Below are positions 1 to 64,000 of a stretch of DNA of 64,000 bases, piece by piece (position 1 is the first letter of the stretch; each line of letters begins with the position of its first letter). The notes under the pieces are model-generated. The model had not been told where the DNA came from and ran no database searches. It saw only the letters and a program-made list of their open reading frames with translations. The translations under genes and the position numbers were made by a program. The DNA is from Dyella sp. M7H15-1 (GTDB lineage Bacteria; Pseudomonadota; Gammaproteobacteria; Xanthomonadales; Rhodanobacteraceae): positions 3,162,001 through 3,226,000 of the forward strand of contig NZ_CP035300.1 in assembly GCF_004114615.1 (NCBI RefSeq). The letters are read 5' to 3'.

Positions 1-97
1 CGATAGGGGGCAATGCCGCCTGCACGCAGATCGGCGTTGCGGCGATCAAGGTGATAGCGAAAGCAGTGGCGGCACTGCAAAGGAGGCGGCGTTGCAT
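1..97 (-). CDS. 5' end of a secreted protein gene (partial)
   Basis: Only the first 32 codons lie in the window. The ATG at 95-97 is preceded on the minus strand by an AGGAGA ribosome site five bases away. The encoded start has two arginines, a hydrophobic core and a small-residue end (MQRRLLCS..., then ...CVQAA), which is a typical Sec signal peptide with probable cleavage after VQA. The protein is therefore probably periplasmic, outer-membrane or secreted. The mature part is outside the window, so no function can be given. It is divergent from nrdJa and shares the 329-bp intergenic region with it. Confidence 0.6.
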   Translation of the reverse strand, partial: MQRRLLCSAATAFAITLIAATPICVQAALPPI

Positions 98-228
98 GAA
101 ATCTCCTGATCACGATTAACCATTCGGACTGTTCGACTCGGCGATCCGTAAGCGGTTCCCGATAAATGAGATCGGATGACCACTTTACATCGATCGAGCG
201 CGGGGGTAACGTTCGCCTACGTTCGCAA

Positions 229-244
229 CCACAACATCTTGTGT
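229..244 (+). promoter_or_regulatory. candidate NrdR box upstream of nrdJa
   Basis: The 16 bases CCACAACATCTTGTGT match 13 of 16 positions of the NrdR consensus acaCwAtATaTwGtgt, including every strongly conserved position. NrdR is the ATP/dATP-sensing repressor of bacterial ribonucleotide reductase genes. NrdR sites usually come in pairs about 31 bp apart. A second site at 260-275 shares only part of the consensus, so the pair is incomplete or degenerate. Confidence 0.5.
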
Positions 245-426
245 ACAGACGTCAGCGAATGACCTAATGCTGGTGCTTGGTGGGTAAAGTCAGCAAGGGT
301 GGCTGCCGATACCTGCGAAACCAACGCCAGGTGCGATTTGGTCGGTACCGGTCAACTGATAGAGCCGCATCTGTCTAGTAAGAAACCAATGGGGCCACAA
401 GGTCACAACGGGAGGTCAGGAAGCCG

Positions 427-2574
427 ATGAGCACCTTGCGTGCAACAACTACGGGTCTCGACGCCACGGCCATTCCGCTGCAGCCCGCGTCGCAGGACAT
501 CTGGGACAAGAAATACCGCCTGCGCACCAAGACAGCCGAGCCGGTGGATGCGTCCATCGACGACACCTGGCAGCGTGTTGCACGTGCCCTGTCCGATGTG
601 GAGGCCACGCCGGAACTGCGCGAGCACTGGTTCGAGCGTTTCCTGTGGGCGCTGCGTCGCGGGGCCATTCCCGCCGGCCGCATTACCTCCAACGCCGGTG
701 CGCTGGAACACAAGCCGGCGACATCCACCATCAACTGCACCGTGTCCGGCACCATCCATGATTCGATGGATGACATACTGCAGAAGGTGCATGAGGCGGG
801 GCTTACGTTGAAGGCCGGTTGCGGAATCGGGTACTGCTTCAGCACGTTGCGCCCGCGTGGTGCGTATGTGTCGGGGGCAGGCGCCTACACCAGCGGCCCG
901 CTGTCCTTCATGGATATCTACGACAAGATGTGTTTCACCGTCTCGTCCGCCGGCGGACGCCGCGGCGCGCAGATGGGCACCTTCGATGTCAGTCATCCGG
1001 ATGTGAAGGAGTTCATTCGCGCCAAGCGCGAGAACGGCCGCCTGCGTCAATTCAATCTGTCGCTGCTGATCACCGACGCCTTCATGCAGGCCGTCGAACA
1101 CGATCAGGATTGGCCGCTGGTCTTCCCCATTCACGTCAAGGAAAAGGACGAAATCCATCTCAACGACCCGTCCAAAGTCATCTGGCGCGAGTGGGAGACG
1201 CACGAAAACTACATCGCGCGGGAAGACGGTCTGGTCGCCTGCAAGATCTACGGCCACATTCGCGCGCGTCACCTGTGGGACATGATCATGGTTTCGACGT
1301 ACGACTACGCCGAACCTGGGTTCATCCTCATTGATAAGGTGAACGAGATGAACAACAACTGGTGGTGCGAGGATATTCGCGCTACCAATCCTTGCGGCGA
1401 GCAGCCCTTGCCACCCTACGGCTCCTGCCTGCTCGGCTCCGTCAACCTCACCACCTTCGTACGCGATCCCTTCGACCCCAAGGCTCGCTTCGACTGGGAC
1501 GAATACCGCGAGGTAGTGAAGATCTTCACCCGCATGCTCGACAACGTAGTGGAGATCAACGGTCTGCCGTTGGAGCAGCAGCGCAACGAGATCCTCTCCA
1601 AGCGCCGCCACGGCATGGGCTTCCTTGGTCTGGGCAGCGCGCTCACCATGCTGAAGATGCGCTACGGCACCGCCGAGGCAGTGGCCTTCACCGAAGAAGT
1701 GTCGCGTGAAATGGCCGTGGCTGGTTGGGAAGTTGCGCTCGATCTGGCCAAGGAAAAAGGCCCTGCGCCCGTGCTCGCCAAAAACTACACCGTCACCGGC
1801 GACATGCTGCGCAAGCGTCCGGAAATGGCCGAAGACGGCTACAAGGCTGGCGATCTGATCCCCGGCCGCGTGCTGCACGCCAAATACAGCCGTTACATGC
1901 AACGTGTGGCCAGCGTGGCGCCGAATCTAGTCAAGGAGCTGGCTGAAGTGGGTGCGCGCTTCACCCACCACACCTCCATCGCGCCCACCGGCACCATCTC
2001 GCTCTCGCTAGCCAACAACGCCAGCAACGGGATCGAACCCAGCTTTGCCCACCACTACTCGCGCAACGTGATCCGCGAGGGCCGTAAAACCAAGGAGAAG
2101 GTGCAGGTGTACAGCTTCGAGCTGCTCGCCTACCGTGCCCTGATCAACGCTGAAGCCATGCCGTTCAGCGACGACCCCAAGACCAAACTGCCCGACTACT
2201 TCGTCGCGGCCGACGACATTACGCCCAAGGAGCACGTCGACATTCAGGCTGCATCGCAGTTATGGGTGGATTCGTCCATCTCCAAAACCGCCAACGTACC
2301 CACCGATTACCCATACGAAGACTTCAAAGATATCTACTTGTACGCCTATAAACAGGGTCTCAAGGGCTGCACCACCTTTCGTTTCAACCCCGCCGCATTT
2401 CAGGGCGTGTTGGTTAAAGAAGCGGATCTGCAGAACACCCGCTACCGCTTCGAATTAGAAGACGGTAGCGTTGTGGAACTGAAAGGCAACGAGGAAGTGG
2501 AGTACGACGGAGAGCTACATACCGCTGCCAATCTGTTCGATGCCTTGAAGGAGGGTTATTACGGAAAATTTTAG
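427..2574 (+). CDS. nrdJa: adenosylcobalamin-dependent (class II) ribonucleotide reductase, catalytic subunit NrdJa
   Basis: Reduces ribonucleotides to deoxyribonucleotides using a B12-generated thiyl radical, oxygen-independently, in the cytoplasm. The 715-residue barrel has the expected cysteines: redox Cys104 (in TINCTV), radical Cys323 with Glu325 (NPCGEQ), and redox Cys334 (GSCLLGS). The glycine-rich KAGCGIGY and GGRRGAQMG segments are also typical. It stops at EGYYGKF, without the C-terminal cysteine pair that recycles the enzyme in full-length class II proteins. That part is supplied by the nrdJb product encoded at 3346-4089, as in the split Pseudomonas aeruginosa enzyme. The ATG has GGAGG 11 bases upstream. 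A candidate NrdR box lies about 180 bp upstream. Confidence 0.93.
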   Translation: MSTLRATTTGLDATAIPLQPASQDIWDKKYRLRTKTAEPVDASIDDTWQRVARALSDVEATPELREHWFERFLWALRRGAIPAGRITSNAGALEHKPATSTINCTVSGTIHDSMDDILQKVHEAGLTLKAGCGIGYCFSTLRPRGAYVSGAGAYTSGPLSFMDIYDKMCFTVSSAGGRRGAQMGTFDVSHPDVKEFIRAKRENGRLRQFNLSLLITDAFMQAVEHDQDWPLVFPIHVKEKDEIHLNDPSKVIWREWETHENYIAREDGLVACKIYGHIRARHLWDMIMVSTYDYAEPGFILIDKVNEMNNNWWCEDIRATNPCGEQPLPPYGSCLLGSVNLTTFVRDPFDPKARFDWDEYREVVKIFTRMLDNVVEINGLPLEQQRNEILSKRRHGMGFLGLGSALTMLKMRYGTAEAVAFTEEVSREMAVAGWEVALDLAKEKGPAPVLAKNYTVTGDMLRKRPEMAEDGYKAGDLIPGRVLHAKYSRYMQRVASVAPNLVKELAEVGARFTHHTSIAPTGTISLSLANNASNGIEPSFAHHYSRNVIREGRKTKEKVQVYSFELLAYRALINAEAMPFSDDPKTKLPDYFVAADDITPKEHVDIQAASQLWVDSSISKTANVPTDYPYEDFKDIYLYAYKQGLKGCTTFRFNPAAFQGVLVKEADLQNTRYRFELEDGSVVELKGNEEVEYDGELHTAANLFDALKEGYYGKF

Positions 2575-2670
2575 TTGTGGCATGTAACGCAAATTCGCGC
2601 TACGTTTTTGCTCACACCGTAATAGACTTAACGCAAGTTCCATAACAAACGTCCGGAGGGGAATGCCCGC

Positions 2671-3198
2671 ATGTCTATTGAAACCGAGTTCGAAGTTCAT
2701 CAGGAAGATCTGCGTGCACCGGTTGAACTGGTGCACGAAGAAGCTGCGGCACCGAAGAAGGCACGCCGCAAGCGCGCCGCCAAGAAGGCTGCTGCCCCGG
2801 CCAAGAAAGCTACCAAGAAGGCAGTGAAGAAAGCAGTGAAGAAGGCCGCCAAGAAGGGCGCTGCCAGGAAGGCCGTGAAGAAAGCTGCCAAGAAGGGCGC
2901 TGCCAGGAAGGCCGTGAAGAAAGCTGCCAAGAAGGGCGCTAAGAAGGGCGCCGCCAAGAAATCAGTGAAAAAGGCCGCCAAGAAAGCCAGCAAGGCCGTA
3001 AAGAAGACGGCCCGCAAAGCTGCAAAGAAGGTCAGCAGCAAAAAGACGGCCCGCCGTAAGGCCGCTACCAAGAAGACGGCCAAGAGGGCCACAAGCAAGA
3101 AAACCGCCAAGAAAGCGGGGAAGAGGTCCACTGCCAGCAAGAAGGTAGGCCGTAAAGCGACCAAGCGCGTCGCCAAGAAGGCTGCCCGCAAGAAGTAA
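2671..3198 (+). CDS. histone H1-like / AlgP-type lysine-alanine repeat protein
   Basis: 175 residues. After a short acidic N-terminus (about residues 1-30), nearly all of it is KKA, KKAAKK and ARKAVKKA repeats. This is the eukaryotic H1-tail type also seen in Pseudomonas AlgP and in many Xanthomonadales proteins. Such proteins bind DNA non-specifically and are thought to act on nucleoid structure. Start ATG 2671 has a GGAGGGG site upstream. The gene lies between the two halves of the split class II reductase and is followed by a strong terminator. Internal 39-bp tandem repeats make its length prone to change. The exact role is not known. Confidence 0.8.
   Translation: MSIETEFEVHQEDLRAPVELVHEEAAAPKKARRKRAAKKAAAPAKKATKKAVKKAVKKAAKKGAARKAVKKAAKKGAARKAVKKAAKKGAKKGAAKKSVKKAAKKASKAVKKTARKAAKKVSSKKTARRKAATKKTAKRATSKKTAKKAGKRSTASKKVGRKATKRVAKKAARKK
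2848..2940 (+). repeat. 39-bp tandem repeat inside the H1-like gene
   Basis: Two identical 39-bp units (2848-2886 and 2887-2925) are followed by the first 15 bases of a third. Each unit encodes 13 residues, AKKGAARKAVKKA, so gain or loss of units keeps the reading frame. Confidence 0.85.
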
Positions 3199-3207
3199 GT
3201 AAATGAG

Positions 3208-3245
3208 AATCCGGCCCGGTTCACACCGGGCCGGATTTCTTTTTG
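3208..3245 (+). terminator. Rho-independent terminator after the H1-like gene
   Basis: A perfect 13-bp stem (AATCCGGCCCGGT and its complement) closes a TCAC loop and is followed by TCTTTTT. It separates the nrdJa/H1-like transcript from nrdJb. Confidence 0.9.
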
Positions 3246-3345
3246 AAGCCCCTCTACCGAACACGCGAGGGGCGCCGCTCAATCAGCGCTGCCAGCGAAG
3301 GCACTCCACTCCACCACGTGTAATGCCACATCAGGAGCTTCGCCC

Positions 3346-4089
3346 ATGACGATCAAGATCGACAAAAAGATCAAGAGCTACCAAGTCGTCAAACCCGAAG
3401 ACAAACCCGCGCCCTCCGCCCAAACCGCCCCCGAGCAAGCCAAGGAAGTCCCCACGGCAGAAGTCATCCAGATGCACGAGAGCCTGGAGCGCCCCGAGGC
3501 CCTGGTCGGCTCCACCTTCAAGATCAAATCCCCGCTGTTCGAGCACGCCCTGTATGTCACCATCAACGACATCGTGCTCAACGCTGGCACCCCCTACGAG
3601 CAGCGTCGTCCCTTCGAGATATTCATCAACTCGAAGAACATGGATCACTTCCAGTGGATCGTCGCGCTCACCCGCATCCTCTCCGCTGTGTTCCGCAAAG
3701 GTGGCGACGTCACCTTCATCGTCGAAGAACTCAAGGCCGTCTTCGACCCCCGTGGCGGCTACTTCAAGTCCGGCGGCGTCTACATGCCCAGCATCGTCGC
3801 CGAGATCGGTGCGGTAATCGAGCAGCATATGAAGAACATCGGGCTCATCCATGATCCGGAGATGAGCGATGTCCAGCGTGCACTGATGGCTGAGAAGCGT
3901 GCCGCCTATGAACAGGCTGCCCAAAAAAGAATGGAGCTGAGCGCCAGCAGTCCTACGGATGCCGACATCAATGACTCGGCCGGCTTTCCGCCGGGTGCGA
4001 TGTTGTGTGTCAAGTGCAGCACCAAGGCGTTGGTGCTGATGGATGGATGTCAGACTTGTTTGAATTGTGGATATTCGAAGTGCGGTTGA
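3346..4089 (+). CDS. nrdJb: class II ribonucleotide reductase small C-terminal subunit NrdJb
   Basis: 247 residues that match the detached C-terminal portion of class II reductases (NrdJb of Pseudomonas). A conserved alpha/beta region (about 45-170; PFEIFINSKNMDHFQW, RILSAVFRKGG, DPRGGYFKSGG) is followed by a linker. The C-terminus is cysteine-rich (CVKC...CQTCLNCGYSKCG). That part is thought to bind zinc and shuttle reducing equivalents from thioredoxin to the active site of NrdJa. Start ATG 3346 follows an AGGAG site. Unlike in Pseudomonas, where the two genes are adjacent, the H1-like gene and its terminator lie between them here, so nrdJb probably needs its own promoter at about 3246-3330. 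Confidence 0.88.
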   Translation: MTIKIDKKIKSYQVVKPEDKPAPSAQTAPEQAKEVPTAEVIQMHESLERPEALVGSTFKIKSPLFEHALYVTINDIVLNAGTPYEQRRPFEIFINSKNMDHFQWIVALTRILSAVFRKGGDVTFIVEELKAVFDPRGGYFKSGGVYMPSIVAEIGAVIEQHMKNIGLIHDPEMSDVQRALMAEKRAAYEQAAQKRMELSASSPTDADINDSAGFPPGAMLCVKCSTKALVLMDGCQTCLNCGYSKCG

Positions 4090-4169
4090 AATAACCAGTC
4101 ATGAAACCACGGCAGATGAAGGTCAGCGTCACGGCGGTGAATGCCATCTTCAAAATAGGAACTCCGTCC

Positions 4170-4648
4170 TCAAGGTCGCGAGGTGCTCGGGACGACTTGA
4201 AATTCAACATATCTGTTTCTTGCCCGCACTTTCGGGATTTCGTTGTTCGCGACGGGCTCCGCACTTCCATGCCCTTCAGGGGACAACAACCGATTTTTCG
4301 CAACACCATTGGCAACCATCCAATGGAAGACCAACTTTGCACGTCGAAGCGACAAAGCGTCACACACCCTTCCACTGTATTCTTCGCTATCTGTGTGGCC
4401 CACAATCTTTATCTGGTACGGAGCCTTCAGAGCGTTGATGGCGTCCGCGTCATTTTTCAGAACCTGCAATGATTCGCTGGGTGATACCAGCGACGTATCG
4501 AGAGTACTGGTCTTCGACGGCATGCCTTCATTGAAAAAACGGCATCAATCGAAAAATCTGTTGCGAAAGCAACTTGAGAAGACGCGCAAGCCATCAAACC
4601 TAATAACAGGCTTGGCAAAATGGCGTTCCTTGTACTCCAGAATTTCAT
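4170..4648 (-). pseudogene. OmpA-like C-terminal domain lipoprotein, frameshifted in a T6 run
   Basis: The gene reads from ATG 4648. It encodes a signal peptide with a possible lipobox (LMAC, residues 18-21), then reaches VFS at a run of six T (minus strand; 4534-4539) and leaves frame. Adding one T gives VFFNEGMPSKTSTLD and continues into a clear OmpA/MotB peptidoglycan-binding domain: VGHTDS, then LSLRRAKLV, then RARNRYVEF. The restored product would be about 160 residues, a usual size for a small periplasmic OmpA-family protein anchoring to peptidoglycan. It may be a true pseudogene, a slippage-switched gene or a sequencing error in the homopolymer. Confidence 0.7.
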
Positions 4649-4941
4649 CTCCTATCTCTTCTCATTCAGTGCCCAGAAATCCATGTCTGCCCCTCCCTGG
4701 CAGTAGTCCGTTGGAGCCCGGATGGTCGCAAAAATTGACGTGATGGTTTTGTGAAATATCCCCCCAATTTCTCCGCTTTGAGGGGCCGTAGGGAGGTTCT
4801 AAGCCAGAGATACCCCTCTTCGAAGTAAGATTGGACTCGGTGATAGCGTTGACTTCCGGGATGGAAATCAAGCTGGGTGTTGGGTCAAAAAAAATGAGCA
4901 ACATTTTCTATATCTTGGGGAGAGGTAGTCGTGCGGACAAC
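4649..4941. other. intergenic stretch with no recognised feature
   Basis: Between the start of the broken OmpA-like gene and the tRNA terminator I see no ORF with coding character, no RNA motif and no repeat. It may hold the promoter of the OmpA-like gene. Confidence 0.5.
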
Positions 4942-4971
4942 AAAAAAAGCCCGCGCGTCGGCGAGCTTTTT
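4942..4971 (-). terminator. Rho-independent terminator of the tRNA cluster
   Basis: Read on the minus strand, AAAAAGC, an internal CGC stem and GCTTTTTTT form an 11-bp stem with a short loop, ending in a run of T. It lies 22 bases beyond the 3' end of tRNA-Asp. Confidence 0.8.
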
Positions 4972-4993
4972 GTGGCCTGCATTTTTCAGTAAT

Positions 4994-5070
4994 TGGCGGA
5001 GCGGACGGGACTCGAACCCGCGACCTCCGGCGTGACAGGCCAGCATTCTAACCGACTGAACTACCGCTCC
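4994..5070 (-). tRNA. tRNA-Asp (anticodon GTC)
   Basis: 77 nt including an encoded CCA. Acceptor GGAGCGG pairs with CCGCTCC. The anticodon loop CTGTCAC gives GTC, and the T-arm GCGGGTTCGAACCCG is intact. It is last in a three-tRNA transcript (Ala, Glu, Asp). Confidence 0.97.
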
Positions 5071-5159
5071 GCATTGTTACTGCCTTCCAGCGCACTCAAA
5101 CACACTAAAGTCCTTTTCCACTTTACCTCGACGGCTAAAAGTTGGCTGCCGGTTTAAAG

Positions 5160-5235
5160 TGGCGTCCCCACGGGGATTCGAACCCCGGTCGCCACCGTGA
5201 AAGGGTGATGTCCTAGGCCTCTAGACGATGGGGAC
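5160..5235 (-). tRNA. tRNA-Glu (anticodon TTC)
   Basis: 76 nt including CCA. Acceptor GTCCCCA is followed by D-arm CGTCTAGAGG, anticodon loop CTTTCAC (anticodon TTC) and T-arm GGGGTTCGAATCCCC. It is the middle gene of the cluster. Confidence 0.97.
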
Positions 5236-5244
5236 GTGTTGTGT

Positions 5245-5320
5245 TGGTGGAGCCAGGCGGGATCGAACCGCCGACCTCCTGCATGCCATGCAGGCGCTCT
5301 CCCAGCTGAGCTATGGCCCC
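5245..5320 (-). tRNA. tRNA-Ala (anticodon GGC)
   Basis: 76 nt including CCA. Acceptor GGGGCCA, anticodon stem CCTGC/GCAGG with loop ATGGCAT (anticodon GGC), T-arm GGCGGTTCGATCCCGCC. First gene of the cluster, nine bases upstream of tRNA-Glu. Confidence 0.97.
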
Positions 5321-5472
5321 ACGGCTGGAAGCCAAAAAGAGTAGGATGGATTGGAAATTCCGTCAAGCAATTTTTAAAAAATCTCATTGCTGGATGAGCC
5401 GGTTGTTTAGGCGTGGTCTGCATTACAAACGGTTGCCTTAAGCTGATGGCGAGACAACACCACGAGGAAGGC

Positions 5473-7239
5473 ATGCACGATATCGGCTTCATCCGTGACT
5501 TGGCACTAGTGATGCTTGTGGCAGGAGCCACCACGGTGCTGTTTCAGCGCCTGCACTTGCCAGTGCTGCCGGGTTACATCCTTGCGGGGGTGGTGATCGG
5601 TCCGCATACGCCGGGCGTGCTCGTGACCGATCCGCGTGCGATCAGCGACATCTCCAACCTGGGTGTTGTGTTGCTGATGTTTACGTTGGGGCTGGAATTC
5701 AGCGTGCGCAAGTTACGCCAGGTTGGCGGCACCTTATTACTGATCACGGTGATCGAAGTCGGCTTCATGTTGTGGGTGGGGTATCAGCTCGGGCTGCTGT
5801 TCGGCTGGGGCGGACGCAATGCATTGTTCCTGGGCGCGATCATGGCGTTGTCGTCGACCATGGTGGCTACGCGCGCGCTGACAGAAAACCATTTGCGGCA
5901 ATGGCCTTTTGCCCGACTGGTGGTGGGCATGTTGGTGGCAGAAGACATGCTTGCCATCGTGCTACTGACCTTGCTCACCGCCATTGCGATCAGTGGAACG
6001 GTACAAACGGTGGCGGCATTCAGCCTGGTAGGACATCTTGGTTTGTTCGTAGTCGCGGGCATGATCGTGGGATTGTTGCTGTTGCCACGCCTGGTGGATT
6101 ACGTCGCGCGTTTCGATCGGGACGAAACGCTACTAGTCAGCACACTTGGCATCTGTTTCGGTACGAGCCTGCTGGCCGACTGGCTAGGTTTCAGCGTGGC
6201 GCTGGGCGCATTTCTCGCCGGTGCGGTGGTGGCCGAGGCGCGCAATGCGCCTCGGGTGGTGCATCTGGTCGAGCCGTTGCGCGACATGTTTGCCGCGCTG
6301 TTTTTCGTTGCCATCGGCCTGAAGATCGATCCGGCACAGCTTGCCCATTACGCTTTGCCGGCTGTGTTGATCGCACTCACTGTGATGATTGGCAAGAGTG
6401 TGGTGTGCAGCGCCGGCATGTTTTTCATCGGTCATGATGCGCGAACGTCTTTGCGCACTGGCTTGTGCATGGCGCAGATTGGCGAGTTCTCGTTCGTGAT
6501 TGCCACGTTGGGACTGGCCCTGGGCGTGGCCAGTGATTTCATTTATCCGACTGCCGTGGCGGCTGCGTTGATTTGCATGATTGCGTCGCCTTATTTACTG
6601 CGTTCCGCGGATTTGCTTGCACGCGCAGGGGGGCATGTCGTGCCGCGTCCACTACGCTTGATGCTAACCAGTTACAGCGGATGGCTGGAGAACTTGCGGC
6701 CAGTCGATGAGAATGCGGTGTTGGCGGCGATGTTTCGCCGCCTGCTGTGGCACATCGCGGTGAACATCGCGCTGGTCATTACTTTGTTCGTGATTGGCGC
6801 TTACGTCAATGCACATAACACTGTTTGGTTCGAACGCTGGGGACTGAGTCGCGACATGCGTCATTCCCTCATCTGGGCATCCGCGCTATTCCTGTCGCTC
6901 CCTTTGCTGATTGCCGTATATCGCAAGGCTGAAGCGCTAGGCATGCTGTTGGCGGAGTTGGGCATACGCGAGCGTTTTGCTGGCGCCTACACCCAGGCTA
7001 TTCGGCAGGTTCTTGCGAAATTGATTCCGCTGGCCACATTACTGGTGCTGGCCATCTTGGTGAGCGTGCTGGGCTCGGCGATTTTGCCGCCGCGTGGCGT
7101 GGCGTTTTCCCTTATTGCCGCGTGCGTAGTGCTTGCTATCTTGCTCTGGCGCGGGCTGGTGAAGGTGCATGCGCGATTGCAGGCGGCACTGCGTGAAACC
7201 TTGGAAAAGCCTTCACCTTCCGATCACAAATCGAGCTGA
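5473..7239 (+). CDS. CPA2-family monovalent cation/proton antiporter (Kef-type)
   Basis: 588 residues. The first 390 or so form the usual 12-13-helix Na+/H+ exchanger fold of the CPA2 family (GYILAGVVIGPHTPG near the N-terminus; LGLEFS; ALSSTMVA; FFVAIGLKID; GEFSFVIATLG). It would exchange K+ or Na+ for protons across the inner membrane. The C-terminal 190 residues add further hydrophobic segments and lack the TrkA-N/RCK nucleotide-binding domain of KefB/KefC, so regulation must differ. I chose ATG 5473 because it follows GAGGAAGG and begins at the first helix. The frame is open from 5413. It diverges from the tRNA cluster. Confidence 0.85.
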   Translation: MHDIGFIRDLALVMLVAGATTVLFQRLHLPVLPGYILAGVVIGPHTPGVLVTDPRAISDISNLGVVLLMFTLGLEFSVRKLRQVGGTLLLITVIEVGFMLWVGYQLGLLFGWGGRNALFLGAIMALSSTMVATRALTENHLRQWPFARLVVGMLVAEDMLAIVLLTLLTAIAISGTVQTVAAFSLVGHLGLFVVAGMIVGLLLLPRLVDYVARFDRDETLLVSTLGICFGTSLLADWLGFSVALGAFLAGAVVAEARNAPRVVHLVEPLRDMFAALFFVAIGLKIDPAQLAHYALPAVLIALTVMIGKSVVCSAGMFFIGHDARTSLRTGLCMAQIGEFSFVIATLGLALGVASDFIYPTAVAAALICMIASPYLLRSADLLARAGGHVVPRPLRLMLTSYSGWLENLRPVDENAVLAAMFRRLLWHIAVNIALVITLFVIGAYVNAHNTVWFERWGLSRDMRHSLIWASALFLSLPLLIAVYRKAEALGMLLAELGIRERFAGAYTQAIRQVLAKLIPLATLLVLAILVSVLGSAILPPRGVAFSLIAACVVLAILLWRGLVKVHARLQAALRETLEKPSPSDHKSS

Positions 7240-7407
7240 ATGTGACGTCCTGCACATTCATGCGGATGAACCTTTTGATGGATATCGCGGTCAATGCCTG
7301 AACGTCGTTGCCAAGACCGGACTGGACACCGCACAATGCGTAGCCAGCCTCCATTTGGGGGAGGTCCGGCCGGCTCGCCGGCATATTCCATAACGAGGGA
7401 GTTCCAA

Positions 7408-8211
7408 ATGAAGCAATTTCTGCGACCCACGCTGACGGCGGCCGCCCTGGCTGTTGCGATGGGCATGACTGCTGGCGCGCAGGCACAGACGTCGTCCGGC
7501 ACCAGTGCTGCGACGGGCACTGTTGACAAGATCAAAGCCAGCACCGTGGTTGGCTATGAGTTGGCTGGTTCGGTACCGCCGGTCATGCGCGATGCCGTGG
7601 ATCCGGCGACCGTTGCCAAGGCTGTTCAGGACGCACTCTCCGGCAAGAAGCCGCCGATGAGTGAAGCGGAGTTCAACTCCACCGCCCAGGCTTTCGAAGC
7701 CCAGTTGCGCACCAAGGCCAAGGCCGAGTTCGACGCCACTTCGGCCAAGAACAAGACTGAAGGTGAAGCCTTCCTGACCAAGAACAAGTCGGCCTCTGGT
7801 GTGAAGACCACGGCTTCGGGCCTGCAGTATCAGGTCATCACGCAAGGCACCGGTGCTCGTCCGGGTCCGAATGACACCGTGAAGGTGAACTACACCGGCA
7901 CGTTCGTGAATGGCGAAGTGTTCGACAGCTCCTCCAAGAACAACCCTCCGGGCCCGACCTCAATCCCGTTGGCTCACGTGATCCCGGGCTTCCGCGAAGG
8001 TCTGCAACTCATGCAGGTTGGCGGTCACTACAAGCTCTTCATCCCGGCGAGCCTTGGCTATGGTGCTGAGCCGCAGCGTCCGTTCCCGCCGAATTCCACA
8101 CTGATTTTCGACGTCACTTTGGTGAGTACGGGCCCGACCCCTGCTGGTACGGCTGGCCGCGATGCAGGTGGTCCCGGTGGTGGCGCCAATGGCGGCAGCA
8201 GCAATCAGTAA
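7408..8211 (+). CDS. periplasmic FKBP-type peptidyl-prolyl cis-trans isomerase (FkpA/Mip-like)
   Basis: 267 residues. A signal peptide ends at GAQAQ (about residue 26), followed by a helical dimerisation region typical of FkpA/Mip proteins (about 50-125, rich in K, A and E). The FKBP domain is about 130-232 (VKVNYTGTFVNGEVFDSS, HVIPGFREGLQLM, IPASLGYG, LIFDVTLV). A Gly/Asn-rich tail ends the protein. It catalyses prolyl isomerisation and acts as a folding chaperone for envelope proteins. ATG 7408 follows a GAGG site and starts the signal peptide. A terminator follows the stop. Confidence 0.92.
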   Translation: MKQFLRPTLTAAALAVAMGMTAGAQAQTSSGTSAATGTVDKIKASTVVGYELAGSVPPVMRDAVDPATVAKAVQDALSGKKPPMSEAEFNSTAQAFEAQLRTKAKAEFDATSAKNKTEGEAFLTKNKSASGVKTTASGLQYQVITQGTGARPGPNDTVKVNYTGTFVNGEVFDSSSKNNPPGPTSIPLAHVIPGFREGLQLMQVGGHYKLFIPASLGYGAEPQRPFPPNSTLIFDVTLVSTGPTPAGTAGRDAGGPGGGANGGSSNQ

Positions 8212-8238
8212 TCGTTGCTGCTTATGCCATAAAGATTG

Positions 8239-8270
8239 CAGGGCGCGAAGCAATTCGCGCCCTGTTTCGT
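8239..8270 (+). terminator. Rho-independent terminator after the FKBP gene
   Basis: An 11-bp stem CAGGGCGCGAA/TTCGCGCCCTG with a GCAA loop is followed by TTTCGTT. Confidence 0.8.
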
Positions 8271-8313
8271 TGTGTGTGTCTTGCGCCTCTGTCGCTGACA
8301 CTGCAATAACGGA

Positions 8314-9040
8314 GTGAGTGCGCAGGCGATCCGTGAAGGCGGTTTTGCCCAGTCCGCCAAGGAAGCGGATCGCTATGGGTTATTGCTGGCAGTGGAAGGC
8401 ACGATGAGTGTGAGTTACTCGCACGGTGCTGCCACGGAATTGGGCCCGACCAGCAATTGCAAATGGCAGCAAGCCTCCGAGCAGATCAGCCAGCGGCTTG
8501 GATCGACGATGCAGCGGACGATTTCCGTGTGCGATCGCGAATCGGATATTTATGAATACCTAAGCTACAAATGTAGCCATGACCAGCGATTCGTGGTGCG
8601 ATCGATGGAAGATCGTCGCCTGAGGGATCAAAAGCAAACACTTTGGCCAGCGCTCAAAGAAGGGGCCGCGACGGTAGGACAAGCGGTCGTGGCTATTCCC
8701 CAGCGAGATGGATGTAAGGCTCGCCAAGCCACGGTGGCGTTACGCAGCATGGAGAGGTGGCGCTGGCAGTGCCCCAACGCAAGCAAGGTGATTCATTGGC
8801 TATGCGGGTGGTCGTGGTCGAAGAAATCGATCCGCCCGCTTCCGTGGAGCCGCTGCATGGGATGTTGCTGACCAGCGAGCCGGTGGGAACGGTCCAGCAG
8901 GTGCAGGACGTGGTGCGTTTTTACACGTTGCGTTGGCGGATTGAGGAATTCCACAAAGCATGGAAAAGCGGCGCAGGTGTGGAGCGTCAGCGCTTGCAGA
9001 GTGCAGACAACTTGGAGCGCATGCTCGCCATCACTAGACA
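8314..9040 (+). pseudogene. degenerate IS4-family (Tn5/IS50-type) transposase remnant
   Basis: Two fragments in different frames meet near 8755. The first (8314 to about 8750) matches the core around the second catalytic Asp (CDRESDIYEYL). The second contains the YREK signature of IS4/Tn5 transposases (YTLRWRIEEFHKAWK). The first catalytic Asp, expected in an EDTTxLSY-type motif, appears as Gly in VEGTMSVSYSH. The N-terminal DNA-binding part and the C-terminus after NLERMLAI are missing. With a frameshift, a lost catalytic residue and two truncations it cannot be active. No inverted repeats were found. It abuts another gene fragment, so this is a relic of insertion followed by deletion. Confidence 0.75.
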
Positions 9041-9087
9041 GGGCTTTGCCGAGGGATGCTTACTTGGGTGGGTTGGGGTTGCACCCC

Positions 9088-9420
9088 ATCAGCGTTCTTA
9101 TGCCAGCGTTAGCACGAACCTTGTCGGATATCTCCAATGCTCAGGGTGGCATGGAGAGGATCAAGAACACTCTACTTCCCCGTCAGTACGCTACTTACCC
9201 GATATTGCTCACACATGCTTTCTGTCTGCTGATGCCTCTCGGGCTGATTGGAACGCTCGGGTTGTGGACGCCTCTCGGCTCGACTGTTGCAGGATTCATG
9301 TTTCTTGCCATGTTACAAATGGGTAACGATTTGCAGAACCCTTTCGAGAACCGCGAGGACGACGTCCCTATGACAGCAATCACGCGGACCATCGAGATTG
9401 ACTTGCGATGTTTTGGATGA
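9088..9420 (+). pseudogene. C-terminal fragment of a bestrophin-family ion channel
   Basis: About 110 in-frame residues end at a natural-looking stop. Segments such as AQGGMERIKNTLLP, a hydrophobic hairpin, LGLWTPLGS, and NDLQNPFENREDDVPM followed by RTIEIDLR match the C-terminal end of the bacterial bestrophin (UPF0187) chloride/anion channels. The first two thirds of the channel are absent and no start codon or ribosome site precedes the fragment. The missing part was probably lost at the junction with the IS4 remnant that ends about 50 bp upstream. Confidence 0.65.
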
Positions 9421-9553
9421 GGTGCACGCGCTTGAGCCAATCCATCCAAGTCACGGAATTTTGCTTTAAACTTGTGATTCCTTCCGGTTCCCTGCATCTG
9501 CGGAGAAGCGAAGGTGGCTGATAGGATCACTCTTTCTTCTGGACCTAAAGACC

Positions 9554-9703
9554 GTGGAGATTCAAACCAATCGACTTCTGTTGCGGCCATGGTCCGGACA
9601 AGATCTCATCGACCTTTTGACTCTCAACAGTGATCCGCGAGTGCATGCTTGGTTGGGTGGTGCTGGCGTCGCTGAACGCAGTGCGGCTGCGCTGCGAAAC
9701 TAG
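9554..9703 (+). pseudogene. N-terminal fragment of a RimJ-like GNAT acetyltransferase
   Basis: A GTG-started frame of 49 codons reads VEIQTNRLLLRPW, then DLLTLNSDPRVHAWLGG, the standard opening of RimJ/RimL-type GNAT N-acetyltransferases (beta1-alpha1). It ends at a TAG formed within the CTAG that flanks the IS5-family element. The downstream acetyl-CoA-binding region is nowhere in the next kilobase. Because CTAG is also present on the far side of the IS, the TAG would exist without the insertion, so the gene was probably truncated before the IS arrived. Confidence 0.6.
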
Positions 9704-10546
9704 AGCCTGTCGTCATGAGGTGTTGAAATATGGTTAACTACCCGCCATCGAATCTTGCTGGATGGAATCCTCTGTGACTGCGGCCTATCGACGCCATGAC
9801 ATCTCCGATGAAAAATGGGGTTTGCTTGAACCCCATTTGCCGGGTCAAGCGGGCCGATGGGGGCGTGTAGCCAAAGATAATCGGCAATTCATCAACGCAG
9901 TGTTCTGGATACTTCGCACCGGAGCGCTGTGGCGAGATTTACCACCCGAGTACGGCGATTGGAAGAATACCCATCGGCGCTTTTGTCGCTGGCGCGATAA
10001 CGGCACATGGGAAGGTCTGTTGGAACGTGTGATGGATGAGCCGGACTTTGAGTGGCTGATGATCGATGCCAGTCACTGCAAGGTTCATCCTCATGCAGCG
10101 GGAGCTCGTGGCGGCAATCAGGGCATAGGTCTCACAAAAGGGGGCGCAACACCAAGATACATTTGGCCGTGGATGCGCATGGTATGCCAGTCCGAATTCT
10201 TGTTACAGAGGGTACCCGGGCAGATTGTTCGCAGGCTGCGGAACTGATCAAAGACATTCCTGCTGAGCATCTCATGGCCGACAAAGGTTATGACAGTGAT
10301 GCCATTGTTGAGCAGGCTCATGAGCAAGGCATGCAGGCGCATATTCCGCCACGTAAAAACCGAAAAGAGCCGCGCGACTACGACACGTACCTGTATCGTC
10401 ATCGCCACCTGGTTGAGAATGCGTTTTTGTACCTGAAACAGTGGCGTGGTGTGGCGACACGCTACGCGAAGAATCTGTCCTCTTTCCTTGCCGCTGTGCA
10501 AATTCGCTGCCTCGTCATGTGGCTCAGAATCTTATGACGACATGCT
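9704..10546 (+). mobile_element. IS5-family (IS427-like) insertion sequence, 843 bp
   Basis: Sixteen-base terminal inverted repeats (AGCCTGTCGTCATGAG left; AGCATGTCGTCATAAG as the complement of the right end) differ at two positions. They are flanked on both sides by CTAG (9700-9703 and 10547-10550), the target duplication or TA-type target of this group. Inside are two overlapping frames of one transposase. The right end lies only about 60 bp upstream of ugd. Confidence 0.88.
9762..10537 (+). CDS. IS5-family transposase, two frames joined by a -1 frameshift
   Basis: Frame one (9762-10247) carries the N-terminal DUF4096-type domain (RRHDISDEKWGLLEPHLPG; WILRTGALWRDLPPEYGDW) and the first catalytic Asp (LMIDASHCKVH). 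Frame two, in the -1 register, carries the rest from about 10145 (TKIHLAVDAHGMPV, LMADKGYDSD, then RHLVENAFLYLKQWRGVATRY with the catalytic Glu). The switch falls at a purine run AAAAGGGGG (10136-10144), inside the conserved TKGG/NTKIH motif. IS427-group elements make their full transposase by programmed frameshifting there. No other damage is seen, so the element may be active. Confidence 0.85.
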
Positions 10547-10607
10547 CTAGGGTTTCTCATATGCCCTGTTAGAATAGTGCCCCCGAACAAGGTTTTGATC
10601 TCATCCG

Positions 10608-11951
10608 ATGAAAGTCACCATTTTCGGCACCGGTTATGTGGGCCTGGTTACTGGGGCCTGCCTGGCCGAAATGGGTAACCATGTTGTGTGCGTGGATATC
10701 GATCAAGCCAAGGTGGCCCGCCTGGAGCGGGGCGAGATACCTATCTTCGAGCCCGGGCTTGAGCCTATCGTCCGCCGCAATCACGCCAACGGACAGCTTG
10801 AATTCACCACCGAAGCGGCATTGGCGATCGCGCATGCGCAGATCGTCTTTATTGCTGTGGGTACGCCGCCGGATGAAGACGGCAGCGCTGACCTGCAATA
10901 CGTGCTTGGCGTGGCCCGATCGATCGGTCGCCATCTGGATCGCTATGCGGTCATCGTGAACAAATCCACCGTGCCGGTGGGTACTGCGGATAGTGTACAA
11001 AAAGCGGTGATGTCGGAGCTTTCCGCGCGTGGCGCACAGATCGAATTCGATGTGGTATCCAATCCGGAATTCCTGAAAGAAGGCGATGCGGTCGAAGATT
11101 GCCTGCGTCCGGATCGCATCGTAATCGGCAGCTCCAGCGAGCGCGCGATCGATCTGCTGCGCAAACTGTATGCGCCCTTCAATCGCAATCATGACCGTAC
11201 GGTGGTGATGGATGTGCGTTCGGCCGAGCTGACCAAATATGCCGCCAACGCGATGCTGGCGACCAAGATCAGTTTCATGAACGAGATTGCCAATATCGCC
11301 GAGCGTGTGGGCGCCGATGTGGAGCTGGTGCGCCAGGGTATCGGTTCGGATCCCCGCATCGGCTATCACTTCATCTATCCGGGTGCTGGCTACGGCGGTT
11401 CGTGTTTTCCCAAAGATGTGCAGGCGCTGGAGCGGACCGCACGAGCTGTGGGTTACGACGCGCGGCTGCTGGAGGCGGTCGAGGCCGTCAATCACGAGCA
11501 GAAAGCCAAACTGTTCGGATTCATCCAGCGCTATTTTAATGGCGATGTGCGCGGTCGCACCGTCGCCCTATGGGGCCTGGCGTTCAAGCCCGATACCGAT
11601 GACATACGTGAAGCATCCAGCCGCTGCCTGATGGAGGCGCTGTGGGAGGCGGGTGCCAAGGTGCGCGCCTTCGATCCCGAAGCGCGTGACGAAACACACC
11701 GCGTCTATGGTAAGCGCGAGGATCTAGTGGTGTGTGACAACGCTTACCAAGTGCTGGATGGTGCGGATGTATTGGCTATTGTCACCGAGTGGAAGGCGTT
11801 CCGCAGCCCCGACTTCGCTCGCATTCGCGCTACGCTCAAAGAGCCGGCTATTTTCGATGGGCGTAATCTGTATGAGCCCAAGGCAGTCGAAGAAGCAGGT
11901 CTGGCCTATTACGGTATTGGCCGCGGACGCAGTGTGTTGCAACCCGAGTGA
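10608..11951 (+). CDS. ugd: UDP-glucose 6-dehydrogenase
   Basis: 447 residues. Oxidises UDP-glucose twice with NAD+ to UDP-glucuronate, a precursor for exopolysaccharide and modified lipid A. The N-terminal Rossmann domain begins at once ([17 protein letters not shown]), followed by the central helix and the catalytic cysteine at about residue 265 ([10 protein letters not shown]). A C-terminal UDP-binding domain ([16 protein letters not shown]) completes the usual 440-450-residue protein. No clear Shine-Dalgarno precedes ATG 10608. A -10-like TAGAAT at 10570-10575, just beyond the IS right end, could start a leaderless or short-leader transcript. The stop overlaps the slyX start. Confidence 0.95.
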
Positions 11952-12163
11952 TGATGAGCAACCTGGAACAACGACTCACGGAGTTGGAAGTCCGGCTCAC
12001 TTTTATCGATGATGCCGTCCAGGCGTTGATTACGGCCGATGCTGAGCAATCCTTGCGCATGGCCGAGCTGGAACGTCTGGTTCGCGAGCTGCGCAGCGAG
12101 CTGGCATCGGTACGTACCGGGAGCGGACACGATCCGCATTCCGAGCCGCCGCCACATTATTGA
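11951..12163 (+). CDS. slyX: SlyX family protein
   Basis: 70 residues forming one coiled coil (LEQRLTELEVRLTFIDDAVQAL... to ...LERLVRELRSEL) with a short Pro/His C-terminus, as in the SlyX family of Proteobacteria. The function is unknown; in Escherichia coli the gene lies next to the slyD isomerase gene. ATG 11951 shares one base with the ugd stop (TGATG), so translation is probably coupled to ugd. A second ATG at 11954 is equally possible. Confidence 0.85.
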   Translation: MMSNLEQRLTELEVRLTFIDDAVQALITADAEQSLRMAELERLVRELRSELASVRTGSGHDPHSEPPPHY

Positions 12164-12192
12164 AGTGCCCCAAGTAATATCGGATGTCGATC

Positions 12193-12753
12193 ATGGTCGA
12201 TTCTTTGCGAGATCAACTGTTGAAGAGCGGTATCGTCAAGCAGCTCAAGGACGAGAAGCGTCAGCAGCAACCTGCGGCCAAGCCAAACGCACACGGCAAA
12301 GGCAAGCCGCCGCACAAATCCCATAACAAACCTGCCCGCAGTCAGGAAGAAATTGATCTGGCCAAAGCCTATGCCATGCGCGCGCGGACAGAAGCCACCG
12401 AGCGCAGGCGCGCCGAGCAGGAAGCTGCCGAGCAGGCGCGCCTGAAGCGCGAGCGCAAGGCCAAGGTGCAGCAACTGCTGGCAGGCAAAGTGCTCAACAA
12501 GCCTGATGCCGATCAGGCGCGTCATTTTGAGTATGGCGGCAAGATCCGTCGCTTGTACGTGGACGCCACGCAATGGGCCGACCTCAATGCCGGCAAATTG
12601 GGCATTGTGCAGAACGGTGGACGTTATCTGCTGGTCTCGCAATCCGTTGCCGAGCAGGTGCGAGAGATCGATCCACATTTGCTGGCGCTGCTCGTGGATC
12701 CTTCCTCCGGTGGTAGCGGGGAAGATGGTGTGCCTGATGATTTGATGTGGTGA
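12193..12753 (+). CDS. DUF2058 (YaiL-like) protein
   Basis: 186 residues. A short N-terminal motif (DSLRDQLLKSGIVK) is followed by a basic Gln/Lys/Pro stretch, a charged helix (about 55-100) and a compact C-terminal domain (FEYGGKIRRLYVD, LGIVQNGGRYLLV). This is the layout of the DUF2058/YaiL family, described as nucleoid- or ribosome-associated in Escherichia coli but of unknown mechanism. ATG 12193 matches the family start; ATG 12184 in the same frame is the alternative. The gene follows slyX by about 30 bases and ends at a convergent terminator. Confidence 0.78.
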   Translation: MVDSLRDQLLKSGIVKQLKDEKRQQQPAAKPNAHGKGKPPHKSHNKPARSQEEIDLAKAYAMRARTEATERRRAEQEAAEQARLKRERKAKVQQLLAGKVLNKPDADQARHFEYGGKIRRLYVDATQWADLNAGKLGIVQNGGRYLLVSQSVAEQVREIDPHLLALLVDPSSGGSGEDGVPDDLMW

Positions 12754-12787
12754 CTGGGGAGAACTTCTTCCCTCTTGCACACATGGC

Positions 12788-12830
12788 AAAAAGCCCACTG
12801 CCCAGCCTGCGCCGGGATAGCGGGCTTTTT
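12788..12830. terminator. bidirectional terminator between convergent genes
   Basis: AAAAAGCCC (12788-12796) pairs with GGGCTTTTT (12822-12830) around a 25-base loop that can fold further. The flanking A and T runs serve both the DUF2058 gene (+) and the fadJ-type gene (-). Confidence 0.75.
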
Positions 12831-12835
12831 GTCTA

Positions 12836-14911
12836 TCAGTGACCCACTGACAACTCGACCGTGCTCTGCTTCAATGCCGGATGATCCCATCCGTTTTTCG
12901 GCGTGAAACGTTCCCCGTAACGCTTTGCCAGACTTTCAAGCTTCTGGCGAATGTTTTCCACGCCCTCGCTGCGCACGTACTGGATCGGACCACCGCGGAA
13001 TGGCGCAAAACCGGTACCGAAAATTACACCGGCATCCAGCAGGTCGGCATCGTCCACCACCCCATCGCCAAGACAGGCGACCGCTTCGTTTACCATCGCA
13101 AGGATCATGCGCTCCTGCAGGTCCGGTGGTGGCGTGTAGTCGGGATCGACTTCAGGCTTTTGCGGTTTGCCATCCTGCCAGGTGTACAGGCCCTGGCCAT
13201 CTTTTTTGCCGCGCTTGCCGGCTTCGAGCTTGTCTTCGAGCCCAGGCGGAAGTTCCAGTTCCAGGAACGGAGCCAATTCCTGGCCAACCGACGCACACAC
13301 ATCCAGTCCTACGGTATCGGCAAGTTCAATCGGTCCCATTGGCATGCCGAAGCTCTTGGCCTGCTTGTCCAGCACTGGGCCGGGCACGCCTTCGTTGTAA
13401 AGACGTAACGCTTCAAGCAGATATGGCATCAGGATACGGTTGACCAGAAAGCCCGGGGTGCCTTTGACCGCCACCGGCAATTTGTCGATGGCCTTGCAGA
13501 AGGCTAGTGCGCGTTTTTCGACGGCGGGGTCAAGTTGATCGTGACGCACCACCTCCACCAGCGGCATCTGCGCCACTGGATTGAAGAAGTGCAGGCCCAG
13601 GAAACGTTGTGGTGCCTTCAATCCCTTGCGCAATGCGTCGAGCGGAATCGATGAGGTATTGCTGACCAGCATTTCGTTGTTCTGGAATTGTGGTTCGATG
13701 GTGGCATACAGCGCTTCTTTCGCCTGGGCATTTTCGAAGATCGCTTCGATAGCCAGGTCGGCCTTGGCGACGCCGGCACCTTCCACATCCGGACGCAGAC
13801 GGCGACTGGCCGCTTCCACTTTGTCGGGTATCTTGAGTTTTTTTTCGTACAGCGTACGGGCTCGATCCAGCGCAGGCTGGATGAGCTTCATCTCGCGATC
13901 CTGCAGCGTAACCTCGAAACCCTTGAAGGCAGCCCAGGCGGCAATGTCGCCACCCATCACGCCGGCACCGACCACGTGCACATGCTTGATGTTGGCATCG
14001 ACCCCGCTACCTTGGCTCTTGAGGCGCTCCTGCAGGAAGAAGATGCGAATCAGGTTGTGCGCTGTCGATGTATTGGCCAGCTTGGCGACCGAACGTGCTT
14101 CCAGTTTCAGCCGCTGCTGGATGTCGCTGCCACCGCGCTTCCACACATCGATCAGCGAGAAGGGGGCCGGATAGTGTTCCTTGCGTACTTTTGTTGCGGT
14201 CTGCTTGATCACCATGGGTGCAAGGATTTGCCGCACCAACCAAGAGTTGGTGGCCCAGGCCGTAGCGCGTTGGGTGAGCGGACGCGCATGCGGATGCCGA
14301 AGTAGGGAGCGCGCTTCGGCCAGCAGCTCCTCCGGACGAGCTAGCCGGTCGATCACGCCCAGGCTCTTGGCGCGGCGGGCCGACAAGGCTTTGCCGGTCA
14401 ACATGATTGCCAGAGCCTCAGGTGCGCCGATCAGGCGCGGCAGGCGGGCTGACCCGCCCCAGCCGGGGTGAATGCCCAACATCACCTCGGGTAGTCCGAT
14501 ACGGGTTTTGTCGTCATCGGTGGCAATACGCTGGCGGCAGGCCAGGATCAGCTCGGTACCGCCACCCATGCAGGCGCCGTGCACCGCGGCTACGGTCGGG
14601 CAGGGCAGGCGGGCCAGCGATTCGAACACACGCTGGCCGTTCTCAATGTTTTCCTGCACGGTGCCGTGCTTGGCGTACTCGACGAACTGCTTGATGTCTG
14701 CACCGACAGCGAATCCGTTCGATTTGGCCGAATGGATAATCACGCCGGTGGGCTTTTCGATGGTCAGCCGTTCGACAATCTGACCAAGTTCATCAAGCAC
14801 TTCGCGTGAAATCGCGTTGACGCTGCTGTTGGCACGATCCAGGGTCAGGGTGACGATGCCGTCGTCATCCAGGCTCGTCTTCCAATGGTTGAAACGCAAT
14901 CCTTCGAACAT
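12836..14911 (-). CDS. fadJ: bifunctional enoyl-CoA hydratase / 3-hydroxyacyl-CoA dehydrogenase (FadJ/FadB type)
   Basis: 691 residues with both activities of the beta-oxidation alpha subunit. Residues 1-190 are the crotonase domain with two catalytic glutamates (GACMGGGTELILAC; GLPEVMLGIHPGWGG). From about 310 the NAD-binding dehydrogenase begins (HVVGAGVMGGDIAAW), with the catalytic His in LHFFNPVAQMPLVEVV near 445, and C-terminal helical domains follow. It hydrates trans-2-enoyl-CoA and oxidises the 3-hydroxyacyl-CoA product. No thiolase gene (fadA/fadI) is adjacent. The name FadJ versus FadB rests on general resemblance only. Confidence 0.85.
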   Translation of the reverse strand: MFEGLRFNHWKTSLDDDGIVTLTLDRANSSVNAISREVLDELGQIVERLTIEKPTGVIIHSAKSNGFAVGADIKQFVEYAKHGTVQENIENGQRVFESLARLPCPTVAAVHGACMGGGTELILACRQRIATDDDKTRIGLPEVMLGIHPGWGGSARLPRLIGAPEALAIMLTGKALSARRAKSLGVIDRLARPEELLAEARSLLRHPHARPLTQRATAWATNSWLVRQILAPMVIKQTATKVRKEHYPAPFSLIDVWKRGGSDIQQRLKLEARSVAKLANTSTAHNLIRIFFLQERLKSQGSGVDANIKHVHVVGAGVMGGDIAAWAAFKGFEVTLQDREMKLIQPALDRARTLYEKKLKIPDKVEAASRRLRPDVEGAGVAKADLAIEAIFENAQAKEALYATIEPQFQNNEMLVSNTSSIPLDALRKGLKAPQRFLGLHFFNPVAQMPLVEVVRHDQLDPAVEKRALAFCKAIDKLPVAVKGTPGFLVNRILMPYLLEALRLYNEGVPGPVLDKQAKSFGMPMGPIELADTVGLDVCASVGQELAPFLELELPPGLEDKLEAGKRGKKDGQGLYTWQDGKPQKPEVDPDYTPPPDLQERMILAMVNEAVACLGDGVVDDADLLDAGVIFGTGFAPFRGGPIQYVRSEGVENIRQKLESLAKRYGERFTPKNGWDHPALKQSTVELSVGH

Positions 14912-15124
14912 AGGGCTAAGGGGGTGGCCGAGATATCCTCACCATACCGTCCCGCAGCGTCGATTGCGAGACGCCTTGGTCCAATAAAGACGCTTATGCC
15001 GCAATGCCGCAAGCCCCGGGACTAGCGGATGTCGTGTGCGTCACGCCATGACATTCCCGCTATTGCGCTCGGCGCGCGAGTGCGTAACGTACAAGAAGCG
15101 ACGATTTTTCCTTTTGCGGGTGCT

Positions 15125-15616
15125 ATGACTTCCTTGATGGCTCCAGCGCCGCTTGCCGGCAGTGACATCTACGAGCGCATCCTGACTGCTCCCGGTGGGC
15201 TGGTTGTGCTTGAGCACGACAACAGCCAAGTCCTGATCGAGCAGTTTCGCGCGATCGCAAGATACAACGGCCAATCTGTCTATGTTTGGGATCCTGAGCG
15301 CGGCATGGAGAGCCTACGCGAGGCACATGCGTACATCGCAGGGTCACAGCGGCTAGGCAACGCCCTGCGCTATATCCAACAAAGCATTCACTTTGGGGTG
15401 TATTTGCTTTCGCCGTTTCCGTTGCCGATGTCGGCGGTGGACAGCAGCCTGCTGCGCCAGCTTGCGCGCGCACCGGCGGGTCACGTGCGGCGGGTGGTTT
15501 TGCTGGATGCGCTGCCAGCATGGGTGGCCAGTTTCGACGATGTGGCCGTGCGCCTGAGCAGCACCGCGTCCGTGACACAGCGTCCACGTTTGCGCGATGG
15601 GCGCTGGTTGCTGTGA
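15125..15616 (+). CDS. unknown protein coupled to the GGDEF/EAL gene
   Basis: 163 residues from ATG 15125 (the frame is open from 15029). I do not recognise a family. Visible are an LVVLEHDNSQVLIEQFRAIA segment resembling the strand-helix of a NTPase-like fold but lacking a Walker A motif, and an Arg-rich C-terminus (RPRLRDGRWLL). There is no signal peptide or membrane helix, so it should be cytoplasmic. Its stop overlaps the GTG of the downstream c-di-GMP gene (GTGA at 15613), so the two are translationally coupled. A role as a partner or input for that protein is an inference from position only. Confidence 0.55.
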   Translation: MTSLMAPAPLAGSDIYERILTAPGGLVVLEHDNSQVLIEQFRAIARYNGQSVYVWDPERGMESLREAHAYIAGSQRLGNALRYIQQSIHFGVYLLSPFPLPMSAVDSSLLRQLARAPAGHVRRVVLLDALPAWVASFDDVAVRLSSTASVTQRPRLRDGRWLL

Positions 15617-18207
15617 ACAGCGCTACGCCCCAGGCCAGTATCTTGCTGGTTGCATCGCAGCGCGAGCTGCGGCGCGAAGTGTTCGATGTGCTGGGTCGCG
15701 AAGGCCACCCAATCATCTATTCGGCGCGGGACACCACCCATGCCGCCATTTTGCTGGAAGGGCGCGAGCCGCTGGCGTTGATGGTGGTGGCTTTCGACGG
15801 TGATGGACGTTCTAGCCTGACCCTATGCGAACAGTTGCGCCTGCTTCCGCCGTGTACTGATGCCCCCATCATTGCGGTGCTAGCGGACGATGCGGCCATT
15901 AAGCCTACCCAGCTTCCTACGATGGTCAATGCCTGGCTATACGCGTCCCAGGTGGGTACGGAACTGATTCCTCGATGGCAGCAACTGCACAGCGGCAAAC
16001 CCCAGTCCGTGGTGGTGGAAAAGCCGGCCAGTGTTTCGATGGTTGTATCGGGCCTGTCGCCGTCCAGCAGGGACTACCGATTTGTATTTGAAGATGGCGA
16101 TGGCGACTGGCTGATTCTGGATCCGGTAGCCGCGCGCGTGGTGGAAGCCAGTCCGGCCTACATGCGGCACAGCGGCCTCGCCAATAGCGTGCTAACCGGG
16201 TTGTCATTGCGCGAAGTGCTGTCGTTCGAGAACGTCGCGATGGAAAAAGCGTTCAGTGACGCGGATCGTCGCTGGCTACCCTGTCAACGCAAATCGATCC
16301 GCGGACATGACACGGGCGAAGCAAGTGTGCGTCGGGTGCGTCACAGTGGCTGCGAATGGATTGCCTTGCAGTTTCGCAGTGATCATGCGGGTGTGCGCCC
16401 GGCCGTTGCATTGACGCTGCTGGCACGTCTATTCAGCGGCGGGTACGACGATGCCGGCGTGACGAACGCCGCGCAATTGCTGCTCGATGAAATGGGCATG
16501 GATTACCTGGCAGTCTGGTCGGCGCGCCCGGAAGAGAGCAGTGTTCCTGTGCAGGTCGTGCAGCGTTTGCGCGGCGATGATCAGGCCCTGCCGGGGCCAC
16601 AGTTGCAGAGTTCGCTGCGATGGGTGCTGGGCGGCCGCACCTTGATGCATCCTCACGATGCAAGGCGGCTTGCTGATGTCGATCCCTTGATTGGCCAATT
16701 GGGTCTGCGTGGATTCGTGGGTTTGCCTCTGCTCGACGAACGGCATAGCGTGCTCGGGGCCTTGCTGGCTGGCAGTCGCAATCCGTTTGGAGAACCCGAA
16801 ATCGTGGAGCCAGTGCTGCATTGTGCGGCGGCTCACTTTGCGCACATGCTGGAGCTGCGCCGCACTCGCGAGCAGGGGCGTGCGGAAGGCCTGCTGGATG
16901 CGCTGACTGGTCTGCCCAATCGTTTGTTGTTCAACGATCGCCTCGATACGATTATTCGCGAGGCGCATCGTACCGGGGAAACCTTCGCGGTGCTGTTTGT
17001 TGACCTGGACCGATTCAAGTTCATCAACGATACGCTGGGCCACGCAGTAGGCGATCAAGTGCTGGTGGCGGTCACCCAGCGACTGCGCAGTAGTGTGCGT
17101 GCGTCCGATACCGTAGCGCGTTACGCGGGTGACGAGTTCATCATCGTGCTGCGGCACATCGTGAAGACGGATGACGTGCTGCGCGTGGCTGAAAAAATCG
17201 TACAGCTCATGGGTGTGTCGTTGCATCTGGATGATGGTCCGGAGTTGCAGGTCACGGCATCCATCGGTATCAGCTTCTTCCCGGAAGATGCGCCCGATGC
17301 GGAAACCTTGCTCAAGCATGCCGACGAGGCGATGTATGCGGCCAAGAGCATGGGGCGCAACAACTACCGCGTCTACGACGTCAGTCCGGCGCAAGAGCAG
17401 CAGAACGCTACTTTGAAGGCTCGGCTTCGTCATGCCGAAGGCAATGGCGAATTGCGCGTGTTCTATCAGCCGCAGATCAACGCGGGGACGGAAGATATCG
17501 TCGGCATGGAGGCCTTGCTGCGTTGGGAGCATCCTGAGCTTGGCAACATTGGTCCCGGCTTCTTTATTCCGCTGGCGGAAGAAACGGGCCTGATTGTTTC
17601 CATCGGCGAGTGGGTGTTGCGCATGGCTTGCAAGCAGTCGAAAGCCTGGGAAGATCGTTTCGGTCTGGGATTGCGGCTCGGCGTAAATCTCTCTGCCGTG
17701 CAGCTCATGCAACCCGATCTTTCCGAAGTGGTTGCGAACGTGCTGGAAGAGACGGGGCTCGATCCAGGCTTGCTGGAGCTGGAAGTCACCGAAAGTATCA
17801 GCATCAAGGCCGCCCCGAATCTGATGGAGAACATGCAGAAGCTCCATCGACTGGGCTGCCACATTGCCATTGATGATTTCGGCACCGGCGCCGCTTCGCT
17901 GGATTACCTGCGCAAGCTGCCGGCAGACCGGATCAAGATCGACCAGAGCTTCGTGCGCAATATCGGCGTTGATCCGGATGACGAAGCCATAGTGCGCGCT
18001 ACCATCGATATGGCGCATCGGCTGAAGCGCGGCGTGGTAGCCGAGGGTGTGGAGATCGAGCAGCACCTTCAATTCCTGCGTACCAACCAGTGCGACGAGC
18101 TGCAGGGTTATCTGTTCTGCCGGCCGTTACCGCATGGTAGCTTCGAGCGCCTCTTGTCCGAGCGTGAGCGCCTGCTGTCCGGCATCCCGGAAAAACTGCC
18201 GGCTTGA
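15613..18207 (+). CDS. c-di-GMP signalling protein: degenerate receiver - sensor - GAF - GGDEF - EAL
   Basis: 864 residues from GTG 15613. Residues about 8-125 have a receiver-like fold (ILLVASQREL...; LMVVAFDGDG) that lacks the acidic pair and a clear phospho-Asp. About 150-270 looks PAS-like, and about 290-430 GAF-like. The GGDEF domain (about 435-595) has RYAGDEF and an intact inhibitory I-site RASD five residues before it. The EAL domain (about 605-855) keeps EALLRW, GVNLS, ELEVTES, IDDFGTG, KIDQSF, EGVE and QGYLF. Both synthesis and hydrolysis of cyclic di-GMP are therefore plausible; which dominates cannot be told. No membrane helices are visible. Confidence 0.88.
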   Translation: MNSATPQASILLVASQRELRREVFDVLGREGHPIIYSARDTTHAAILLEGREPLALMVVAFDGDGRSSLTLCEQLRLLPPCTDAPIIAVLADDAAIKPTQLPTMVNAWLYASQVGTELIPRWQQLHSGKPQSVVVEKPASVSMVVSGLSPSSRDYRFVFEDGDGDWLILDPVAARVVEASPAYMRHSGLANSVLTGLSLREVLSFENVAMEKAFSDADRRWLPCQRKSIRGHDTGEASVRRVRHSGCEWIALQFRSDHAGVRPAVALTLLARLFSGGYDDAGVTNAAQLLLDEMGMDYLAVWSARPEESSVPVQVVQRLRGDDQALPGPQLQSSLRWVLGGRTLMHPHDARRLADVDPLIGQLGLRGFVGLPLLDERHSVLGALLAGSRNPFGEPEIVEPVLHCAAAHFAHMLELRRTREQGRAEGLLDALTGLPNRLLFNDRLDTIIREAHRTGETFAVLFVDLDRFKFINDTLGHAVGDQVLVAVTQRLRSSVRASDTVARYAGDEFIIVLRHIVKTDDVLRVAEKIVQLMGVSLHLDDGPELQVTASIGISFFPEDAPDAETLLKHADEAMYAAKSMGRNNYRVYDVSPAQEQQNATLKARLRHAEGNGELRVFYQPQINAGTEDIVGMEALLRWEHPELGNIGPGFFIPLAEETGLIVSIGEWVLRMACKQSKAWEDRFGLGLRLGVNLSAVQLMQPDLSEVVANVLEETGLDPGLLELEVTESISIKAAPNLMENMQKLHRLGCHIAIDDFGTGAASLDYLRKLPADRIKIDQSFVRNIGVDPDDEAIVRATIDMAHRLKRGVVAEGVEIEQHLQFLRTNQCDELQGYLFCRPLPHGSFERLLSERERLLSGIPEKLPA

Positions 18208-18261
18208 GCTCGGCGGGGGCGTCCTTATCTTAGAATCCCAATAGGCCGTGACATTCGTGCT

Positions 18262-18288
18262 GAACTTGCTGGCACGGAGTGGGTCAGA
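18262..18288 (+). promoter_or_regulatory. candidate sigma-E (RpoE/AlgU) promoter of rpoE
   Basis: GAACTT at 18262-18267 is separated by 16 bases from TCAGA at 18284-18288. This fits the sigma-E/AlgU pattern GAACTT-N16-TCnnA. It lies 63 bp upstream of the rpoE start, as expected for autoregulation. Confidence 0.6.
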
Positions 18289-18350
18289 TCAGCTCACCTA
18301 TCCGATGGACGGCATCCCGGTATGGTCCAGAGACGAAGGAGACGGCCCGG

Positions 18351-18947
18351 ATGGGCGAAAACGAACTCGATAGTGCGCTGGTTGAGCGTGTTCAAAATGG
18401 GGACAGGCGTGCTTTCGATCTGCTGGTGCGCAAGTATCAGCACAAGGTCATCGGCCTTATTTCCCGTTACGTGCACAATTACGCCGAGTGCGAAGACGTG
18501 GCCCAGGAGGCTTTCGTGCGGGCTTGGCGGGCAATCGGCTCGTTCCGGGGCGAGAGCGCTTTCTATACTTGGATGTACAAGATTGCCGTCAACACGGCCA
18601 AGAATCACTTGGTGGCCATGGGGCGGCGCCCGCCCATGGACGATATTGCGATCGAGGACGCGGTTTTCGTGCCTGGTGCCGATCGCATGCAAGAGGGAGC
18701 CACTCCCGAGCGCGAATTGATGCGTCATGAAATTGAACAAACAGTGTTTGCCACTGTCCAAGCTTTGCCCGAGGAGCTGCGGACAGCCATTACCCTGCGT
18801 GAAGTGGAAGGCCTCAGCTACGAAGAGATTGCCGAGGCCATGGGCTGCCCGATTGGTACGGTGCGTTCGCGCATCTTCCGGGCACGAGAGGCGATCGACG
18901 AAAAGTTGCGGCCATTGCTCTCAGACCGCAAGGATCGGATGTCATGA
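18351..18947 (+). CDS. rpoE: RNA polymerase sigma factor RpoE (extracytoplasmic stress)
   Basis: 198 residues. Region 2 (VRKYQHKVIGLISRYV; EDVAQEAFVRAWRAIGSFRGE) recognises -10. Region 4 (LPEELRTAITLREVEGLSYEEIAEAMGCPIGTVRSRIFRARE) is the helix-turn-helix for -35. The length and motifs are those of the RpoE/AlgU group of ECF factors controlling envelope stress. ATG 18351 follows GAAGGAG; the frame is open further upstream but without a good site. The stop overlaps the next gene (ATGA), which encodes its anti-sigma factor. A candidate self-recognised promoter is present. Confidence 0.95.
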   Translation: MGENELDSALVERVQNGDRRAFDLLVRKYQHKVIGLISRYVHNYAECEDVAQEAFVRAWRAIGSFRGESAFYTWMYKIAVNTAKNHLVAMGRRPPMDDIAIEDAVFVPGADRMQEGATPERELMRHEIEQTVFATVQALPEELRTAITLREVEGLSYEEIAEAMGCPIGTVRSRIFRAREAIDEKLRPLLSDRKDRMS

Positions 18948-19627
18948 GTGAAGCGAACATGGAAAACCTTTCTGCGGCGATGGACGGGGAACTGTCCAAC
19001 GATGAGCTGCGCTTCTTGCTGCGCCGGCTTGATTGCGATGTTTCGTTGGTGGATGCCTGGGCCCGCTATCACGTTGCCGGCGACGGTTTGCGTCGCGAGG
19101 TATCAGTCATGGCCGGCGCCGGTTTTGCAGCGCGCGTCATGGAGGTCATCGAAGGTGAGCAGGTCACTGTCGAAACGACGCCCAAGCGCCGTGACTGGCT
19201 ACGCTTGTCCGTAGGTGGCGCCATCGCTGCCAGCGTGGCTGTCGCCGCCCTCATGATCTCGCAGCCTACAGCTCCCGATTCCGAATATGCCGCTCCGGCC
19301 ACAGCCGGGGTGGCTCCGCAAAGTGCGCACGCAGGTGCGGCCTTGGCATCGGTCAACGCAACCCATGCAAGCAATGATGTACTGGCTGCGGTCCCGCCCT
19401 CGCTGAGCGCTTATTCGGCCTCCGGGCTGAGCCAGCGTGCATCGGTGACCTTGGGTGATCCTTCCGATAATCCATTGTTCCAGCAATACCCAGCCGGCCA
19501 GCGCTATACCACTCATGGCTACCGGACCTTGAACCATCGCGATGGTAGTTACCTGTTGCTGATCGACACACCGCAAGCCAAGGCTGTGGTGCAGAATCCG
19601 GCCTACCAGGTGGGTGCGGGGCGTTAA
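18944..19627 (+). CDS. rseA: anti-sigma-E factor RseA
   Basis: 227 residues. The N-terminal cytoplasmic domain (NLSAAMDGELSNDELRFLLR, WARYHVAGDGLR) is the RseA sigma-binding fold. One membrane segment lies near residues 87-105 (LSVGGAIAASVAVAALMI). A periplasmic Ala/Ser-rich region ends in a short conserved segment (RYTTHGYRTLNHRDGSYLLLI). It sequesters RpoE until regulated proteolysis. It overlaps rpoE by four bases and precedes the periplasmic protease gene, the standard rpoE-rseA-mucD order. Confidence 0.92.
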   Translation: MSEANMENLSAAMDGELSNDELRFLLRRLDCDVSLVDAWARYHVAGDGLRREVSVMAGAGFAARVMEVIEGEQVTVETTPKRRDWLRLSVGGAIAASVAVAALMISQPTAPDSEYAAPATAGVAPQSAHAGAALASVNATHASNDVLAAVPPSLSAYSASGLSQRASVTLGDPSDNPLFQQYPAGQRYTTHGYRTLNHRDGSYLLLIDTPQAKAVVQNPAYQVGAGR

Positions 19628-19751
19628 CTCCCGTATCTTCCCGCGTACTGGCCGAGAGGCCTGGCCATCCCCTTATCTTTAGATTGCGTCCCTTCTCGTT
19701 CCAACCACAAGTCACGGAGCGGGAATGAGGTGCGCCGAACCAGGAGGAACC

Positions 19752-21236
19752 ATGAGTCACCCCCGTCTCGTGAGCAACCGTCTTTTCAGCAGCCTGATGT
19801 GCTGTGCCTTGGTCATGGGGCTTGCCAGCCCGGGCATGGTGTGGGCACAGGCTGCTCCAGCGAGTGCTGGCTTGCCTGATTTCACGGGCATCGTGCAGAA
19901 AAATGCACCAGCCGTGGTGCAAGTCGAGGCGAAGTACACCGCTCGCCGTCCTAAAGGGGCTCGCGGCATGCCGCCGATGCAGGGCATGGATCCAGGGCAG
20001 GCCGAAATCTTCCGGCGTTTCTTCGGCATGCCGATGATGCCTTCGCCTGAAGATCAGGCCCGTACCTCACTGGGTTCGGGTTTTATCATTTCGAGTGACG
20101 GTTACATCATCACGAACAATCATGTTGTTGATGGTGCCGATACCGTCACGGTTCGCTTGCAGGATCGTCGTACCTTGACCGCCAAGGTGATCGGTACGGA
20201 TTCCACCTACGACATCGCCCTGTTGAAGGTGACTGGCAGCGGCAGCCTGCCGGCAGTCATCATTGGCAATTCGCAGTCGCTGAAGCCCGGGCAGTGGGTG
20301 CTTGCGATCGGCTCACCATTCGGATTCGATTACACCGTTACCCAGGGCATCGTCAGTGCGGTGGGGCGTAACCTGGGTAGTCAGGACCAGCCAGCCACGT
20401 CTTTCATCCAGACCGACGTGCCAATCAATCGTGGCAACTCCGGTGGCCCGCTGTTCAACCTGCAGGGACAGGTAGTGGGTGTCAACTCGCAGATTTACTC
20501 CAGTTCCGGCGGCTACCAGGGTGTGGCGTTCTCGATTCCGATTGACCTGGCGATGAATGTGGTCGATCAGCTCAAGACCAAGGGGTATGTCACTCGCGGT
20601 CAGTTGGGCGTAGAGATCAAGCCGGTCGATGATGATGTGGTCAAGGCACTCAAGCTTGATCGTGCGCAGGGCGCCATTGTCGTGACAGTGTCTCCCGGCA
20701 GTGCCGCACAGAAGGCTGGCTTGCAGCCGGGTGACGTCATTCGAGCTTATAACGGCCGGACGATCGATCAGGGCGCGGATCTGCCGCCGCTGGTGTCCAT
20801 GACCAAGCCGGGTACGACGGTGCCGATTCAGATCTTGCGAGATGGCAAGGACAAGACGCTCGACGTCACCATTGGCACCATGCCGCGTGACAAGAACGCC
20901 ATGGCTGACATTGGCACGTCCGCTCCAAGCAAAGGGGCCGATGCGCTCGGTTTGACGGTGCAGGGTGTGGACCCGTCCACCCGCAGCCAGCTTGGCTTGC
21001 AGCCGGGTGAGGGCGTGGCCATCTCGAATGTGGCCGGTCAGGTCGCAGCCCAAGCTGGCCTGCAACCGGGTGACGTGATCCTGATGGTCAACCAGAAGAA
21101 GGTGGGCAGCGTGGATGCGTTCCGTGTCGCTACGGCCGATGTGAAAGCTGGGGATACCGTGCTATTGCTGGTCCGCCGTGGCGATACCAGCAATTTCATT
21201 GCACTGACCGTTCCCGACGACAACAAGGAAGGCTGA
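19752..21236 (+). CDS. mucD: periplasmic serine protease/chaperone, DegP/MucD type
   Basis: 494 residues. A signal peptide ends near VWAQA (about residue 31). The trypsin-like domain has the triad His (TNNHVVDGA), Asp (STYDIALLKV) and Ser (RGNSGGPLF). Two PDZ domains follow (about 280-370 and 400-490; QKAGLQPGDVIRAYNGR, AQAGLQPGDVILMVNQKK). It degrades misfolded envelope proteins and, in Pseudomonas, restrains the AlgU response. The ATG follows AGGAGGAA. It is the third gene of the sigma-E operon. Confidence 0.93.
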   Translation: MSHPRLVSNRLFSSLMCCALVMGLASPGMVWAQAAPASAGLPDFTGIVQKNAPAVVQVEAKYTARRPKGARGMPPMQGMDPGQAEIFRRFFGMPMMPSPEDQARTSLGSGFIISSDGYIITNNHVVDGADTVTVRLQDRRTLTAKVIGTDSTYDIALLKVTGSGSLPAVIIGNSQSLKPGQWVLAIGSPFGFDYTVTQGIVSAVGRNLGSQDQPATSFIQTDVPINRGNSGGPLFNLQGQVVGVNSQIYSSSGGYQGVAFSIPIDLAMNVVDQLKTKGYVTRGQLGVEIKPVDDDVVKALKLDRAQGAIVVTVSPGSAAQKAGLQPGDVIRAYNGRTIDQGADLPPLVSMTKPGTTVPIQILRDGKDKTLDVTIGTMPRDKNAMADIGTSAPSKGADALGLTVQGVDPSTRSQLGLQPGEGVAISNVAGQVAAQAGLQPGDVILMVNQKKVGSVDAFRVATADVKAGDTVLLLVRRGDTSNFIALTVPDDNKEG

Positions 21237-21245
21237 GCTGCCATC

Positions 21246-21276
21246 CCCGGGACCTGTCATTGAGGCGGGTCCCGGG
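21246..21276 (+). terminator. GC-rich hairpin after mucD (possible terminator)
   Basis: CCCGGGACC and GGTCCCGGG form a perfect 9-bp stem around a 13-base loop just after the stop. No strong T run follows, so termination may be weak or Rho-assisted. Confidence 0.4.
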
Positions 21277-21400
21277 TTCCGAGTCGCGGCCAGTTTTAGT
21301 CCGCATTCTTAATCCATGCAATAATGAGCGGCTAATATCATCATCCCGGTGATAGGCTGCCTGCGCGTCCTGCACGGCGGTGAAGCTGACAGCGTACTCC

Positions 21401-23191
21401 ATGGAACTGATCCGCAATTTCTCCATCATCGCCCATATCGATCACGGCAAATCCACACTTGCCGACCGCATCATTCAGATTTGCGGCGGATTGGCCGAGC
21501 GCGAGATGGAGGCCCAGGTGCTGGACAGTAACCCGATCGAGCGCGAACGCGGCATCACCATCAAGGCCCAGTCTGTGTCGTTGCCGTACAAAGCGCGCGA
21601 CGGCAAGACCTATCAGCTCAACTTCATCGATACGCCCGGTCACGTCGACTTCTCCTATGAAGTGAGCCGTTCGTTGGCCGCCTGTGAAGGGGCGTTGTTG
21701 GTCGTGGATGCGGCCCAAGGCGTGGAAGCGCAGTCGGTCGCCAATTGCTACACCGCGGTGGAGCAGGGGCTGGAAGTGGTGCCGGTGCTCAACAAAATCG
21801 ACCTACCCACGGCAGATCCGGAGAAAGTGAAAGGCGAAATCGAGGCTGTCATCGGTATCCACGCTGAAGACGCGGTTGCGGTCAGTGCCAAGACCGGCCA
21901 GAACGTGATCGAAGTGCTTGAAGCCATCGTCGCGCGCATTCCGCCACCGAAACCGCGCGATACCGATCGCCTGCAGGCACTGATTATCGATTCCTGGTTC
22001 GACAATTACCTGGGCGTGGTATCGCTGGTGCGCATCATGCAGGGTGAAATCAAACCCGGCGACAAGCTGCTGGTGATGTCGACCGGCCGCGCGCACGAAG
22101 TCAGCGAAGTGGGCGTATTCACGCCCAAGCGCAAGAAACTCGACAAGCTTTCCGCGGGTGAAGTCGGCTGGATCACCGCCGCCATCAAAGACGTGCATGG
22201 TGCACCCGTCGGTGACACCCTGACCCAGGCGGGCAAGCCTGCGCCGCATCCGTTGCCTGGTTTCCAGACCATGCAGCCGCGCGTGTTCGCTGGCCTGTTC
22301 CCCGTTTCCGCCGACGATTATCCGGCGCTGCGTGAAGCGCTGGACAAGCTGCGCCTCAACGATGCCGCCCTGTTCTTCGAGCCCGAAAGCTCCGAAGCTA
22401 TGGGCTTCGGCTTCCGCTGCGGCTTTCTCGGCATGCTGCATATGGAAATCGTGCAGGAGCGACTGGAGCGCGAATACGATCTCAATCTGATCACCACGGC
22501 ACCGACGGTGGTTTATGAGATCCTCAAGACCGACGGCACCATCGTAGAACTGGATAACCCAGCACGTCTGCCGCCGACACCGCAGATCGAGGAGATCCGC
22601 GAACCCATCATTGTGGCGAATATCCTCACGCCGCCCGATTACATCGGTAACATCATCACGTTGTGCGAAGAAAAGCGCGGCGTGCAGCGTTCCATCCAGT
22701 ACCTAGCCACCCAGGTGCAGATCAGCTACGAATTGCCGCTGGCCGAAGTGGTGCTGGATTTCTTCGACAAGCTCAAATCCGTGTCCCGTGGCTACGCGTC
22801 GATGGATTATCACCTGGAGCGTTTTGACGCAGGCCCATTCGTGCGCGTGGACGTACTGATCAACGGTGATCGCGTGGATGCACTCAGCCTGATCGTGCAT
22901 CGCAGTCATGCCGATCGCCGTGGTCGCGAACTGGTCGAACGTATGAAGGACCTGATCCCGCGCCAGCAGTTCGACGTTGCGATCCAGGCCGCCATCGGCG
23001 CTCAGATCATCGCCCGTTCAACGGTAAAGGCACTGCGCAAGAACGTGCTTGCCAAGTGCTATGGCGGTGACGTCAGTCGCAAGAAAAAGCTTCTGGAGAA
23101 GCAGAAAGAAGGCAAGAAGCGCATGAAGCAGGTTGGCCGGGTTGAGATTCCGCAGGAAGCCTTCCTTGCCGTGCTAAAAGTGGACAAATAG
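21401..23191 (+). CDS. lepA: elongation factor 4 (LepA)
   Basis: 596 residues, the normal LepA length. The GTPase domain shows AHIDHGKST (G1), ERGITIKAQ (G2), DTPGHVDF (G3) and NKIDLP (G4). Domains II, III and V and the LepA-specific C-terminus ([40 protein letters not shown]) follow. It acts on ribosomes and is proposed to aid initiation or back-translocation under stress. I chose ATG 21401, which gives the conserved start [14 protein letters not shown]. It leads into lepB 23 bases downstream. Confidence 0.96.
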
Positions 23192-23213
23192 CTGAAAGCT
23201 ATGGAGTCATTGC

Positions 23214-24110
23214 ATGGATTTTGATTTTTCGGCCATTTTGCTCGCCCTCACCGTATTGTTCGGTGTGGTTTGGGCTCTTGATCGCCTGCTCTTCTATAAG
23301 AAGCGCAAGGCGCGTTATGACGCTACCGGTGAGGAATACCAGGATCCAGCGCCGGTAGACTGGGCGCGCTCGCTGTTCCCGGTGATTTTTGTGGTGTTGC
23401 TGTTGCGCTCTTTTGTAGCCGAGCCGTTCCGCATTCCGTCGGGCTCGATGATGCCCACGCTGGATGTCGGCGACTTCATCCTCGTCAACAAATTTGCCTT
23501 CGGCCTGCGCCTGCCGGCCTTCAATAACAAGATTGTCAGCGTCGGCGAACCCAAGCGTGGCGACGTGGTGGTGTTCCGCTTCCCGGGCTATCTCTGCCGG
23601 GATGAAAGTGGCAACACCATCCGCAGCGGCGACATGACCTGCGCCGATGCGCATGCGCCGGTCGCCAGCCAGAACTGGATCAAACGCGTTGTCGGTATGC
23701 CGGGCGATACGATCGAAGTCCACGACAGCCAGGTCGTCATCAACGGCAAGCCCGTCGTGGATACGCAGATGGGCCTCTTTAAAGGCAACCCACGCCGGGC
23801 CGAGGACAACTACCTGCTCTACAACGGTGCCACGGTATGGAGCGAACAGCTCGGTACGGTTAATCATCTGATCGCCCGTATGCCTTCGCTGCAGACGCCG
23901 CCCATTCCGAACCCACGCGTGCCGTCGTTAGTGCCGCCGAACTGTTACATCGTCATGGGTGACGATCGTGAGAACAGCGAAGACAGTCGCTGGTGGGGCT
24001 GCATGCCAGAGGAAAATCTAGTTGGCAAGGCCTTCATGATCTGGTTCAGTTGGAAGGGTCTGCACACCGGCGCCGTGGATATCCACCGTATTGGCACCGT
24101 CATCCACTAA
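23214..24110 (+). CDS. lepB: signal peptidase I (LepB)
   Basis: 298 residues. Two N-terminal membrane segments (about 4-22 and 58-76) anchor it in the inner membrane with the catalytic domain outside. Catalytic Ser is in RIPSGSMMPTLDVGDF, Lys in WIKRVVGMPGD, and the box GDDRENSEDSRWWG follows. It cleaves signal peptides from Sec and Tat substrates, including the secreted proteins in this window. It lies between lepA and a DUF4845 gene. Confidence 0.95.
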   Translation: MDFDFSAILLALTVLFGVVWALDRLLFYKKRKARYDATGEEYQDPAPVDWARSLFPVIFVVLLLRSFVAEPFRIPSGSMMPTLDVGDFILVNKFAFGLRLPAFNNKIVSVGEPKRGDVVVFRFPGYLCRDESGNTIRSGDMTCADAHAPVASQNWIKRVVGMPGDTIEVHDSQVVINGKPVVDTQMGLFKGNPRRAEDNYLLYNGATVWSEQLGTVNHLIARMPSLQTPPIPNPRVPSLVPPNCYIVMGDDRENSEDSRWWGCMPEENLVGKAFMIWFSWKGLHTGAVDIHRIGTVIH

Positions 24111-24243
24111 GGTAGCGTGCGTTGCCTTAATGTGGAACCGTGAACATGTCGCTGGCGGTATGCGCGCCGACCGGGCAAAGTATGTGTCACCGTTTCGGGA
24201 AGGGCGCGCCATCGTGGCCGCGTGGCCGCATCGCAAGGGGACT

Positions 24244-24630
24244 ATGAAATCGAAGCAGACAGGCATCACGCTGATCGGATTCCTGGTGGTCTTGGCCGTG
24301 GTCGGCTTTTTTGGCTACATGGCAATGAAGCTGGTGCCGTCCTACACGGAGTACATGGGTGTGGTGAAGGCCATGAATCAGATTTCCAGTGAGGGAGTCG
24401 AAGGCAAGCCCCTGGATGAGGTTCGCCGTGAGCTCATGTTCAAGCTCGGGTTCCAGTACGTTGACGATGCCACCATCCACCCCGGTGACATCACCATTGG
24501 GCAAGGCGCTGGTGGCAATGAGCTGCGCGTCAGTTACGACAAAGATATTCCTTTCATGTATAACATCGATTTCCTGATCCATTTCGAAAAGAGCGTGCCC
24601 ATCCAAGGCAATCTCGCAGTACCCAACTAA
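24244..24630 (+). CDS. DUF4845 small membrane protein
   Basis: 128 residues. One membrane segment near the N-terminus (GITLIGFLVVLAVVGFFGYMAMKLVP) resembles a pilin-like type IV leader helix. A small extracytoplasmic domain follows (YTEYMGVVKAMNQIS to FLIHFEKSV). Proteins of this family sit between lepB and rnc in many gammaproteobacteria, and their function is unknown. The start is ATG 24244, which places the hydrophobic helix at the beginning. The 133 bp upstream hold nothing recognised. Confidence 0.75.
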   Translation: MKSKQTGITLIGFLVVLAVVGFFGYMAMKLVPSYTEYMGVVKAMNQISSEGVEGKPLDEVRRELMFKLGFQYVDDATIHPGDITIGQGAGGNELRVSYDKDIPFMYNIDFLIHFEKSVPIQGNLAVPN

Positions 24631-24652
24631 GCAGCACTTCATCAAGAACGCA

Positions 24653-25309
24653 GTGGAACTGGCTTATCACTTTCGCGATGCCGCGCTTGCCGCGCTTGCC
24701 TTGACACATCGTAGCGCAGGTAAGCCCAATAACGAGCGCATGGAGTTTCTTGGCGACGCCCTACTTGGTGCCATCGTTGCCGAGATGTTGTATGAGACCC
24801 ACCCGGCGGCTAGTGAAGGCGAGATGTCGCGCCTTCGCGCGCAACTGGTCAATGGCCAGGCGTTGGCAGAGGTAGCGCGTGAGCTGGAGCTTGGCGACCG
24901 CCTCAAGCTCGGCTCCGGTGAACTGAAGAGTGGCGGTTTCCGGCGCGATTCAATTCTCGCCGATGCCTTCGAAGCGCTGGTGGCCGCGGTTTATCTCGAC
25001 GGCGGGTTCGACGCCTGCCGCGCAACGGTAAGAACCTTGTTTGCCGACCGCATGATGGCCCTGCCGCGCTCTTCCAAGGACGCCAAGACACGCCTGCAGG
25101 AGTGGTTGCAGGCACAAGGCAGGCCGCTGCCGCACTACGAGCTGGTGGGGACCGAGGGCGAGGATCACGCCCGTATCTTCGAAGTGAACTGTGTGGTGAT
25201 CGAACCGGCCGCTATGACGGCAGCGGGGCGCGGCAGCAGCCGGCGCCTTGCCGAACAGGATGCCGCCGAAACGATATTGAGCCGGTTGCTGGAAGCCCAG
25301 GAAGAATAG
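24653..25309 (+). CDS. rnc: ribonuclease III
   Basis: 218 residues. The signature [13 protein letters not shown] (about 26-38) and [15 protein letters not shown] (about 105-119) carry the metal-binding acidic residues. A C-terminal double-stranded RNA-binding domain (about 145-215; [36 protein letters not shown]) completes it. It processes rRNA precursors and other structured RNAs. The start is GTG 24653 with a poor ribosome site, 22 bases after the DUF4845 gene. Confidence 0.95.
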
Positions 25310-25445
25310 TCATTCCAGTGCCCATTCATCTGGGCCGTTTTTGAGCGTCCGCACCCGTCTCTGTACGGGTATTTGTTACTTATCAGTGGCGTTCGCCCAT
25401 GCGCAGCGCCATGCTTATACCCGTCTACAAAGAGTGCTGTGTGCC

Positions 25446-26384
25446 ATGAACGACGAACGCGACGACGACATCGCCGAGAACGAGTTGCCCCATCCGGATT
25501 TTCGTTGTGGGTTCGTGGCACTGGTCGGTCGCCCGAACGTTGGCAAATCGACCCTGCTCAACGCGCTGATCGGCTTCCGTTTGTCGATTGTCAGCCCGCG
25601 GCCGCAGACCACGCGCCATCGCATCCTGGGCATTGCAACCCATGAGGCCGGTCAGACTCTCTATGTCGATACGCCAGGTTTGCATCGTGGCGCAAAGCGT
25701 GCCATGAACCGTAGCCTCAATCGCGCCGTGCGCTCGGTCATCAGTGAGGTGGAACTCGCGGCACAGGTGATCGAAGCCGGTCGTTGGACCGACGAGGACC
25801 AGGCGCTCTATGAAGCCCTGGCCGAACAGAAAATTCCCCGCTTGCTGGTGATCAACAAGGTCGATCTCAGCAAGGACAAGGCGGCCTTGCTGCCTTTTGT
25901 TGCCGAGCTGTGCGAAAAGCATGGCTTCGAGGCCGTGCATTACGTCAGCGCACTCAAGCGCAAGGGGCTAGATACGCTCACGCGCGACATCCTCAGCCGC
26001 TTGCCGGTACGTGCGCCCATCTTCGGCGAAGATGAAGTTACCGATCGCAGCGAACGTTTCCTTGCGGCGGAAATGGTGCGCGAACAGTTGATGCTGCGGC
26101 TTGATCAGGAGCTGCCTTATGCCACCACCGTCGAGATCGAGCAGTTCAAGGATCGTTCGGATGGTGTGGCAGAAATCCATGCTGTGATCTGGGTGGAGCG
26201 TGATGGCCAGAAAGCCATCGTCATCGGCCAGGGCGGTGCGCAGTTGAAAGCCATCGGCACGGCGGCGCGTCGCCATATGGAGCGCATGTTCGATCGCAAG
26301 GTGTTCCTGCGGCTGTGGGTGAAGGTGCGCGAGGGTTGGGTGGATGACGAAGCCATGCTCAAACAGTTCGGCTATACCGACTGA
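25446..26384 (+). CDS. era: GTPase Era
   Basis: 312 residues. GTPase motifs: [12 protein letters not shown] (G1), TPGLHRGAK (G3), NKVDLS (G4), SALK (G5). The C-terminal KH domain contains [18 protein letters not shown]. Era binds the 3' end of 16S rRNA and checks 30S maturation, fitting its place directly after rnc. ATG 25446 gives a family-like N-terminus; the frame is open from 25341. recO follows 30 bases after the stop. Confidence 0.95.
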
Positions 26385-26414
26385 ACCCGCGGCTGAGGCA
26401 GTGGGAAAAGCTTC

Positions 26415-27125
26415 ATGCTTATCGAACAACAACCCGCCTTCGTGCTGCACTCCCGCCCTTATCGGGAAACATCGTTGCTACTGGAATGCCTAACCCGCGA
26501 TCATGGTCGCATCGGTGTTGTGGCGCGCGGCGTGCGCAGTCAGCGGGGGCGTTTGCAGCGGTCGCAACTGGAGCCTTTTCAGCCCTTGTTGCTGGATTTG
26601 CAGGTGCGTGGCGAGCTGGCGACGCTGCGCGCGGCGGAACCCGCCGGAGCGCCACGGCGCTTGCCAGGTGATGCAGGGTTGGCTGGCTTGTACATCAACG
26701 AACTGGTGGTGCGCCTGACCGAGCGGCAGGATCCGCATCCGTCGCTTTACGCGGCGTATGCGCAAACGCTGGCCCGGATGAGCGAGGGACCCTCGCTGGC
26801 TTGGCAGTTGCGTCGTTTCGAGCGCGACCTGCTTGCAGCGCTCGGTTATGCCCTGCAGCTCGAAGAAGAGGCTGATAGTGGTGAACCGCTGCAGGCCGAT
26901 GCCCTGTACACGTATCGGCCAGAGCACGGCCCGATACGCTGTCGCGTCACCGATCATGGTGCCCTGCGTGGCTGTGACCTGATATCACTGCAGGAAGACC
27001 GCATGCCCGATGCACAGGGACTGCACGCCTTGCGCAGCATGATGCGAGAGCTGATCCGGTTTCATCTTGGCGGGGTGGAACTGCGCGCATGGCGTGTTCT
27101 ACGCGGTGCCCTCACCCGGCGTTGA
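26415..27125 (+). CDS. recO: DNA repair protein RecO
   Basis: 236 residues. An N-terminal OB fold (PAFVLHSRPYRETSLLLECLTRDHGRIGVVARGVR) is followed by the helical C-terminal domain (LQRSQLEPFQPLLLDLQ; LYINELVVRLT; FERDLLAALGYAL). It helps load RecA on SSB-coated gaps with RecR. The zinc-binding cysteines of some RecO proteins are not seen. It ends the rnc-era-recO series. The pdxJ gene that often follows elsewhere is absent. Confidence 0.92.
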   Translation: MLIEQQPAFVLHSRPYRETSLLLECLTRDHGRIGVVARGVRSQRGRLQRSQLEPFQPLLLDLQVRGELATLRAAEPAGAPRRLPGDAGLAGLYINELVVRLTERQDPHPSLYAAYAQTLARMSEGPSLAWQLRRFERDLLAALGYALQLEEEADSGEPLQADALYTYRPEHGPIRCRVTDHGALRGCDLISLQEDRMPDAQGLHALRSMMRELIRFHLGGVELRAWRVLRGALTRR

Positions 27126-27201
27126 CGTGCTCGAATGGGTGATGGTTCCTGTGTGGCTTTATGTCCGTATCGTTCAGCTTAGTTTGGCAGAATGTGTCGA
27201 C

Positions 27202-29223
27202 ATGATTTGTACACCACACCGCCTGCTGTTGTGCCTATGCGTTCTTTGCAGCCTCCTCGGGGCTGTTCCCGTATGGGCAGATACCGCGGTGGCTGCCAAG
27301 CGGATTGAGCTGCCCGGCGTGAGCCTGCAGGATGTGCAGGCTCGGTTTGTTCCCGGCTCCAACCCCCATACCGTGGCAGTAAGCCTGCATGCGAGCAAGG
27401 CCGACGTCCCGGCTTTTGGCTGGAAGCATGTCGGACTCACATTGAGCGGCAACCTGCACCGCGATGTCCAGATGCGCTGGATATTCGACGGTACGGTGCA
27501 ACTCACGGGGGCGCCAGGCGGCGCGTTGGGCAACGCCACCGTCAACCTGATGGTAGATGCCTCGGCCAATACGCTCTCGGTGAATGCCGATCAGGGCGGC
27601 ACGCATATCGGTACAGCTTTCCCGTTGGACCAGACCACCCACGCCCAGGTCCACCTGAAAAACCTTCCTGCAGGTTGGTTGCAAGGGATATTGGCGACGG
27701 TGTGGCCAGGGCACATCACGGGTGGAAAGCTGGATGCGGAGCTTGCTCTGGATGTGCGTGACGAAGGCTATCAGTCATCCGGGGATGTCACGGTTTCCGA
27801 TCTGAAGTACCTGACTCCGGCAGGCAGTCCGTCAGGGGTGGGGGTAGCAGGACATGCGCGCTTTGCACTCGATGCCACCCGCCGCCCTACGCAGTTGTCG
27901 CTGAATGGTGCACTGCATGGTGGCATGTTGCAGTTTGGCCCCGTGTTCGCAAAGCTGCCCGCTCATGATGTCGTGATTGATTTAGGCGCGGATATGGAGA
28001 AGGGCGGCTTGTCCGTCAGCCATATGCATCTGGACGACGCCGATGCGCTACAGCTAGATGGCGCGCTTGCCATCGACGCCAAAGGGAACTTGCAAAAGGT
28101 GAGGCTGGATCATTTCCAGGCACGTTTCCCCGCTGCGTATGACCGCTACGGCCAACCGTGGCTGGATAGCGCCGTAGCCCCCAACCTGCATATCGCCGGG
28201 CAGGTCGATGGCCATATCGACTATGCACGCGAGAGCTGGCGCAGTTTCGCTTTCCATTCCGATGGACTGGATCTCGCAGACAGCGGCGGACAATTGCAAG
28301 CCACCGGCTTGCGCGGTGACCTGGACTGGTCGGCGGACGATGAAAGGTCGGTCACCCATCTCGGTTGGAACCAGCTCAAAATGCGCCAGTTCGCCATCGG
28401 CGCGGGGCAATCGCATTGGCGCAGCCGCAACGGCATGTTGAGTCTTCAGTCGCCGCTTGAGATACCTATCCTGAAGGGGCAGGTGCATGTCACGGCACTC
28501 GAATGGCGACCCGCTGCCCCCAAAGCCGAACGCTGGAATCTCACGGCGAATCTATCGGGCGTAGACATGCCTACGCTCAACCAGAGCGTAGGGTGGACGC
28601 CATTCGCTGGCACGTTGGATGGCAGCATTTCCTCCATCCAGTGGGTGGATGGGCATTACGCCCTGCAGGGCGAATTGACGATCAATGCCTTCGATGGCAC
28701 GGCGGTCATCCGGCATCTATCCGTGCAGCAACCTTTCGACAGCAGTCCGGTGCTGGCGGGCGACATCAGCTTGTATCAACTGGACCTGGCTCCACTGGCC
28801 GACACCTTCAACTTCGGCGCCATGACCGGGCGGCTGGATGGATCGATCGACGGTCTGCAACTGGCCGGCGGCAACCCGGTCACCTTTAAGGCATCCTTAC
28901 TGGCGCAGAACGGCGGGCGTATTAGCTTGCGTGCGGCCAACAACCTGTCCGTCGTCACTGGCGGGGCTCCTGCAAGTGGTTTCCAGGGCGCCGTGATGAA
29001 ACTGTTCAAGACGCTCAGTTATAAGCGCATGGGCATCCACGGCAGCCTGCAGAATGGCGTCTGCACCTTCGGCGGCCTGAATGGCGACAACACCGGCTAC
29101 ACCATCGTCGAAGGCACGGGTTTGCCCTATCTGCATGTGGTCGGCGAGCAGACTCGGATCGAATGGCCAGTGTTTTTGCGCCGCCTGAAGGCGGCTAGCC
29201 AAGGCAGCGTAGCCGAGCGCTGA
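27202..29223 (+). CDS. periplasmic AsmA/TamB-like protein of unknown function
   Basis: 673 residues from ATG 27202. A signal peptide (MICTPHRLLLCLCV... to VPVWA) is followed by a long, strand-rich protein with many repeated G-x-L-D-G and alternating polar/hydrophobic segments (TFNFGAMTGRLDGSIDGL, GGRISLRAANNLSVVTGG). This is the character of AsmA-like, YhdP/YdbH/TamB proteins that span the periplasm and carry phospholipids between membranes. No short diagnostic motif is present, so the family is inferred from composition. The frame is open from 27067 inside recO; I chose the ATG starting the signal peptide. Confidence 0.5.
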   Translation: MICTPHRLLLCLCVLCSLLGAVPVWADTAVAAKRIELPGVSLQDVQARFVPGSNPHTVAVSLHASKADVPAFGWKHVGLTLSGNLHRDVQMRWIFDGTVQLTGAPGGALGNATVNLMVDASANTLSVNADQGGTHIGTAFPLDQTTHAQVHLKNLPAGWLQGILATVWPGHITGGKLDAELALDVRDEGYQSSGDVTVSDLKYLTPAGSPSGVGVAGHARFALDATRRPTQLSLNGALHGGMLQFGPVFAKLPAHDVVIDLGADMEKGGLSVSHMHLDDADALQLDGALAIDAKGNLQKVRLDHFQARFPAAYDRYGQPWLDSAVAPNLHIAGQVDGHIDYARESWRSFAFHSDGLDLADSGGQLQATGLRGDLDWSADDERSVTHLGWNQLKMRQFAIGAGQSHWRSRNGMLSLQSPLEIPILKGQVHVTALEWRPAAPKAERWNLTANLSGVDMPTLNQSVGWTPFAGTLDGSISSIQWVDGHYALQGELTINAFDGTAVIRHLSVQQPFDSSPVLAGDISLYQLDLAPLADTFNFGAMTGRLDGSIDGLQLAGGNPVTFKASLLAQNGGRISLRAANNLSVVTGGAPASGFQGAVMKLFKTLSYKRMGIHGSLQNGVCTFGGLNGDNTGYTIVEGTGLPYLHVVGEQTRIEWPVFLRRLKAASQGSVAER

Positions 29224-29338
29224 GAGCCCCGGCCTTGGCTGGTACCATGTACGGCTAGCAAGGGCTCATAGACCCGATTCCTTCCTTTTTCCTTGCCTGG
29301 GCTGGCCGGCCCGGGCGCCACGCTTTCCAAGAGTGCCG

Positions 29339-30652
29339 ATGAACGAGTTTGAAGCCCCTATCACCGACTTGAGTCACGATGGCCGAGGTGTGGCCCGGGT
29401 CGACGGCAAGACCGTGTTCGTCAGTGGCGCGCTGCTGGGTGAGCAGGTACGCATGAAAGTCCGCAAGCGTCACCGCCATTTCGACGAGGCGGAAACGATC
29501 AAAGTGCTTACTCCCTCGCCGCACCGGGTCGAGCCGCGTTGCCGTCACTTCGGCCAATGCGGCGGTTGCTCGCTGCAGCATCTGGATGCTACCGCGCAAA
29601 TCGAAGCTAAGCAGCGCGTGCTGGTCGACAACTTTGCCCGCATCGGCAAGGTGGAACCAGAAAACTGGCTGTCGCCGCTTACCGATGAAGCTTGGGGGTA
29701 TCGCCGCAAAGGCCGCCTGTCGGTACGTGCCGTGGCGAAGAAAGGACGCGTGTTGGTCGGCTTTCGCGAGGAAAGCAATCCGCGCTTCGTCGCCGACATC
29801 ACACACTGCGATGTCGTGCATCCTGCCATCGGCCCCAAGATTGGCCTGTTGGGCGAACTGGTGGGTAGCATGGATGCTGCCGCCGATATTGCGCAGATCG
29901 AATTTGCCGCCGGCGACGACACCGTTGCGTTGGTGTTCCGTCACCTCAAGCCGTTAAGCGAAGGCGATCGCGCCAAGCTGGTCGCGTTTGCGCAAGAACA
30001 CCGTTTCGCCATCTATCTGCAGCCCGGCGGCATCAGCAGTGTGCATCCGCTTTGGCCTGAACACCCGCGGCTTGCGTTCCGCATTCCGGCAGACGATGGC
30101 GCGGAAGAGGTCGAACTTGAATTCCAGCCGCTTGATTTCGTGCAAGTCAACGCTGGCATGAATCGCCGCATGATGGCGCGCACGCTGGAGTTGCTCGACC
30201 TGCAGCCGCAAGACCGTGTGCTGGATCTGTTTTGCGGCTTGGGCAACTTTACCTTGCCGCTGGCACGACGCGTTGCCGAAGTCACCGGCGTGGAAGGCGA
30301 GCATGGACTGGTAGGGCGTGCCGCGGAAAACGCCGCACGCAATGGTATTGCCAATGCGCATTTTCACGTCGCCAATCTGTTCGAGGATCAGCGTGGCACC
30401 GACTGGGCGCGCAAGCCCTGGGACAAGCTGCTGCTCGATCCACCGCGTGCCGGCGCGGACAAAGTGCTGGAGTACCTGCCGCACAAGCAGACCGGACGCA
30501 TCGTCTACGTATCCTGCCACCCTGCATCGCTGGCGCGTGACGCGGGCATTCTGGTCAACCAGCATGGCATGCGGTTGGTTTCGGCGGGCGTGATGGACAT
30601 GTTCCCGCATACGGCACATGTCGAATCCATTGCGCTCTTCGAACGCAAGTAA
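29339..30652 (+). CDS. rlmD: 23S rRNA (uracil-1939-C5)-methyltransferase RlmD
   Basis: 437 residues. An N-terminal TRAM domain (about 1-60) is followed by a 4Fe-4S site (CRHFGQCGGCSLQH, with an earlier or later fourth Cys). The SAM-dependent methyltransferase domain has DLFCGLGNFTLPLARR and LLDPPRAG, with the catalytic Cys in YVSCHPASLARD. It makes m5U1939 in 23S rRNA. ATG 29339 gives the family start; GTG 29333 is in frame. The CYTH gene begins 15 bases downstream. Confidence 0.93.
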   Translation: MNEFEAPITDLSHDGRGVARVDGKTVFVSGALLGEQVRMKVRKRHRHFDEAETIKVLTPSPHRVEPRCRHFGQCGGCSLQHLDATAQIEAKQRVLVDNFARIGKVEPENWLSPLTDEAWGYRRKGRLSVRAVAKKGRVLVGFREESNPRFVADITHCDVVHPAIGPKIGLLGELVGSMDAAADIAQIEFAAGDDTVALVFRHLKPLSEGDRAKLVAFAQEHRFAIYLQPGGISSVHPLWPEHPRLAFRIPADDGAEEVELEFQPLDFVQVNAGMNRRMMARTLELLDLQPQDRVLDLFCGLGNFTLPLARRVAEVTGVEGEHGLVGRAAENAARNGIANAHFHVANLFEDQRGTDWARKPWDKLLLDPPRAGADKVLEYLPHKQTGRIVYVSCHPASLARDAGILVNQHGMRLVSAGVMDMFPHTAHVESIALFERK

Positions 30653-30666
30653 GGACATCCCTAAGA

Positions 30667-31206
30667 ATGGGTATCGAAATCGAACGCAAGTTTCTGCTCG
30701 CCAACGATGACTGGCGAGCAGCCGTCGCGCAGAGCAAGCATATCGCCCAGGGTTATCTGATTGACGTGCGTGCCTTGCGCGATGGCGCTGCTCGTGCTTC
30801 GGTGCGGGTGCGCATCAGCGGTGAGCAGGCATGGCTCAATATCAAATCGGTGCAACGGGGCATCGCCCGCATCGAATACGAGTTGCCTCTGCCATTGACC
30901 GACGCACAGTCCATGCTTGAAACCCTATGCGACGGTGTGCTGGAAAAGACCCGTCATCATGTGAAAATCGACGGCTGGCTGTTCGAGATCGATGAATTCC
31001 GCGGCGACAACCGCGGTCTGTTGGTGGCGGAAGTGGAGTTGCCCGCCATGGATGCCAGCTTCCCTCATCCGGCCTGGCTCGGACGTGAGGTCAGCAACCT
31101 CGAGCGTTATTACAACGTCAACCTGGTCGAACATCCGTTTGCCGCCTGGAGCGCCGACGAGCGCGACGCGACCGATGCACCCTCTGTCTACGGAGAGCAT
31201 GTCTGA
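30667..31206 (+). CDS. CYTH-domain protein (triphosphate-binding)
   Basis: 179 residues, a single CYTH domain. It opens with the EIERKF motif (residues 3-8) and has the alternating charged strands of the triphosphate tunnel (SVRVRISGEQAWLNIK, RIEYELPL, KTRHHVKIDGWLFEIDEF, GLLVAEVEL). Family members hydrolyse inorganic triphosphate (YgiF) or thiamine triphosphate; the substrate here is not determined. Its stop overlaps the nagZ start by one base (TGATG). Confidence 0.85.
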   Translation: MGIEIERKFLLANDDWRAAVAQSKHIAQGYLIDVRALRDGAARASVRVRISGEQAWLNIKSVQRGIARIEYELPLPLTDAQSMLETLCDGVLEKTRHHVKIDGWLFEIDEFRGDNRGLLVAEVELPAMDASFPHPAWLGREVSNLERYYNVNLVEHPFAAWSADERDATDAPSVYGEHV

Positions 31207-32207
31207 TGTTGTTGATCGGCATCGGCGGTACCGAGCTGCAGCCGAGCGAACGTGCATGGCTTACCGCACCGGGTGTGGCGGGGGTGATTTTTTTCTCGCG
31301 CAATTACGCCAGCCGCGATCAGTTGCTCGCGCTGGTAGAGTCGATCCGTGCGGTAGTGGGTGAGGGTTTCCTGCTGGCCGTTGATCAGGAAGGTGGCCCG
31401 GTACAACGTTTCCGTGACGGGTTCACCCGCTTGCCGGCGTTGGCGAAAATCGGCGAGGTATACGATCGCGATCCTGAGGAAGCAATACGTCTGGCCGAGG
31501 AGCACGCCTGGGTCATGTCCAGCGAACTGCGCGCCAGTGGTATCGATTTCAGTTTTGCGCCGGTCGCCGATCTGGCGCGTGGCAATGCAGCCATCGGCAC
31601 GCGTGCGTTCCACGCCGATCCGGCGGTGGCTGGCGAGTTGATCCATGCCTATGTGCGCGGCATGCATCTGGGTGGCATGGCGGCAGTGCTCAAGCACTTC
31701 CCGGGACATGGCTCGGTAGCGGTGGATACACACGAGGCCCAGGCCATGGATCAGCGCTCGCTGGAAGACATCCGCCAGAACGATCTGCGCCCCTTCGTCG
31801 AAGCTTTCTGCGCCCATGCCGAAGCAGTGATGATGGCGCACGTGGTCTATCCCGCCGTTGACGACCAACCGGCGGGTTATTCCCGACGCTGGATCCAGGA
31901 CGTCCTGCGCAAGGGACTGGGTTTCCAGGGCGCCGTCATCGGTGATGACATCAGCATGGCCGCCGCTGGCATAGCCGGTGGCGTCAAAGAGCGCGTGCAC
32001 GCGCACCTGGTGGCCGGCTGCGACCTGGTGCTGGCCTGCTTCCCCGAGGTGGTCGATGAGGCGATTGCCGCCATGCCGTCACCTTCCAAAGTCAGCATGC
32101 AACGTATTGCCGTCTTGCGCGGCGCCATCGGCGCTACCTGGGCTGGCCTGCTCGACAATCCGCAACGCGACCGTTTCGTTGCTCGTGTCACTGCACTCGA
32201 CTGCTAA
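31206..32207 (+). CDS. nagZ: beta-N-acetylhexosaminidase NagZ
   Basis: 333 residues of glycoside hydrolase family 3. Motifs: VDQEGGPVQRF, the cytosolic-NagZ signature KHFPGHGSVAVDTHE (His of the catalytic loop) and VIGDDISMAAA with the nucleophile Asp. It removes GlcNAc from anhydromuropeptides during cell-wall recycling and so also influences AmpR-type beta-lactam sensing. Translation is coupled to the CYTH gene upstream. hpt follows after nine bases. Confidence 0.94.
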   Translation: MLLIGIGGTELQPSERAWLTAPGVAGVIFFSRNYASRDQLLALVESIRAVVGEGFLLAVDQEGGPVQRFRDGFTRLPALAKIGEVYDRDPEEAIRLAEEHAWVMSSELRASGIDFSFAPVADLARGNAAIGTRAFHADPAVAGELIHAYVRGMHLGGMAAVLKHFPGHGSVAVDTHEAQAMDQRSLEDIRQNDLRPFVEAFCAHAEAVMMAHVVYPAVDDQPAGYSRRWIQDVLRKGLGFQGAVIGDDISMAAAGIAGGVKERVHAHLVAGCDLVLACFPEVVDEAIAAMPSPSKVSMQRIAVLRGAIGATWAGLLDNPQRDRFVARVTALDC

Positions 32208-32216
32208 GGAATTGCC

Positions 32217-32783
32217 ATGAATCCGTCCCTATCAACCCAGGCTCCGCCCACATTGACCAATGCACTGCTTCGCTCCGACGTGCTGTTCGAGAAGGAAGGG
32301 CTGGACACCCTGATCGCCGACATGGGGCGTGCCATTGACCTTGCTCTCGATGGCGAGCGCGCTGTGTTCCTCACTGTCATGAATGGCGCGCTGATATTTG
32401 GCGGACAACTCGCGTTGGCGATACGCACCGACCTGGAATTCGACTACGTGCACGCCACCCGTTATCGCGGTGCAACGGCAGGCAAGGATCTGCATTGGTT
32501 GCGCGAACCGGTCGTGTCGCTGGAGGGGCGCACGGTATTGCTGGTCGATGACATCCTTGACGAAGGCCACACCCTCAAGGCTGTGCGCGACGATTGCCTG
32601 CGCCGCGGCGCGAAGCGAGTGCTGGTCGCCACGTTGTGCCGCAAGTTGCATGATCGCTGTGTCGAAGGTATCCAGAGCGATTTCAATGGCGTCGATCTGC
32701 CTGATCGCTATGTCTTCGGTTATGGCATGGACTATTACGAGCAAGGTCGTAATCTGCCGGCCATCTACGCGTTGAAAGAATAG
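32217..32783 (+). CDS. hpt: hypoxanthine-guanine phosphoribosyltransferase
   Basis: 188 residues, type I phosphoribosyltransferase fold. The PRPP loop VLLVDDILDEGHTLKAV (about 104-120) is diagnostic, and VMNGALIFGGQLA and LPDRYVFGYGMDY fit the hypoxanthine/guanine branch. It salvages purine bases to IMP or GMP. Sitting before the methylthioinosine phosphorylase gene makes functional sense: that enzyme releases hypoxanthine, which this one recycles. The start is ATG 32217. Confidence 0.88.
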   Translation: MNPSLSTQAPPTLTNALLRSDVLFEKEGLDTLIADMGRAIDLALDGERAVFLTVMNGALIFGGQLALAIRTDLEFDYVHATRYRGATAGKDLHWLREPVVSLEGRTVLLVDDILDEGHTLKAVRDDCLRRGAKRVLVATLCRKLHDRCVEGIQSDFNGVDLPDRYVFGYGMDYYEQGRNLPAIYALKE

Positions 32784-32829
32784 GCAGGGCAGCTTTGCTG
32801 CTTTCCTTTACCACAGCATCAGGCATCTC

Positions 32830-33579
32830 ATGACTTCATCGATCGATCTTGCCGTTATCGGCGGCAGCGGCCTCTACAACTTCCCGGGCCTGGAAAACAC
32901 CACGCGGCAAAGTGTCGACACGCCCTATGGTCCGGCTTCTGGCGACGTGGTGATGGGTAACTTCGCCGGTTGCCGCATGGCCTTCCTTGCCCGTCACGGT
33001 GAAAGCCACACCCTACCGCCGCACCGCGTGAACTACCGCGCCAACCTTTGGGCACTACATTATCTAGGTGCGCGCCGGGTGATTGGCGTGAATGCAGTAG
33101 GCGGCATTCGTGACGACATGGGACCGCGCTTGATCGTCGTACCGGATCAGATCATCGACTACACACACGGGCGCTACACAAGTTTTTGCGATGTGGAAGG
33201 CGCCGAGGTCAAATACATCGACTTCAGTGAGCCGTATACTGCCTCCCTGCGTACCGCCTTGCTTGCTGCAGCGCATGAAGCAGGCATTGCCGTGATCGAT
33301 GGCGGTTGCTATGGCGCCACCCAGGGACCACGCCTGGAAACTCGTGCCGAGATTGCCTGTATGAAGCGCGATGGCTGCGATCTGGTCGGCATGACCGGCA
33401 TGCCGGAGGCGACGCTGGCACGCGAATTGGAGCTGGAATATGCCTGTCTTGCACTGGTTGCCAATTTCGCTGCTGGTTGCGGTGACGAGGCGGAAATCAG
33501 CATCGAGGAAATCTTTGCCCACCTCGCTGCCGCCACGGCTGCCGTACCTCCAATCCTTGCCGAATTGCTCAAAAGCTAA
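32830..33579 (+). CDS. S-methyl-5'-thioinosine phosphorylase (MTAP/PNP family)
   Basis: 249 residues of the PNP/MTAP family: IGGSGLYNFPGLE, LARHGESHTLPPHRVNYRAN, VNAVGGI, QIIDYTHGR, TQGPRLETRAEI and DLVGMTGMPEATLARELEL. The sequence closely resembles the Pseudomonas aeruginosa S-methyl-5'-thioinosine phosphorylase (encoded next to nagZ there). The family splits between methylthioadenosine and methylthioinosine substrates. The gene neighbourhood and overall resemblance favour the latter. It phosphorylyses methylthioinosine to hypoxanthine and methylthioribose phosphate, in methylthioadenosine and polyamine by-product salvage. Confidence 0.82.
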   Translation: MTSSIDLAVIGGSGLYNFPGLENTTRQSVDTPYGPASGDVVMGNFAGCRMAFLARHGESHTLPPHRVNYRANLWALHYLGARRVIGVNAVGGIRDDMGPRLIVVPDQIIDYTHGRYTSFCDVEGAEVKYIDFSEPYTASLRTALLAAAHEAGIAVIDGGCYGATQGPRLETRAEIACMKRDGCDLVGMTGMPEATLARELELEYACLALVANFAAGCGDEAEISIEEIFAHLAAATAAVPPILAELLKS

Positions 33580-33742
33580 GCAACCAACCCGGGCTCAGGT
33601 CACACCAGACGCAGACGCATATTGCGCTTTACCTGAAAACATGCAGATACTTTCTCTGCGTCAGGGGCGGCGGACCTAGGGGTAGAGGTGGTTCTCGCGA
33701 AGACCTGGTGCAATCCAGTCCTTAGATTCAGAGGTTCACGCA

Positions 33743-33949
33743 ATGCGTTTCGGTACGGTCAAGTGGTTCAACGACGCCAAGGGTTTCGGCTTCATCGCAC
33801 CCGAGGACGGTGGGGAGGACGTATTTGTTCACTTCTCGGCGATCAACGTCAAGGGCTTCCGCAGCCTGCAAGAAGGTCAGCGTGTGAAGTTCGAAGTGAC
33901 CCAGGGCCCCAAGGGTGCCCAGGCTTCCGGGGTCGAACTCACCCAGTAA
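33743..33949 (+). CDS. cold-shock domain protein (CspA family)
   Basis: 68 residues, a single OB fold with RNP1 (KGFGFI) and RNP2 (VFVHFSAI). It binds single-stranded nucleic acids and acts as an RNA chaperone. The 163-bp leader from the upstream gene is long, as is common in csp genes whose mRNA folding is temperature-dependent, but I cannot show a thermosensor. A strong terminator follows and serves as the target of the group II intron. Confidence 0.92.
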
Positions 33950-33980
33950 TTTCGGTTACAAGCCGTTGCATGCAGTTCCG

Positions 33981-34011
33981 AAAAAGCCCTGCGCAAGCAG
34001 GGCTTTTTCTT
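33981..34011 (+). terminator. Rho-independent terminator of the csp gene, target of the intron
   Basis: AAAAAGCCCTGC, loop GCAA, GCAGGGCTTTTT, then CTT. The intron begins directly after it at 34012. Group IIC introns characteristically insert just downstream of such hairpins. Confidence 0.93.
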
Positions 34012-35119
34012 GTGCGCCCGGCAGGGCGCACCTGCTAGGAGGTGCAAGTCCTCCACTCGCCTGGCAAGGGGAAGAGTTAGCCAGAGGCAAGGGCATTGCG
34101 GGTGACCGGATGTCTGAAGGAAGCCCGAGGCAAAACGCTGGCCTGACGAACAGGAAGCGGATACGAGGCGACGTGTTGGGGTAAGGCAGCAAGAATTGTC
34201 AAAGCCCAAAACGTGTCCGGACGACACGGCGTATATCCGACAGGCCTAAGCGGGAAAGCAGGTGTGTCATACCCGGGGAGATCTCGCCTCATGCCTGAAA
34301 GGGCGACGCGGTAACGCGGAGCGAGAAGTCAGCAGAGGCCATAGTAGGTGCAGTAAGACCGAAGGGCCGAACATGAGAGACCGTGATGAGGACGGCCAAG
34401 ACTCGATGATCGTCGACGAAGCAGAAGCCCAAACCAGCGGGGCCACGAGCCAAGGTACGGAACAGTATTCCGGAGAGGGGCACGGTGGTGCGGAGGCGAT
34501 CACGGCGTGGGCTGAGCAAACGAAAGCGGAGAAGTCACGGCTGATGGAGGCCGTGGTCGAGCGTAACAACCTGATGGCGGCGTACCAGAAGGTGGTTCGC
34601 AACGGTGGCGGACCGGGTGTTGATGGCGTGCCGGTGGGATCGTTGCGTGACTGGCTGAAGGTGCACTGGCCACGTGTGAAGGAAGCCTTGTTGGACGGAC
34701 GCTACCTGCCGGCGGCGGTGCGCGCGGTGGACATCCCCAAGCCCTCGGGCGGGGTGCGGACACTAGGCATACCGACGGTGCTGGATCGACTGATCCAACA
34801 GGCCGTTCTGCAAATCCTGCAACCCATCGTTGAACCAAGCTTTTCCCGATCAAGCTATGGCTTTCGGCCAGGGCGTAACGCACACCAAGCGGTCAAGGCG
34901 GCCAAGCAGTATGTGCAGCAAGGACACCGCTGGGTGGTGGACATTGATCTGGAGAAGTTCTTTGATCGGGTCAACCACGACATGTTGATGTCGCGGGTGG
35001 CCCGGCATGTGGAAGACGAACGGGTGCTCAAGCTGATTCGTCGTTACCTGGAAGCGGGGCTGATGCGTGATGGGATGATCGGAGCGCGAGAGACCGGTAC
35101 ACCGCAAGGTGGTCCGCTG

Positions 35120-36597
35120 ACGCCTCGAACAATGTTGCATACTTTTCATTCCGTCGCCCGAATCATTCGAATCCTCGCTGGTGAGCGCTCCCGGCTGCGG
35201 ATCAACCCTGAACACAACGACGATGTCGTCCTTGTGGATTTCGACGCGCTTGACCAGGCCCAATACGATCCTGCGCTTCGTTTCCAGGTCAAGCGTGCCA
35301 AGTTTCTTGCTAAGGGCACCTGCAAATTCCTCAAGCCGATTGATGACCAGAAATAGTTCGCGTTGTACGGCCCCTTGTTGCCTTGACTCAAGGATCTGCT
35401 GGTCAATCTGCTCAAGCCGGCCCTTCAGTTGCTGCATCTTCGGCTCAAAGTCGGTCTTATCAATGATCCCATCTGCATAGCTATCGATCAGCCTGGACTT
35501 GCCTTTTTCCAGTTGCAACCGCTGCTTTTCAAGGCTGCTCGTATCGAAGCTATTTCTTTCATTGCGCTCCATCATATCCAGTCGACGCTGATATTCGTTC
35601 TTCAATCGCTCCGGATGTCTAAGTAATTCCACTACCTGCTGCCATACCAGATCATCGAGTTTGTCCGTTCGAACCTGCAGATTGTCACAGATGCGTTGAC
35701 CGCCGAAACGATAGGCGTCGGTTCCAACACAGCGATAATAGGCATAGTCTCGCGGATGGCTCTTGGACGCGGCCTTGCTCACCTTTTTCGCATAGTAAGC
35801 GTAGTGACATTGACCGCAGACTGTCAGTCCTTGCAGCAGACGCAGCGGCGCACTCTCGCGCCTCTGGCGTGCCAGCTTGCGGTTCTCGACGAGTTGTTCT
35901 TGCGCCGATTCAAACAGCGCCGCGCTGATGATGGCTGGCACCGGAATCTCGATCCAGTCTTGTGGGTCGGTACGTGTTGTTGAATGCGGTTTTTTTGGCA
36001 CGTCAGCACTATGACGCTGGGCACGCACGCGCACCTGCAGGTGATCGCACGACTTCGTCTTGCCGAACGCAGCCCGCCCCATGTACGCAGGATAATGTAA
36101 CGGTAGCCGTAGGGTGCCCCGGACAGGACATTGACGCTGCCACGTTTTGCGCCGTGAAGCTTGCCACGGCGGTGACGTTCGGTGATCTTCGCCCGCTCGT
36201 ATTCCGCGATCATGCCCTGCATCTGCAGTAGCAGTGATTCTTCCGGTGACGCACCGATGGCGTGATTGAGGAACACGACCTGCATGCCACAAGCTGTGAA
36301 CTCTTCCATCAGCAATGCCTGGTGCGCATATTTGCGCGCCAGCCGGTCCGGTGACAGGATGTAGAGCTGGTCGATCGTGCTGAGCGCAGCACAGTCCCTG
36401 AGTCGCTCTAGCTGTGGCCTGATGAGCGTCGCACCACTCACGCCAGCGTCAACGAAACACATGTCATCGGCGATCTGCGCGCCATCAGCTGAAATACGCT
36501 CCTTCAGTGCAGCCAGCTGGCTTTCAATGGTGCCGCGTTTGTTTTGCTGCTCGGAGGATACCCGCGCATAGAGCGCGACCATCGTATCTTTGCTCAT
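35120..36597 (-). pseudogene. large serine recombinase with an internal frameshifting deletion
   Basis: Starts at ATG 36597. The N-terminal resolvase domain has the catalytic serine (ALYARVSSEQQ), DAGVSG, DRLARKYAHQ and ITERHRRGK. At about 36091-36098 the frame breaks: APYGYRYI runs straight into the out-of-frame YPAYMGRAAFG, so roughly 60 residues of the recombinase domain appear deleted. The rest, in the other frame, holds the end of that domain (WIEIPVPAI), a zinc ribbon (CGQCHYAYY... YRCVG), the coiled coil and a conserved end (RRIVLGLVKRVEI). The frame has no stop before the element's left edge and runs antisense into the maturase gene. It should be inactive. Confidence 0.8.
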
Positions 36598-36776
36598 CGT
36601 CTACCTCGCTTGGTGGTCGCTTGCCTGGTCATTGCAGACGGCTTCGCGGACGGCTTTGCCGTGGACCGTGCTTCGATGGGATTGATTTGCTCGTACGCCT
36701 TTTGCAGCTGTTCCTGGGCGTGGCGGTTCGGCTCGAAGGCCAGATGTACCCGCCATTGTTTACGTCCTCGGCTCAT
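36594..36776 (-). CDS. small basic protein coupled to the serine recombinase
   Basis: 60 residues from ATG 36776 (GTG 36779 is in frame), preceded by AGGAAGG. It opens MSRGRKQWRVHLAFEPNRHA, has a short helix (QLQKAYEQINPIE) and a lysine/arginine-rich tail. Its stop overlaps the recombinase start (ATGA), so the two are co-translated. I do not know the family. Size, charge and position suggest a DNA-binding accessory factor, for example a directionality or regulatory protein, but that is inference. The reading frame itself is intact. Confidence 0.55.
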   Translation of the reverse strand: MSRGRKQWRVHLAFEPNRHAQEQLQKAYEQINPIEARSTAKPSAKPSAMTRQATTKRGRR

Positions 36777-37612
36777 CACCGCACCTTCCTGTCAGTGGGA
36801 GTGACCGTCTCAAGGACGAGGTTCACATCAACCTTGGAGCAGCTTCTGGACCACGGCGCCAAACACCCCCTTGAAATGCGCAGGCCCCATTTTAAGCGAC
36901 AGTTTGCTCTGTTGTTGGTGGCGTTCTGTCGCCCTTGTTATCGAACATCCTGCTCACGGATGGTGATCGCGAACTAGAGCGGCGAGGTCACGCGTTCTGC
37001 CGCTACGCGGACGACGGCAATATTTATGTCCGCAGCGAAAAGGCAGGACAGCGCGTACTGACCAGCATGACATCGTTTCTTGAGAAACGGCTGAAACTGC
37101 GGGTCAACAGCGCCAAAAGCGCGTGCGCGCGGCCAAGTGAACGTAAGTTCCTTGGCTACACGCTGACGCACAGCGGAGGCCGGTTACGGTTACGCTTTGC
37201 CGAGGAAAGCGCAGCGCGTCTGCGCAACCGTGTGCGTGAGCAGTTGCGTCAGGGGCGAGGTCGAAGTTTGAAGCGAACCATCGAAAGCTTAAATCCGATG
37301 CTTCGCGGTTGGGCGAACTACTTCGGCCTCGGCGAGAGCAAGCAAGCGTGGGAGGAGCTGGACGGCTGGATACGGCGTCGGTTGCGTGGTTTGATCTGGC
37401 GACAAGCCAAGACGCGCCGACGACGCACGGAGTTGTTACGCAAAGGAGGCTTGACGGAAGAGCGGGCGTGGCACTCGGCCCGAAACGGGCATGGTCCGTG
37501 GTGGAACGCCGGAGCCAGTCATATGAACCACGCTTTTCCAAAAGCCTTCTTCGATAGGCTGGGCTTGGTCAGTTTGGCCAGCACGGCTCGCTATCTCCAG
37601 CGTCTGGCATGA

Positions 37613-37682
37613 ACCGCCGTATGCGGAACCGCACGTACGGTGGTGTGGGAGGGGGCCGGGGTATCCCGGCTCCCTACCCGAT
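37613..37682 (+). ncRNA. group II intron domains V and VI
   Basis: The catalytic domain V hairpin is recognisable as CCGTATGCGG, a tetraloop-like turn and CCGCACGTACGG. Domain VI follows as a GC-rich hairpin (GGGAGGGGGCCGGG / CCCGGCTCCC) carrying the branch region. The inferred 3' splice boundary is ACCCGAT at 37682. Confidence 0.75.
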
Positions 37683-37772
37683 CTTAATGATGCGCTTCTC
37701 GCGTTAGCCTCCCCTCTCCCTCCACGTGGAGGAGCGAGGACAGGATCCCATCTCGCGCAGAGCTGCACAAAC

Positions 37773-39545
37773 TCAAGCCACAAACTGCAATCGCGCCAAC
37801 TCCGCATACAAACCACCTTCGGCCAGCAAGCTTTCATGCGTGCCTTGTGCCACGATCCTCCCGCCATCCATTACCACAATGCGATCCGCGCGCTGTACAG
37901 TCGCCAGCCGATGCGCAATTACCAGCGTAGTGCGCCCTTTTTCCAGGCGCTCCAGCGCTTGCTGGATGGCGGCTTCCGATTGTGCATCCAGCGCTGACGT
38001 CGCTTCGTCCAGCAACAGCAGTGGCGCATTGCGCAGGATCGCGCGGGCAATCGCAATGCGCTGCCGTTGTCCACCCGACAGGCGCACGCCGCGTTCGCCA
38101 AGCTCCGCGTCATAGCCGTTTTGCAGTAGCTGGATAAAGTCATGGGCTTCGGCAGCGCGTGCCGCCGCGTGCACTTCTTCATCGCGCGCATCTTGCCGGC
38201 CGAAACGGATGTTGTCGGCAGCGGTGCCACCAAAGATCACCGTCTCCTGCGGGACCAGTGCGATGGCCCCGCGCAGCTCCGGCACTGCCATGGCACGCAG
38301 GTCCACACCGTCGAAACTGATCCGCCCGCTTTGCGGATCGTAGAAGCGCAGCAGTAACGCAAACACCGTGCTCTTGCCCGCGCCGGAGGGGCCCACCAGC
38401 GCCACCGTTTCACCCGGCCGGATATCCAGATTGAAATGATGCAGCGCAGGGGCATCCGGACGGGAAGGATAGTGGAACTCCACGCCCTCGAAGCGCAGCA
38501 CGCCACGCACAGGTTGTGACAGCGCTTGCGGGTGTGGCGGATCAACAATCGTCGCTTGTTCGCCGAACAGTTCGCCAATGCGTTCCATGGCGCCCGCCGC
38601 ACGTAGCACATCGCCCCACACATCCGACAAACCCATCATCGAGCCGCCGGAAAGCATCGCGTACACCACGAACTGCGCCAGCACGCCCGCATCAAGCGCT
38701 CCCGTCAGCACATCACGTGCACCCACCCAAAGCACCAGCGTGATGGCGCCGAAGAACAGTACAATCACGGCCGCTGTGAGGAAGGTGCGCATGCCGATGC
38801 GTTGGCGTGCCGTAGCCAGTGCACGCAAGATGGAGTCGCCGTAGCGCTGGCTTTCGATACCTTCGCGCGCATAAGCCTTCACGGCTGGCGCGGCATTCAA
38901 GGTTTCATTGGCAATCGCCGCGGCATCGGCCAAGCGATCCTGGCTGGCGCGTGAAAGCTTCTGCACACGGCGCCCGAAAATCAGTATTGGCAAGACCACC
39001 GCCGGAATCACCAGGGCGGTAAGACCGGCCAGGCGCGGGCTGGTCCAGATCATCGCGGCGGTGGCGCCCACCAGCATGACCGCGCTGCGCAAGGCGACCG
39101 AGATGCCCGAGCCTACCAGCGCCTGCACCACTTCGGTGTCCGTTCCAAGACGGGAAATCAACTCGCCGACGCGATTACGCTCGAAGAAACTGACGTCCAG
39201 TCGTATGACGTGGTCATATAGCTTTGCACGCAAAGCGGCCAAGGTCCGCTCGCCCAGCAGGCTTATGCAGTAAAAACGCGCTGCCGTGGCAAATGCCATC
39301 ACCAGGGCCACCACGAACAGGTCCAGGAAGCTGCTGTTGATCGCCGCCGCGCTGGAATTGCGAAAGCCGTGATCGATCATGTGCCGTACCGCGGTCGGCA
39401 GTATTAGGGTGGCGCCCGAGGAGATCCCTAGAAACACCAGCCAGCCGAATGCGAGTCGCCAGTGCGGCTTTACGAAGGGCCACAACAGACGCAGTGCGCC
39501 AATGCGGCGACGGGGTTTGGGATCGTTTGCCGGGGTTGTGCTCAT
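37773..39545 (-). CDS. MsbA-type ABC transporter (fused permease and ATPase)
   Basis: 590 residues. Six membrane helices (about 25-330) are followed by an ATPase domain with Walker A (GPSGAGKST), signature LSGGQRQRIAIARA, Walker B (LLLLDEATSALD) and the switch His (VIAHRLATV). It is a half-transporter of the exporter (type IV) class that works as a homodimer. MsbA lipid flippases and multidrug or peptide exporters look alike here. No lpxK gene is adjacent, so the substrate is open. It converges on the group II intron end. Confidence 0.85.
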   Translation of the reverse strand: MSTTPANDPKPRRRIGALRLLWPFVKPHWRLAFGWLVFLGISSGATLILPTAVRHMIDHGFRNSSAAAINSSFLDLFVVALVMAFATAARFYCISLLGERTLAALRAKLYDHVIRLDVSFFERNRVGELISRLGTDTEVVQALVGSGISVALRSAVMLVGATAAMIWTSPRLAGLTALVIPAVVLPILIFGRRVQKLSRASQDRLADAAAIANETLNAAPAVKAYAREGIESQRYGDSILRALATARQRIGMRTFLTAAVIVLFFGAITLVLWVGARDVLTGALDAGVLAQFVVYAMLSGGSMMGLSDVWGDVLRAAGAMERIGELFGEQATIVDPPHPQALSQPVRGVLRFEGVEFHYPSRPDAPALHHFNLDIRPGETVALVGPSGAGKSTVFALLLRFYDPQSGRISFDGVDLRAMAVPELRGAIALVPQETVIFGGTAADNIRFGRQDARDEEVHAAARAAEAHDFIQLLQNGYDAELGERGVRLSGGQRQRIAIARAILRNAPLLLLDEATSALDAQSEAAIQQALERLEKGRTTLVIAHRLATVQRADRIVVMDGGRIVAQGTHESLLAEGGLYAELARLQFVA

Positions 39546-39572
39546 CGGGCCTCGCCGCAGACAGGACGCAAA

Positions 39573-39735
39573 TCAGATGGGGTTGCCACCTGGCGATTCA
39601 ATTCCGGCCGGGGGACTCTCCCGGACTCCCATGCCGACCCACCGCCCCCTCAGCCAAAGGAACGGCTGCTCTACACCGTAGTGGAGCAGGGCGTCGAGGG
39701 CGAGAATGACGACGGCATAGAGCGCCAAAGCACTA
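39573..39735 (-). pseudogene. possible C-terminal remnant of an acyltransferase-3 protein
   Basis: A minus-strand stretch reads ALALYAVVILALDALLHYGVEQPFLWLRGRWVG when taken in parts. It resembles the last membrane helix and the EKPF-type ending of OafA/YrhL acyltransferases. No upstream portion of such a gene is present; the ydcF-like gene begins just beyond. It could be chance. Confidence 0.3.
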
Positions 39736-39840
39736 TCCGGGGACGCTGGGTTGCAACAAGGGTATGTAACATCAGGCTCATAGGGTGCAAGGTAACCGAA
39801 GCGGGTTATCCCGCCCCCTTGTCTACAGGAACGAACAAGC

Positions 39841-40608
39841 ATGTTGACCGTGTTGCTGGTGCTGTGTCTGCTTGGTCTTGTCTTTGGTCGTCTGTGCGGG
39901 CGTCGTTGCCAGTGGACGTTTTTTTGCCTCACCTTGCTGCTTTTCTTCACGGCAGGCTGCGGGCCATTGCCCGCCTTGTTGCTCAAGTGGCTGCAGGCAC
40001 CGTATGCCAAACGCCCCACCATTACCTGGGCCCAACACAACGCGATTGTGTTGCTGGGAGCCGGCACGACCCATGTGGTCGGGACATCGCAGGTGGAGCC
40101 GACCATCTTCGCCAACGGACGTATCATTGAAGCCTACGCGCTTTACCGTGCCTGCCGTCAAGGAGGTAACGATTGCAAGATTGTTGTCAGCGGAGGCGAT
40201 CCGTTTCGCAATGGCATCACGGAAGCGGTGGCTTACGGCGAGGTGCTCACGTCAATGGGCGTAGCGAGCGATGATTTGCTGCTGGAAATACGCAGCATGA
40301 ATACTTGGCAGAATGCGCAGTTCGTGCAGCCGATGCTCAAGGACTATCGCCCCGAGCAGGTATTGCTGGTGTCATCCGCCATCCATTTGAACCGGGCGTT
40401 GCTGTTTTTCGCGCACTTCGGTATCGATGCGATACCCGTGCGCGGGGATTACACCGACGTGCGCATGACCTGGCGGCCCAATGCCTGGAATCTGGCGCTA
40501 ACGGATTTTGCCCTGCACGAATACAACGGCATGCTGACTTATCGCTTCTACAGTCTGATGGGCTGGAATGCGCCGCCGAGCCGGAATGGCAACGCTGAAC
40601 TCCCTTAG
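39841..40608 (+). CDS. YdcF/ElyC-family (DUF218) membrane protein
   Basis: 255 residues. Two N-terminal hydrophobic segments (about 1-16 and 24-42) are followed by a DUF218 domain: AIVLLGAGTT, IIEAYALYRA, KIVVSGGDPF, EIRSMNTWQNAQF and VLLVSSAIHLNRALLFFAHFG. Family members (SanA, ElyC, YdcF) affect cell-envelope integrity and peptidoglycan precursor handling at low temperature; the biochemistry is unresolved. The 3' end overlaps the convergent aldehyde dehydrogenase gene by four bases. Confidence 0.82.
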   Translation: MLTVLLVLCLLGLVFGRLCGRRCQWTFFCLTLLLFFTAGCGPLPALLLKWLQAPYAKRPTITWAQHNAIVLLGAGTTHVVGTSQVEPTIFANGRIIEAYALYRACRQGGNDCKIVVSGGDPFRNGITEAVAYGEVLTSMGVASDDLLLEIRSMNTWQNAQFVQPMLKDYRPEQVLLVSSAIHLNRALLFFAHFGIDAIPVRGDYTDVRMTWRPNAWNLALTDFALHEYNGMLTYRFYSLMGWNAPPSRNGNAELP

Positions 40609-42041
40609 GACTCTCGCATCACCATTAAACGAATCTCGGTCATATCCTCAATGGCATAGCGCACGCCTTCGCGACCCATACCGGAAAGCTTCACGCCACC
40701 ATATGGCATGTTGTCCACGCGGAAACTTGGTACATCATTGACCACTACGCCGCCTTGCTCCAGCTCATTCCATGCACGCATCGCATGGGCAAGGCTGTCG
40801 GTGAAGATGCCTGCTTGCAGGCCATAGTCGGAGTGGTTGACCATCGCGATTGCATCGTCTAGCTGCTTGAATGGTGCAAGCAAGGCGAACGGACCGAATA
40901 CTTCCATGCGATTGACTTTCGCATCATCCGGTGCATTTTCCATCAGCGTGGCATCCAGCATATTGCCCTTGCGCTTGCCGCCACACAGAATCTTGCCACC
41001 AGCTTTCTGCGCTTCTTTGATCCATCCTTCCAGGCGTTCGGCGGCTGCTTCGTCGATCATCGGGCCAAGGAATACATCTTTCTTTTTCGGATCGCCAGCC
41101 TTGAGTTTCTTCACCGCGTCGACCAGGCGCTTTTTCAGCTCATCGTAGAGCGACGCATGCGCGTAGATGCGCTGCACGCTGATACAGCTTTGTCCGGATT
41201 GATAGAACGCACCGAAGATCAACCGCTCGATCACCCGGTCCAGGTGCGGTTGCTGATCGCCATCGATGATGCAGGCAGCGTTGCCGCCCAGCTCCAGCGT
41301 CACCTTCTTGTGGCCGGCACGGGCTTTCAGATCCCAGCCAATCTGCCCGCCGGTGAACGAAAGCAGTTTCAAACGCGGATCTTCTACCAATGGCGTAGCG
41401 TGTTTGCCGTCCAGCGTGAGCACCGAGAACGCACCTTTGGGCAGATCGGTTTCGGCTAATATCTCGCCGATGATCAATGCGCCAATGGGCGTTTTCTCCG
41501 AAGGCTTTAGCACGAACGGGCAGCCTGCCGCGATGGCGGGCGCCACTTTGTGTGCCACCAGATTCAACGGAAAGTTGAATGGCGTGATGAAGGACACCGA
41601 CCCCAGCGGCACGCGCTTGGTGTAACCGTGATAACCATCCAGGCGCGAGGCCAATTCGAGGTTCAGCGTTTCACCGTTGATACGCACGGCTTCTTCCGCT
41701 GCGATGCGAAAAGTCTCGATCAGTCGCGTGACTTCGCCGGCCGAATCCTTGATTGGCTTGCCTGCTTCGATACATAGCGCCATGGCCAGTTCGTCGCGCC
41801 GTTCTTCAAACCGCCGGGCGCAATGCTGCAGCACCGCCTGTCGCGCCCAGGGGCGGAAGTCCTTCATGGGTCCGGTCGCTTTCACGGCCGCCTTGATTGC
41901 TTTTTCGGTGGCGCCCTCATCCGGCACGGCCACGCGCGTGGCGACTTTGCCGCTGTATTTGTCATAGACCTCCATCATGGTCTTGGAGGTCTGCGGCTGA
42001 TTGGCCAGGTAGTAGGGGTAGGTTTTCTCAAGCATGGTCAT
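40605..42041 (-). CDS. NAD(P)-dependent aldehyde dehydrogenase
   Basis: 478 residues of the aldehyde dehydrogenase superfamily. Motifs: PFNFPLNLVAHKVAPAIAAG and KPSEKTP (cofactor binding), catalytic Glu in VTLELGGNAA, catalytic Cys in YQSGQSCISVQR, and the C-terminal GGVVVNDVPSFR and PYGGVKLSGMGREG. It oxidises an unidentified aldehyde to the acid. It lies 12 bases after the acetolactate synthase-like gene in the same direction, so the two form an operon and may act in one pathway, perhaps handling a decarboxylation product. Confidence 0.85.
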   Translation of the reverse strand: MTMLEKTYPYYLANQPQTSKTMMEVYDKYSGKVATRVAVPDEGATEKAIKAAVKATGPMKDFRPWARQAVLQHCARRFEERRDELAMALCIEAGKPIKDSAGEVTRLIETFRIAAEEAVRINGETLNLELASRLDGYHGYTKRVPLGSVSFITPFNFPLNLVAHKVAPAIAAGCPFVLKPSEKTPIGALIIGEILAETDLPKGAFSVLTLDGKHATPLVEDPRLKLLSFTGGQIGWDLKARAGHKKVTLELGGNAACIIDGDQQPHLDRVIERLIFGAFYQSGQSCISVQRIYAHASLYDELKKRLVDAVKKLKAGDPKKKDVFLGPMIDEAAAERLEGWIKEAQKAGGKILCGGKRKGNMLDATLMENAPDDAKVNRMEVFGPFALLAPFKQLDDAIAMVNHSDYGLQAGIFTDSLAHAMRAWNELEQGGVVVNDVPSFRVDNMPYGGVKLSGMGREGVRYAIEDMTEIRLMVMRES

Positions 42042-42053
42042 ATCCTGGAAAAG

Positions 42054-43697
42054 TTAGACTGCGGCGCTCAGGCGACGGATTTCTTCGTCCAGCACGCGAT
42101 GGTTGTCGGAATAGTCGATGGCAAGGTCGATCAAGTGCACGCCACCTTCGTCGAAAGCGCGCTGCAATGCCGGCAGAAATTCATCCGCACGTTCGGGACG
42201 ATGTCCATGCGCGCCATGCGCTTCGGCAAAAGCCACGAAATCGGGGTTGCTGAATTGCATGCCGAAATCGGCAAAGCCCATGTCGGCCTGCTTCCAGCGG
42301 ATCATGCCGTAGGCATCGTCGCGCACCAGCAGGATCACCAGATCCATCTTCAGGCGTACGGCAGTTTCCAGCTCCTGCGCATTCATCATGAAGCCGCCGT
42401 CGCCGCAGATCGCCAGCACCTTGCGTTCGGGATACACCATCTTCGCGGCCATCGCGGAAGGCAGGCCGGCACCCATGGTGGCGAGTGCGTTGTCGAGCAG
42501 CACTGTATTAGGTTGGCGTGCCTTGTAGTAACGCGCATACCACAGTTTGTACATGCCGTTGTCCAGGCACAGGATGCCATCATCGGGCATGTACTTGCGG
42601 GTGTCGCTAACGATGCGCACCGGGTGCATCGGGAAGCGTGCTTCATGGGTGTATTGCTGTAGCTGCTCCTGGAAGGCGTGGCGCACTTTGTCGAAGTAGC
42701 TGAAATCCCACTGCTCCTGCTTGACCAGCGCATCGGTTAGTCGTTCGATGGTATGAGCGATATCGCCCACCACTTCGATCTGCGGGAAGTAGACAGCATC
42801 CACTTCCGCCGATGAGAAATTGATGTGGATAACAGTGCGCCGCCCGCGCTGCATGAAAAACGGCGGTTTCTCTACCACGTCATGACCGGCGTTGATGATC
42901 ACGTCTGCCGCATCGATCGCCCGATGCACAAAATCACCATCGGAAAGTGCGGCATTACCCAGCCAAAGCGGATGATCTTCATCGACCACGCCCTTGCCCA
43001 TCTGGGTGGTGAAGAAGGGAATACCCAGCTTGTCGATAAAGGCCCGCAGGGCTACCGCGGTACGTTGGCGATTGGCGGCGGCACCCATCATCAGGATGGG
43101 ATGTTTGGCACTGCTGATCGCCTCGGCGGCCTGCACCAGTGCGGCGTCGTCCGGCGAAGGCCGGCGGGCGTATTCGGTAGGCAGCAGGATCGCGTCCTCG
43201 ATATCGTCGCGGGCGATATCTTCGGGAAACTCCAGATGCACGGCGCCGGGACGTTCTTCCTCGGCACGGCGGAAGGCTTCACGAATGCGTGCGGGGATGG
43301 TGGCCGCCGACACGATCTGCCGCGTGAACTTGGTCAACGGCTGCATCATGTCGACCACGTCCACCAGTTGGAACAGGCCCTGCTTGTGCATGCGGATCGG
43401 CTTTTGGCCGGTGATCATCAGCATTGGCATCGCGCCGAGCTGGGCGTAAGCCGCGGCGGTGACCAGGTTGGTCGCCCCAGGGCCCAGGGTGGAAAGCGCC
43501 ACGCCGGCCTGTCCGGTGAGCCGTCCCCAGGTAGCCGCCATGAACCCGGCGGCCTGCTCATGTCGGGTCACGATCAAGCGGATCGAGGATTCCCGCATGG
43601 CTTCGACCAGATCCAGGTTCTCTTCGCCAGGTATGCCGAAAATGCGGTCTACCCCTTCGGCTTCCAGTGCTTTCACGAATAAAGTCGCAGCCTTCAT
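42054..43697 (-). CDS. acetolactate synthase large subunit-like thiamine diphosphate enzyme
   Basis: 547 residues in the usual three domains: N-terminal with the cofactor-activating Glu (TRHEQAAGFMA), a central domain, and the C-terminal thiamine-diphosphate motif GDGGFMMNAQELETAVR...RDDAYG. It most resembles catabolic acetolactate synthases (AlsS), which condense two pyruvates. No small regulatory subunit (IlvN/IlvH) is adjacent, supporting a stand-alone enzyme, but other decarboxylases of this fold cannot be excluded. It is the first gene of the pair with the aldehyde dehydrogenase. Confidence 0.78.
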   Translation of the reverse strand: MKAATLFVKALEAEGVDRIFGIPGEENLDLVEAMRESSIRLIVTRHEQAAGFMAATWGRLTGQAGVALSTLGPGATNLVTAAAYAQLGAMPMLMITGQKPIRMHKQGLFQLVDVVDMMQPLTKFTRQIVSAATIPARIREAFRRAEEERPGAVHLEFPEDIARDDIEDAILLPTEYARRPSPDDAALVQAAEAISSAKHPILMMGAAANRQRTAVALRAFIDKLGIPFFTTQMGKGVVDEDHPLWLGNAALSDGDFVHRAIDAADVIINAGHDVVEKPPFFMQRGRRTVIHINFSSAEVDAVYFPQIEVVGDIAHTIERLTDALVKQEQWDFSYFDKVRHAFQEQLQQYTHEARFPMHPVRIVSDTRKYMPDDGILCLDNGMYKLWYARYYKARQPNTVLLDNALATMGAGLPSAMAAKMVYPERKVLAICGDGGFMMNAQELETAVRLKMDLVILLVRDDAYGMIRWKQADMGFADFGMQFSNPDFVAFAEAHGAHGHRPERADEFLPALQRAFDEGGVHLIDLAIDYSDNHRVLDEEIRRLSAAV

Positions 43698-43739
43698 GCA
43701 TCGCCTCGTTGGGGGAGAAAAGCAGATGCTATATGTACA

Positions 43740-43794
43740 CGAATATTCGATTTGTTCGGAAAAACGTTTAATTCGTGTAAGGAATCAAACGAAT
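43740..43794. promoter_or_regulatory. palindromes upstream of the acetolactate synthase-like gene
   Basis: A 10-bp palindrome CGAATATTCG (43740-43749) and an interrupted inverted repeat ATTCGT-N12-ACGAAT (43771-43794) lie 43-97 bp upstream of the start in an AT-rich patch. They are likely operator half-sites for an unidentified regulator. Confidence 0.4.
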
Positions 43795-43813
43795 GGGATC
43801 AACGTAGTAAGCG

Positions 43814-45181
43814 CTATTTGTCGCTTACCCGCAATGGCAATTCACCATCAGCGAGCCGCGCACGTAGCGGGGTGTCCACTGTCACAGTTTGCACCGAACG
43901 CAACACCTTGCCCTCGGCATCAAACAAGATCGCATAGCCGCGTTCCAGTGTTGCAAGAGGACTGACTGCATGCAGTGCGCGTGCCGTCTGCTGCAAAGTC
44001 AGCCGCTCGCGTTCCAGTTTGTGTTCGACTAGCCTACGCAGGTGCTGAGCATGCTGTTCGAGCCGTTGCCGCAGCAGGGCGAGTTGCTGGCGGGGATGCT
44101 GGGACAGCAGGTGCGCATGAACGCGGTCGAGTCGCGCCTTGAGTTGGTTGAGTTGGGCGATACGCGCACCCAGCAGCCGCCGATGCAAGTGCAGCAGGCG
44201 TTCGCGATCGTGCGCCAACCGGGCTTGTGGACGCTGTGACTGCAAGCGTGCCAGCAGATGATCAATGCGCTGGATCCGCTGCTGCAAGCGACGTTCCTGG
44301 ATCGCCATGATGCGCTGGCGCATTTGGTCCAGGTGCCTTTGCTGCGCACGCACGTCAGGAACCAGCAATTCCGCCGCGGCGGATGGTGTCGGTGCGCGCA
44401 GGTCGGCGACAAAGTCGGCAATGCTGAAATCAATTTCGTGTCCGACAGCACTGACCACGGGCACCTGGCTGGCATGGATGGCGCGGGCCACCCGTTCGTC
44501 GTTGAAGGCCCACAGATCTTCCAGTGAGCCACCACCACGGGAGAGCAGCAGTACGTCATAACGACCGCAGGCGGTGGCCTTGCGCAGCATCGACACGATG
44601 GCTGGCGGCGCTTCGTGGCCCTGTACCGGAACGGGCAGCACGTCTACATCCACCAGCGGCCAGCGTCGGCCAAGCACACTCAGCACGTCGTGGATCGCCG
44701 CGCCGGTGGCCGAGGTGATGACGCCGATACGACGTGCAAATCGAGGCAGGGGGCGCTTGTGATCCTGCGCGAACAGGCCTTCGGCATCGAGTTGCGCCTT
44801 CAGCCTTTCGAACTCGCGTTGCAATGCGCCTTCGCCGGCGGGTTCCATATGCTCTGCGACAAGCTGGAATTCGCCACGTGGTTCGTACAGGCCAACACGC
44901 GCACGCACCAACACCTGCATGCCATCGGCAGGCTTGAAGCGCAGGCAACTGCTCTTGGGCTTGAACATGGCGCAGCGCACCTGCGCCGCGTTGTCCTTCA
45001 GTGTGAAGTAAAGATGGCCTGAGGCTGGCCGTGCCACATTGGAAAGCTCGCCTTCGATCCAGACCAGGGGCAGCGCATCTTCCAGTAAGCCACGCACCAG
45101 CCGATTGAGCGTGCTGGGCGTAAGGATGTGCCGTGGCGGCTGGTCACCGGCACCGTTGCTGAAGTCGTCGGGCGCGTGCAT
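43814..45181 (-). CDS. xseA: exodeoxyribonuclease VII large subunit
   Basis: 455 residues. An N-terminal OB fold (TPSTLNRLVRGLLEDALPLVWIEGELSNV, ASGHLYFTLKD) is followed by the catalytic core (VITSATGAAIHDVLSVLGRRWP; LLSRGGGSLEDLWAFND; PVVSAVGHEIDFSIADFVADLRAPTPSAAAEL). A long coiled coil and the C-terminal segment LERGYAI complete it. With XseB it degrades single-stranded DNA. The xseB gene is not in the window. It is divergent from the acetyl-CoA hydrolase gene. Confidence 0.94.
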   Translation of the reverse strand: MHAPDDFSNGAGDQPPRHILTPSTLNRLVRGLLEDALPLVWIEGELSNVARPASGHLYFTLKDNAAQVRCAMFKPKSSCLRFKPADGMQVLVRARVGLYEPRGEFQLVAEHMEPAGEGALQREFERLKAQLDAEGLFAQDHKRPLPRFARRIGVITSATGAAIHDVLSVLGRRWPLVDVDVLPVPVQGHEAPPAIVSMLRKATACGRYDVLLLSRGGGSLEDLWAFNDERVARAIHASQVPVVSAVGHEIDFSIADFVADLRAPTPSAAAELLVPDVRAQQRHLDQMRQRIMAIQERRLQQRIQRIDHLLARLQSQRPQARLAHDRERLLHLHRRLLGARIAQLNQLKARLDRVHAHLLSQHPRQQLALLRQRLEQHAQHLRRLVEHKLERERLTLQQTARALHAVSPLATLERGYAILFDAEGKVLRSVQTVTVDTPLRARLADGELPLRVSDK

Positions 45182-45309
45182 GGATGCGGGAGACTAGCAC
45201 GAACGGCTTGGAGAACATCCTCTACGTGACTGGACTACAACACCACGCCATCAGGAACCATGTGCAAAGGGTCATGCGCAACCCCGTAGGCTTCTGGCAT
45301 GATCATCTC

Positions 45310-47256
45310 ATGTTGCCAGAGCAGCGTTTTACGGACACCGACGCCTGTGTGCAGCTTATCGTCGAGCGGCTGGGCGCCGATCTACGAGTTGCCGCTCCTT
45401 TGGGGCTTGGCAAGCCGCACGGTTTGCTCAATGCGCTGTACGGCTTGATGCAGGCCGACACCTGGCGATCGATGACCTTGTATACCGCGCTGTCGCTGAC
45501 GCGTCCGCGTACCAAGCCTGGGCTGGAAGCGCGTTTTCTTGGTCCGTTCCTGGAGCGTCACTTCGGTGCGGATTGCATCGACCCGCAGTATGCGATCGAT
45601 CAGCAGCTAGGCAAGTTACCGTCCAATGTGGCCGTGCATGAGTTCTATATGCAATCGGGTGCCTTGCTCCATTCGGGCAGTGCCCAGCGCAACCACATAA
45701 GCCAGAACTACACCCATGTGGCGCGCGATCTGGTGGTGCAGGACATCAACCTGCTGGTGCAACTGGTATCGCGCCGCGACACGCCTGGGGGCGTGCGTTA
45801 CAGCCTTTCCTGCAATCCGGATCTGACGCTGGATTTTCTGGATCGCGTGAAGGCTGCCGGCAAGGGGCGGCCATTGTGCGTGGCAGTGGTGCATCCTGCT
45901 TTGCCTTACATGGCCGGTAACGCTGAGGTACCCCACGATTTTTTCGATCTCGAATTGACGCCGCCTTCCTCGCCACCGCTGTTTGCTTTGCCGCGCAGCC
46001 CAGTGGATGTCACCGAATACGCGTTGGGCCTGCATGCTAGCGCCCTGGTGAAAGATGGTGGTTGTCTACAGATCGGCATTGGCACCTTGTCCGACGCGCT
46101 GGTGAAAGGCTTGTTGTTGCGCCATCAGGACAACGTAGCCTGGCGACAGGCGCTGCTCGCTTTGGACACTGCTGGCGCGACCCATGCGCTGGCAGTGCGC
46201 ATGGGTGGTTTGGCCAGTTTCAAGGCAGGCTTGTACGGTGCCAGCGAAATGGTAATGGATGGCTTCATGCATCTGGCCAAGGCCGGTGTACTCAAGCGAC
46301 GAAGTTGGGACAACCTGGCACTGGAGCGCGCTGCCGCGGTGGGCCGTCTGCCGGATGATGTGCCAGGTGGCCATTACTTGCGTGGCGGTTTCTTCCTCGG
46401 TTCGCGTGATCTTTACGATTGGCTGGAGGTCACTGTTGGCAGCGATCCGGATGCGATCGACATGTGCCGCATCTCCAACATCAACCAGCTCTACGGCGAC
46501 CACCAGCAACTGGCCATGCTGCAACGGCGTGGTGCACGCTTCTTCAATACCTGCATGATGGCAACCCTGCTTGGTTCGGTGATCTCCGACGGGCTGGAAG
46601 ATGGTCATGTCGTCAGCGGCGTGGGTGGGCAGTACAACTTCGTGGCGATGGCCCATGAGCTTTCCGATGGACGCTCGATCTTGATGCTGCGTTCCACCCG
46701 CAAGGGGCGCAATGGTGTGGAGACGAATATCCGCTGGAATTACGGCTATACCACCATTCCGCGCCATCTGCGCGATATCGTGATCACTGAATACGGCGTA
46801 GCGGATTTGCGCGGAAAAAGCGACAGCGAATGCATTGAAGCGATGCTGGCGATCAGCGATGCACGTTTTATCGATGCCCTTGCGGCGGAAGCTAAATTGC
46901 ACGGAAAACTCGCGGCGGATTTCAAGATTCCCGACGCATGGCGCCATCATCAACCGGAGGCTTTGAAAGAAGCATTGGCCACGCCGGTGCGCAAAGGTTT
47001 GATGCCGCCATTCCCGTTTGGCAGTGACTTTACCGAGATCGAGCAACGCCTTTTGCCAGCGCTGGAATGGCTAAAATCCTCCAGTGCCAACTGGAAGGGG
47101 CGCTGGCGTCTGCTTGAAGCTTTTTTGCGCCCGGGGGAGCCGTGTGTCGAGGAGGCGGCTGCGCTGGAACGGATGGGATGGGTGGATGCAGTCAGTATGA
47201 GCGATCGCTTGCAGCGTCGTCTTTTGCAGGCGGCCCTGCGCCAACGGGGAACGTAA
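45310..47256 (+). CDS. acetyl-CoA hydrolase/transferase family protein
   Basis: 648 residues from ATG 45310; the frame is open from 45184. I preferred the later start because 45184 would leave two bases between divergent coding regions and no room for promoters. Family features: APLGLGKPHGLLNAL (CoA-binding start), GGCLQIGIGTLSDALVKGLL, and a C-terminal core with VSGVGGQYNFVAMAHEL, LRSTRKGRNG and ITEYGVADLRGKSD. These enzymes hydrolyse acetyl-CoA or move CoA between short-chain acids. An extra C-terminal part makes it longer than simple Cat1 proteins. The substrate is unknown. Confidence 0.8.
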   Translation: MLPEQRFTDTDACVQLIVERLGADLRVAAPLGLGKPHGLLNALYGLMQADTWRSMTLYTALSLTRPRTKPGLEARFLGPFLERHFGADCIDPQYAIDQQLGKLPSNVAVHEFYMQSGALLHSGSAQRNHISQNYTHVARDLVVQDINLLVQLVSRRDTPGGVRYSLSCNPDLTLDFLDRVKAAGKGRPLCVAVVHPALPYMAGNAEVPHDFFDLELTPPSSPPLFALPRSPVDVTEYALGLHASALVKDGGCLQIGIGTLSDALVKGLLLRHQDNVAWRQALLALDTAGATHALAVRMGGLASFKAGLYGASEMVMDGFMHLAKAGVLKRRSWDNLALERAAAVGRLPDDVPGGHYLRGGFFLGSRDLYDWLEVTVGSDPDAIDMCRISNINQLYGDHQQLAMLQRRGARFFNTCMMATLLGSVISDGLEDGHVVSGVGGQYNFVAMAHELSDGRSILMLRSTRKGRNGVETNIRWNYGYTTIPRHLRDIVITEYGVADLRGKSDSECIEAMLAISDARFIDALAAEAKLHGKLAADFKIPDAWRHHQPEALKEALATPVRKGLMPPFPFGSDFTEIEQRLLPALEWLKSSSANWKGRWRLLEAFLRPGEPCVEEAAALERMGWVDAVSMSDRLQRRLLQAALRQRGT

Positions 47257-47390
47257 CCCTCATGGTCGTCATTCCCGTTGATCAAGCCAGGCAAACTGGA
47301 CGAAGAAGAAATCCTCCTGACACGCACGCATCCGCGCATGGGTTACGACATGCCGCAGCGAATCGATTTTCTGCACAAAGACCATGGCGC

Positions 47391-48140
47391 TCAATTTGGC
47401 CCATTGAAATCGTTACCGGCCAGGATGCGGGAGACGGGCATGCTGGGCAGATTTCGCCAATGTTCTGGATCAAACGGCACCGATACCAGCGTGGCGATCT
47501 TGCGAAGAAAGGCGCTGCGCGGCATTTCCGTGGCGCCAAGGTACAGTAGATGCGGATTGCTGACCTGCGCATCGATCAAGGGAAAACCCCATCGATGCAA
47601 CAACGCAGCCAGAGCGCATAGCGCAAGCTTCGATCCGCCACTGCAGGCGCTGAACATCGACTCGCCGCAAAACAGCTTGCCGATTGAAACACCATAGATA
47701 CCGCCGACAAGGTGGTCTTCCTCCCACACTTCCACGCTGTGCGCATGGCCTTGCTCGTGAAGTGCGCCGTAAGCGTCGATCATCGCCGGGCTGATCCAGG
47801 TGCCGGCCTGGTTTTGGCGTGGTGCCGCACAGGCTTTCATGACTTGTCCAAACACGCGATCGACCGTTATTCGCCACGCTTTGTTGGCGATGGCGCGACG
47901 CAGACTACGGTTTGGATGCAGTTGATCGGTAAGAAAAATACAGCGTGGATCAGGGGACCACCACAGGATCGGCTCACCCTCGCTGAACCAGGGAAAGATG
48001 CCGTGGGTGTACGCGGCCTTCAGTCGTTCGGGTGAAAGATCGCCGCCGAAAGCAAGCAGGCCGTTAGGGTCGACGAGCGCCGTGCGCGGATCGGGGAAAT
48101 GATCCGGGGCATGGTCATCAAGCAGCGGCAGGCGGATCAT
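47391..48140 (-). CDS. aat: leucyl/phenylalanyl-tRNA-protein transferase
   Basis: 249 residues. Conserved blocks include PNGLLAFGGDLSPERLKAAYTHGIFPWF, ILWWSPDPRCI, HSVEVWE, LVGGIYGVSIGKLFCGESMFS and LIDAQ. It adds Leu or Phe to proteins with N-terminal Lys/Arg, marking them for ClpS/ClpAP degradation. The start codon overlaps the stop of the upstream DUF482 gene (ATGA), so they are co-translated. Confidence 0.95.
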   Translation of the reverse strand: MIRLPLLDDHAPDHFPDPRTALVDPNGLLAFGGDLSPERLKAAYTHGIFPWFSEGEPILWWSPDPRCIFLTDQLHPNRSLRRAIANKAWRITVDRVFGQVMKACAAPRQNQAGTWISPAMIDAYGALHEQGHAHSVEVWEEDHLVGGIYGVSIGKLFCGESMFSACSGGSKLALCALAALLHRWGFPLIDAQVSNPHLLYLGATEMPRSAFLRKIATLVSVPFDPEHWRNLPSMPVSRILAGNDFNGPN

Positions 48141-49273
48141 GATTTGGCGTAGGGGCTGTGGTCGAGCAGCTCTCGGACATAAGCCTCCACGCCTTCGCGC
48201 TCCTGCGCAAGCGCACGATCTATCACGTCGCGAAAACCTTCATGCAACAGGTAGTGGCGAGAGTGCGTGCGCACCGGCAAAAAACCGCGTGCAAGCTTGT
48301 GCTCGCCTTGCGCACCGGGTTCAAAACGTTCCAGCCCCTGCGCGATGGCGTATTCGATGCCCTGGTAGTAGCAAAGCTCGAAGTGCAGATCGGGCAGGTC
48401 GACGCAGGCTCCCCAATAGCGGCCATACAGGGTTGTCGCGCTGCGCAGCATCAAGGCGGCAGCGAGGATCTCCTCGCCTTGTCTTGCCAGAGCAAGCTGC
48501 ACGGTATTCCCCAACTCCTTGCGCAGATACTGGAAGAACGGCTCGGTGAGCGCCGCATGATTGCCCTTGGCATCGAATGTCGATGTGTAGAGGGTGTGTA
48601 TGCGCTGCCATGTTCGCGCATCCAGCTCCGCGCCACCGTGCATACCGATTTGCAAACCGTGACAGGTGACGCGCTGGCGTTCGTGCCGGATGTTCTTGCG
48701 CTTCTTATGGTTGAGCACAGCAAGAAACGCATCGAAGTCGGCATAGCCGCGATTGTGCCAATGGAACTGCACATCGTTGCGGGCCATCCAGTCGTCGTTG
48801 AAAGCTTCAAGGTCTGTATCCTGCAGAAAGTTGGAGTGGACGGAGGAGAGCTGCAAACACTCGGCCTGTTGCTGCATCGCTTGCACCAGCAACCCGCGCA
48901 AAGCAGGCGCTTGCGCCGGATCGCGACCTACCAGCAGGCGTGGACCCGTCACCGGAGAATAGGGCACTGCATTGAGCAGCTTCGGGTAGTAGTCGCCACC
49001 TGCACGCTCCCAGGTGCCGGCCCAGTTCCAGTCGAACACGAATTCGCCGTGCGAGTTGCCTTTCAGGTACAACGGCGCCGCGGCGATCAACTCGCCCTTG
49101 CGATAAAGACCAAAGTGATGCGCCTGCCAGCCCCACTCGGGGCGGATACAGCCTGTGTGCTCCAGGCCGGCAAGGAACGTGTGCGATAGAAAAGGATTGT
49201 CATCGGGCCGCAGCGCATCCCACTTCGCGCTGGGAATATCGGTGATGCTGTCGTGGAAGCGTGCTTCGATCAC
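48137..49273 (-). CDS. DUF482 / peptidogalycan-type GNAT-fold protein
   Basis: About 378 residues. The N-terminal NPFLSHTFLAGLEHTGC, the middle LNHKKRKNIRHERQRV and the C-terminal EPGAQGEHKLARGFLPVRTHS are typical of DUF482 proteins, with a Fem/GNAT-like acyltransferase fold and unknown substrate. The start is uncertain. GTG 49273 gives MIEARFHDS, whereas the open frame continues to ATG 49375 inside the neighbouring MITE-like element. The insertion may thus have replaced the original start region. It is coupled to aat downstream. Confidence 0.7.
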   Translation of the reverse strand: MIEARFHDSITDIPSAKWDALRPDDNPFLSHTFLAGLEHTGCIRPEWGWQAHHFGLYRKGELIAAAPLYLKGNSHGEFVFDWNWAGTWERAGGDYYPKLLNAVPYSPVTGPRLLVGRDPAQAPALRGLLVQAMQQQAECLQLSSVHSNFLQDTDLEAFNDDWMARNDVQFHWHNRGYADFDAFLAVLNHKKRKNIRHERQRVTCHGLQIGMHGGAELDARTWQRIHTLYTSTFDAKGNHAALTEPFFQYLRKELGNTVQLALARQGEEILAAALMLRSATTLYGRYWGACVDLPDLHFELCYYQGIEYAIAQGLERFEPGAQGEHKLARGFLPVRTHSRHYLLHEGFRDVIDRALAQEREGVEAYVRELLDHSPYAKS

Positions 49274-49298
49274 GCGCGGGCTGCATACATTACGTTGA

Positions 49299-49559
49299 GT
49301 TAGCGCCAATGGTACTAATTTAAGTCCGTCTCGCAATCGCTCGTCGCAGGTGAAACCTCGTAGGTTGGGGTGCAAACCCCAACGTTGTCGTACAGATGAG
49401 CATCACGACGTTGGGGTTTGCACCCCAACCTACGCAAGACTTGCCTCCTTCAGACATTCGATTTTTCCTGGATAGTCGTGCGCGAAAACGGGAATAACGG
49501 CGAGACAGGACTTCCACGAGACCTTAAGGGGCGCTTAAATTAGTGCCATTGGCGCTAAC
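49299..49559. mobile_element. MITE-like element with 26-bp terminal inverted repeats
   Basis: Positions 49299-49324 and 49534-49559 are inverted copies of each other over 26 bases with one mismatch (GTTAGCGCCAATGG at the outer end, TTTAAG at the inner). The 261-bp unit holds no gene and contains a perfect palindrome pair at 49359-49434. It separates trxB (19 bases away) from the DUF482-aat pair. No clear target duplication is seen. Confidence 0.7.
49359..49434. repeat. REP-type inverted pair nested in the MITE-like element
   Basis: Two 27-bp arms (49359-49385 and 49408-49434) are perfect reverse complements around a 22-base spacer. Each arm is itself palindromic (TTGGGGTGCAAACCCCAA). This resembles the REP/BIME sequences common in Xanthomonadales genomes. 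Confidence 0.75.
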
Positions 49560-49577
49560 CTAACCACGCTTGAGTGT

Positions 49578-50552
<975 letters not shown>

Positions 50553-50937
50553 TCAAGGGTTTGCTGGCGACTTGTACGGTGATTCGCTGAAACGGTGGCG
50601 CGGGTTGCACGCGTTCCCCGGAAGTCCGCAAGGATGGGGAAGTCGCTGGGGCTATTCAAGGCATCGACGGGGTTGGATCGCCATTCATCTGCAATCCAGC
50701 CAGTTAGGTCATGCTCAACCGCGCGCGAGATGAGCGGCGAGAGCGTCTTAACGCACTGATTTCGCAAAACTCATCCGGGTTGGCGCCCGGCAGGGTCTTT
50801 TGTGCCGGGGGCGCCGCTAACCACCTTTGCACCTTGTTACACTGCGTCGCGCAAATCTATGCCAAATCCCGAAACCAAGGAAAAAGACTCCGGTGGCGCG
50901 TAGCGCGAACGTACAAAAGGAAACGCCAAAGGTGGGC

Positions 50938-53220
50938 ATGAGCGAGGAGCTCAAGCGCCGCCTGCGCGAGGCCGGCGCACTCTTGTTGCTGCCGCTGGCG
51001 TTGTATCTGCTGGTTTGCCTGCTTAGCTACGAGGGTGCGGATCCAAGCTGGTCGCATGCCGACACCAGTGGGCACGTGTATAACCTGGGTGGCACGGTGG
51101 GTGCCTATATTGCCGATCTCTTGCGCTACCTGTTCGGTGGCGTGGCCTATTTCTTCCCCTTGCTGTTGTTGTTCCTGGGCGTGCAGGTGTTGCGCAACCA
51201 TGGCGTGCGCAGCGTGCAGCCGTGGGAGCCCTCGCTGCGCCTGATCGGTTCGGTGTTCTTCTTCATCACTTTGCCGGGCCTGTGCTGGATCAATTTTCCG
51301 GACAGCAGCATGGGGCCGGAAGGTGCTGGCGGCGTGATCGGCCACGCCATCGGCCACGGCCTGCTGGGCGCCTTCGGTGACAAGGGTGCGCCGCTGCTGC
51401 TGCTGGCCCTGTTCCTGATGGCGGTAACCTTGGCCACCGGTTTGTCTTGGTTCAAATTGATGGATCTGACCGGGCAGGGCGTGGTGATGCTGTTTTCCTG
51501 GTTTGGCGGCAAGCTGCGCGAAGCGCCGGAAGTGATTGCCGCACATCAGGCGCGGGTTGAACGCGAGGCCGTGAAGAAGGCCGAGGCTGTCAAACAGGCC
51601 AAGCGCGAACCTGTGCGCATCGAGGCGCTCGCAGCGCCGGTGGTGAAGAGTGGGCGCGCGCACGTGGAAACGCAGATCCCGTTATTTGTAGGCACCGCAC
51701 AGCCGGGGGAGCTGCCGCCGCTGTCGTTGCTGGATGAGGCGCCCGAGCAAGGCCCGGGCTATTCGGAGGAAACGCTGGAAGTGTTGTCACGCCAGGTCGA
51801 GCTGAAGTTGAAAGACTTCAAGATCGAGGTCAAGGTGGTCGGCGTCTATCCCGGTCCGGTGATTACCCGCTTCGAGCTGGAGCCTGCCGCTGGCGTGCGC
51901 GGCAGCCAGGTGTCGAGCCTGGACAAGGATATTGCGCGCGGCCTTTCCGTGGTCAGCGTGCGCGTGGTCGATGTGATTCCGGGCAAGAACGTGATCGGCC
52001 TGGAAATTCCCAATGCCAAGAAACAGATCGTCTACCTTTCCGAAATCCTGCGCTCCGACAAATACGACCAGCAAAAATCGCCGCTGGCGCTAGCACTGGG
52101 CAAGGACATCGCCGGCCGGCCGACGGTCACCGATCTGGCCAAGATGCCGCACTTGCTGGTGGCCGGTACCACCGGTTCGGGTAAGTCGGTGGCGGTGAAC
52201 GCCATGGTGCTAAGCCTGCTCTACAAGGCCAGCGCCAAAGACGTGCGCATGATCATGATCGACCCGAAGATGCTGGAGCTTTCGGTCTACGAAGGTATTC
52301 CGCATCTGTTGGCGCCGGTCGTCACTGACATGAAGGAAGCCGCCAACGCGCTGCGCTGGTGCGTGGCCGAGATGGAGCGTCGCTACAAACTGATGGCTGC
52401 GGTCGGCGTGCGTAATCTGGCCGGCTTCAACAAGAAAGTGAAGGATGCCGAGAACGCCGGCCAGCCCCTGCTTGATCCGCTATTCCGTCCCAATCCAGAG
52501 ATGCCGAACCTGGCTGCCGAACCGCTGGAGACGCTGCCTTACATCGTCGTGATCATCGACGAATTCGCCGACATGATGATGATCGTTGGCAAGAAAGTGG
52601 AAGAGTTGATCGCCCGGCTCGCCCAGAAAGCGCGCGCGGCCGGCATGCATCTGGTGCTTGCCACGCAGCGTCCATCGGTGGATGTGATCACCGGCCTGAT
52701 CAAGGCCAATATCCCCACCCGTATTGCCTTCCAGGTGTCGAGCAAGATCGACTCGCGCACGATTCTCGATCAGTCCGGCGCGGAAACCCTGCTTGGCCAC
52801 GGTGACATGCTGTACCTCCCGCCCGGCACCGCCACGCCCGAGCGCGTGCACGGCGCCTTCGTCGACGATCACGAAGTGCACAACGTGGTCGCATGGCTCA
52901 AGGCCCAGGGGGCGCCGCAATACATCGAAGGTGTGCTCGAAGAAGTGCAGGCGACCAGCGACGGCAAATTCATCAACGACGTCGGCCTGCCGCAGGAAGG
53001 TGAGGAGGGTGGCGATGTCGACGCGCAGCTCTACGACAAGGCTGTGTGCATCGTCACCGAAACCCGCCGTGCTTCGATCTCCGGCGTGCAGCGTCATTTG
53101 CGCATCGGTTACAACCGCGCTGCGCGTTTGATCGAGCAGATGGAGCAGGATGGCGTGGTCAGTGCGCCCCAGCACAATGGTAATCGCGAGGTGCTGGCGC
53201 CACCGCCGCCGAAGCACTGA
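50938..53220 (+). CDS. ftsK: DNA translocase FtsK
   Basis: 760 residues from ATG 50938 (AAAGGTGG upstream; in-frame GTG 50893 is the alternative). Four membrane helices lie in the first 190 residues, then a short linker. The alpha domain begins near 270, the motor has Walker A ([17 protein letters not shown]) and Walker B ([13 protein letters not shown]), and the C-terminal gamma winged helix ([23 protein letters not shown]) reads KOPS sites. It pumps chromosome DNA to dif at the septum. The long Pro/Gln linker of Escherichia coli FtsK is missing, as in SpoIIIE-like forms. Confidence 0.95.
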
Positions 53221-53327
53221 GGCGTTCTTGTGGACGCGGCCCAACATTCTCGCAATGTCAGTCCCTCTCCCCCGTTAAGCATCGCCGCCGCACACTTACC
53301 CATTACGCTCCCTCGGAAACAGGACTT

Positions 53328-53990
53328 ATGAAACGTTTTCGCCTCACAGCTCTTGCCGGCTGGTTCGCGTTGTCTCTCGCCAGTCTGGTCCATGCCGCCA
53401 CTGGCCCGGCGCGGGCACGGTTAGATGCTTTTGCTCAGGGGCTGCACGCCGTCTCCGGCAACTTCAGTCAGTCCATGACCAACCCTAGCGGCAAGGTTCA
53501 GATCAGCAGCGGCACCTTGGTGCTCGAAGCACCGCATCAATTCCGCTGGGACACGCGCACACCCTACAAACAAACCATCGTGGCGGACGGCAGTCGCGTG
53601 TGGCTGTACGACCCGGATCTGGAACAGGTCACCGTACGCAAGCAGGACACCGAAGAAGCGCACAGCCCGCTGACTGTGCTGACCGACCTCAAGCAGCTCG
53701 ATAAGGCATTCACCGTCACGGAGCAGGGCGAACGTGATGGTCTGGTGTGGCTGCGCCTCACCTCCAACGGGCAGGATCCGCAATTCAGTTACGCCGACCT
53801 CGGTTTCGATGCGAATGGTTTGGCACGGATGCAATTCAAGGACCAGCTCGGCGCCACCACCGACATTCGCTTCTCCAACTGGAAGCGCAATCCGGACATC
53901 CCATCGCAGGATTTCAACTTCACGCCGCCGAAGGGCGCAGACGTCATTGGCGATCTGCCGGAACTGACCACGCAGCCGCTGAAAAACTGA
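53328..53990 (+). CDS. lolA: outer-membrane lipoprotein carrier LolA
   Basis: 220 residues. A signal peptide ends at LVHAA (about residue 23). The mature domain matches LolA: ARLDAFAQGLHAVSGNFSQ, GTLVLEAPHQFRWDTRTPYKQTIVADGSRVWLYDPDLEQVTV and a half-barrel C-terminus. It ferries lipoproteins through the periplasm to LolB. The ftsK-lolA-rarA order is common in gammaproteobacteria, though here a broken gene lies between lolA and rarA. Confidence 0.93.
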   Translation: MKRFRLTALAGWFALSLASLVHAATGPARARLDAFAQGLHAVSGNFSQSMTNPSGKVQISSGTLVLEAPHQFRWDTRTPYKQTIVADGSRVWLYDPDLEQVTVRKQDTEEAHSPLTVLTDLKQLDKAFTVTEQGERDGLVWLRLTSNGQDPQFSYADLGFDANGLARMQFKDQLGATTDIRFSNWKRNPDIPSQDFNFTPPKGADVIGDLPELTTQPLKN

Positions 53991-54026
53991 TCCACCTGCC
54001 ATGATCCGCTAGTTGCCACGTTAGGC

Positions 54027-54330
54027 ATGGATCGGCGGTGGCCTGCTCTGCTGGCTGCCGGGTGTATCAACGCGGTCGGTTATCTGTGCTTCCGCCATCA
54101 GCCAGTGATGCACCTCACCGGCACCAGCACCGTGTTTGGCATTTCGATAGCACACGGCGATACGTCGGAAGCCTTGCACTGGGCGATAAGCATCGGATCG
54201 GCGCGATGGTCAGCGGTTTCATCGTGAAGCAGCGCGCGTTGCAGCTCGGCCGCCGTTAGGGTGAGGTGCTGATGATCGAATTGCAGCTGCTGTTTGCGGC
54301 TACGCCGCTGATTCATGAGGCGAACGATTT
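54027..54330 (+). pseudogene. remnant of a DUF1275 (YoaK-type) membrane protein
   Basis: The first 55 codons from ATG 54027 read like the opening helices of DUF1275 proteins (ALLAAGCINAVGYLCF, HLTGTSTVFGISIAHGD). The match then moves to another frame (IGAMVSGFIVKQRALQLGRR) and to a third (IELQLLFAATPL). The C-terminal half is missing. At least two frameshifts and a truncation indicate a dead gene. The bases from 54331 to 54606 hold nothing I recognise. Confidence 0.6.
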
Positions 54331-54606
54331 TGGCTTAGTCCCATATAGCGCGCCCTGTATAGGCGGAATATCCCTAATGGCGGTGCGTGATGAATGTGTG
54401 AAAGTTCGGCACAAATCCTTTGTGGTTGCTGTGCTGTTTAAAGCACGGAGAAATTCCAATCGCCGTTCGCGGCGTTTGCACTTGCGGCCATCAGGGAGAG
54501 GGGCTCACCCAACTGTCTTTTCTTATAGGCGATACTTATTCAGCGTTGCCTTAAGTTGAGAACCTCAGGGCACGGCCAGTCACACCGAATGCCCTATCAT
54601 CCCCCG

Positions 54607-55962
54607 ATGGAACGACGCGACGTACACACCCCGCAACTGTTCGGCAGCGACGCGGAAGAACTCAAGCCACTTGCCGAGCGCATGCGCCCGCGCACCCTCG
54701 ACGAAATCGTCGGCCAGCAACGCCTGCTTGCACCGGGCAAGGCTTTGCGGCGCGCACTGGAAGCCGGTCGCGTGCATTCCATGGTGCTGTGGGGGCCGCC
54801 GGGTTGCGGCAAGACCACACTCGCGCTGCTGGTAGCGCGCTATGCGGATGCGGACTTCCGCGCCATCTCCGCCGTGCTGTCCGGACTGCCGGATGTGCGC
54901 AAGGCACTCGCCGAAGCCGAAGTGAATTTCGCGCAAGGCCGGCGCACCGTGCTGTTCGTCGACGAGGTGCACCGCTTCAACAAAGCGCAGCAGGATGCCT
55001 TCTTGCCGCACATCGAGCGCGGCGTGATCATTTTCATCGGCGCCACCACGGAAAACCCATCGTTCGAATTGAACTCCGCGTTGCTGTCACGCTGTCGCGT
55101 ACACGTGCTGGATGTGGTGTCGGTGGACGACATCGTCGCCGCCTTGCAACGCGCACTTGCCGATGCCGAACGCGGCTTGGGCGCGATGCAACTCGAAGTA
55201 GCCGATTCAGCCTTGCACCTGATCGCCCAAGCCGCCGATGGCGACGTGCGTCGTGCGCTCACGCTTCTGGAGATCGCCGCGGAACTGGCAGACGGCCACG
55301 TGATCGACGAAACCACGCTCGAACAAGTGCTGGCCGATCGCACCCGCCGTTTCGATAAGGGCGGCGAGCAGTTCTATGACCAGATTTCAGCGCTGCACAA
55401 ATCGGTGCGTTCCTCCAATCCCGATGCCGCGGTGTATTGGCTGGTACGCATGCTCGATGGTGGTTGCGATCCGCGCTATCTCGCTCGCCGCCTGACGCGC
55501 ATGGCGGTGGAAGATGTTGGCCTGGCCGAACCACGCGCGTGGCGCATGGCGCTGGATGCGTGGGATACCTACGAACGCCTAGGCAGCCCGGAAGGTGAGC
55601 TGGGCCTGGCGCAATTGGCGATCTGGCTAGCTATGGCACCCAAAAGCAATGCTGCCTACATGGCCTACAACCAGGCGCGCGCCGTCGTCGGCGAAACCGG
55701 CACGCTTGAGGTGCCGATGCACCTGCGCAATGCGCCGACCAGACTGATGAAGGGTCTCGGCTATGGCAAGGGCTATCAATACGATCACGATGCCGAAGGC
55801 GGCATCGCGCTTGATCAGCAATGCTTGCCGGATGCGCTGGAAGGTACCGAGTTCTATCAGCCCATGGAACGCGGACTCGAACTGAAGCTACGCGAAAAAT
55901 TGCTGGCGTTGCGTGAAGCACGCGCGCAAGCACGCAGCGCTAGAAAAGGGAAGCGCGGCTAA
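54607..55962 (+). CDS. rarA: replication-associated recombination protein A (RarA/MgsA)
   Basis: 451 residues from ATG 54607. AAA+ ATPase with PLAERMRPRTLDEIVGQQ, Walker A (GPPGCGKTTLALL), Walker B (LFVDEVHRFNKAQQDAFLPHIE) and sensor 1 (GATTENPSFELN). A C-terminal tetramerisation region (KSVRSSNPDAAVYWLVRMLDGGCDP) follows. It acts at stalled forks together with SSB. Upstream in-frame ATGs at 54556 and 54589 exist but the family start fits 54607. Confidence 0.94.
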   Translation: MERRDVHTPQLFGSDAEELKPLAERMRPRTLDEIVGQQRLLAPGKALRRALEAGRVHSMVLWGPPGCGKTTLALLVARYADADFRAISAVLSGLPDVRKALAEAEVNFAQGRRTVLFVDEVHRFNKAQQDAFLPHIERGVIIFIGATTENPSFELNSALLSRCRVHVLDVVSVDDIVAALQRALADAERGLGAMQLEVADSALHLIAQAADGDVRRALTLLEIAAELADGHVIDETTLEQVLADRTRRFDKGGEQFYDQISALHKSVRSSNPDAAVYWLVRMLDGGCDPRYLARRLTRMAVEDVGLAEPRAWRMALDAWDTYERLGSPEGELGLAQLAIWLAMAPKSNAAYMAYNQARAVVGETGTLEVPMHLRNAPTRLMKGLGYGKGYQYDHDAEGGIALDQQCLPDALEGTEFYQPMERGLELKLREKLLALREARAQARSARKGKRG

Positions 55963-56177
55963 CCGCTAGATAACCCAAATGGGCTGTCAGTTACCCTGCC
56001 GTTGTTGAAATAGCGACTTTGCACAAAGGCAATATCATCTTCGACGTCGCTTCAGTCGAAACGGAAAAAGCTGTGCTTGGCCTTTAACTAGCCGATTTGC
56101 AGAATGCAATAGACCTGGGCGAGGACACCAGGGCGGCTACCGGCAATGGTGGGCGTTGCAGGTCAATCCAGCCATAA

Positions 56178-56193
56178 TTATACTTAAATATAA
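56178..56193 (+). promoter_or_regulatory. AT-rich inverted repeat upstream of the toxin-antitoxin pair
   Basis: TTATACTTAAATATAA consists of TTATA and TATAA arms and contains a -10-like TATACT (56179-56184). It is 22 bp upstream of the antitoxin start. Autoregulation through such a palindrome is usual for these operons. Confidence 0.45.
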
Positions 56194-56215
56194 CTCACGT
56201 CACTGAAGGTGCCTC

Positions 56216-56473
56216 ATGTACACCACCTATCTGCGCAAAGTCGGCGGCTCGGTCATGCTGGCCGTCCCACCTGCTTTCCTTGATCAATTGCACCTGCAAG
56301 TCGGCGCGACGGTCGGCTTGGCTGTGGACCACGGTCGCTTGGTGGTCGAACCGAACGCGCGGCCGCGCTACACCTTGGATGAACTGCTGGCCGCCTCGGA
56401 CTACAGCCAACCGGAAGCCGCCGATAATCGAGAGTGGATCGATGCGCCGGCCGTGGGCGGCGAGCTGCTATGA
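56216..56473 (+). CDS. antitoxin of the MazE/PemI (AbrB) type
   Basis: 85 residues. An N-terminal swapped-hairpin DNA-binding domain (YLRKVGGSVMLAVPPAFLDQLHLQVGATVGLAVDHGRLVV, seen in parts) is followed by an acidic, flexible C-terminus (YTLDELLAASDYSQPEAADN) that would occupy the toxin's active site. It neutralises the downstream PemK-like toxin and should repress the operon. Its stop overlaps the toxin start (ATGA). Confidence 0.85.
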   Translation: MYTTYLRKVGGSVMLAVPPAFLDQLHLQVGATVGLAVDHGRLVVEPNARPRYTLDELLAASDYSQPEAADNREWIDAPAVGGELL

Positions 56474-56796
56474 ACCGTGGCGACATTTACCTGGTGTCGC
56501 TCGATCCGACGGCGAGCCACGAACAAAGCGGAAGCCGACCCGTGCTGATCGTGACTCCGACCGCATTCAACACAACCACTAAGTTGCCCGTAGTGCTGCC
56601 GATCACTAACGGTGGGGAGTTTGCGCGTCGGCTCGGTTTTGCCGTGCCGATCACTGGCGTCAAAACCACCGGGATCGTGCGATGCGATCAACCGTGCGTG
56701 CTTGATCTCGCTGCGCGGGGTGGGCGTAAGGTAGATACGCTGCCGGTGGCGATCATGGACGAAGTGCTGGCGAAGGTTGCCACGCTGTTTGAGTAA
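56470..56796 (+). CDS. PemK/MazF-type mRNA interferase toxin
   Basis: 108 residues from ATG 56470. The family opening is present (RGDIYLVSLDPTASHEQSG, then RPVLIVTP), followed by LPVVLPIT and TGIVRCDQPCVLDLAARGG with the conserved Arg/Asp/Gln. Such toxins cut single-stranded RNA at short motifs and stall growth when the antitoxin is degraded. The reading frame is complete and overlaps the antitoxin by four bases. serS lies about 100 bp downstream. Confidence 0.88.
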   Translation: MNRGDIYLVSLDPTASHEQSGSRPVLIVTPTAFNTTTKLPVVLPITNGGEFARRLGFAVPITGVKTTGIVRCDQPCVLDLAARGGRKVDTLPVAIMDEVLAKVATLFE

Positions 56797-56807
56797 CATC
56801 GGCCTGA

Positions 56808-58555
<1,748 letters not shown>

Positions 58556-58608
58556 TAGGATTATTGAGCTCGCAAGATGGGCCGGGCCTGCAAGCCACCC
58601 CCAATAAC

Positions 58609-58915
58609 GTGGTTTAAGGCAGCAGTCTTGACGCGAAGGCAGGAAGCCGAAGCGAACATCGGCAAAGCCGATGGCCCCGAAGGGGTGTAGGGCAGGATGC
58701 CCGGAATCAAACTGCCGTAGAGGTGCGCAAGGCGCACCTGCTTGCGGAGTAAAACGGAGAGATGGCCGAGTGGTTTAAGGCAGCAGTCTTGACGCGAAGG
58801 CAGGAAGCCGAAGCGAACATCGGCAAAGCCGATGGCCCCAAAGGGGTGTAGGGCAGGATGCCCGGAATCAAACTGCCGTAGAGGTGCGCAGGCGCACCTG
58901 CTTGCGGAGTAAAAC
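58609..58915 (+). repeat. two tandem pseudo-tRNA-Ser repeats with a 77-nt insert
   Basis: Copy B (58756-58915) begins with the first 37 nt of tRNA-Ser(TGA), identical to the real gene through the anticodon. A 77-nt insert follows (58793-58869), then AAACTGCCGTAG (the 3' anticodon arm) and unrelated sequence. Copy A (58609-58755) lacks the first 14 nt but otherwise matches copy B with one substitution and one indel. The T-arm and 3' acceptor are absent, so neither copy can make a tRNA. The insert folds into several hairpins: ATCGGC/GCCGAT, CCCC/GGGG and GGGCA/TGCCC. A further AGGTGCGC/GCGCACCT stem follows. Confidence 0.85.
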
Positions 58916-59005
58916 GGAGAGATGGCCGAGTGGTTTAAGGCAGCAGTCTTGAAAACTGCCGTAGGTGTAAGCCTACCGTGGGTTCGAATCCCACTCTCTC
59001 CGCCA
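58916..59005 (+). tRNA. tRNA-Ser (anticodon TGA)
   Basis: 90 nt including CCA. Acceptor GGAGAGA pairs with TCTCTCC. The anticodon stem GCAGT/ACTGC has loop CTTGAAA (anticodon TGA). The long class II variable arm is GTAGGTGTAAGCCTAC and the T-arm is GTGGGTTCGAATCCCAC. It directly follows the two pseudo-tRNA repeats and marks the edge of an accessory region. Confidence 0.97.
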
Positions 59006-59021
59006 AGTCAAAGCCTGGCCC

Positions 59022-59159
59022 GGCGCAGCGTGGACAGACAAAGCTCTTCGGCCAATGCGCCCTACGCAGCGCTTGCGCGCAACGCACTTCTGTGCCGAAT
59101 TGTTCCAGAAACGCTGCCAGCGACATCCCACACTGCATTTGAACCGCATTTATCGCCAT
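59022..59159 (-). pseudogene. N-terminal fragment of an IS1595-family transposase
   Basis: The first 46 codons from 59159 read NAVQMQCGMSLAAFLEQFG, then CAQALRRAHWPKSFVCPRCAG. This is the zinc-ribbon opening of IS1595-family transposases. The similarity stops just before the tRNA-Ser 3' end, and the catalytic domain is absent. Confidence 0.65.
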
Positions 59160-59380
59160 GATCGTGGCCTCCGCATGAGTGGGTGGCCTTCAGCGTCGCC
59201 TGCGTCGCAATGGCTGCGACGCGAGCTGAACTTCGGAACGAATCAGGTCATTTTTTCTAAATCCATTAAAGCTGACTATACGGTGTTTGCGGATTTCGGC
59301 GATCGTGACCGCGTATTTCGGTTGATCGTGACCGGTCAGCGCCAGTCATTGTGCGGTGCACTCGAGTGTAACTGGACCGG

Positions 59381-60139
59381 TCACGATGAGGTATCGGCGG
59401 CTGGCTTGGCGGAGGACTTTCGGCGCATCGATTCGCCCTTCAGCACGATGCGATGAGAGCGGTGTACGAGACGGTCGAGGATGGCATCGGCGAGGGTGGG
59501 ATCGTTGAGCCAGGCGTGCCAGTGTTCGATCGGTAGCTGGCTGGTGATGAGGGTCGATTTGCCGTTGCCGCGATCGTCGATGACCTCCAGCAGATCATGG
59601 CGCGCCGCCTGATCGAGCGGTGTCATGCCCCAATCGTCAAGGATTAGCACGTCGATGCGCGCCAACTGAGCAAGCACGCGACCGAAGCTGCCGTCGGCGT
59701 GGGCGATGCGTAGCATCTCGGCGAGGCGTGGCACACGCTGATACAGCACCGGGAAGCCTTGGCGGCAGGCATGTTGTCCAAGCGCACACGCCAGCCACGT
59801 TTTACCAACCCCGGTCGGACCGGTCAGCAACACACTTTGCCCCTGCCGGATCCAGTCGCCGCCGGACAAGGTGGCGATCAGGCGTTTGTCGATACCGCGG
59901 TCGGCGCTGTACTGCACATCTTCCAGGCAGGCCTGGGCGTGTTTGAGCTTGGCCACACGAAGTAATCGTTCCTGCCGTCGACCGTCACGCCAATGGCGTT
60001 CGCGATCGACCAGCATGCCGAGCCGATCTTCGAACGGCAGATCGTGACAGGCCGGCAACAGGCGCTGTTCTTCCAGCGCCTGTGCCATGCCGTCGAGCTT
60101 GAGGGCACGCAAGTGTTCAAGGGTGGGATGGATCAACAA
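59381..60139 (-). CDS. istB: IS21 helper ATPase IstB
   Basis: 252 residues from TTG 60139, preceded by AAAAGGAGA; the frame is open to 60193. It begins [19 protein letters not shown], the family N-terminus. The AAA+ core has Walker A ([16 protein letters not shown]), Walker B ([13 protein letters not shown]) and the later ERIVLKG-like ending [13 protein letters not shown]. It selects target DNA and stimulates the IstA transposase. It lies 13 bases after istA in the same transcript. Confidence 0.92.
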
Positions 60140-60152
60140 GGTGGTCTCCTTT

Positions 60153-61721
60153 TCAGTGAGTGGTGGGTGGATCGCGGTAATAGGTGGGGCCACGCAGGTT
60201 GACGTGGTCGGGTGTGACCCAGTCGGTTTGGGCGATGGCGCTGGGCAAGGGGTGTTGATCGAGCTTGTTGTGCAGGATCGACTGCACGGATTTGCGCGTG
60301 CGCGAACCGATCGCCCACGCGCGTGCGCAGGCCGCTTCCAGGCGGTCGTCGCCGTACTGGCGCGCGAGCGCCAGCAGCCCCAGGCAACTGCGATAGCCCA
60401 TCTCCGGATGCGGGCGCTCGGTCAGCAGGTGCTCGACCAACTGACGGGTTGCCGCGCCGATCGTGTCGGCCCAGTGCAGGAAGCGACCGGGTGACCATTC
60501 CCGATGCGCACGATGTGCGGCCGGCATGTGGTCGGCGACGGTGGTGTGGCGTCCGCGCGCCGGGGAGCGGACGTGGCTGGCGATGCGCTGGCCGGCATGC
60601 AGGATCTCGACGGTGGTGTCGGTGATGCGCGCCTCGACGGTCTTGCGTACCAGGCTATGCGGCACGCTGTAGTAATGGCCATCGACCTCGATGTGGTAAT
60701 CGATGTTGACCTTGCACGGCTTGAAGCGCGCCGGCTCATAGGGTTGCGCCGGCAAGGGCATCAGGGCGGGACGGTCGATCGTCTCGAACCACGAACGGCG
60801 CGAGCCGTCGAGCTTCTTGAACGGCCGTGCATTCAAGTCCGTCAGCAGGTCGGCGATGGCGTGATTGAGAGCGCTGAAGGTAAAAAAGCACGGATGGCGC
60901 AAGCGCGCGAGGATCCAGCGCTCGACCACCTGCACGCCGACCTCGACCTTGGCCTTGTCCTGCGGGCGTCGTGGGCGGGCCGGCAGGATCGCCATGCCGT
61001 AATGCTCTGCACACACCTGCGTAGCACGGTTGAGCACGGGCTCGTAGCGATCCGGCTGGGTGATCAGCGCGCGCGGATTGTCAGGTACCACCAGCGCCGG
61101 CACGCCACCAAAAAATGCCAACGCCTGCGTCAAGCCGCGCAGCCAGTCGATCTGCGTTTCGCCCGGTGTGGCGCAGGCATAGGTGAAACTGGACGCACCC
61201 AGCACGGCCACGAAGATGTGCGCTCGCCGCAGCTCGCCGGTGTCGGGGTTGACGACGCCAAGGGTGGGGCCGGCGTAGTCGATAAACAGCTTTTCACCGG
61301 CAACGTGCAACTGACGCATCGAGCGGCGCAGCGAGGCCGTGTAGTCGTGGAGGTGCTGGCAAAACTGGGTGTATTGGTACGTGAGACGGCCAGCGTTCGC
61401 GTCGCAGTATTCCTGCCACAACAATTGTCGCGTGACGCCTTTGCGGCGCAACTCCCGATGCACCCATGGCAGATCGATGGGTGCCCGCTCGCCACGCACG
61501 GCGGGTGGTGACATACACAGCTGGGCGGCAATCGCGTTGTCGTCTATGGCGGACAGGCCGGGCCAGTCCAGTCCGGCGGCCGTGGCACGTTTCACGTACT
61601 TGCTGACCACGCCCTTGGACAGACCCAAGGCCAAGGCGATGCATTCGTGCGAGAGGTCGCACTCCAGCTTCAGTCGAAGACATTCTTTGATCTTGCGCAT
61701 AGCTACTCGCGGGGTCGGCAT
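60153..61721 (-). CDS. istA: IS21 transposase IstA
   Basis: 522 residues from ATG 61721 ([17 protein letters not shown]); the frame is open to 61772. An N-terminal helix-turn-helix ([19 protein letters not shown]) is followed by a DDE integrase core: first Asp in LFIDYAGPT, second in [11 protein letters not shown], Glu in [18 protein letters not shown]-terminal beta domain ([22 protein letters not shown]) follows. It cuts and joins the IS ends. No frameshift or stop is seen. Confidence 0.93.
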
Positions 61722-61823
61722 CGCCACTCCAAAAAGCCGTGGAGGATGCCGTTGCGTTGAAGTTATGCACAACGAGGGGCGCGTTTCGGTAAGCCGTGAC
61801 CGCTGATTTCGGTGACCGTCGAA

Positions 61824-61915
61824 AATCGGTCACGATCAACCGAAACGGGCGGTCACGGCTTACCGAAATGACCGGTCACGCCTTACCGAAATGGGCGGTC
61901 ACGATGGGCCGAAAT
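61824..61915 (-). repeat. four 23-bp direct repeats at the IS21 right end
   Basis: Units 61824-61846, 61847-61869, 61870-61892 and 61893-61915 each contain, on the minus strand, TTTCGG, a 6-8 base variable part and CGTGACCG. They are the probable transposase-binding sites and overlap the likely istA promoter. Confidence 0.8.
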
Positions 61916-62196
61916 ACGCATCATGCCGAGGAGGGGTCACGGAATCAGGACTTATTTAGGGAGAGGCGAGGAGAAGAATGCGGGGAAGCCAACTCCCTGT
62001 AGGTCAAACCCTGGCGCGTTGACTGAGCGCTTACTTCGCGACTATCTTTGCGCCGATCAGCCGCTACCCCTTCCCCTTCGGTACCTTCTATCTCTTCTGG
62101 CAGGTAGATACGTCAAATCGCTATGGATGTTCAAGGTAAAGAACAGGAGACTTGACCTCCGAGTGCTCCACCGTCATGGAGCGACATACGCTCTGA

Positions 62197-63060
62197 GTGA
62201 CAAAAGTGGATCCATTCTCCGACCATTTGCCCGCATTGAAGTCTTTTTCAACGATCGCGGACGAAAAGATAGAGCCAAAAGACCCCCAGTCGCTCTTTCT
62301 ACTCGAATCGGCCTTACGCGACCTTGCCTTTGGTTCTGACATGCGCCAGCAGTTGGCGGCGCATGAACTTCGAGCAATCGCCTCCGACCCCAGCTATCAG
62401 TCGTTTGCTTGGGATCCCTTTTACATTCAACTAGCCGGGAACCAACATTGGCAGCTACGCGTCGGCTTGTACCGCCACTCATCTGAATACATCTACACAA
62501 TCCCAATGCACCTTCTGGTTGCGGTGATTGGTCCAGGCGATCTGCAAGCTGTTCATTACAGAATGCCCCCAAACATTATCAATCATACCTTTGACCCCAA
62601 CGCCCGCTTGCAGGCCGGAACACGTCGAAGCTACAAACCCGGTGATATTGCGATAGTTGACGGTCGATATGACATCTTTGATGTGAGGATCGATCGCCCT
62701 ATTGTGGCGCTCAAGCTGACGTCCGGAATACATCAATCATTACAGTGGGCGTTCCACCGCGAGAGCCTCCTGGCAACCCAAGCCATCGCGGCCGACCCTA
62801 TTGATTCTGAGCTTGTATCCATGGCTCAAGCATTAGGAGCTATGCGCCATCATTCCTCCACAGCAACTCTGACCGAACTCGCCAATCACCCAAAGCACTT
62901 CGTGAGGTGGGCGGCCATTCAAGCATTGGGACAGATTAATCCCGAAGTTGCGATAGAGAAGCTGAAGGAAGCGACATCCGACAAGCACTCGCACATACGC
63001 CGTGCCGCGATTGCCGGGTTACAAAAGCTAACCAAAGCGAGGGATGAACATGCCTCTTAG
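62197..63060 (+). CDS. unknown protein with cupin-like middle and HEAT-like C-terminus (paralogue 1)
   Basis: 287 residues from GTG 62197, just after an in-frame stop; the ribosome site is poor. About 75-170 is strand-rich (FYIQLAGNQHWQLRVGLYR; PMHLLVAVIGPGDLQAVHY) and looks like a double-stranded beta-helix, though a full set of metal ligands is not evident. Residues about 205-280 form HEAT-like helical pairs (TLTELANHPKHFVRWAAIQALGQI; SHIRRAAIAGLQKL). There is no signal peptide or membrane helix. It overlaps the next gene by 17 bases and is paralogous to it. Lower GC than its neighbours and the position beside IS elements suggest horizontal acquisition. I do not recognise a named family. 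Confidence 0.55.
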   Translation: MTKVDPFSDHLPALKSFSTIADEKIEPKDPQSLFLLESALRDLAFGSDMRQQLAAHELRAIASDPSYQSFAWDPFYIQLAGNQHWQLRVGLYRHSSEYIYTIPMHLLVAVIGPGDLQAVHYRMPPNIINHTFDPNARLQAGTRRSYKPGDIAIVDGRYDIFDVRIDRPIVALKLTSGIHQSLQWAFHRESLLATQAIAADPIDSELVSMAQALGAMRHHSSTATLTELANHPKHFVRWAAIQALGQINPEVAIEKLKEATSDKHSHIRRAAIAGLQKLTKARDEHAS

Positions 63061-63955
63061 CGCAACTCCAGACACCGCTGATTCGATTTCTTTACCCGCA
63101 TTTCTTAGCCACGTAGAAGAAAAGGTCGACCTCACATCACCTGATGGCCTCTTTCAGGCATCAGCACAGATGGGATCTCTGGCAAACAATCGATGTTTTC
63201 TAGCCGAATATTTTAACGATGCCATAAAGCGCTTTTGGCATGACGGCATGCTAGCCGCCTATACGCCACAATCAGTCTTGCTTGGCCAAGGGCGTGGCTT
63301 TTTCATGCGCGCCAACATATGGACACCATTAAAGCTCGAGTCTCAGTTCCGCAGTCAAGAAGAAAAGGTCTTCAGCTATCGCAATACCCATGATCACAAC
63401 TTCATGTTTATGACAGTTGGTTATTTTGGCCAGGGATACGAGACCGACATCTATCACTATGACCCATCAAAGGTTATCGGCTATGTCGGTGAGCCCATTG
63501 ATTTGGAATTCATGGGAAGAGAACGTTTAAGTATGGGCAGGGTGATGGTATACAAGGAAAAGGAGGACGTTCATACCCAATTTCCACCAGATGAATTATC
63601 GATTTCCTTGAACGTCATGGTGACTCCAAATACCGATCTCATGTCTGACCAATATTTTTTTGATCCTCATCAAAAGCGGATCACAGACATGCCAGAGATT
63701 GCGCTGGTACATAAAAGAGCATCAATAATCGCCATGCTTGGCTTTATAGCCAACGACAATTCCTTGCAGATATTGCACGATTTAATCGCGAAAGCGCCTT
63801 GCCGACGGGTTCGAGAAGCAGCACTTGTTGCCATATCTAACATGGCAAATTTTAATTCTTCTGATAAAGATTACCTCTATCGCATCGGCGCATCGGACAA
63901 AGATGAATCTGTTCGACGCACCGCGAGGAAACATATTCAAGGACTTAAGGGCTAA
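63044..63955 (+). CDS. unknown protein with cupin-like middle and HEAT-like C-terminus (paralogue 2)
   Basis: 303 residues. It shares layout and short blocks with the preceding protein: an early LPAFLSHVEEKVDLTSPDGLF, then a strand-rich domain (FFMRANIWTPLKLES; NTHDHNFMFMTVGYFGQGYE; DIYHYDPSKVIGYVGE) with a His-Asp-His cluster near 120 that could bind a metal in a cupin-like site, and VMVYKEKEDVHTQFPP. The C-terminus (about 220-300) is HEAT-like (LQILHDLIAKAPCRRVREAALVAISNM; ESVRRTARKHI). The start overlaps the upstream gene by 17 bases, so the two are co-translated and probably work together. The function is unknown. Confidence 0.58.
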   Translation: MNMPLSATPDTADSISLPAFLSHVEEKVDLTSPDGLFQASAQMGSLANNRCFLAEYFNDAIKRFWHDGMLAAYTPQSVLLGQGRGFFMRANIWTPLKLESQFRSQEEKVFSYRNTHDHNFMFMTVGYFGQGYETDIYHYDPSKVIGYVGEPIDLEFMGRERLSMGRVMVYKEKEDVHTQFPPDELSISLNVMVTPNTDLMSDQYFFDPHQKRITDMPEIALVHKRASIIAMLGFIANDNSLQILHDLIAKAPCRRVREAALVAISNMANFNSSDKDYLYRIGASDKDESVRRTARKHIQGLKG

Positions 63956-63977
63956 TCTGGTGATGCAATGAGAAAAG

Positions 63978-64000
63978 CCGTGGCATGCACCCAGCCACGG
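63978..64000 (+). terminator. probable terminator hairpin at the window edge
   Basis: CCGTGGC (63978-63984) and GCCACGG (63994-64000) form a 7-bp stem preceded by AAAAG. The expected T run lies beyond the window. It would end the transcript of the two paralogous genes. Confidence 0.5.

Follow-up and report, generated by a model that had tools for sequence, protein, structure and literature searches.

A small serine-recombinase element inserted at the conserved reverse transcriptase motif of group II intron maturase genes

Results

In the window, the 64,000-nucleotide stretch of the Dyella sp. M7H15-1 genome that was analysed, we have identified a group II intron whose maturase gene is interrupted by a small element carrying a large serine recombinase gene antisense to the maturase (Table 1). 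The intron was recognized by Rfam matches to its ribozyme domains together with Pfam matches to a reverse transcriptase/maturase with a GIIM domain. It starts with GTGCG directly behind the terminator of a csp gene, ends with domains V-VI and measures about 1.86 kb without the inserted element; its terminator-side position suggests that it belongs to class C. A preliminary description of this DNA, made from the sequence alone, had claimed that removal of the element restores a 476-codon frame. Indeed, the flanks joined across the element form one frame, ...GARETGTPQGGPL-SPLLSNILL..., of 249 + 227 codons; it ends with the stop at 37612, and its start, the ATG at 34373, was picked to give 476 codons. 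The coordinates given there and the CTG shared by the two junctions are correct as well, and the insertion does lie inside the maturase at its reverse transcriptase motif, which is cut at GTPQGGP-L-SP.

Table 1. Features of the interrupted intron and of the inserted element (window coordinates)
Feature	Position	Strand	Remarks
Group II intron with interrupted maturase	34012..37682	+	outer ends putative, read from sequence
Rfam group-II-D1D4-3	34096-34267
Rfam D1D4-1	34304-34367
Rfam Intron_gpII	37612-37682
Maturase, N-terminal part	34373..35119	+	Pfam RVT_1 7.7e-23 on 34262-35119, RVT_1 positions 1-125; ends ...GTPQGGPL
Target codon L, N-side junction	35117-35119	+	CTG
Inserted element, invariant part	35120..36925	-	from the empty site and five same-ended genome copies
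Left terminal inverted repeat	35120..35132	+	11/13 bases match right repeat
Large serine recombinase gene, broken	35120..36597	-	internal deletion of ~199 bp near 36093/36094
Small second gene, 61 aa	36594..36779	-	stop overlaps recombinase start codon
Right terminal inverted repeat	36912..36924	-	11/13 bases match left repeat
Target codon L, C-side junction	36926-36928	+	CTG
Maturase, C-terminal part	36929..37612	+	on 36935-37612: GIIM 1.1e-20, RVT_1 positions 129-205 2.5e-10; begins SPLLSN

Apart from one copy of the shared codon, the element in the window is 1,806 bp long. Its imperfect terminal inverted repeats, already noted in the preliminary description, agree at 11 of 13 positions, a likeness equalled by only about 3 in 100,000 random 13-mer pairs from the same element. 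Target duplications of a transposon type, named beforehand as a finding that would speak against a specialist element, were not seen beyond the shared codon when junctions and empty sites were compared, and a transposon-type insertion was rejected for this reason.

Compared with its sibling copies, the recombinase gene in the window lacks about 199 bp, carries a frameshift and lies in two frames, and its separate pieces match the Pfam families Resolvase (1.3e-31), Recombinase (7e-5) and zinc ribbon (9.9e-11). An intact sibling (L010:4044-5720) matches Resolvase (9.9e-31), Recombinase (2.9e-20) and zinc ribbon (1.9e-10), with PF00239, PF07508 and PF13408 all above their cut-offs, the Resolvase domain at residues 7-154 and the others after it. 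A recombinase profile search against the PDB matched the TP901-1 and A118 integrases, and S14 and S15, candidates for the catalytic serine near the N terminus, are both invariant in an alignment of three recombinase sequences. In the window, as in the copies that were translated, the recombinase gene has no stop codon of its own, its frame reading on across the element boundary into the maturase flank.

The small gene in front of the recombinase is present in 17 of 20 relatives examined, with a length of about 60 codons, and an alignment of the 17 sequences shows E16, R19 and Y29 to be invariant. It has no Pfam or NCBIfam match, and its AlphaFold model is one helix of low confidence (pLDDT 60). 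CopG-family genes annotated by NCBI upstream of the recombinase in a second clade of relatives had led to the guess of a ribbon-helix-helix protein, which was dropped in view of this single helix and the missing family match. As a small conserved gene, it is only a candidate for a directionality factor.

Five copies of the element were found in the window's own genome, all at the same maturase codon and with the same ends. The intact siblings measure 2.0 kb; the copies at 566443 and 143932 have an intact recombinase with 559 residues within the element, and the two proteins are 100% identical. The window copy has its deletion of about 199 bp in common with the copy at 1113708; it is a dead, internally deleted descendant of a family that is not dead. 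In the copy at 437640 (437640-442286, L011), about 2.6 kb of additional DNA lies inside the recombinase gene. Among the maturase flanks of the five copies there are two N-half types and three C-half types, combined as A-A (window), B-A, A-C, A-B and B-B, and the stretches that they share are 99-100% identical over 214-754 bp. Three kinds of C-half require at least three insertion events, and the mixed pairs of halves indicate that the copies have recombined with each other.

The genome gave 14 RVT_1 matches, ten of which are the halves of the five interrupted maturases. The remaining matches correspond to profile positions 1-97, 1-81, 1-65 and 124-176, so that none of them spans the target, and neither the RVT_1 matches nor a search with the motif pattern described below revealed a maturase with a free target site in this genome. 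At 1035578-1036515 (L014, L032) lies an A-type sister of the window intron, in whose maturase an internal deletion has removed the target.

Uninterrupted relatives exist elsewhere. The closest one found, an intron annotated as ltrA on a plasmid of Paraburkholderia largidicola (L157), matches the N flank of the window at 201-1329 and the C flank at 1330-2081, the two matches directly abutting at the insertion point, with CTG as its native codon and DNA identities of 76% and 70% to the two flanks. A second empty relative, on pOLGA1, reads GTG-ATC-AGT where the maturase of Cupriavidus KK10 is interrupted.

To look beyond this genome, genome contigs were scanned with the three-sequence recombinase alignment, which fetched 53 loci; as only the recombinase sequence was used, maturases were not selected for. 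Forty of the 53 lie in a maturase at the same codon, 39 of them by tblastn of the maturase halves and one (L086) by reading both junctions. Two more, as read from the sequence, are inserted in group II intron domain V, L080 and, by its 3′ flank, L085; a fold of the joined L080 flanks gave no clear verdict. These two elements occupy about 3160-5125 (L080, with an intact-looking maturase upstream) and about 1-1970 (L085). Five loci are uninformative, four being 286-bp fragments (L092-L095) and one (L096) giving no recombinase match on re-search, and six are elsewhere or unclear (L059, L073, L074, L075, L084, L091). The same 286-bp recombinase fragment is present in four Pseudomonas and Stutzerimonas genomes (L092-L095:3501-3786), and in L093 a group II intron D1-D4 match lies near it.

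After 27 re-fetched duplicates had been dropped, the census, plasmid and whole-genome loci amounted to 90 non-duplicate loci, among which those within one genus are not independent events. A maturase half stands at the junction in 63 of the 90 and both halves in 39, all 39 being consistent in orientation; relative to the recombinase, the maturase runs in the same direction in 35 of the 63 and in the opposite one in 28. The flank DNA falls into 41 N-side and 42 C-side clusters at 85% identity (32 and 28 at 75%). Measured from the recombinase, the junctions lie at about -325 to -329 and +2 to +5 in clade I of the recombinase tree, and at about -570 to -600 and +26 to +83 in most of clade II; the same offsets recur in independent records from many species and sequencing projects. 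In L069 (100-500 and 2120-2690), maturase C-halves lie inverted on both sides of the element, an arrangement expected if copies had recombined. Another type of serine recombinase (MSDTANKIG.../MMTDTANKIG...) was observed just upstream of interrupted introns on pWW53 and KK10 (L042:2166-4372, L040:2711-4387).

Several replicons point to recent movement. The KK10 plasmid of Cupriavidus carries four copies in four maturases; the L122 element is 99.7% identical though the maturases are unrelated in DNA, and in L124 and L125, whose maturases are alike, the identity of 98.4-98.5% holds over a match that extends into the flanks. Genome G035 has three elements, 99.6-99.9% identical, in three maturases and in both orientations. 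Moreover, single target clusters have been entered in both directions, on the N side (pWW53 and L062 versus JR-1; L057 versus L090) as well as on the C side (L056 versus CSW02; L088 versus L124).

The preliminary description had suggested that the element may be a specialist parasite of mobile introns, a reading supported by 40 of 53 loci fetched through the recombinase and by all five copies in the window's genome. It had also stated that copies in unrelated targets, with no preference for maturase genes, would refute this reading. The census does not refute it: most copies do sit at the maturase codon, but L059, L170 and probably L091 are off-target. The further suggestion that any genome with such an intron may be open to the element gains support from the distribution over several phyla.

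The consensus target is DNA encoding PQGG-x-[LIV]-SP; the break falls on bases 1 and 2 of the L/I/V codon, in most cases AT, CT or GT. Comparison of junctions places the crossover better at these two bases than between L and S, where it had been put before. In the window's genome, a 23-base motif pattern matched only the occupied N-side junctions (3/3), and its reversed control nothing (0); it found three of three maturases in the L046 genome and three of five in the L086 genome. The pattern is rare, with 0-5 matches per genome or replicon, mostly in maturases. On the KK10 plasmid it has 0 matches, and the element there evidently uses variants of the motif.

In large serine recombinases, the central dinucleotide is as a rule identical in attP and attB. 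Here, the dinucleotides at both ends are equal in 16 of 30 copies and unequal in 14 (33 rows less three with damaged flanks). Equal dinucleotides were seen in 11 of 15 same-orientation insertions versus 5 of 15 opposite ones, a core rule that is suggestive only, given a Fisher P of 0.066 and given that copy-to-copy recombination could also mix the cores. On KK10, the N-side dinucleotide is AG in 4/4 copies and the C-side ones are AT, GT, GT and GT; we infer that the C-side dinucleotide is native, so that one junction would keep the bases of the element and the other those of the target.

A quick maximum-likelihood tree was made of 74 recombinases, leaving aside proteins of less than 380 residues and three of the own copies (window, c437, c1113). 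In clade I, 39 of 40 rows are at the maturase site. In clade II, from Actinomycetota and Alphaproteobacteria, several members of which have the CopG-family gene in front, all 11 tree rows are in a maturase; of two clade II loci fetched later, L171 lies at a maturase and L170 apparently in a Tn3-like transposase gene, which makes 12 of 13. Four further maturase-site rows (L068, L069, L070, L079) stand among mixed lineages, and none of six outgroup recombinases (0/6) is in a maturase. The fewest changes between maturase and non-maturase sites on this tree are six; its deep order is unsure owing to long branches and to support by SH-aLRT only.

L059, with a recombinase 90% identical, sits in a non-maturase gene which we take, from its reading, to be like pyruvate phosphate dikinase (PPDK-like). 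L091 has a non-maturase 5′ flank and is probably off-target. In Streptomyces sp. NBC_00842 (L170:2018-5101), a clade II recombinase stands beside, and apparently within, the Tn3-like transposase gene (DUF4158). A sister clade of three (L105, L111, L149; SH-aLRT 98) lies within IS5-type transposase genes, at a VERTFAWLGR motif, and transposase sequence could be read on both sides of the element. The 5′ flank of L111 matches DUF4096 (8e-29) and DDE_Tnp_1 (6.5e-24) and its 3′ tail has no match; in L105 and L149, the short 3′ tails correspond to DDE_Tnp_1 positions 163-200, just below the cut-off. Relatives of the element appear to specialise on other conserved sequences of mobile elements.

Discussion

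The comparison of loci establishes, at the level of sequence, a precise insertion at one codon, an empty site, occupation of dozens of maturases in both orientations and reassortment of the flanks, and the specialist interpretation is by now supported far beyond the one locus in the window. Very probably, we are dealing with a small element that integrates autonomously, by means of a recombinase that recognises the DNA of the group II reverse transcriptase motif PQGG-x-[LIV]-SP. The specialisation on maturases is strong, not absolute, and insertion takes place in both orientations.

The mobility of the element and its strand exchange we infer from these comparisons, and the following course may be proposed. 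The element would consist of terminal attachment half-sites, one large serine recombinase and one small accessory gene. Its circular form, with the ends joined about GGCGTA-NN-AACGCC, would be nearly palindromic, and the circle would recombine with a maturase site of about CCGCAAGGNGG-NNN-[NT]-NTCNCC. Strands would be exchanged with a two-base stagger at positions 1-2 of the L/I/V codon, and mismatch would be tolerated; as the central bases need not match, the element could enter in either direction. Replication or repair would then resolve a mismatched core, leaving the dinucleotide of the element at one junction and that of the target at the other. The maturase may serve as a harmless address that is present in many copies and moves horizontally, the price being that the intron loses its own mobility, and later recombination between copies would shuffle the maturase halves.

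Perhaps the recombinase is a relaxed one with many targets, and maturases are common among them only because of a high frequency of the motif or an abundance of introns. Serine recombinases with multiple targets have been described (PMC10083194), and the off-target members L059, L091 and L170 would fit this view. Nevertheless, the uniform own-genome copies and tree rows of both clades (5/5, 39/40 and 11/11), always at one codon, and a motif pattern that is rare and met mostly in maturases leave this explanation very improbable.

Equally small is the chance that the element is programmed or serves its host, either by a controlled excision that restores the maturase, as with fdxN/XisF and skin, or by being kept for the silencing of introns. 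The insertion is precise, no free-site maturase was found in the window's own genome, and the best-scoring NCBIfam models are those of XisF and CcrB, both far under their cut-offs (102.9 versus 375 and 116.4 versus 900 bits). Against this, the element is rare and patchy, the recombinase being present at E 1e-40 in 3 of 398 genomes of a phylum sample and in 1 of 299 genomes from the order, namely that of the window; a clade II query, run at 1e-60, gave 1 of 289 genomes of another class. Both orientations and decayed copies are found, and with reassorted flanks excision would often yield chimeras. Separately, a phage origin was considered and rejected, as a scan of viral contigs gave 109 pattern stretches, none of them a relative.

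One may also suppose that the element was inserted once or a few times and was thereafter carried along by group II introns as they moved. Some copies do have a maturase in common (L055/L072; L124/L125; window/c566/c437), and the window intron retains parts of D1-D4 and domain V. However, the number of flank clusters, the entry of one target cluster in both orientations and the near-identical elements in unrelated maturases of one replicon already contradict such a spread for most copies, and an interrupted maturase could not serve its own intron; we give this account scarcely any credence. Lastly, an artefact of assembly or of homologous recombination at a conserved motif, which the reassorted flanks in the window's genome might recall, is already refuted by the cross-species junctions, with the same offsets in independent records of many species and projects, and by the existence of empty sites, and its probability is next to nil.

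The specialist element that we favour looks like a parasite of parasites, reading a sequence that its victim can hardly change, for the reverse transcriptase needs the motif that is its target. We would then have a DNA element whose special target, across bacteria, is a protein-coding motif within other mobile elements. The choice of such a target has a plain logic: it does the cell no harm and is met in many copies and in many genomes. A wider view, which we hold tentatively and at somewhat less than even chances, is that of a small serine-recombinase lineage with other mobile elements as its habitat. Each clade would read a part that the host element cannot easily change, namely the reverse transcriptase motif PQGG-x-L-SP, domain V, VERTFAWLGR of IS5-type elements or, once, a Tn3-like transposase, and such hyperparasites, harmless to the cell, would ride on and disable their hosts and would thereby naturally restrain group II introns. 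The maturase-targeting element raises the questions of how a serine recombinase reads a codon-degenerate motif, whether mismatch in its central dinucleotide is allowed and whether group II introns are limited in this way; it also provides recombinases whose attB sites occur naturally and are defined by a motif. Our search, which covered the open-licence literature, yielded no account of a serine recombinase directed against group II maturases, and the novelty of a maturase-targeting element is provisional.

Among known systems, the element is like the large serine recombinases of phages TP901-1 and A118, phiC31 and Bxb1 being further serine integrases of this kind, in the order of Resolvase, Recombinase and zinc ribbon domains, in the precise insertion without target duplication, in the quasi-palindromic attachment site and in having its attB in a host gene. 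Unlike these, the element family has two genes in about 2 kb and no phage or cargo genes; its attB lies in another mobile element, it is found in both orientations, and the dinucleotide apparently need not match.

The multi-copy, transposon-like behaviour resembles that of a multi-targeting clade of large serine recombinases, 63% of which have DUF4368 (Durrant et al. 2022, PMC10083194). DUF4368 is absent from the three recombinases of the element family that were scanned. In contrast to that clade, the element uses one conserved protein motif, and neither maturases nor ‘reverse transcriptase’ are named in the consulted passages of PMC10083194.

IS607 elements are likewise small serine-recombinase elements without target duplication, although they have the DNA-binding domain ahead of the catalytic one and minimal target specificity (PMC4058570, PMC6188088), whereas in the present element the catalytic domain leads and a single motif is the target. 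Membership in IS607 was rejected, with Resolvase at residues 7-154, the other domains after it and 29.3 bits against an NCBIfam cut-off of 110. XisF of the fdxN element and Ccr of SCC elements are the closest full-length NCBIfam equivalogs and belong to elements inserted in a conserved gene, yet their targets are different and the present element has no cargo; equivalence to either was rejected, as the scores given above are below the curated cut-offs. Finally, IStrons also nest a DNA element closely with a self-splicing intron. In them, a group I intron and an IS are joined in one element (PMC4227781), whereas in our case the protein gene belonging to a group II intron has been entered by a separate element.
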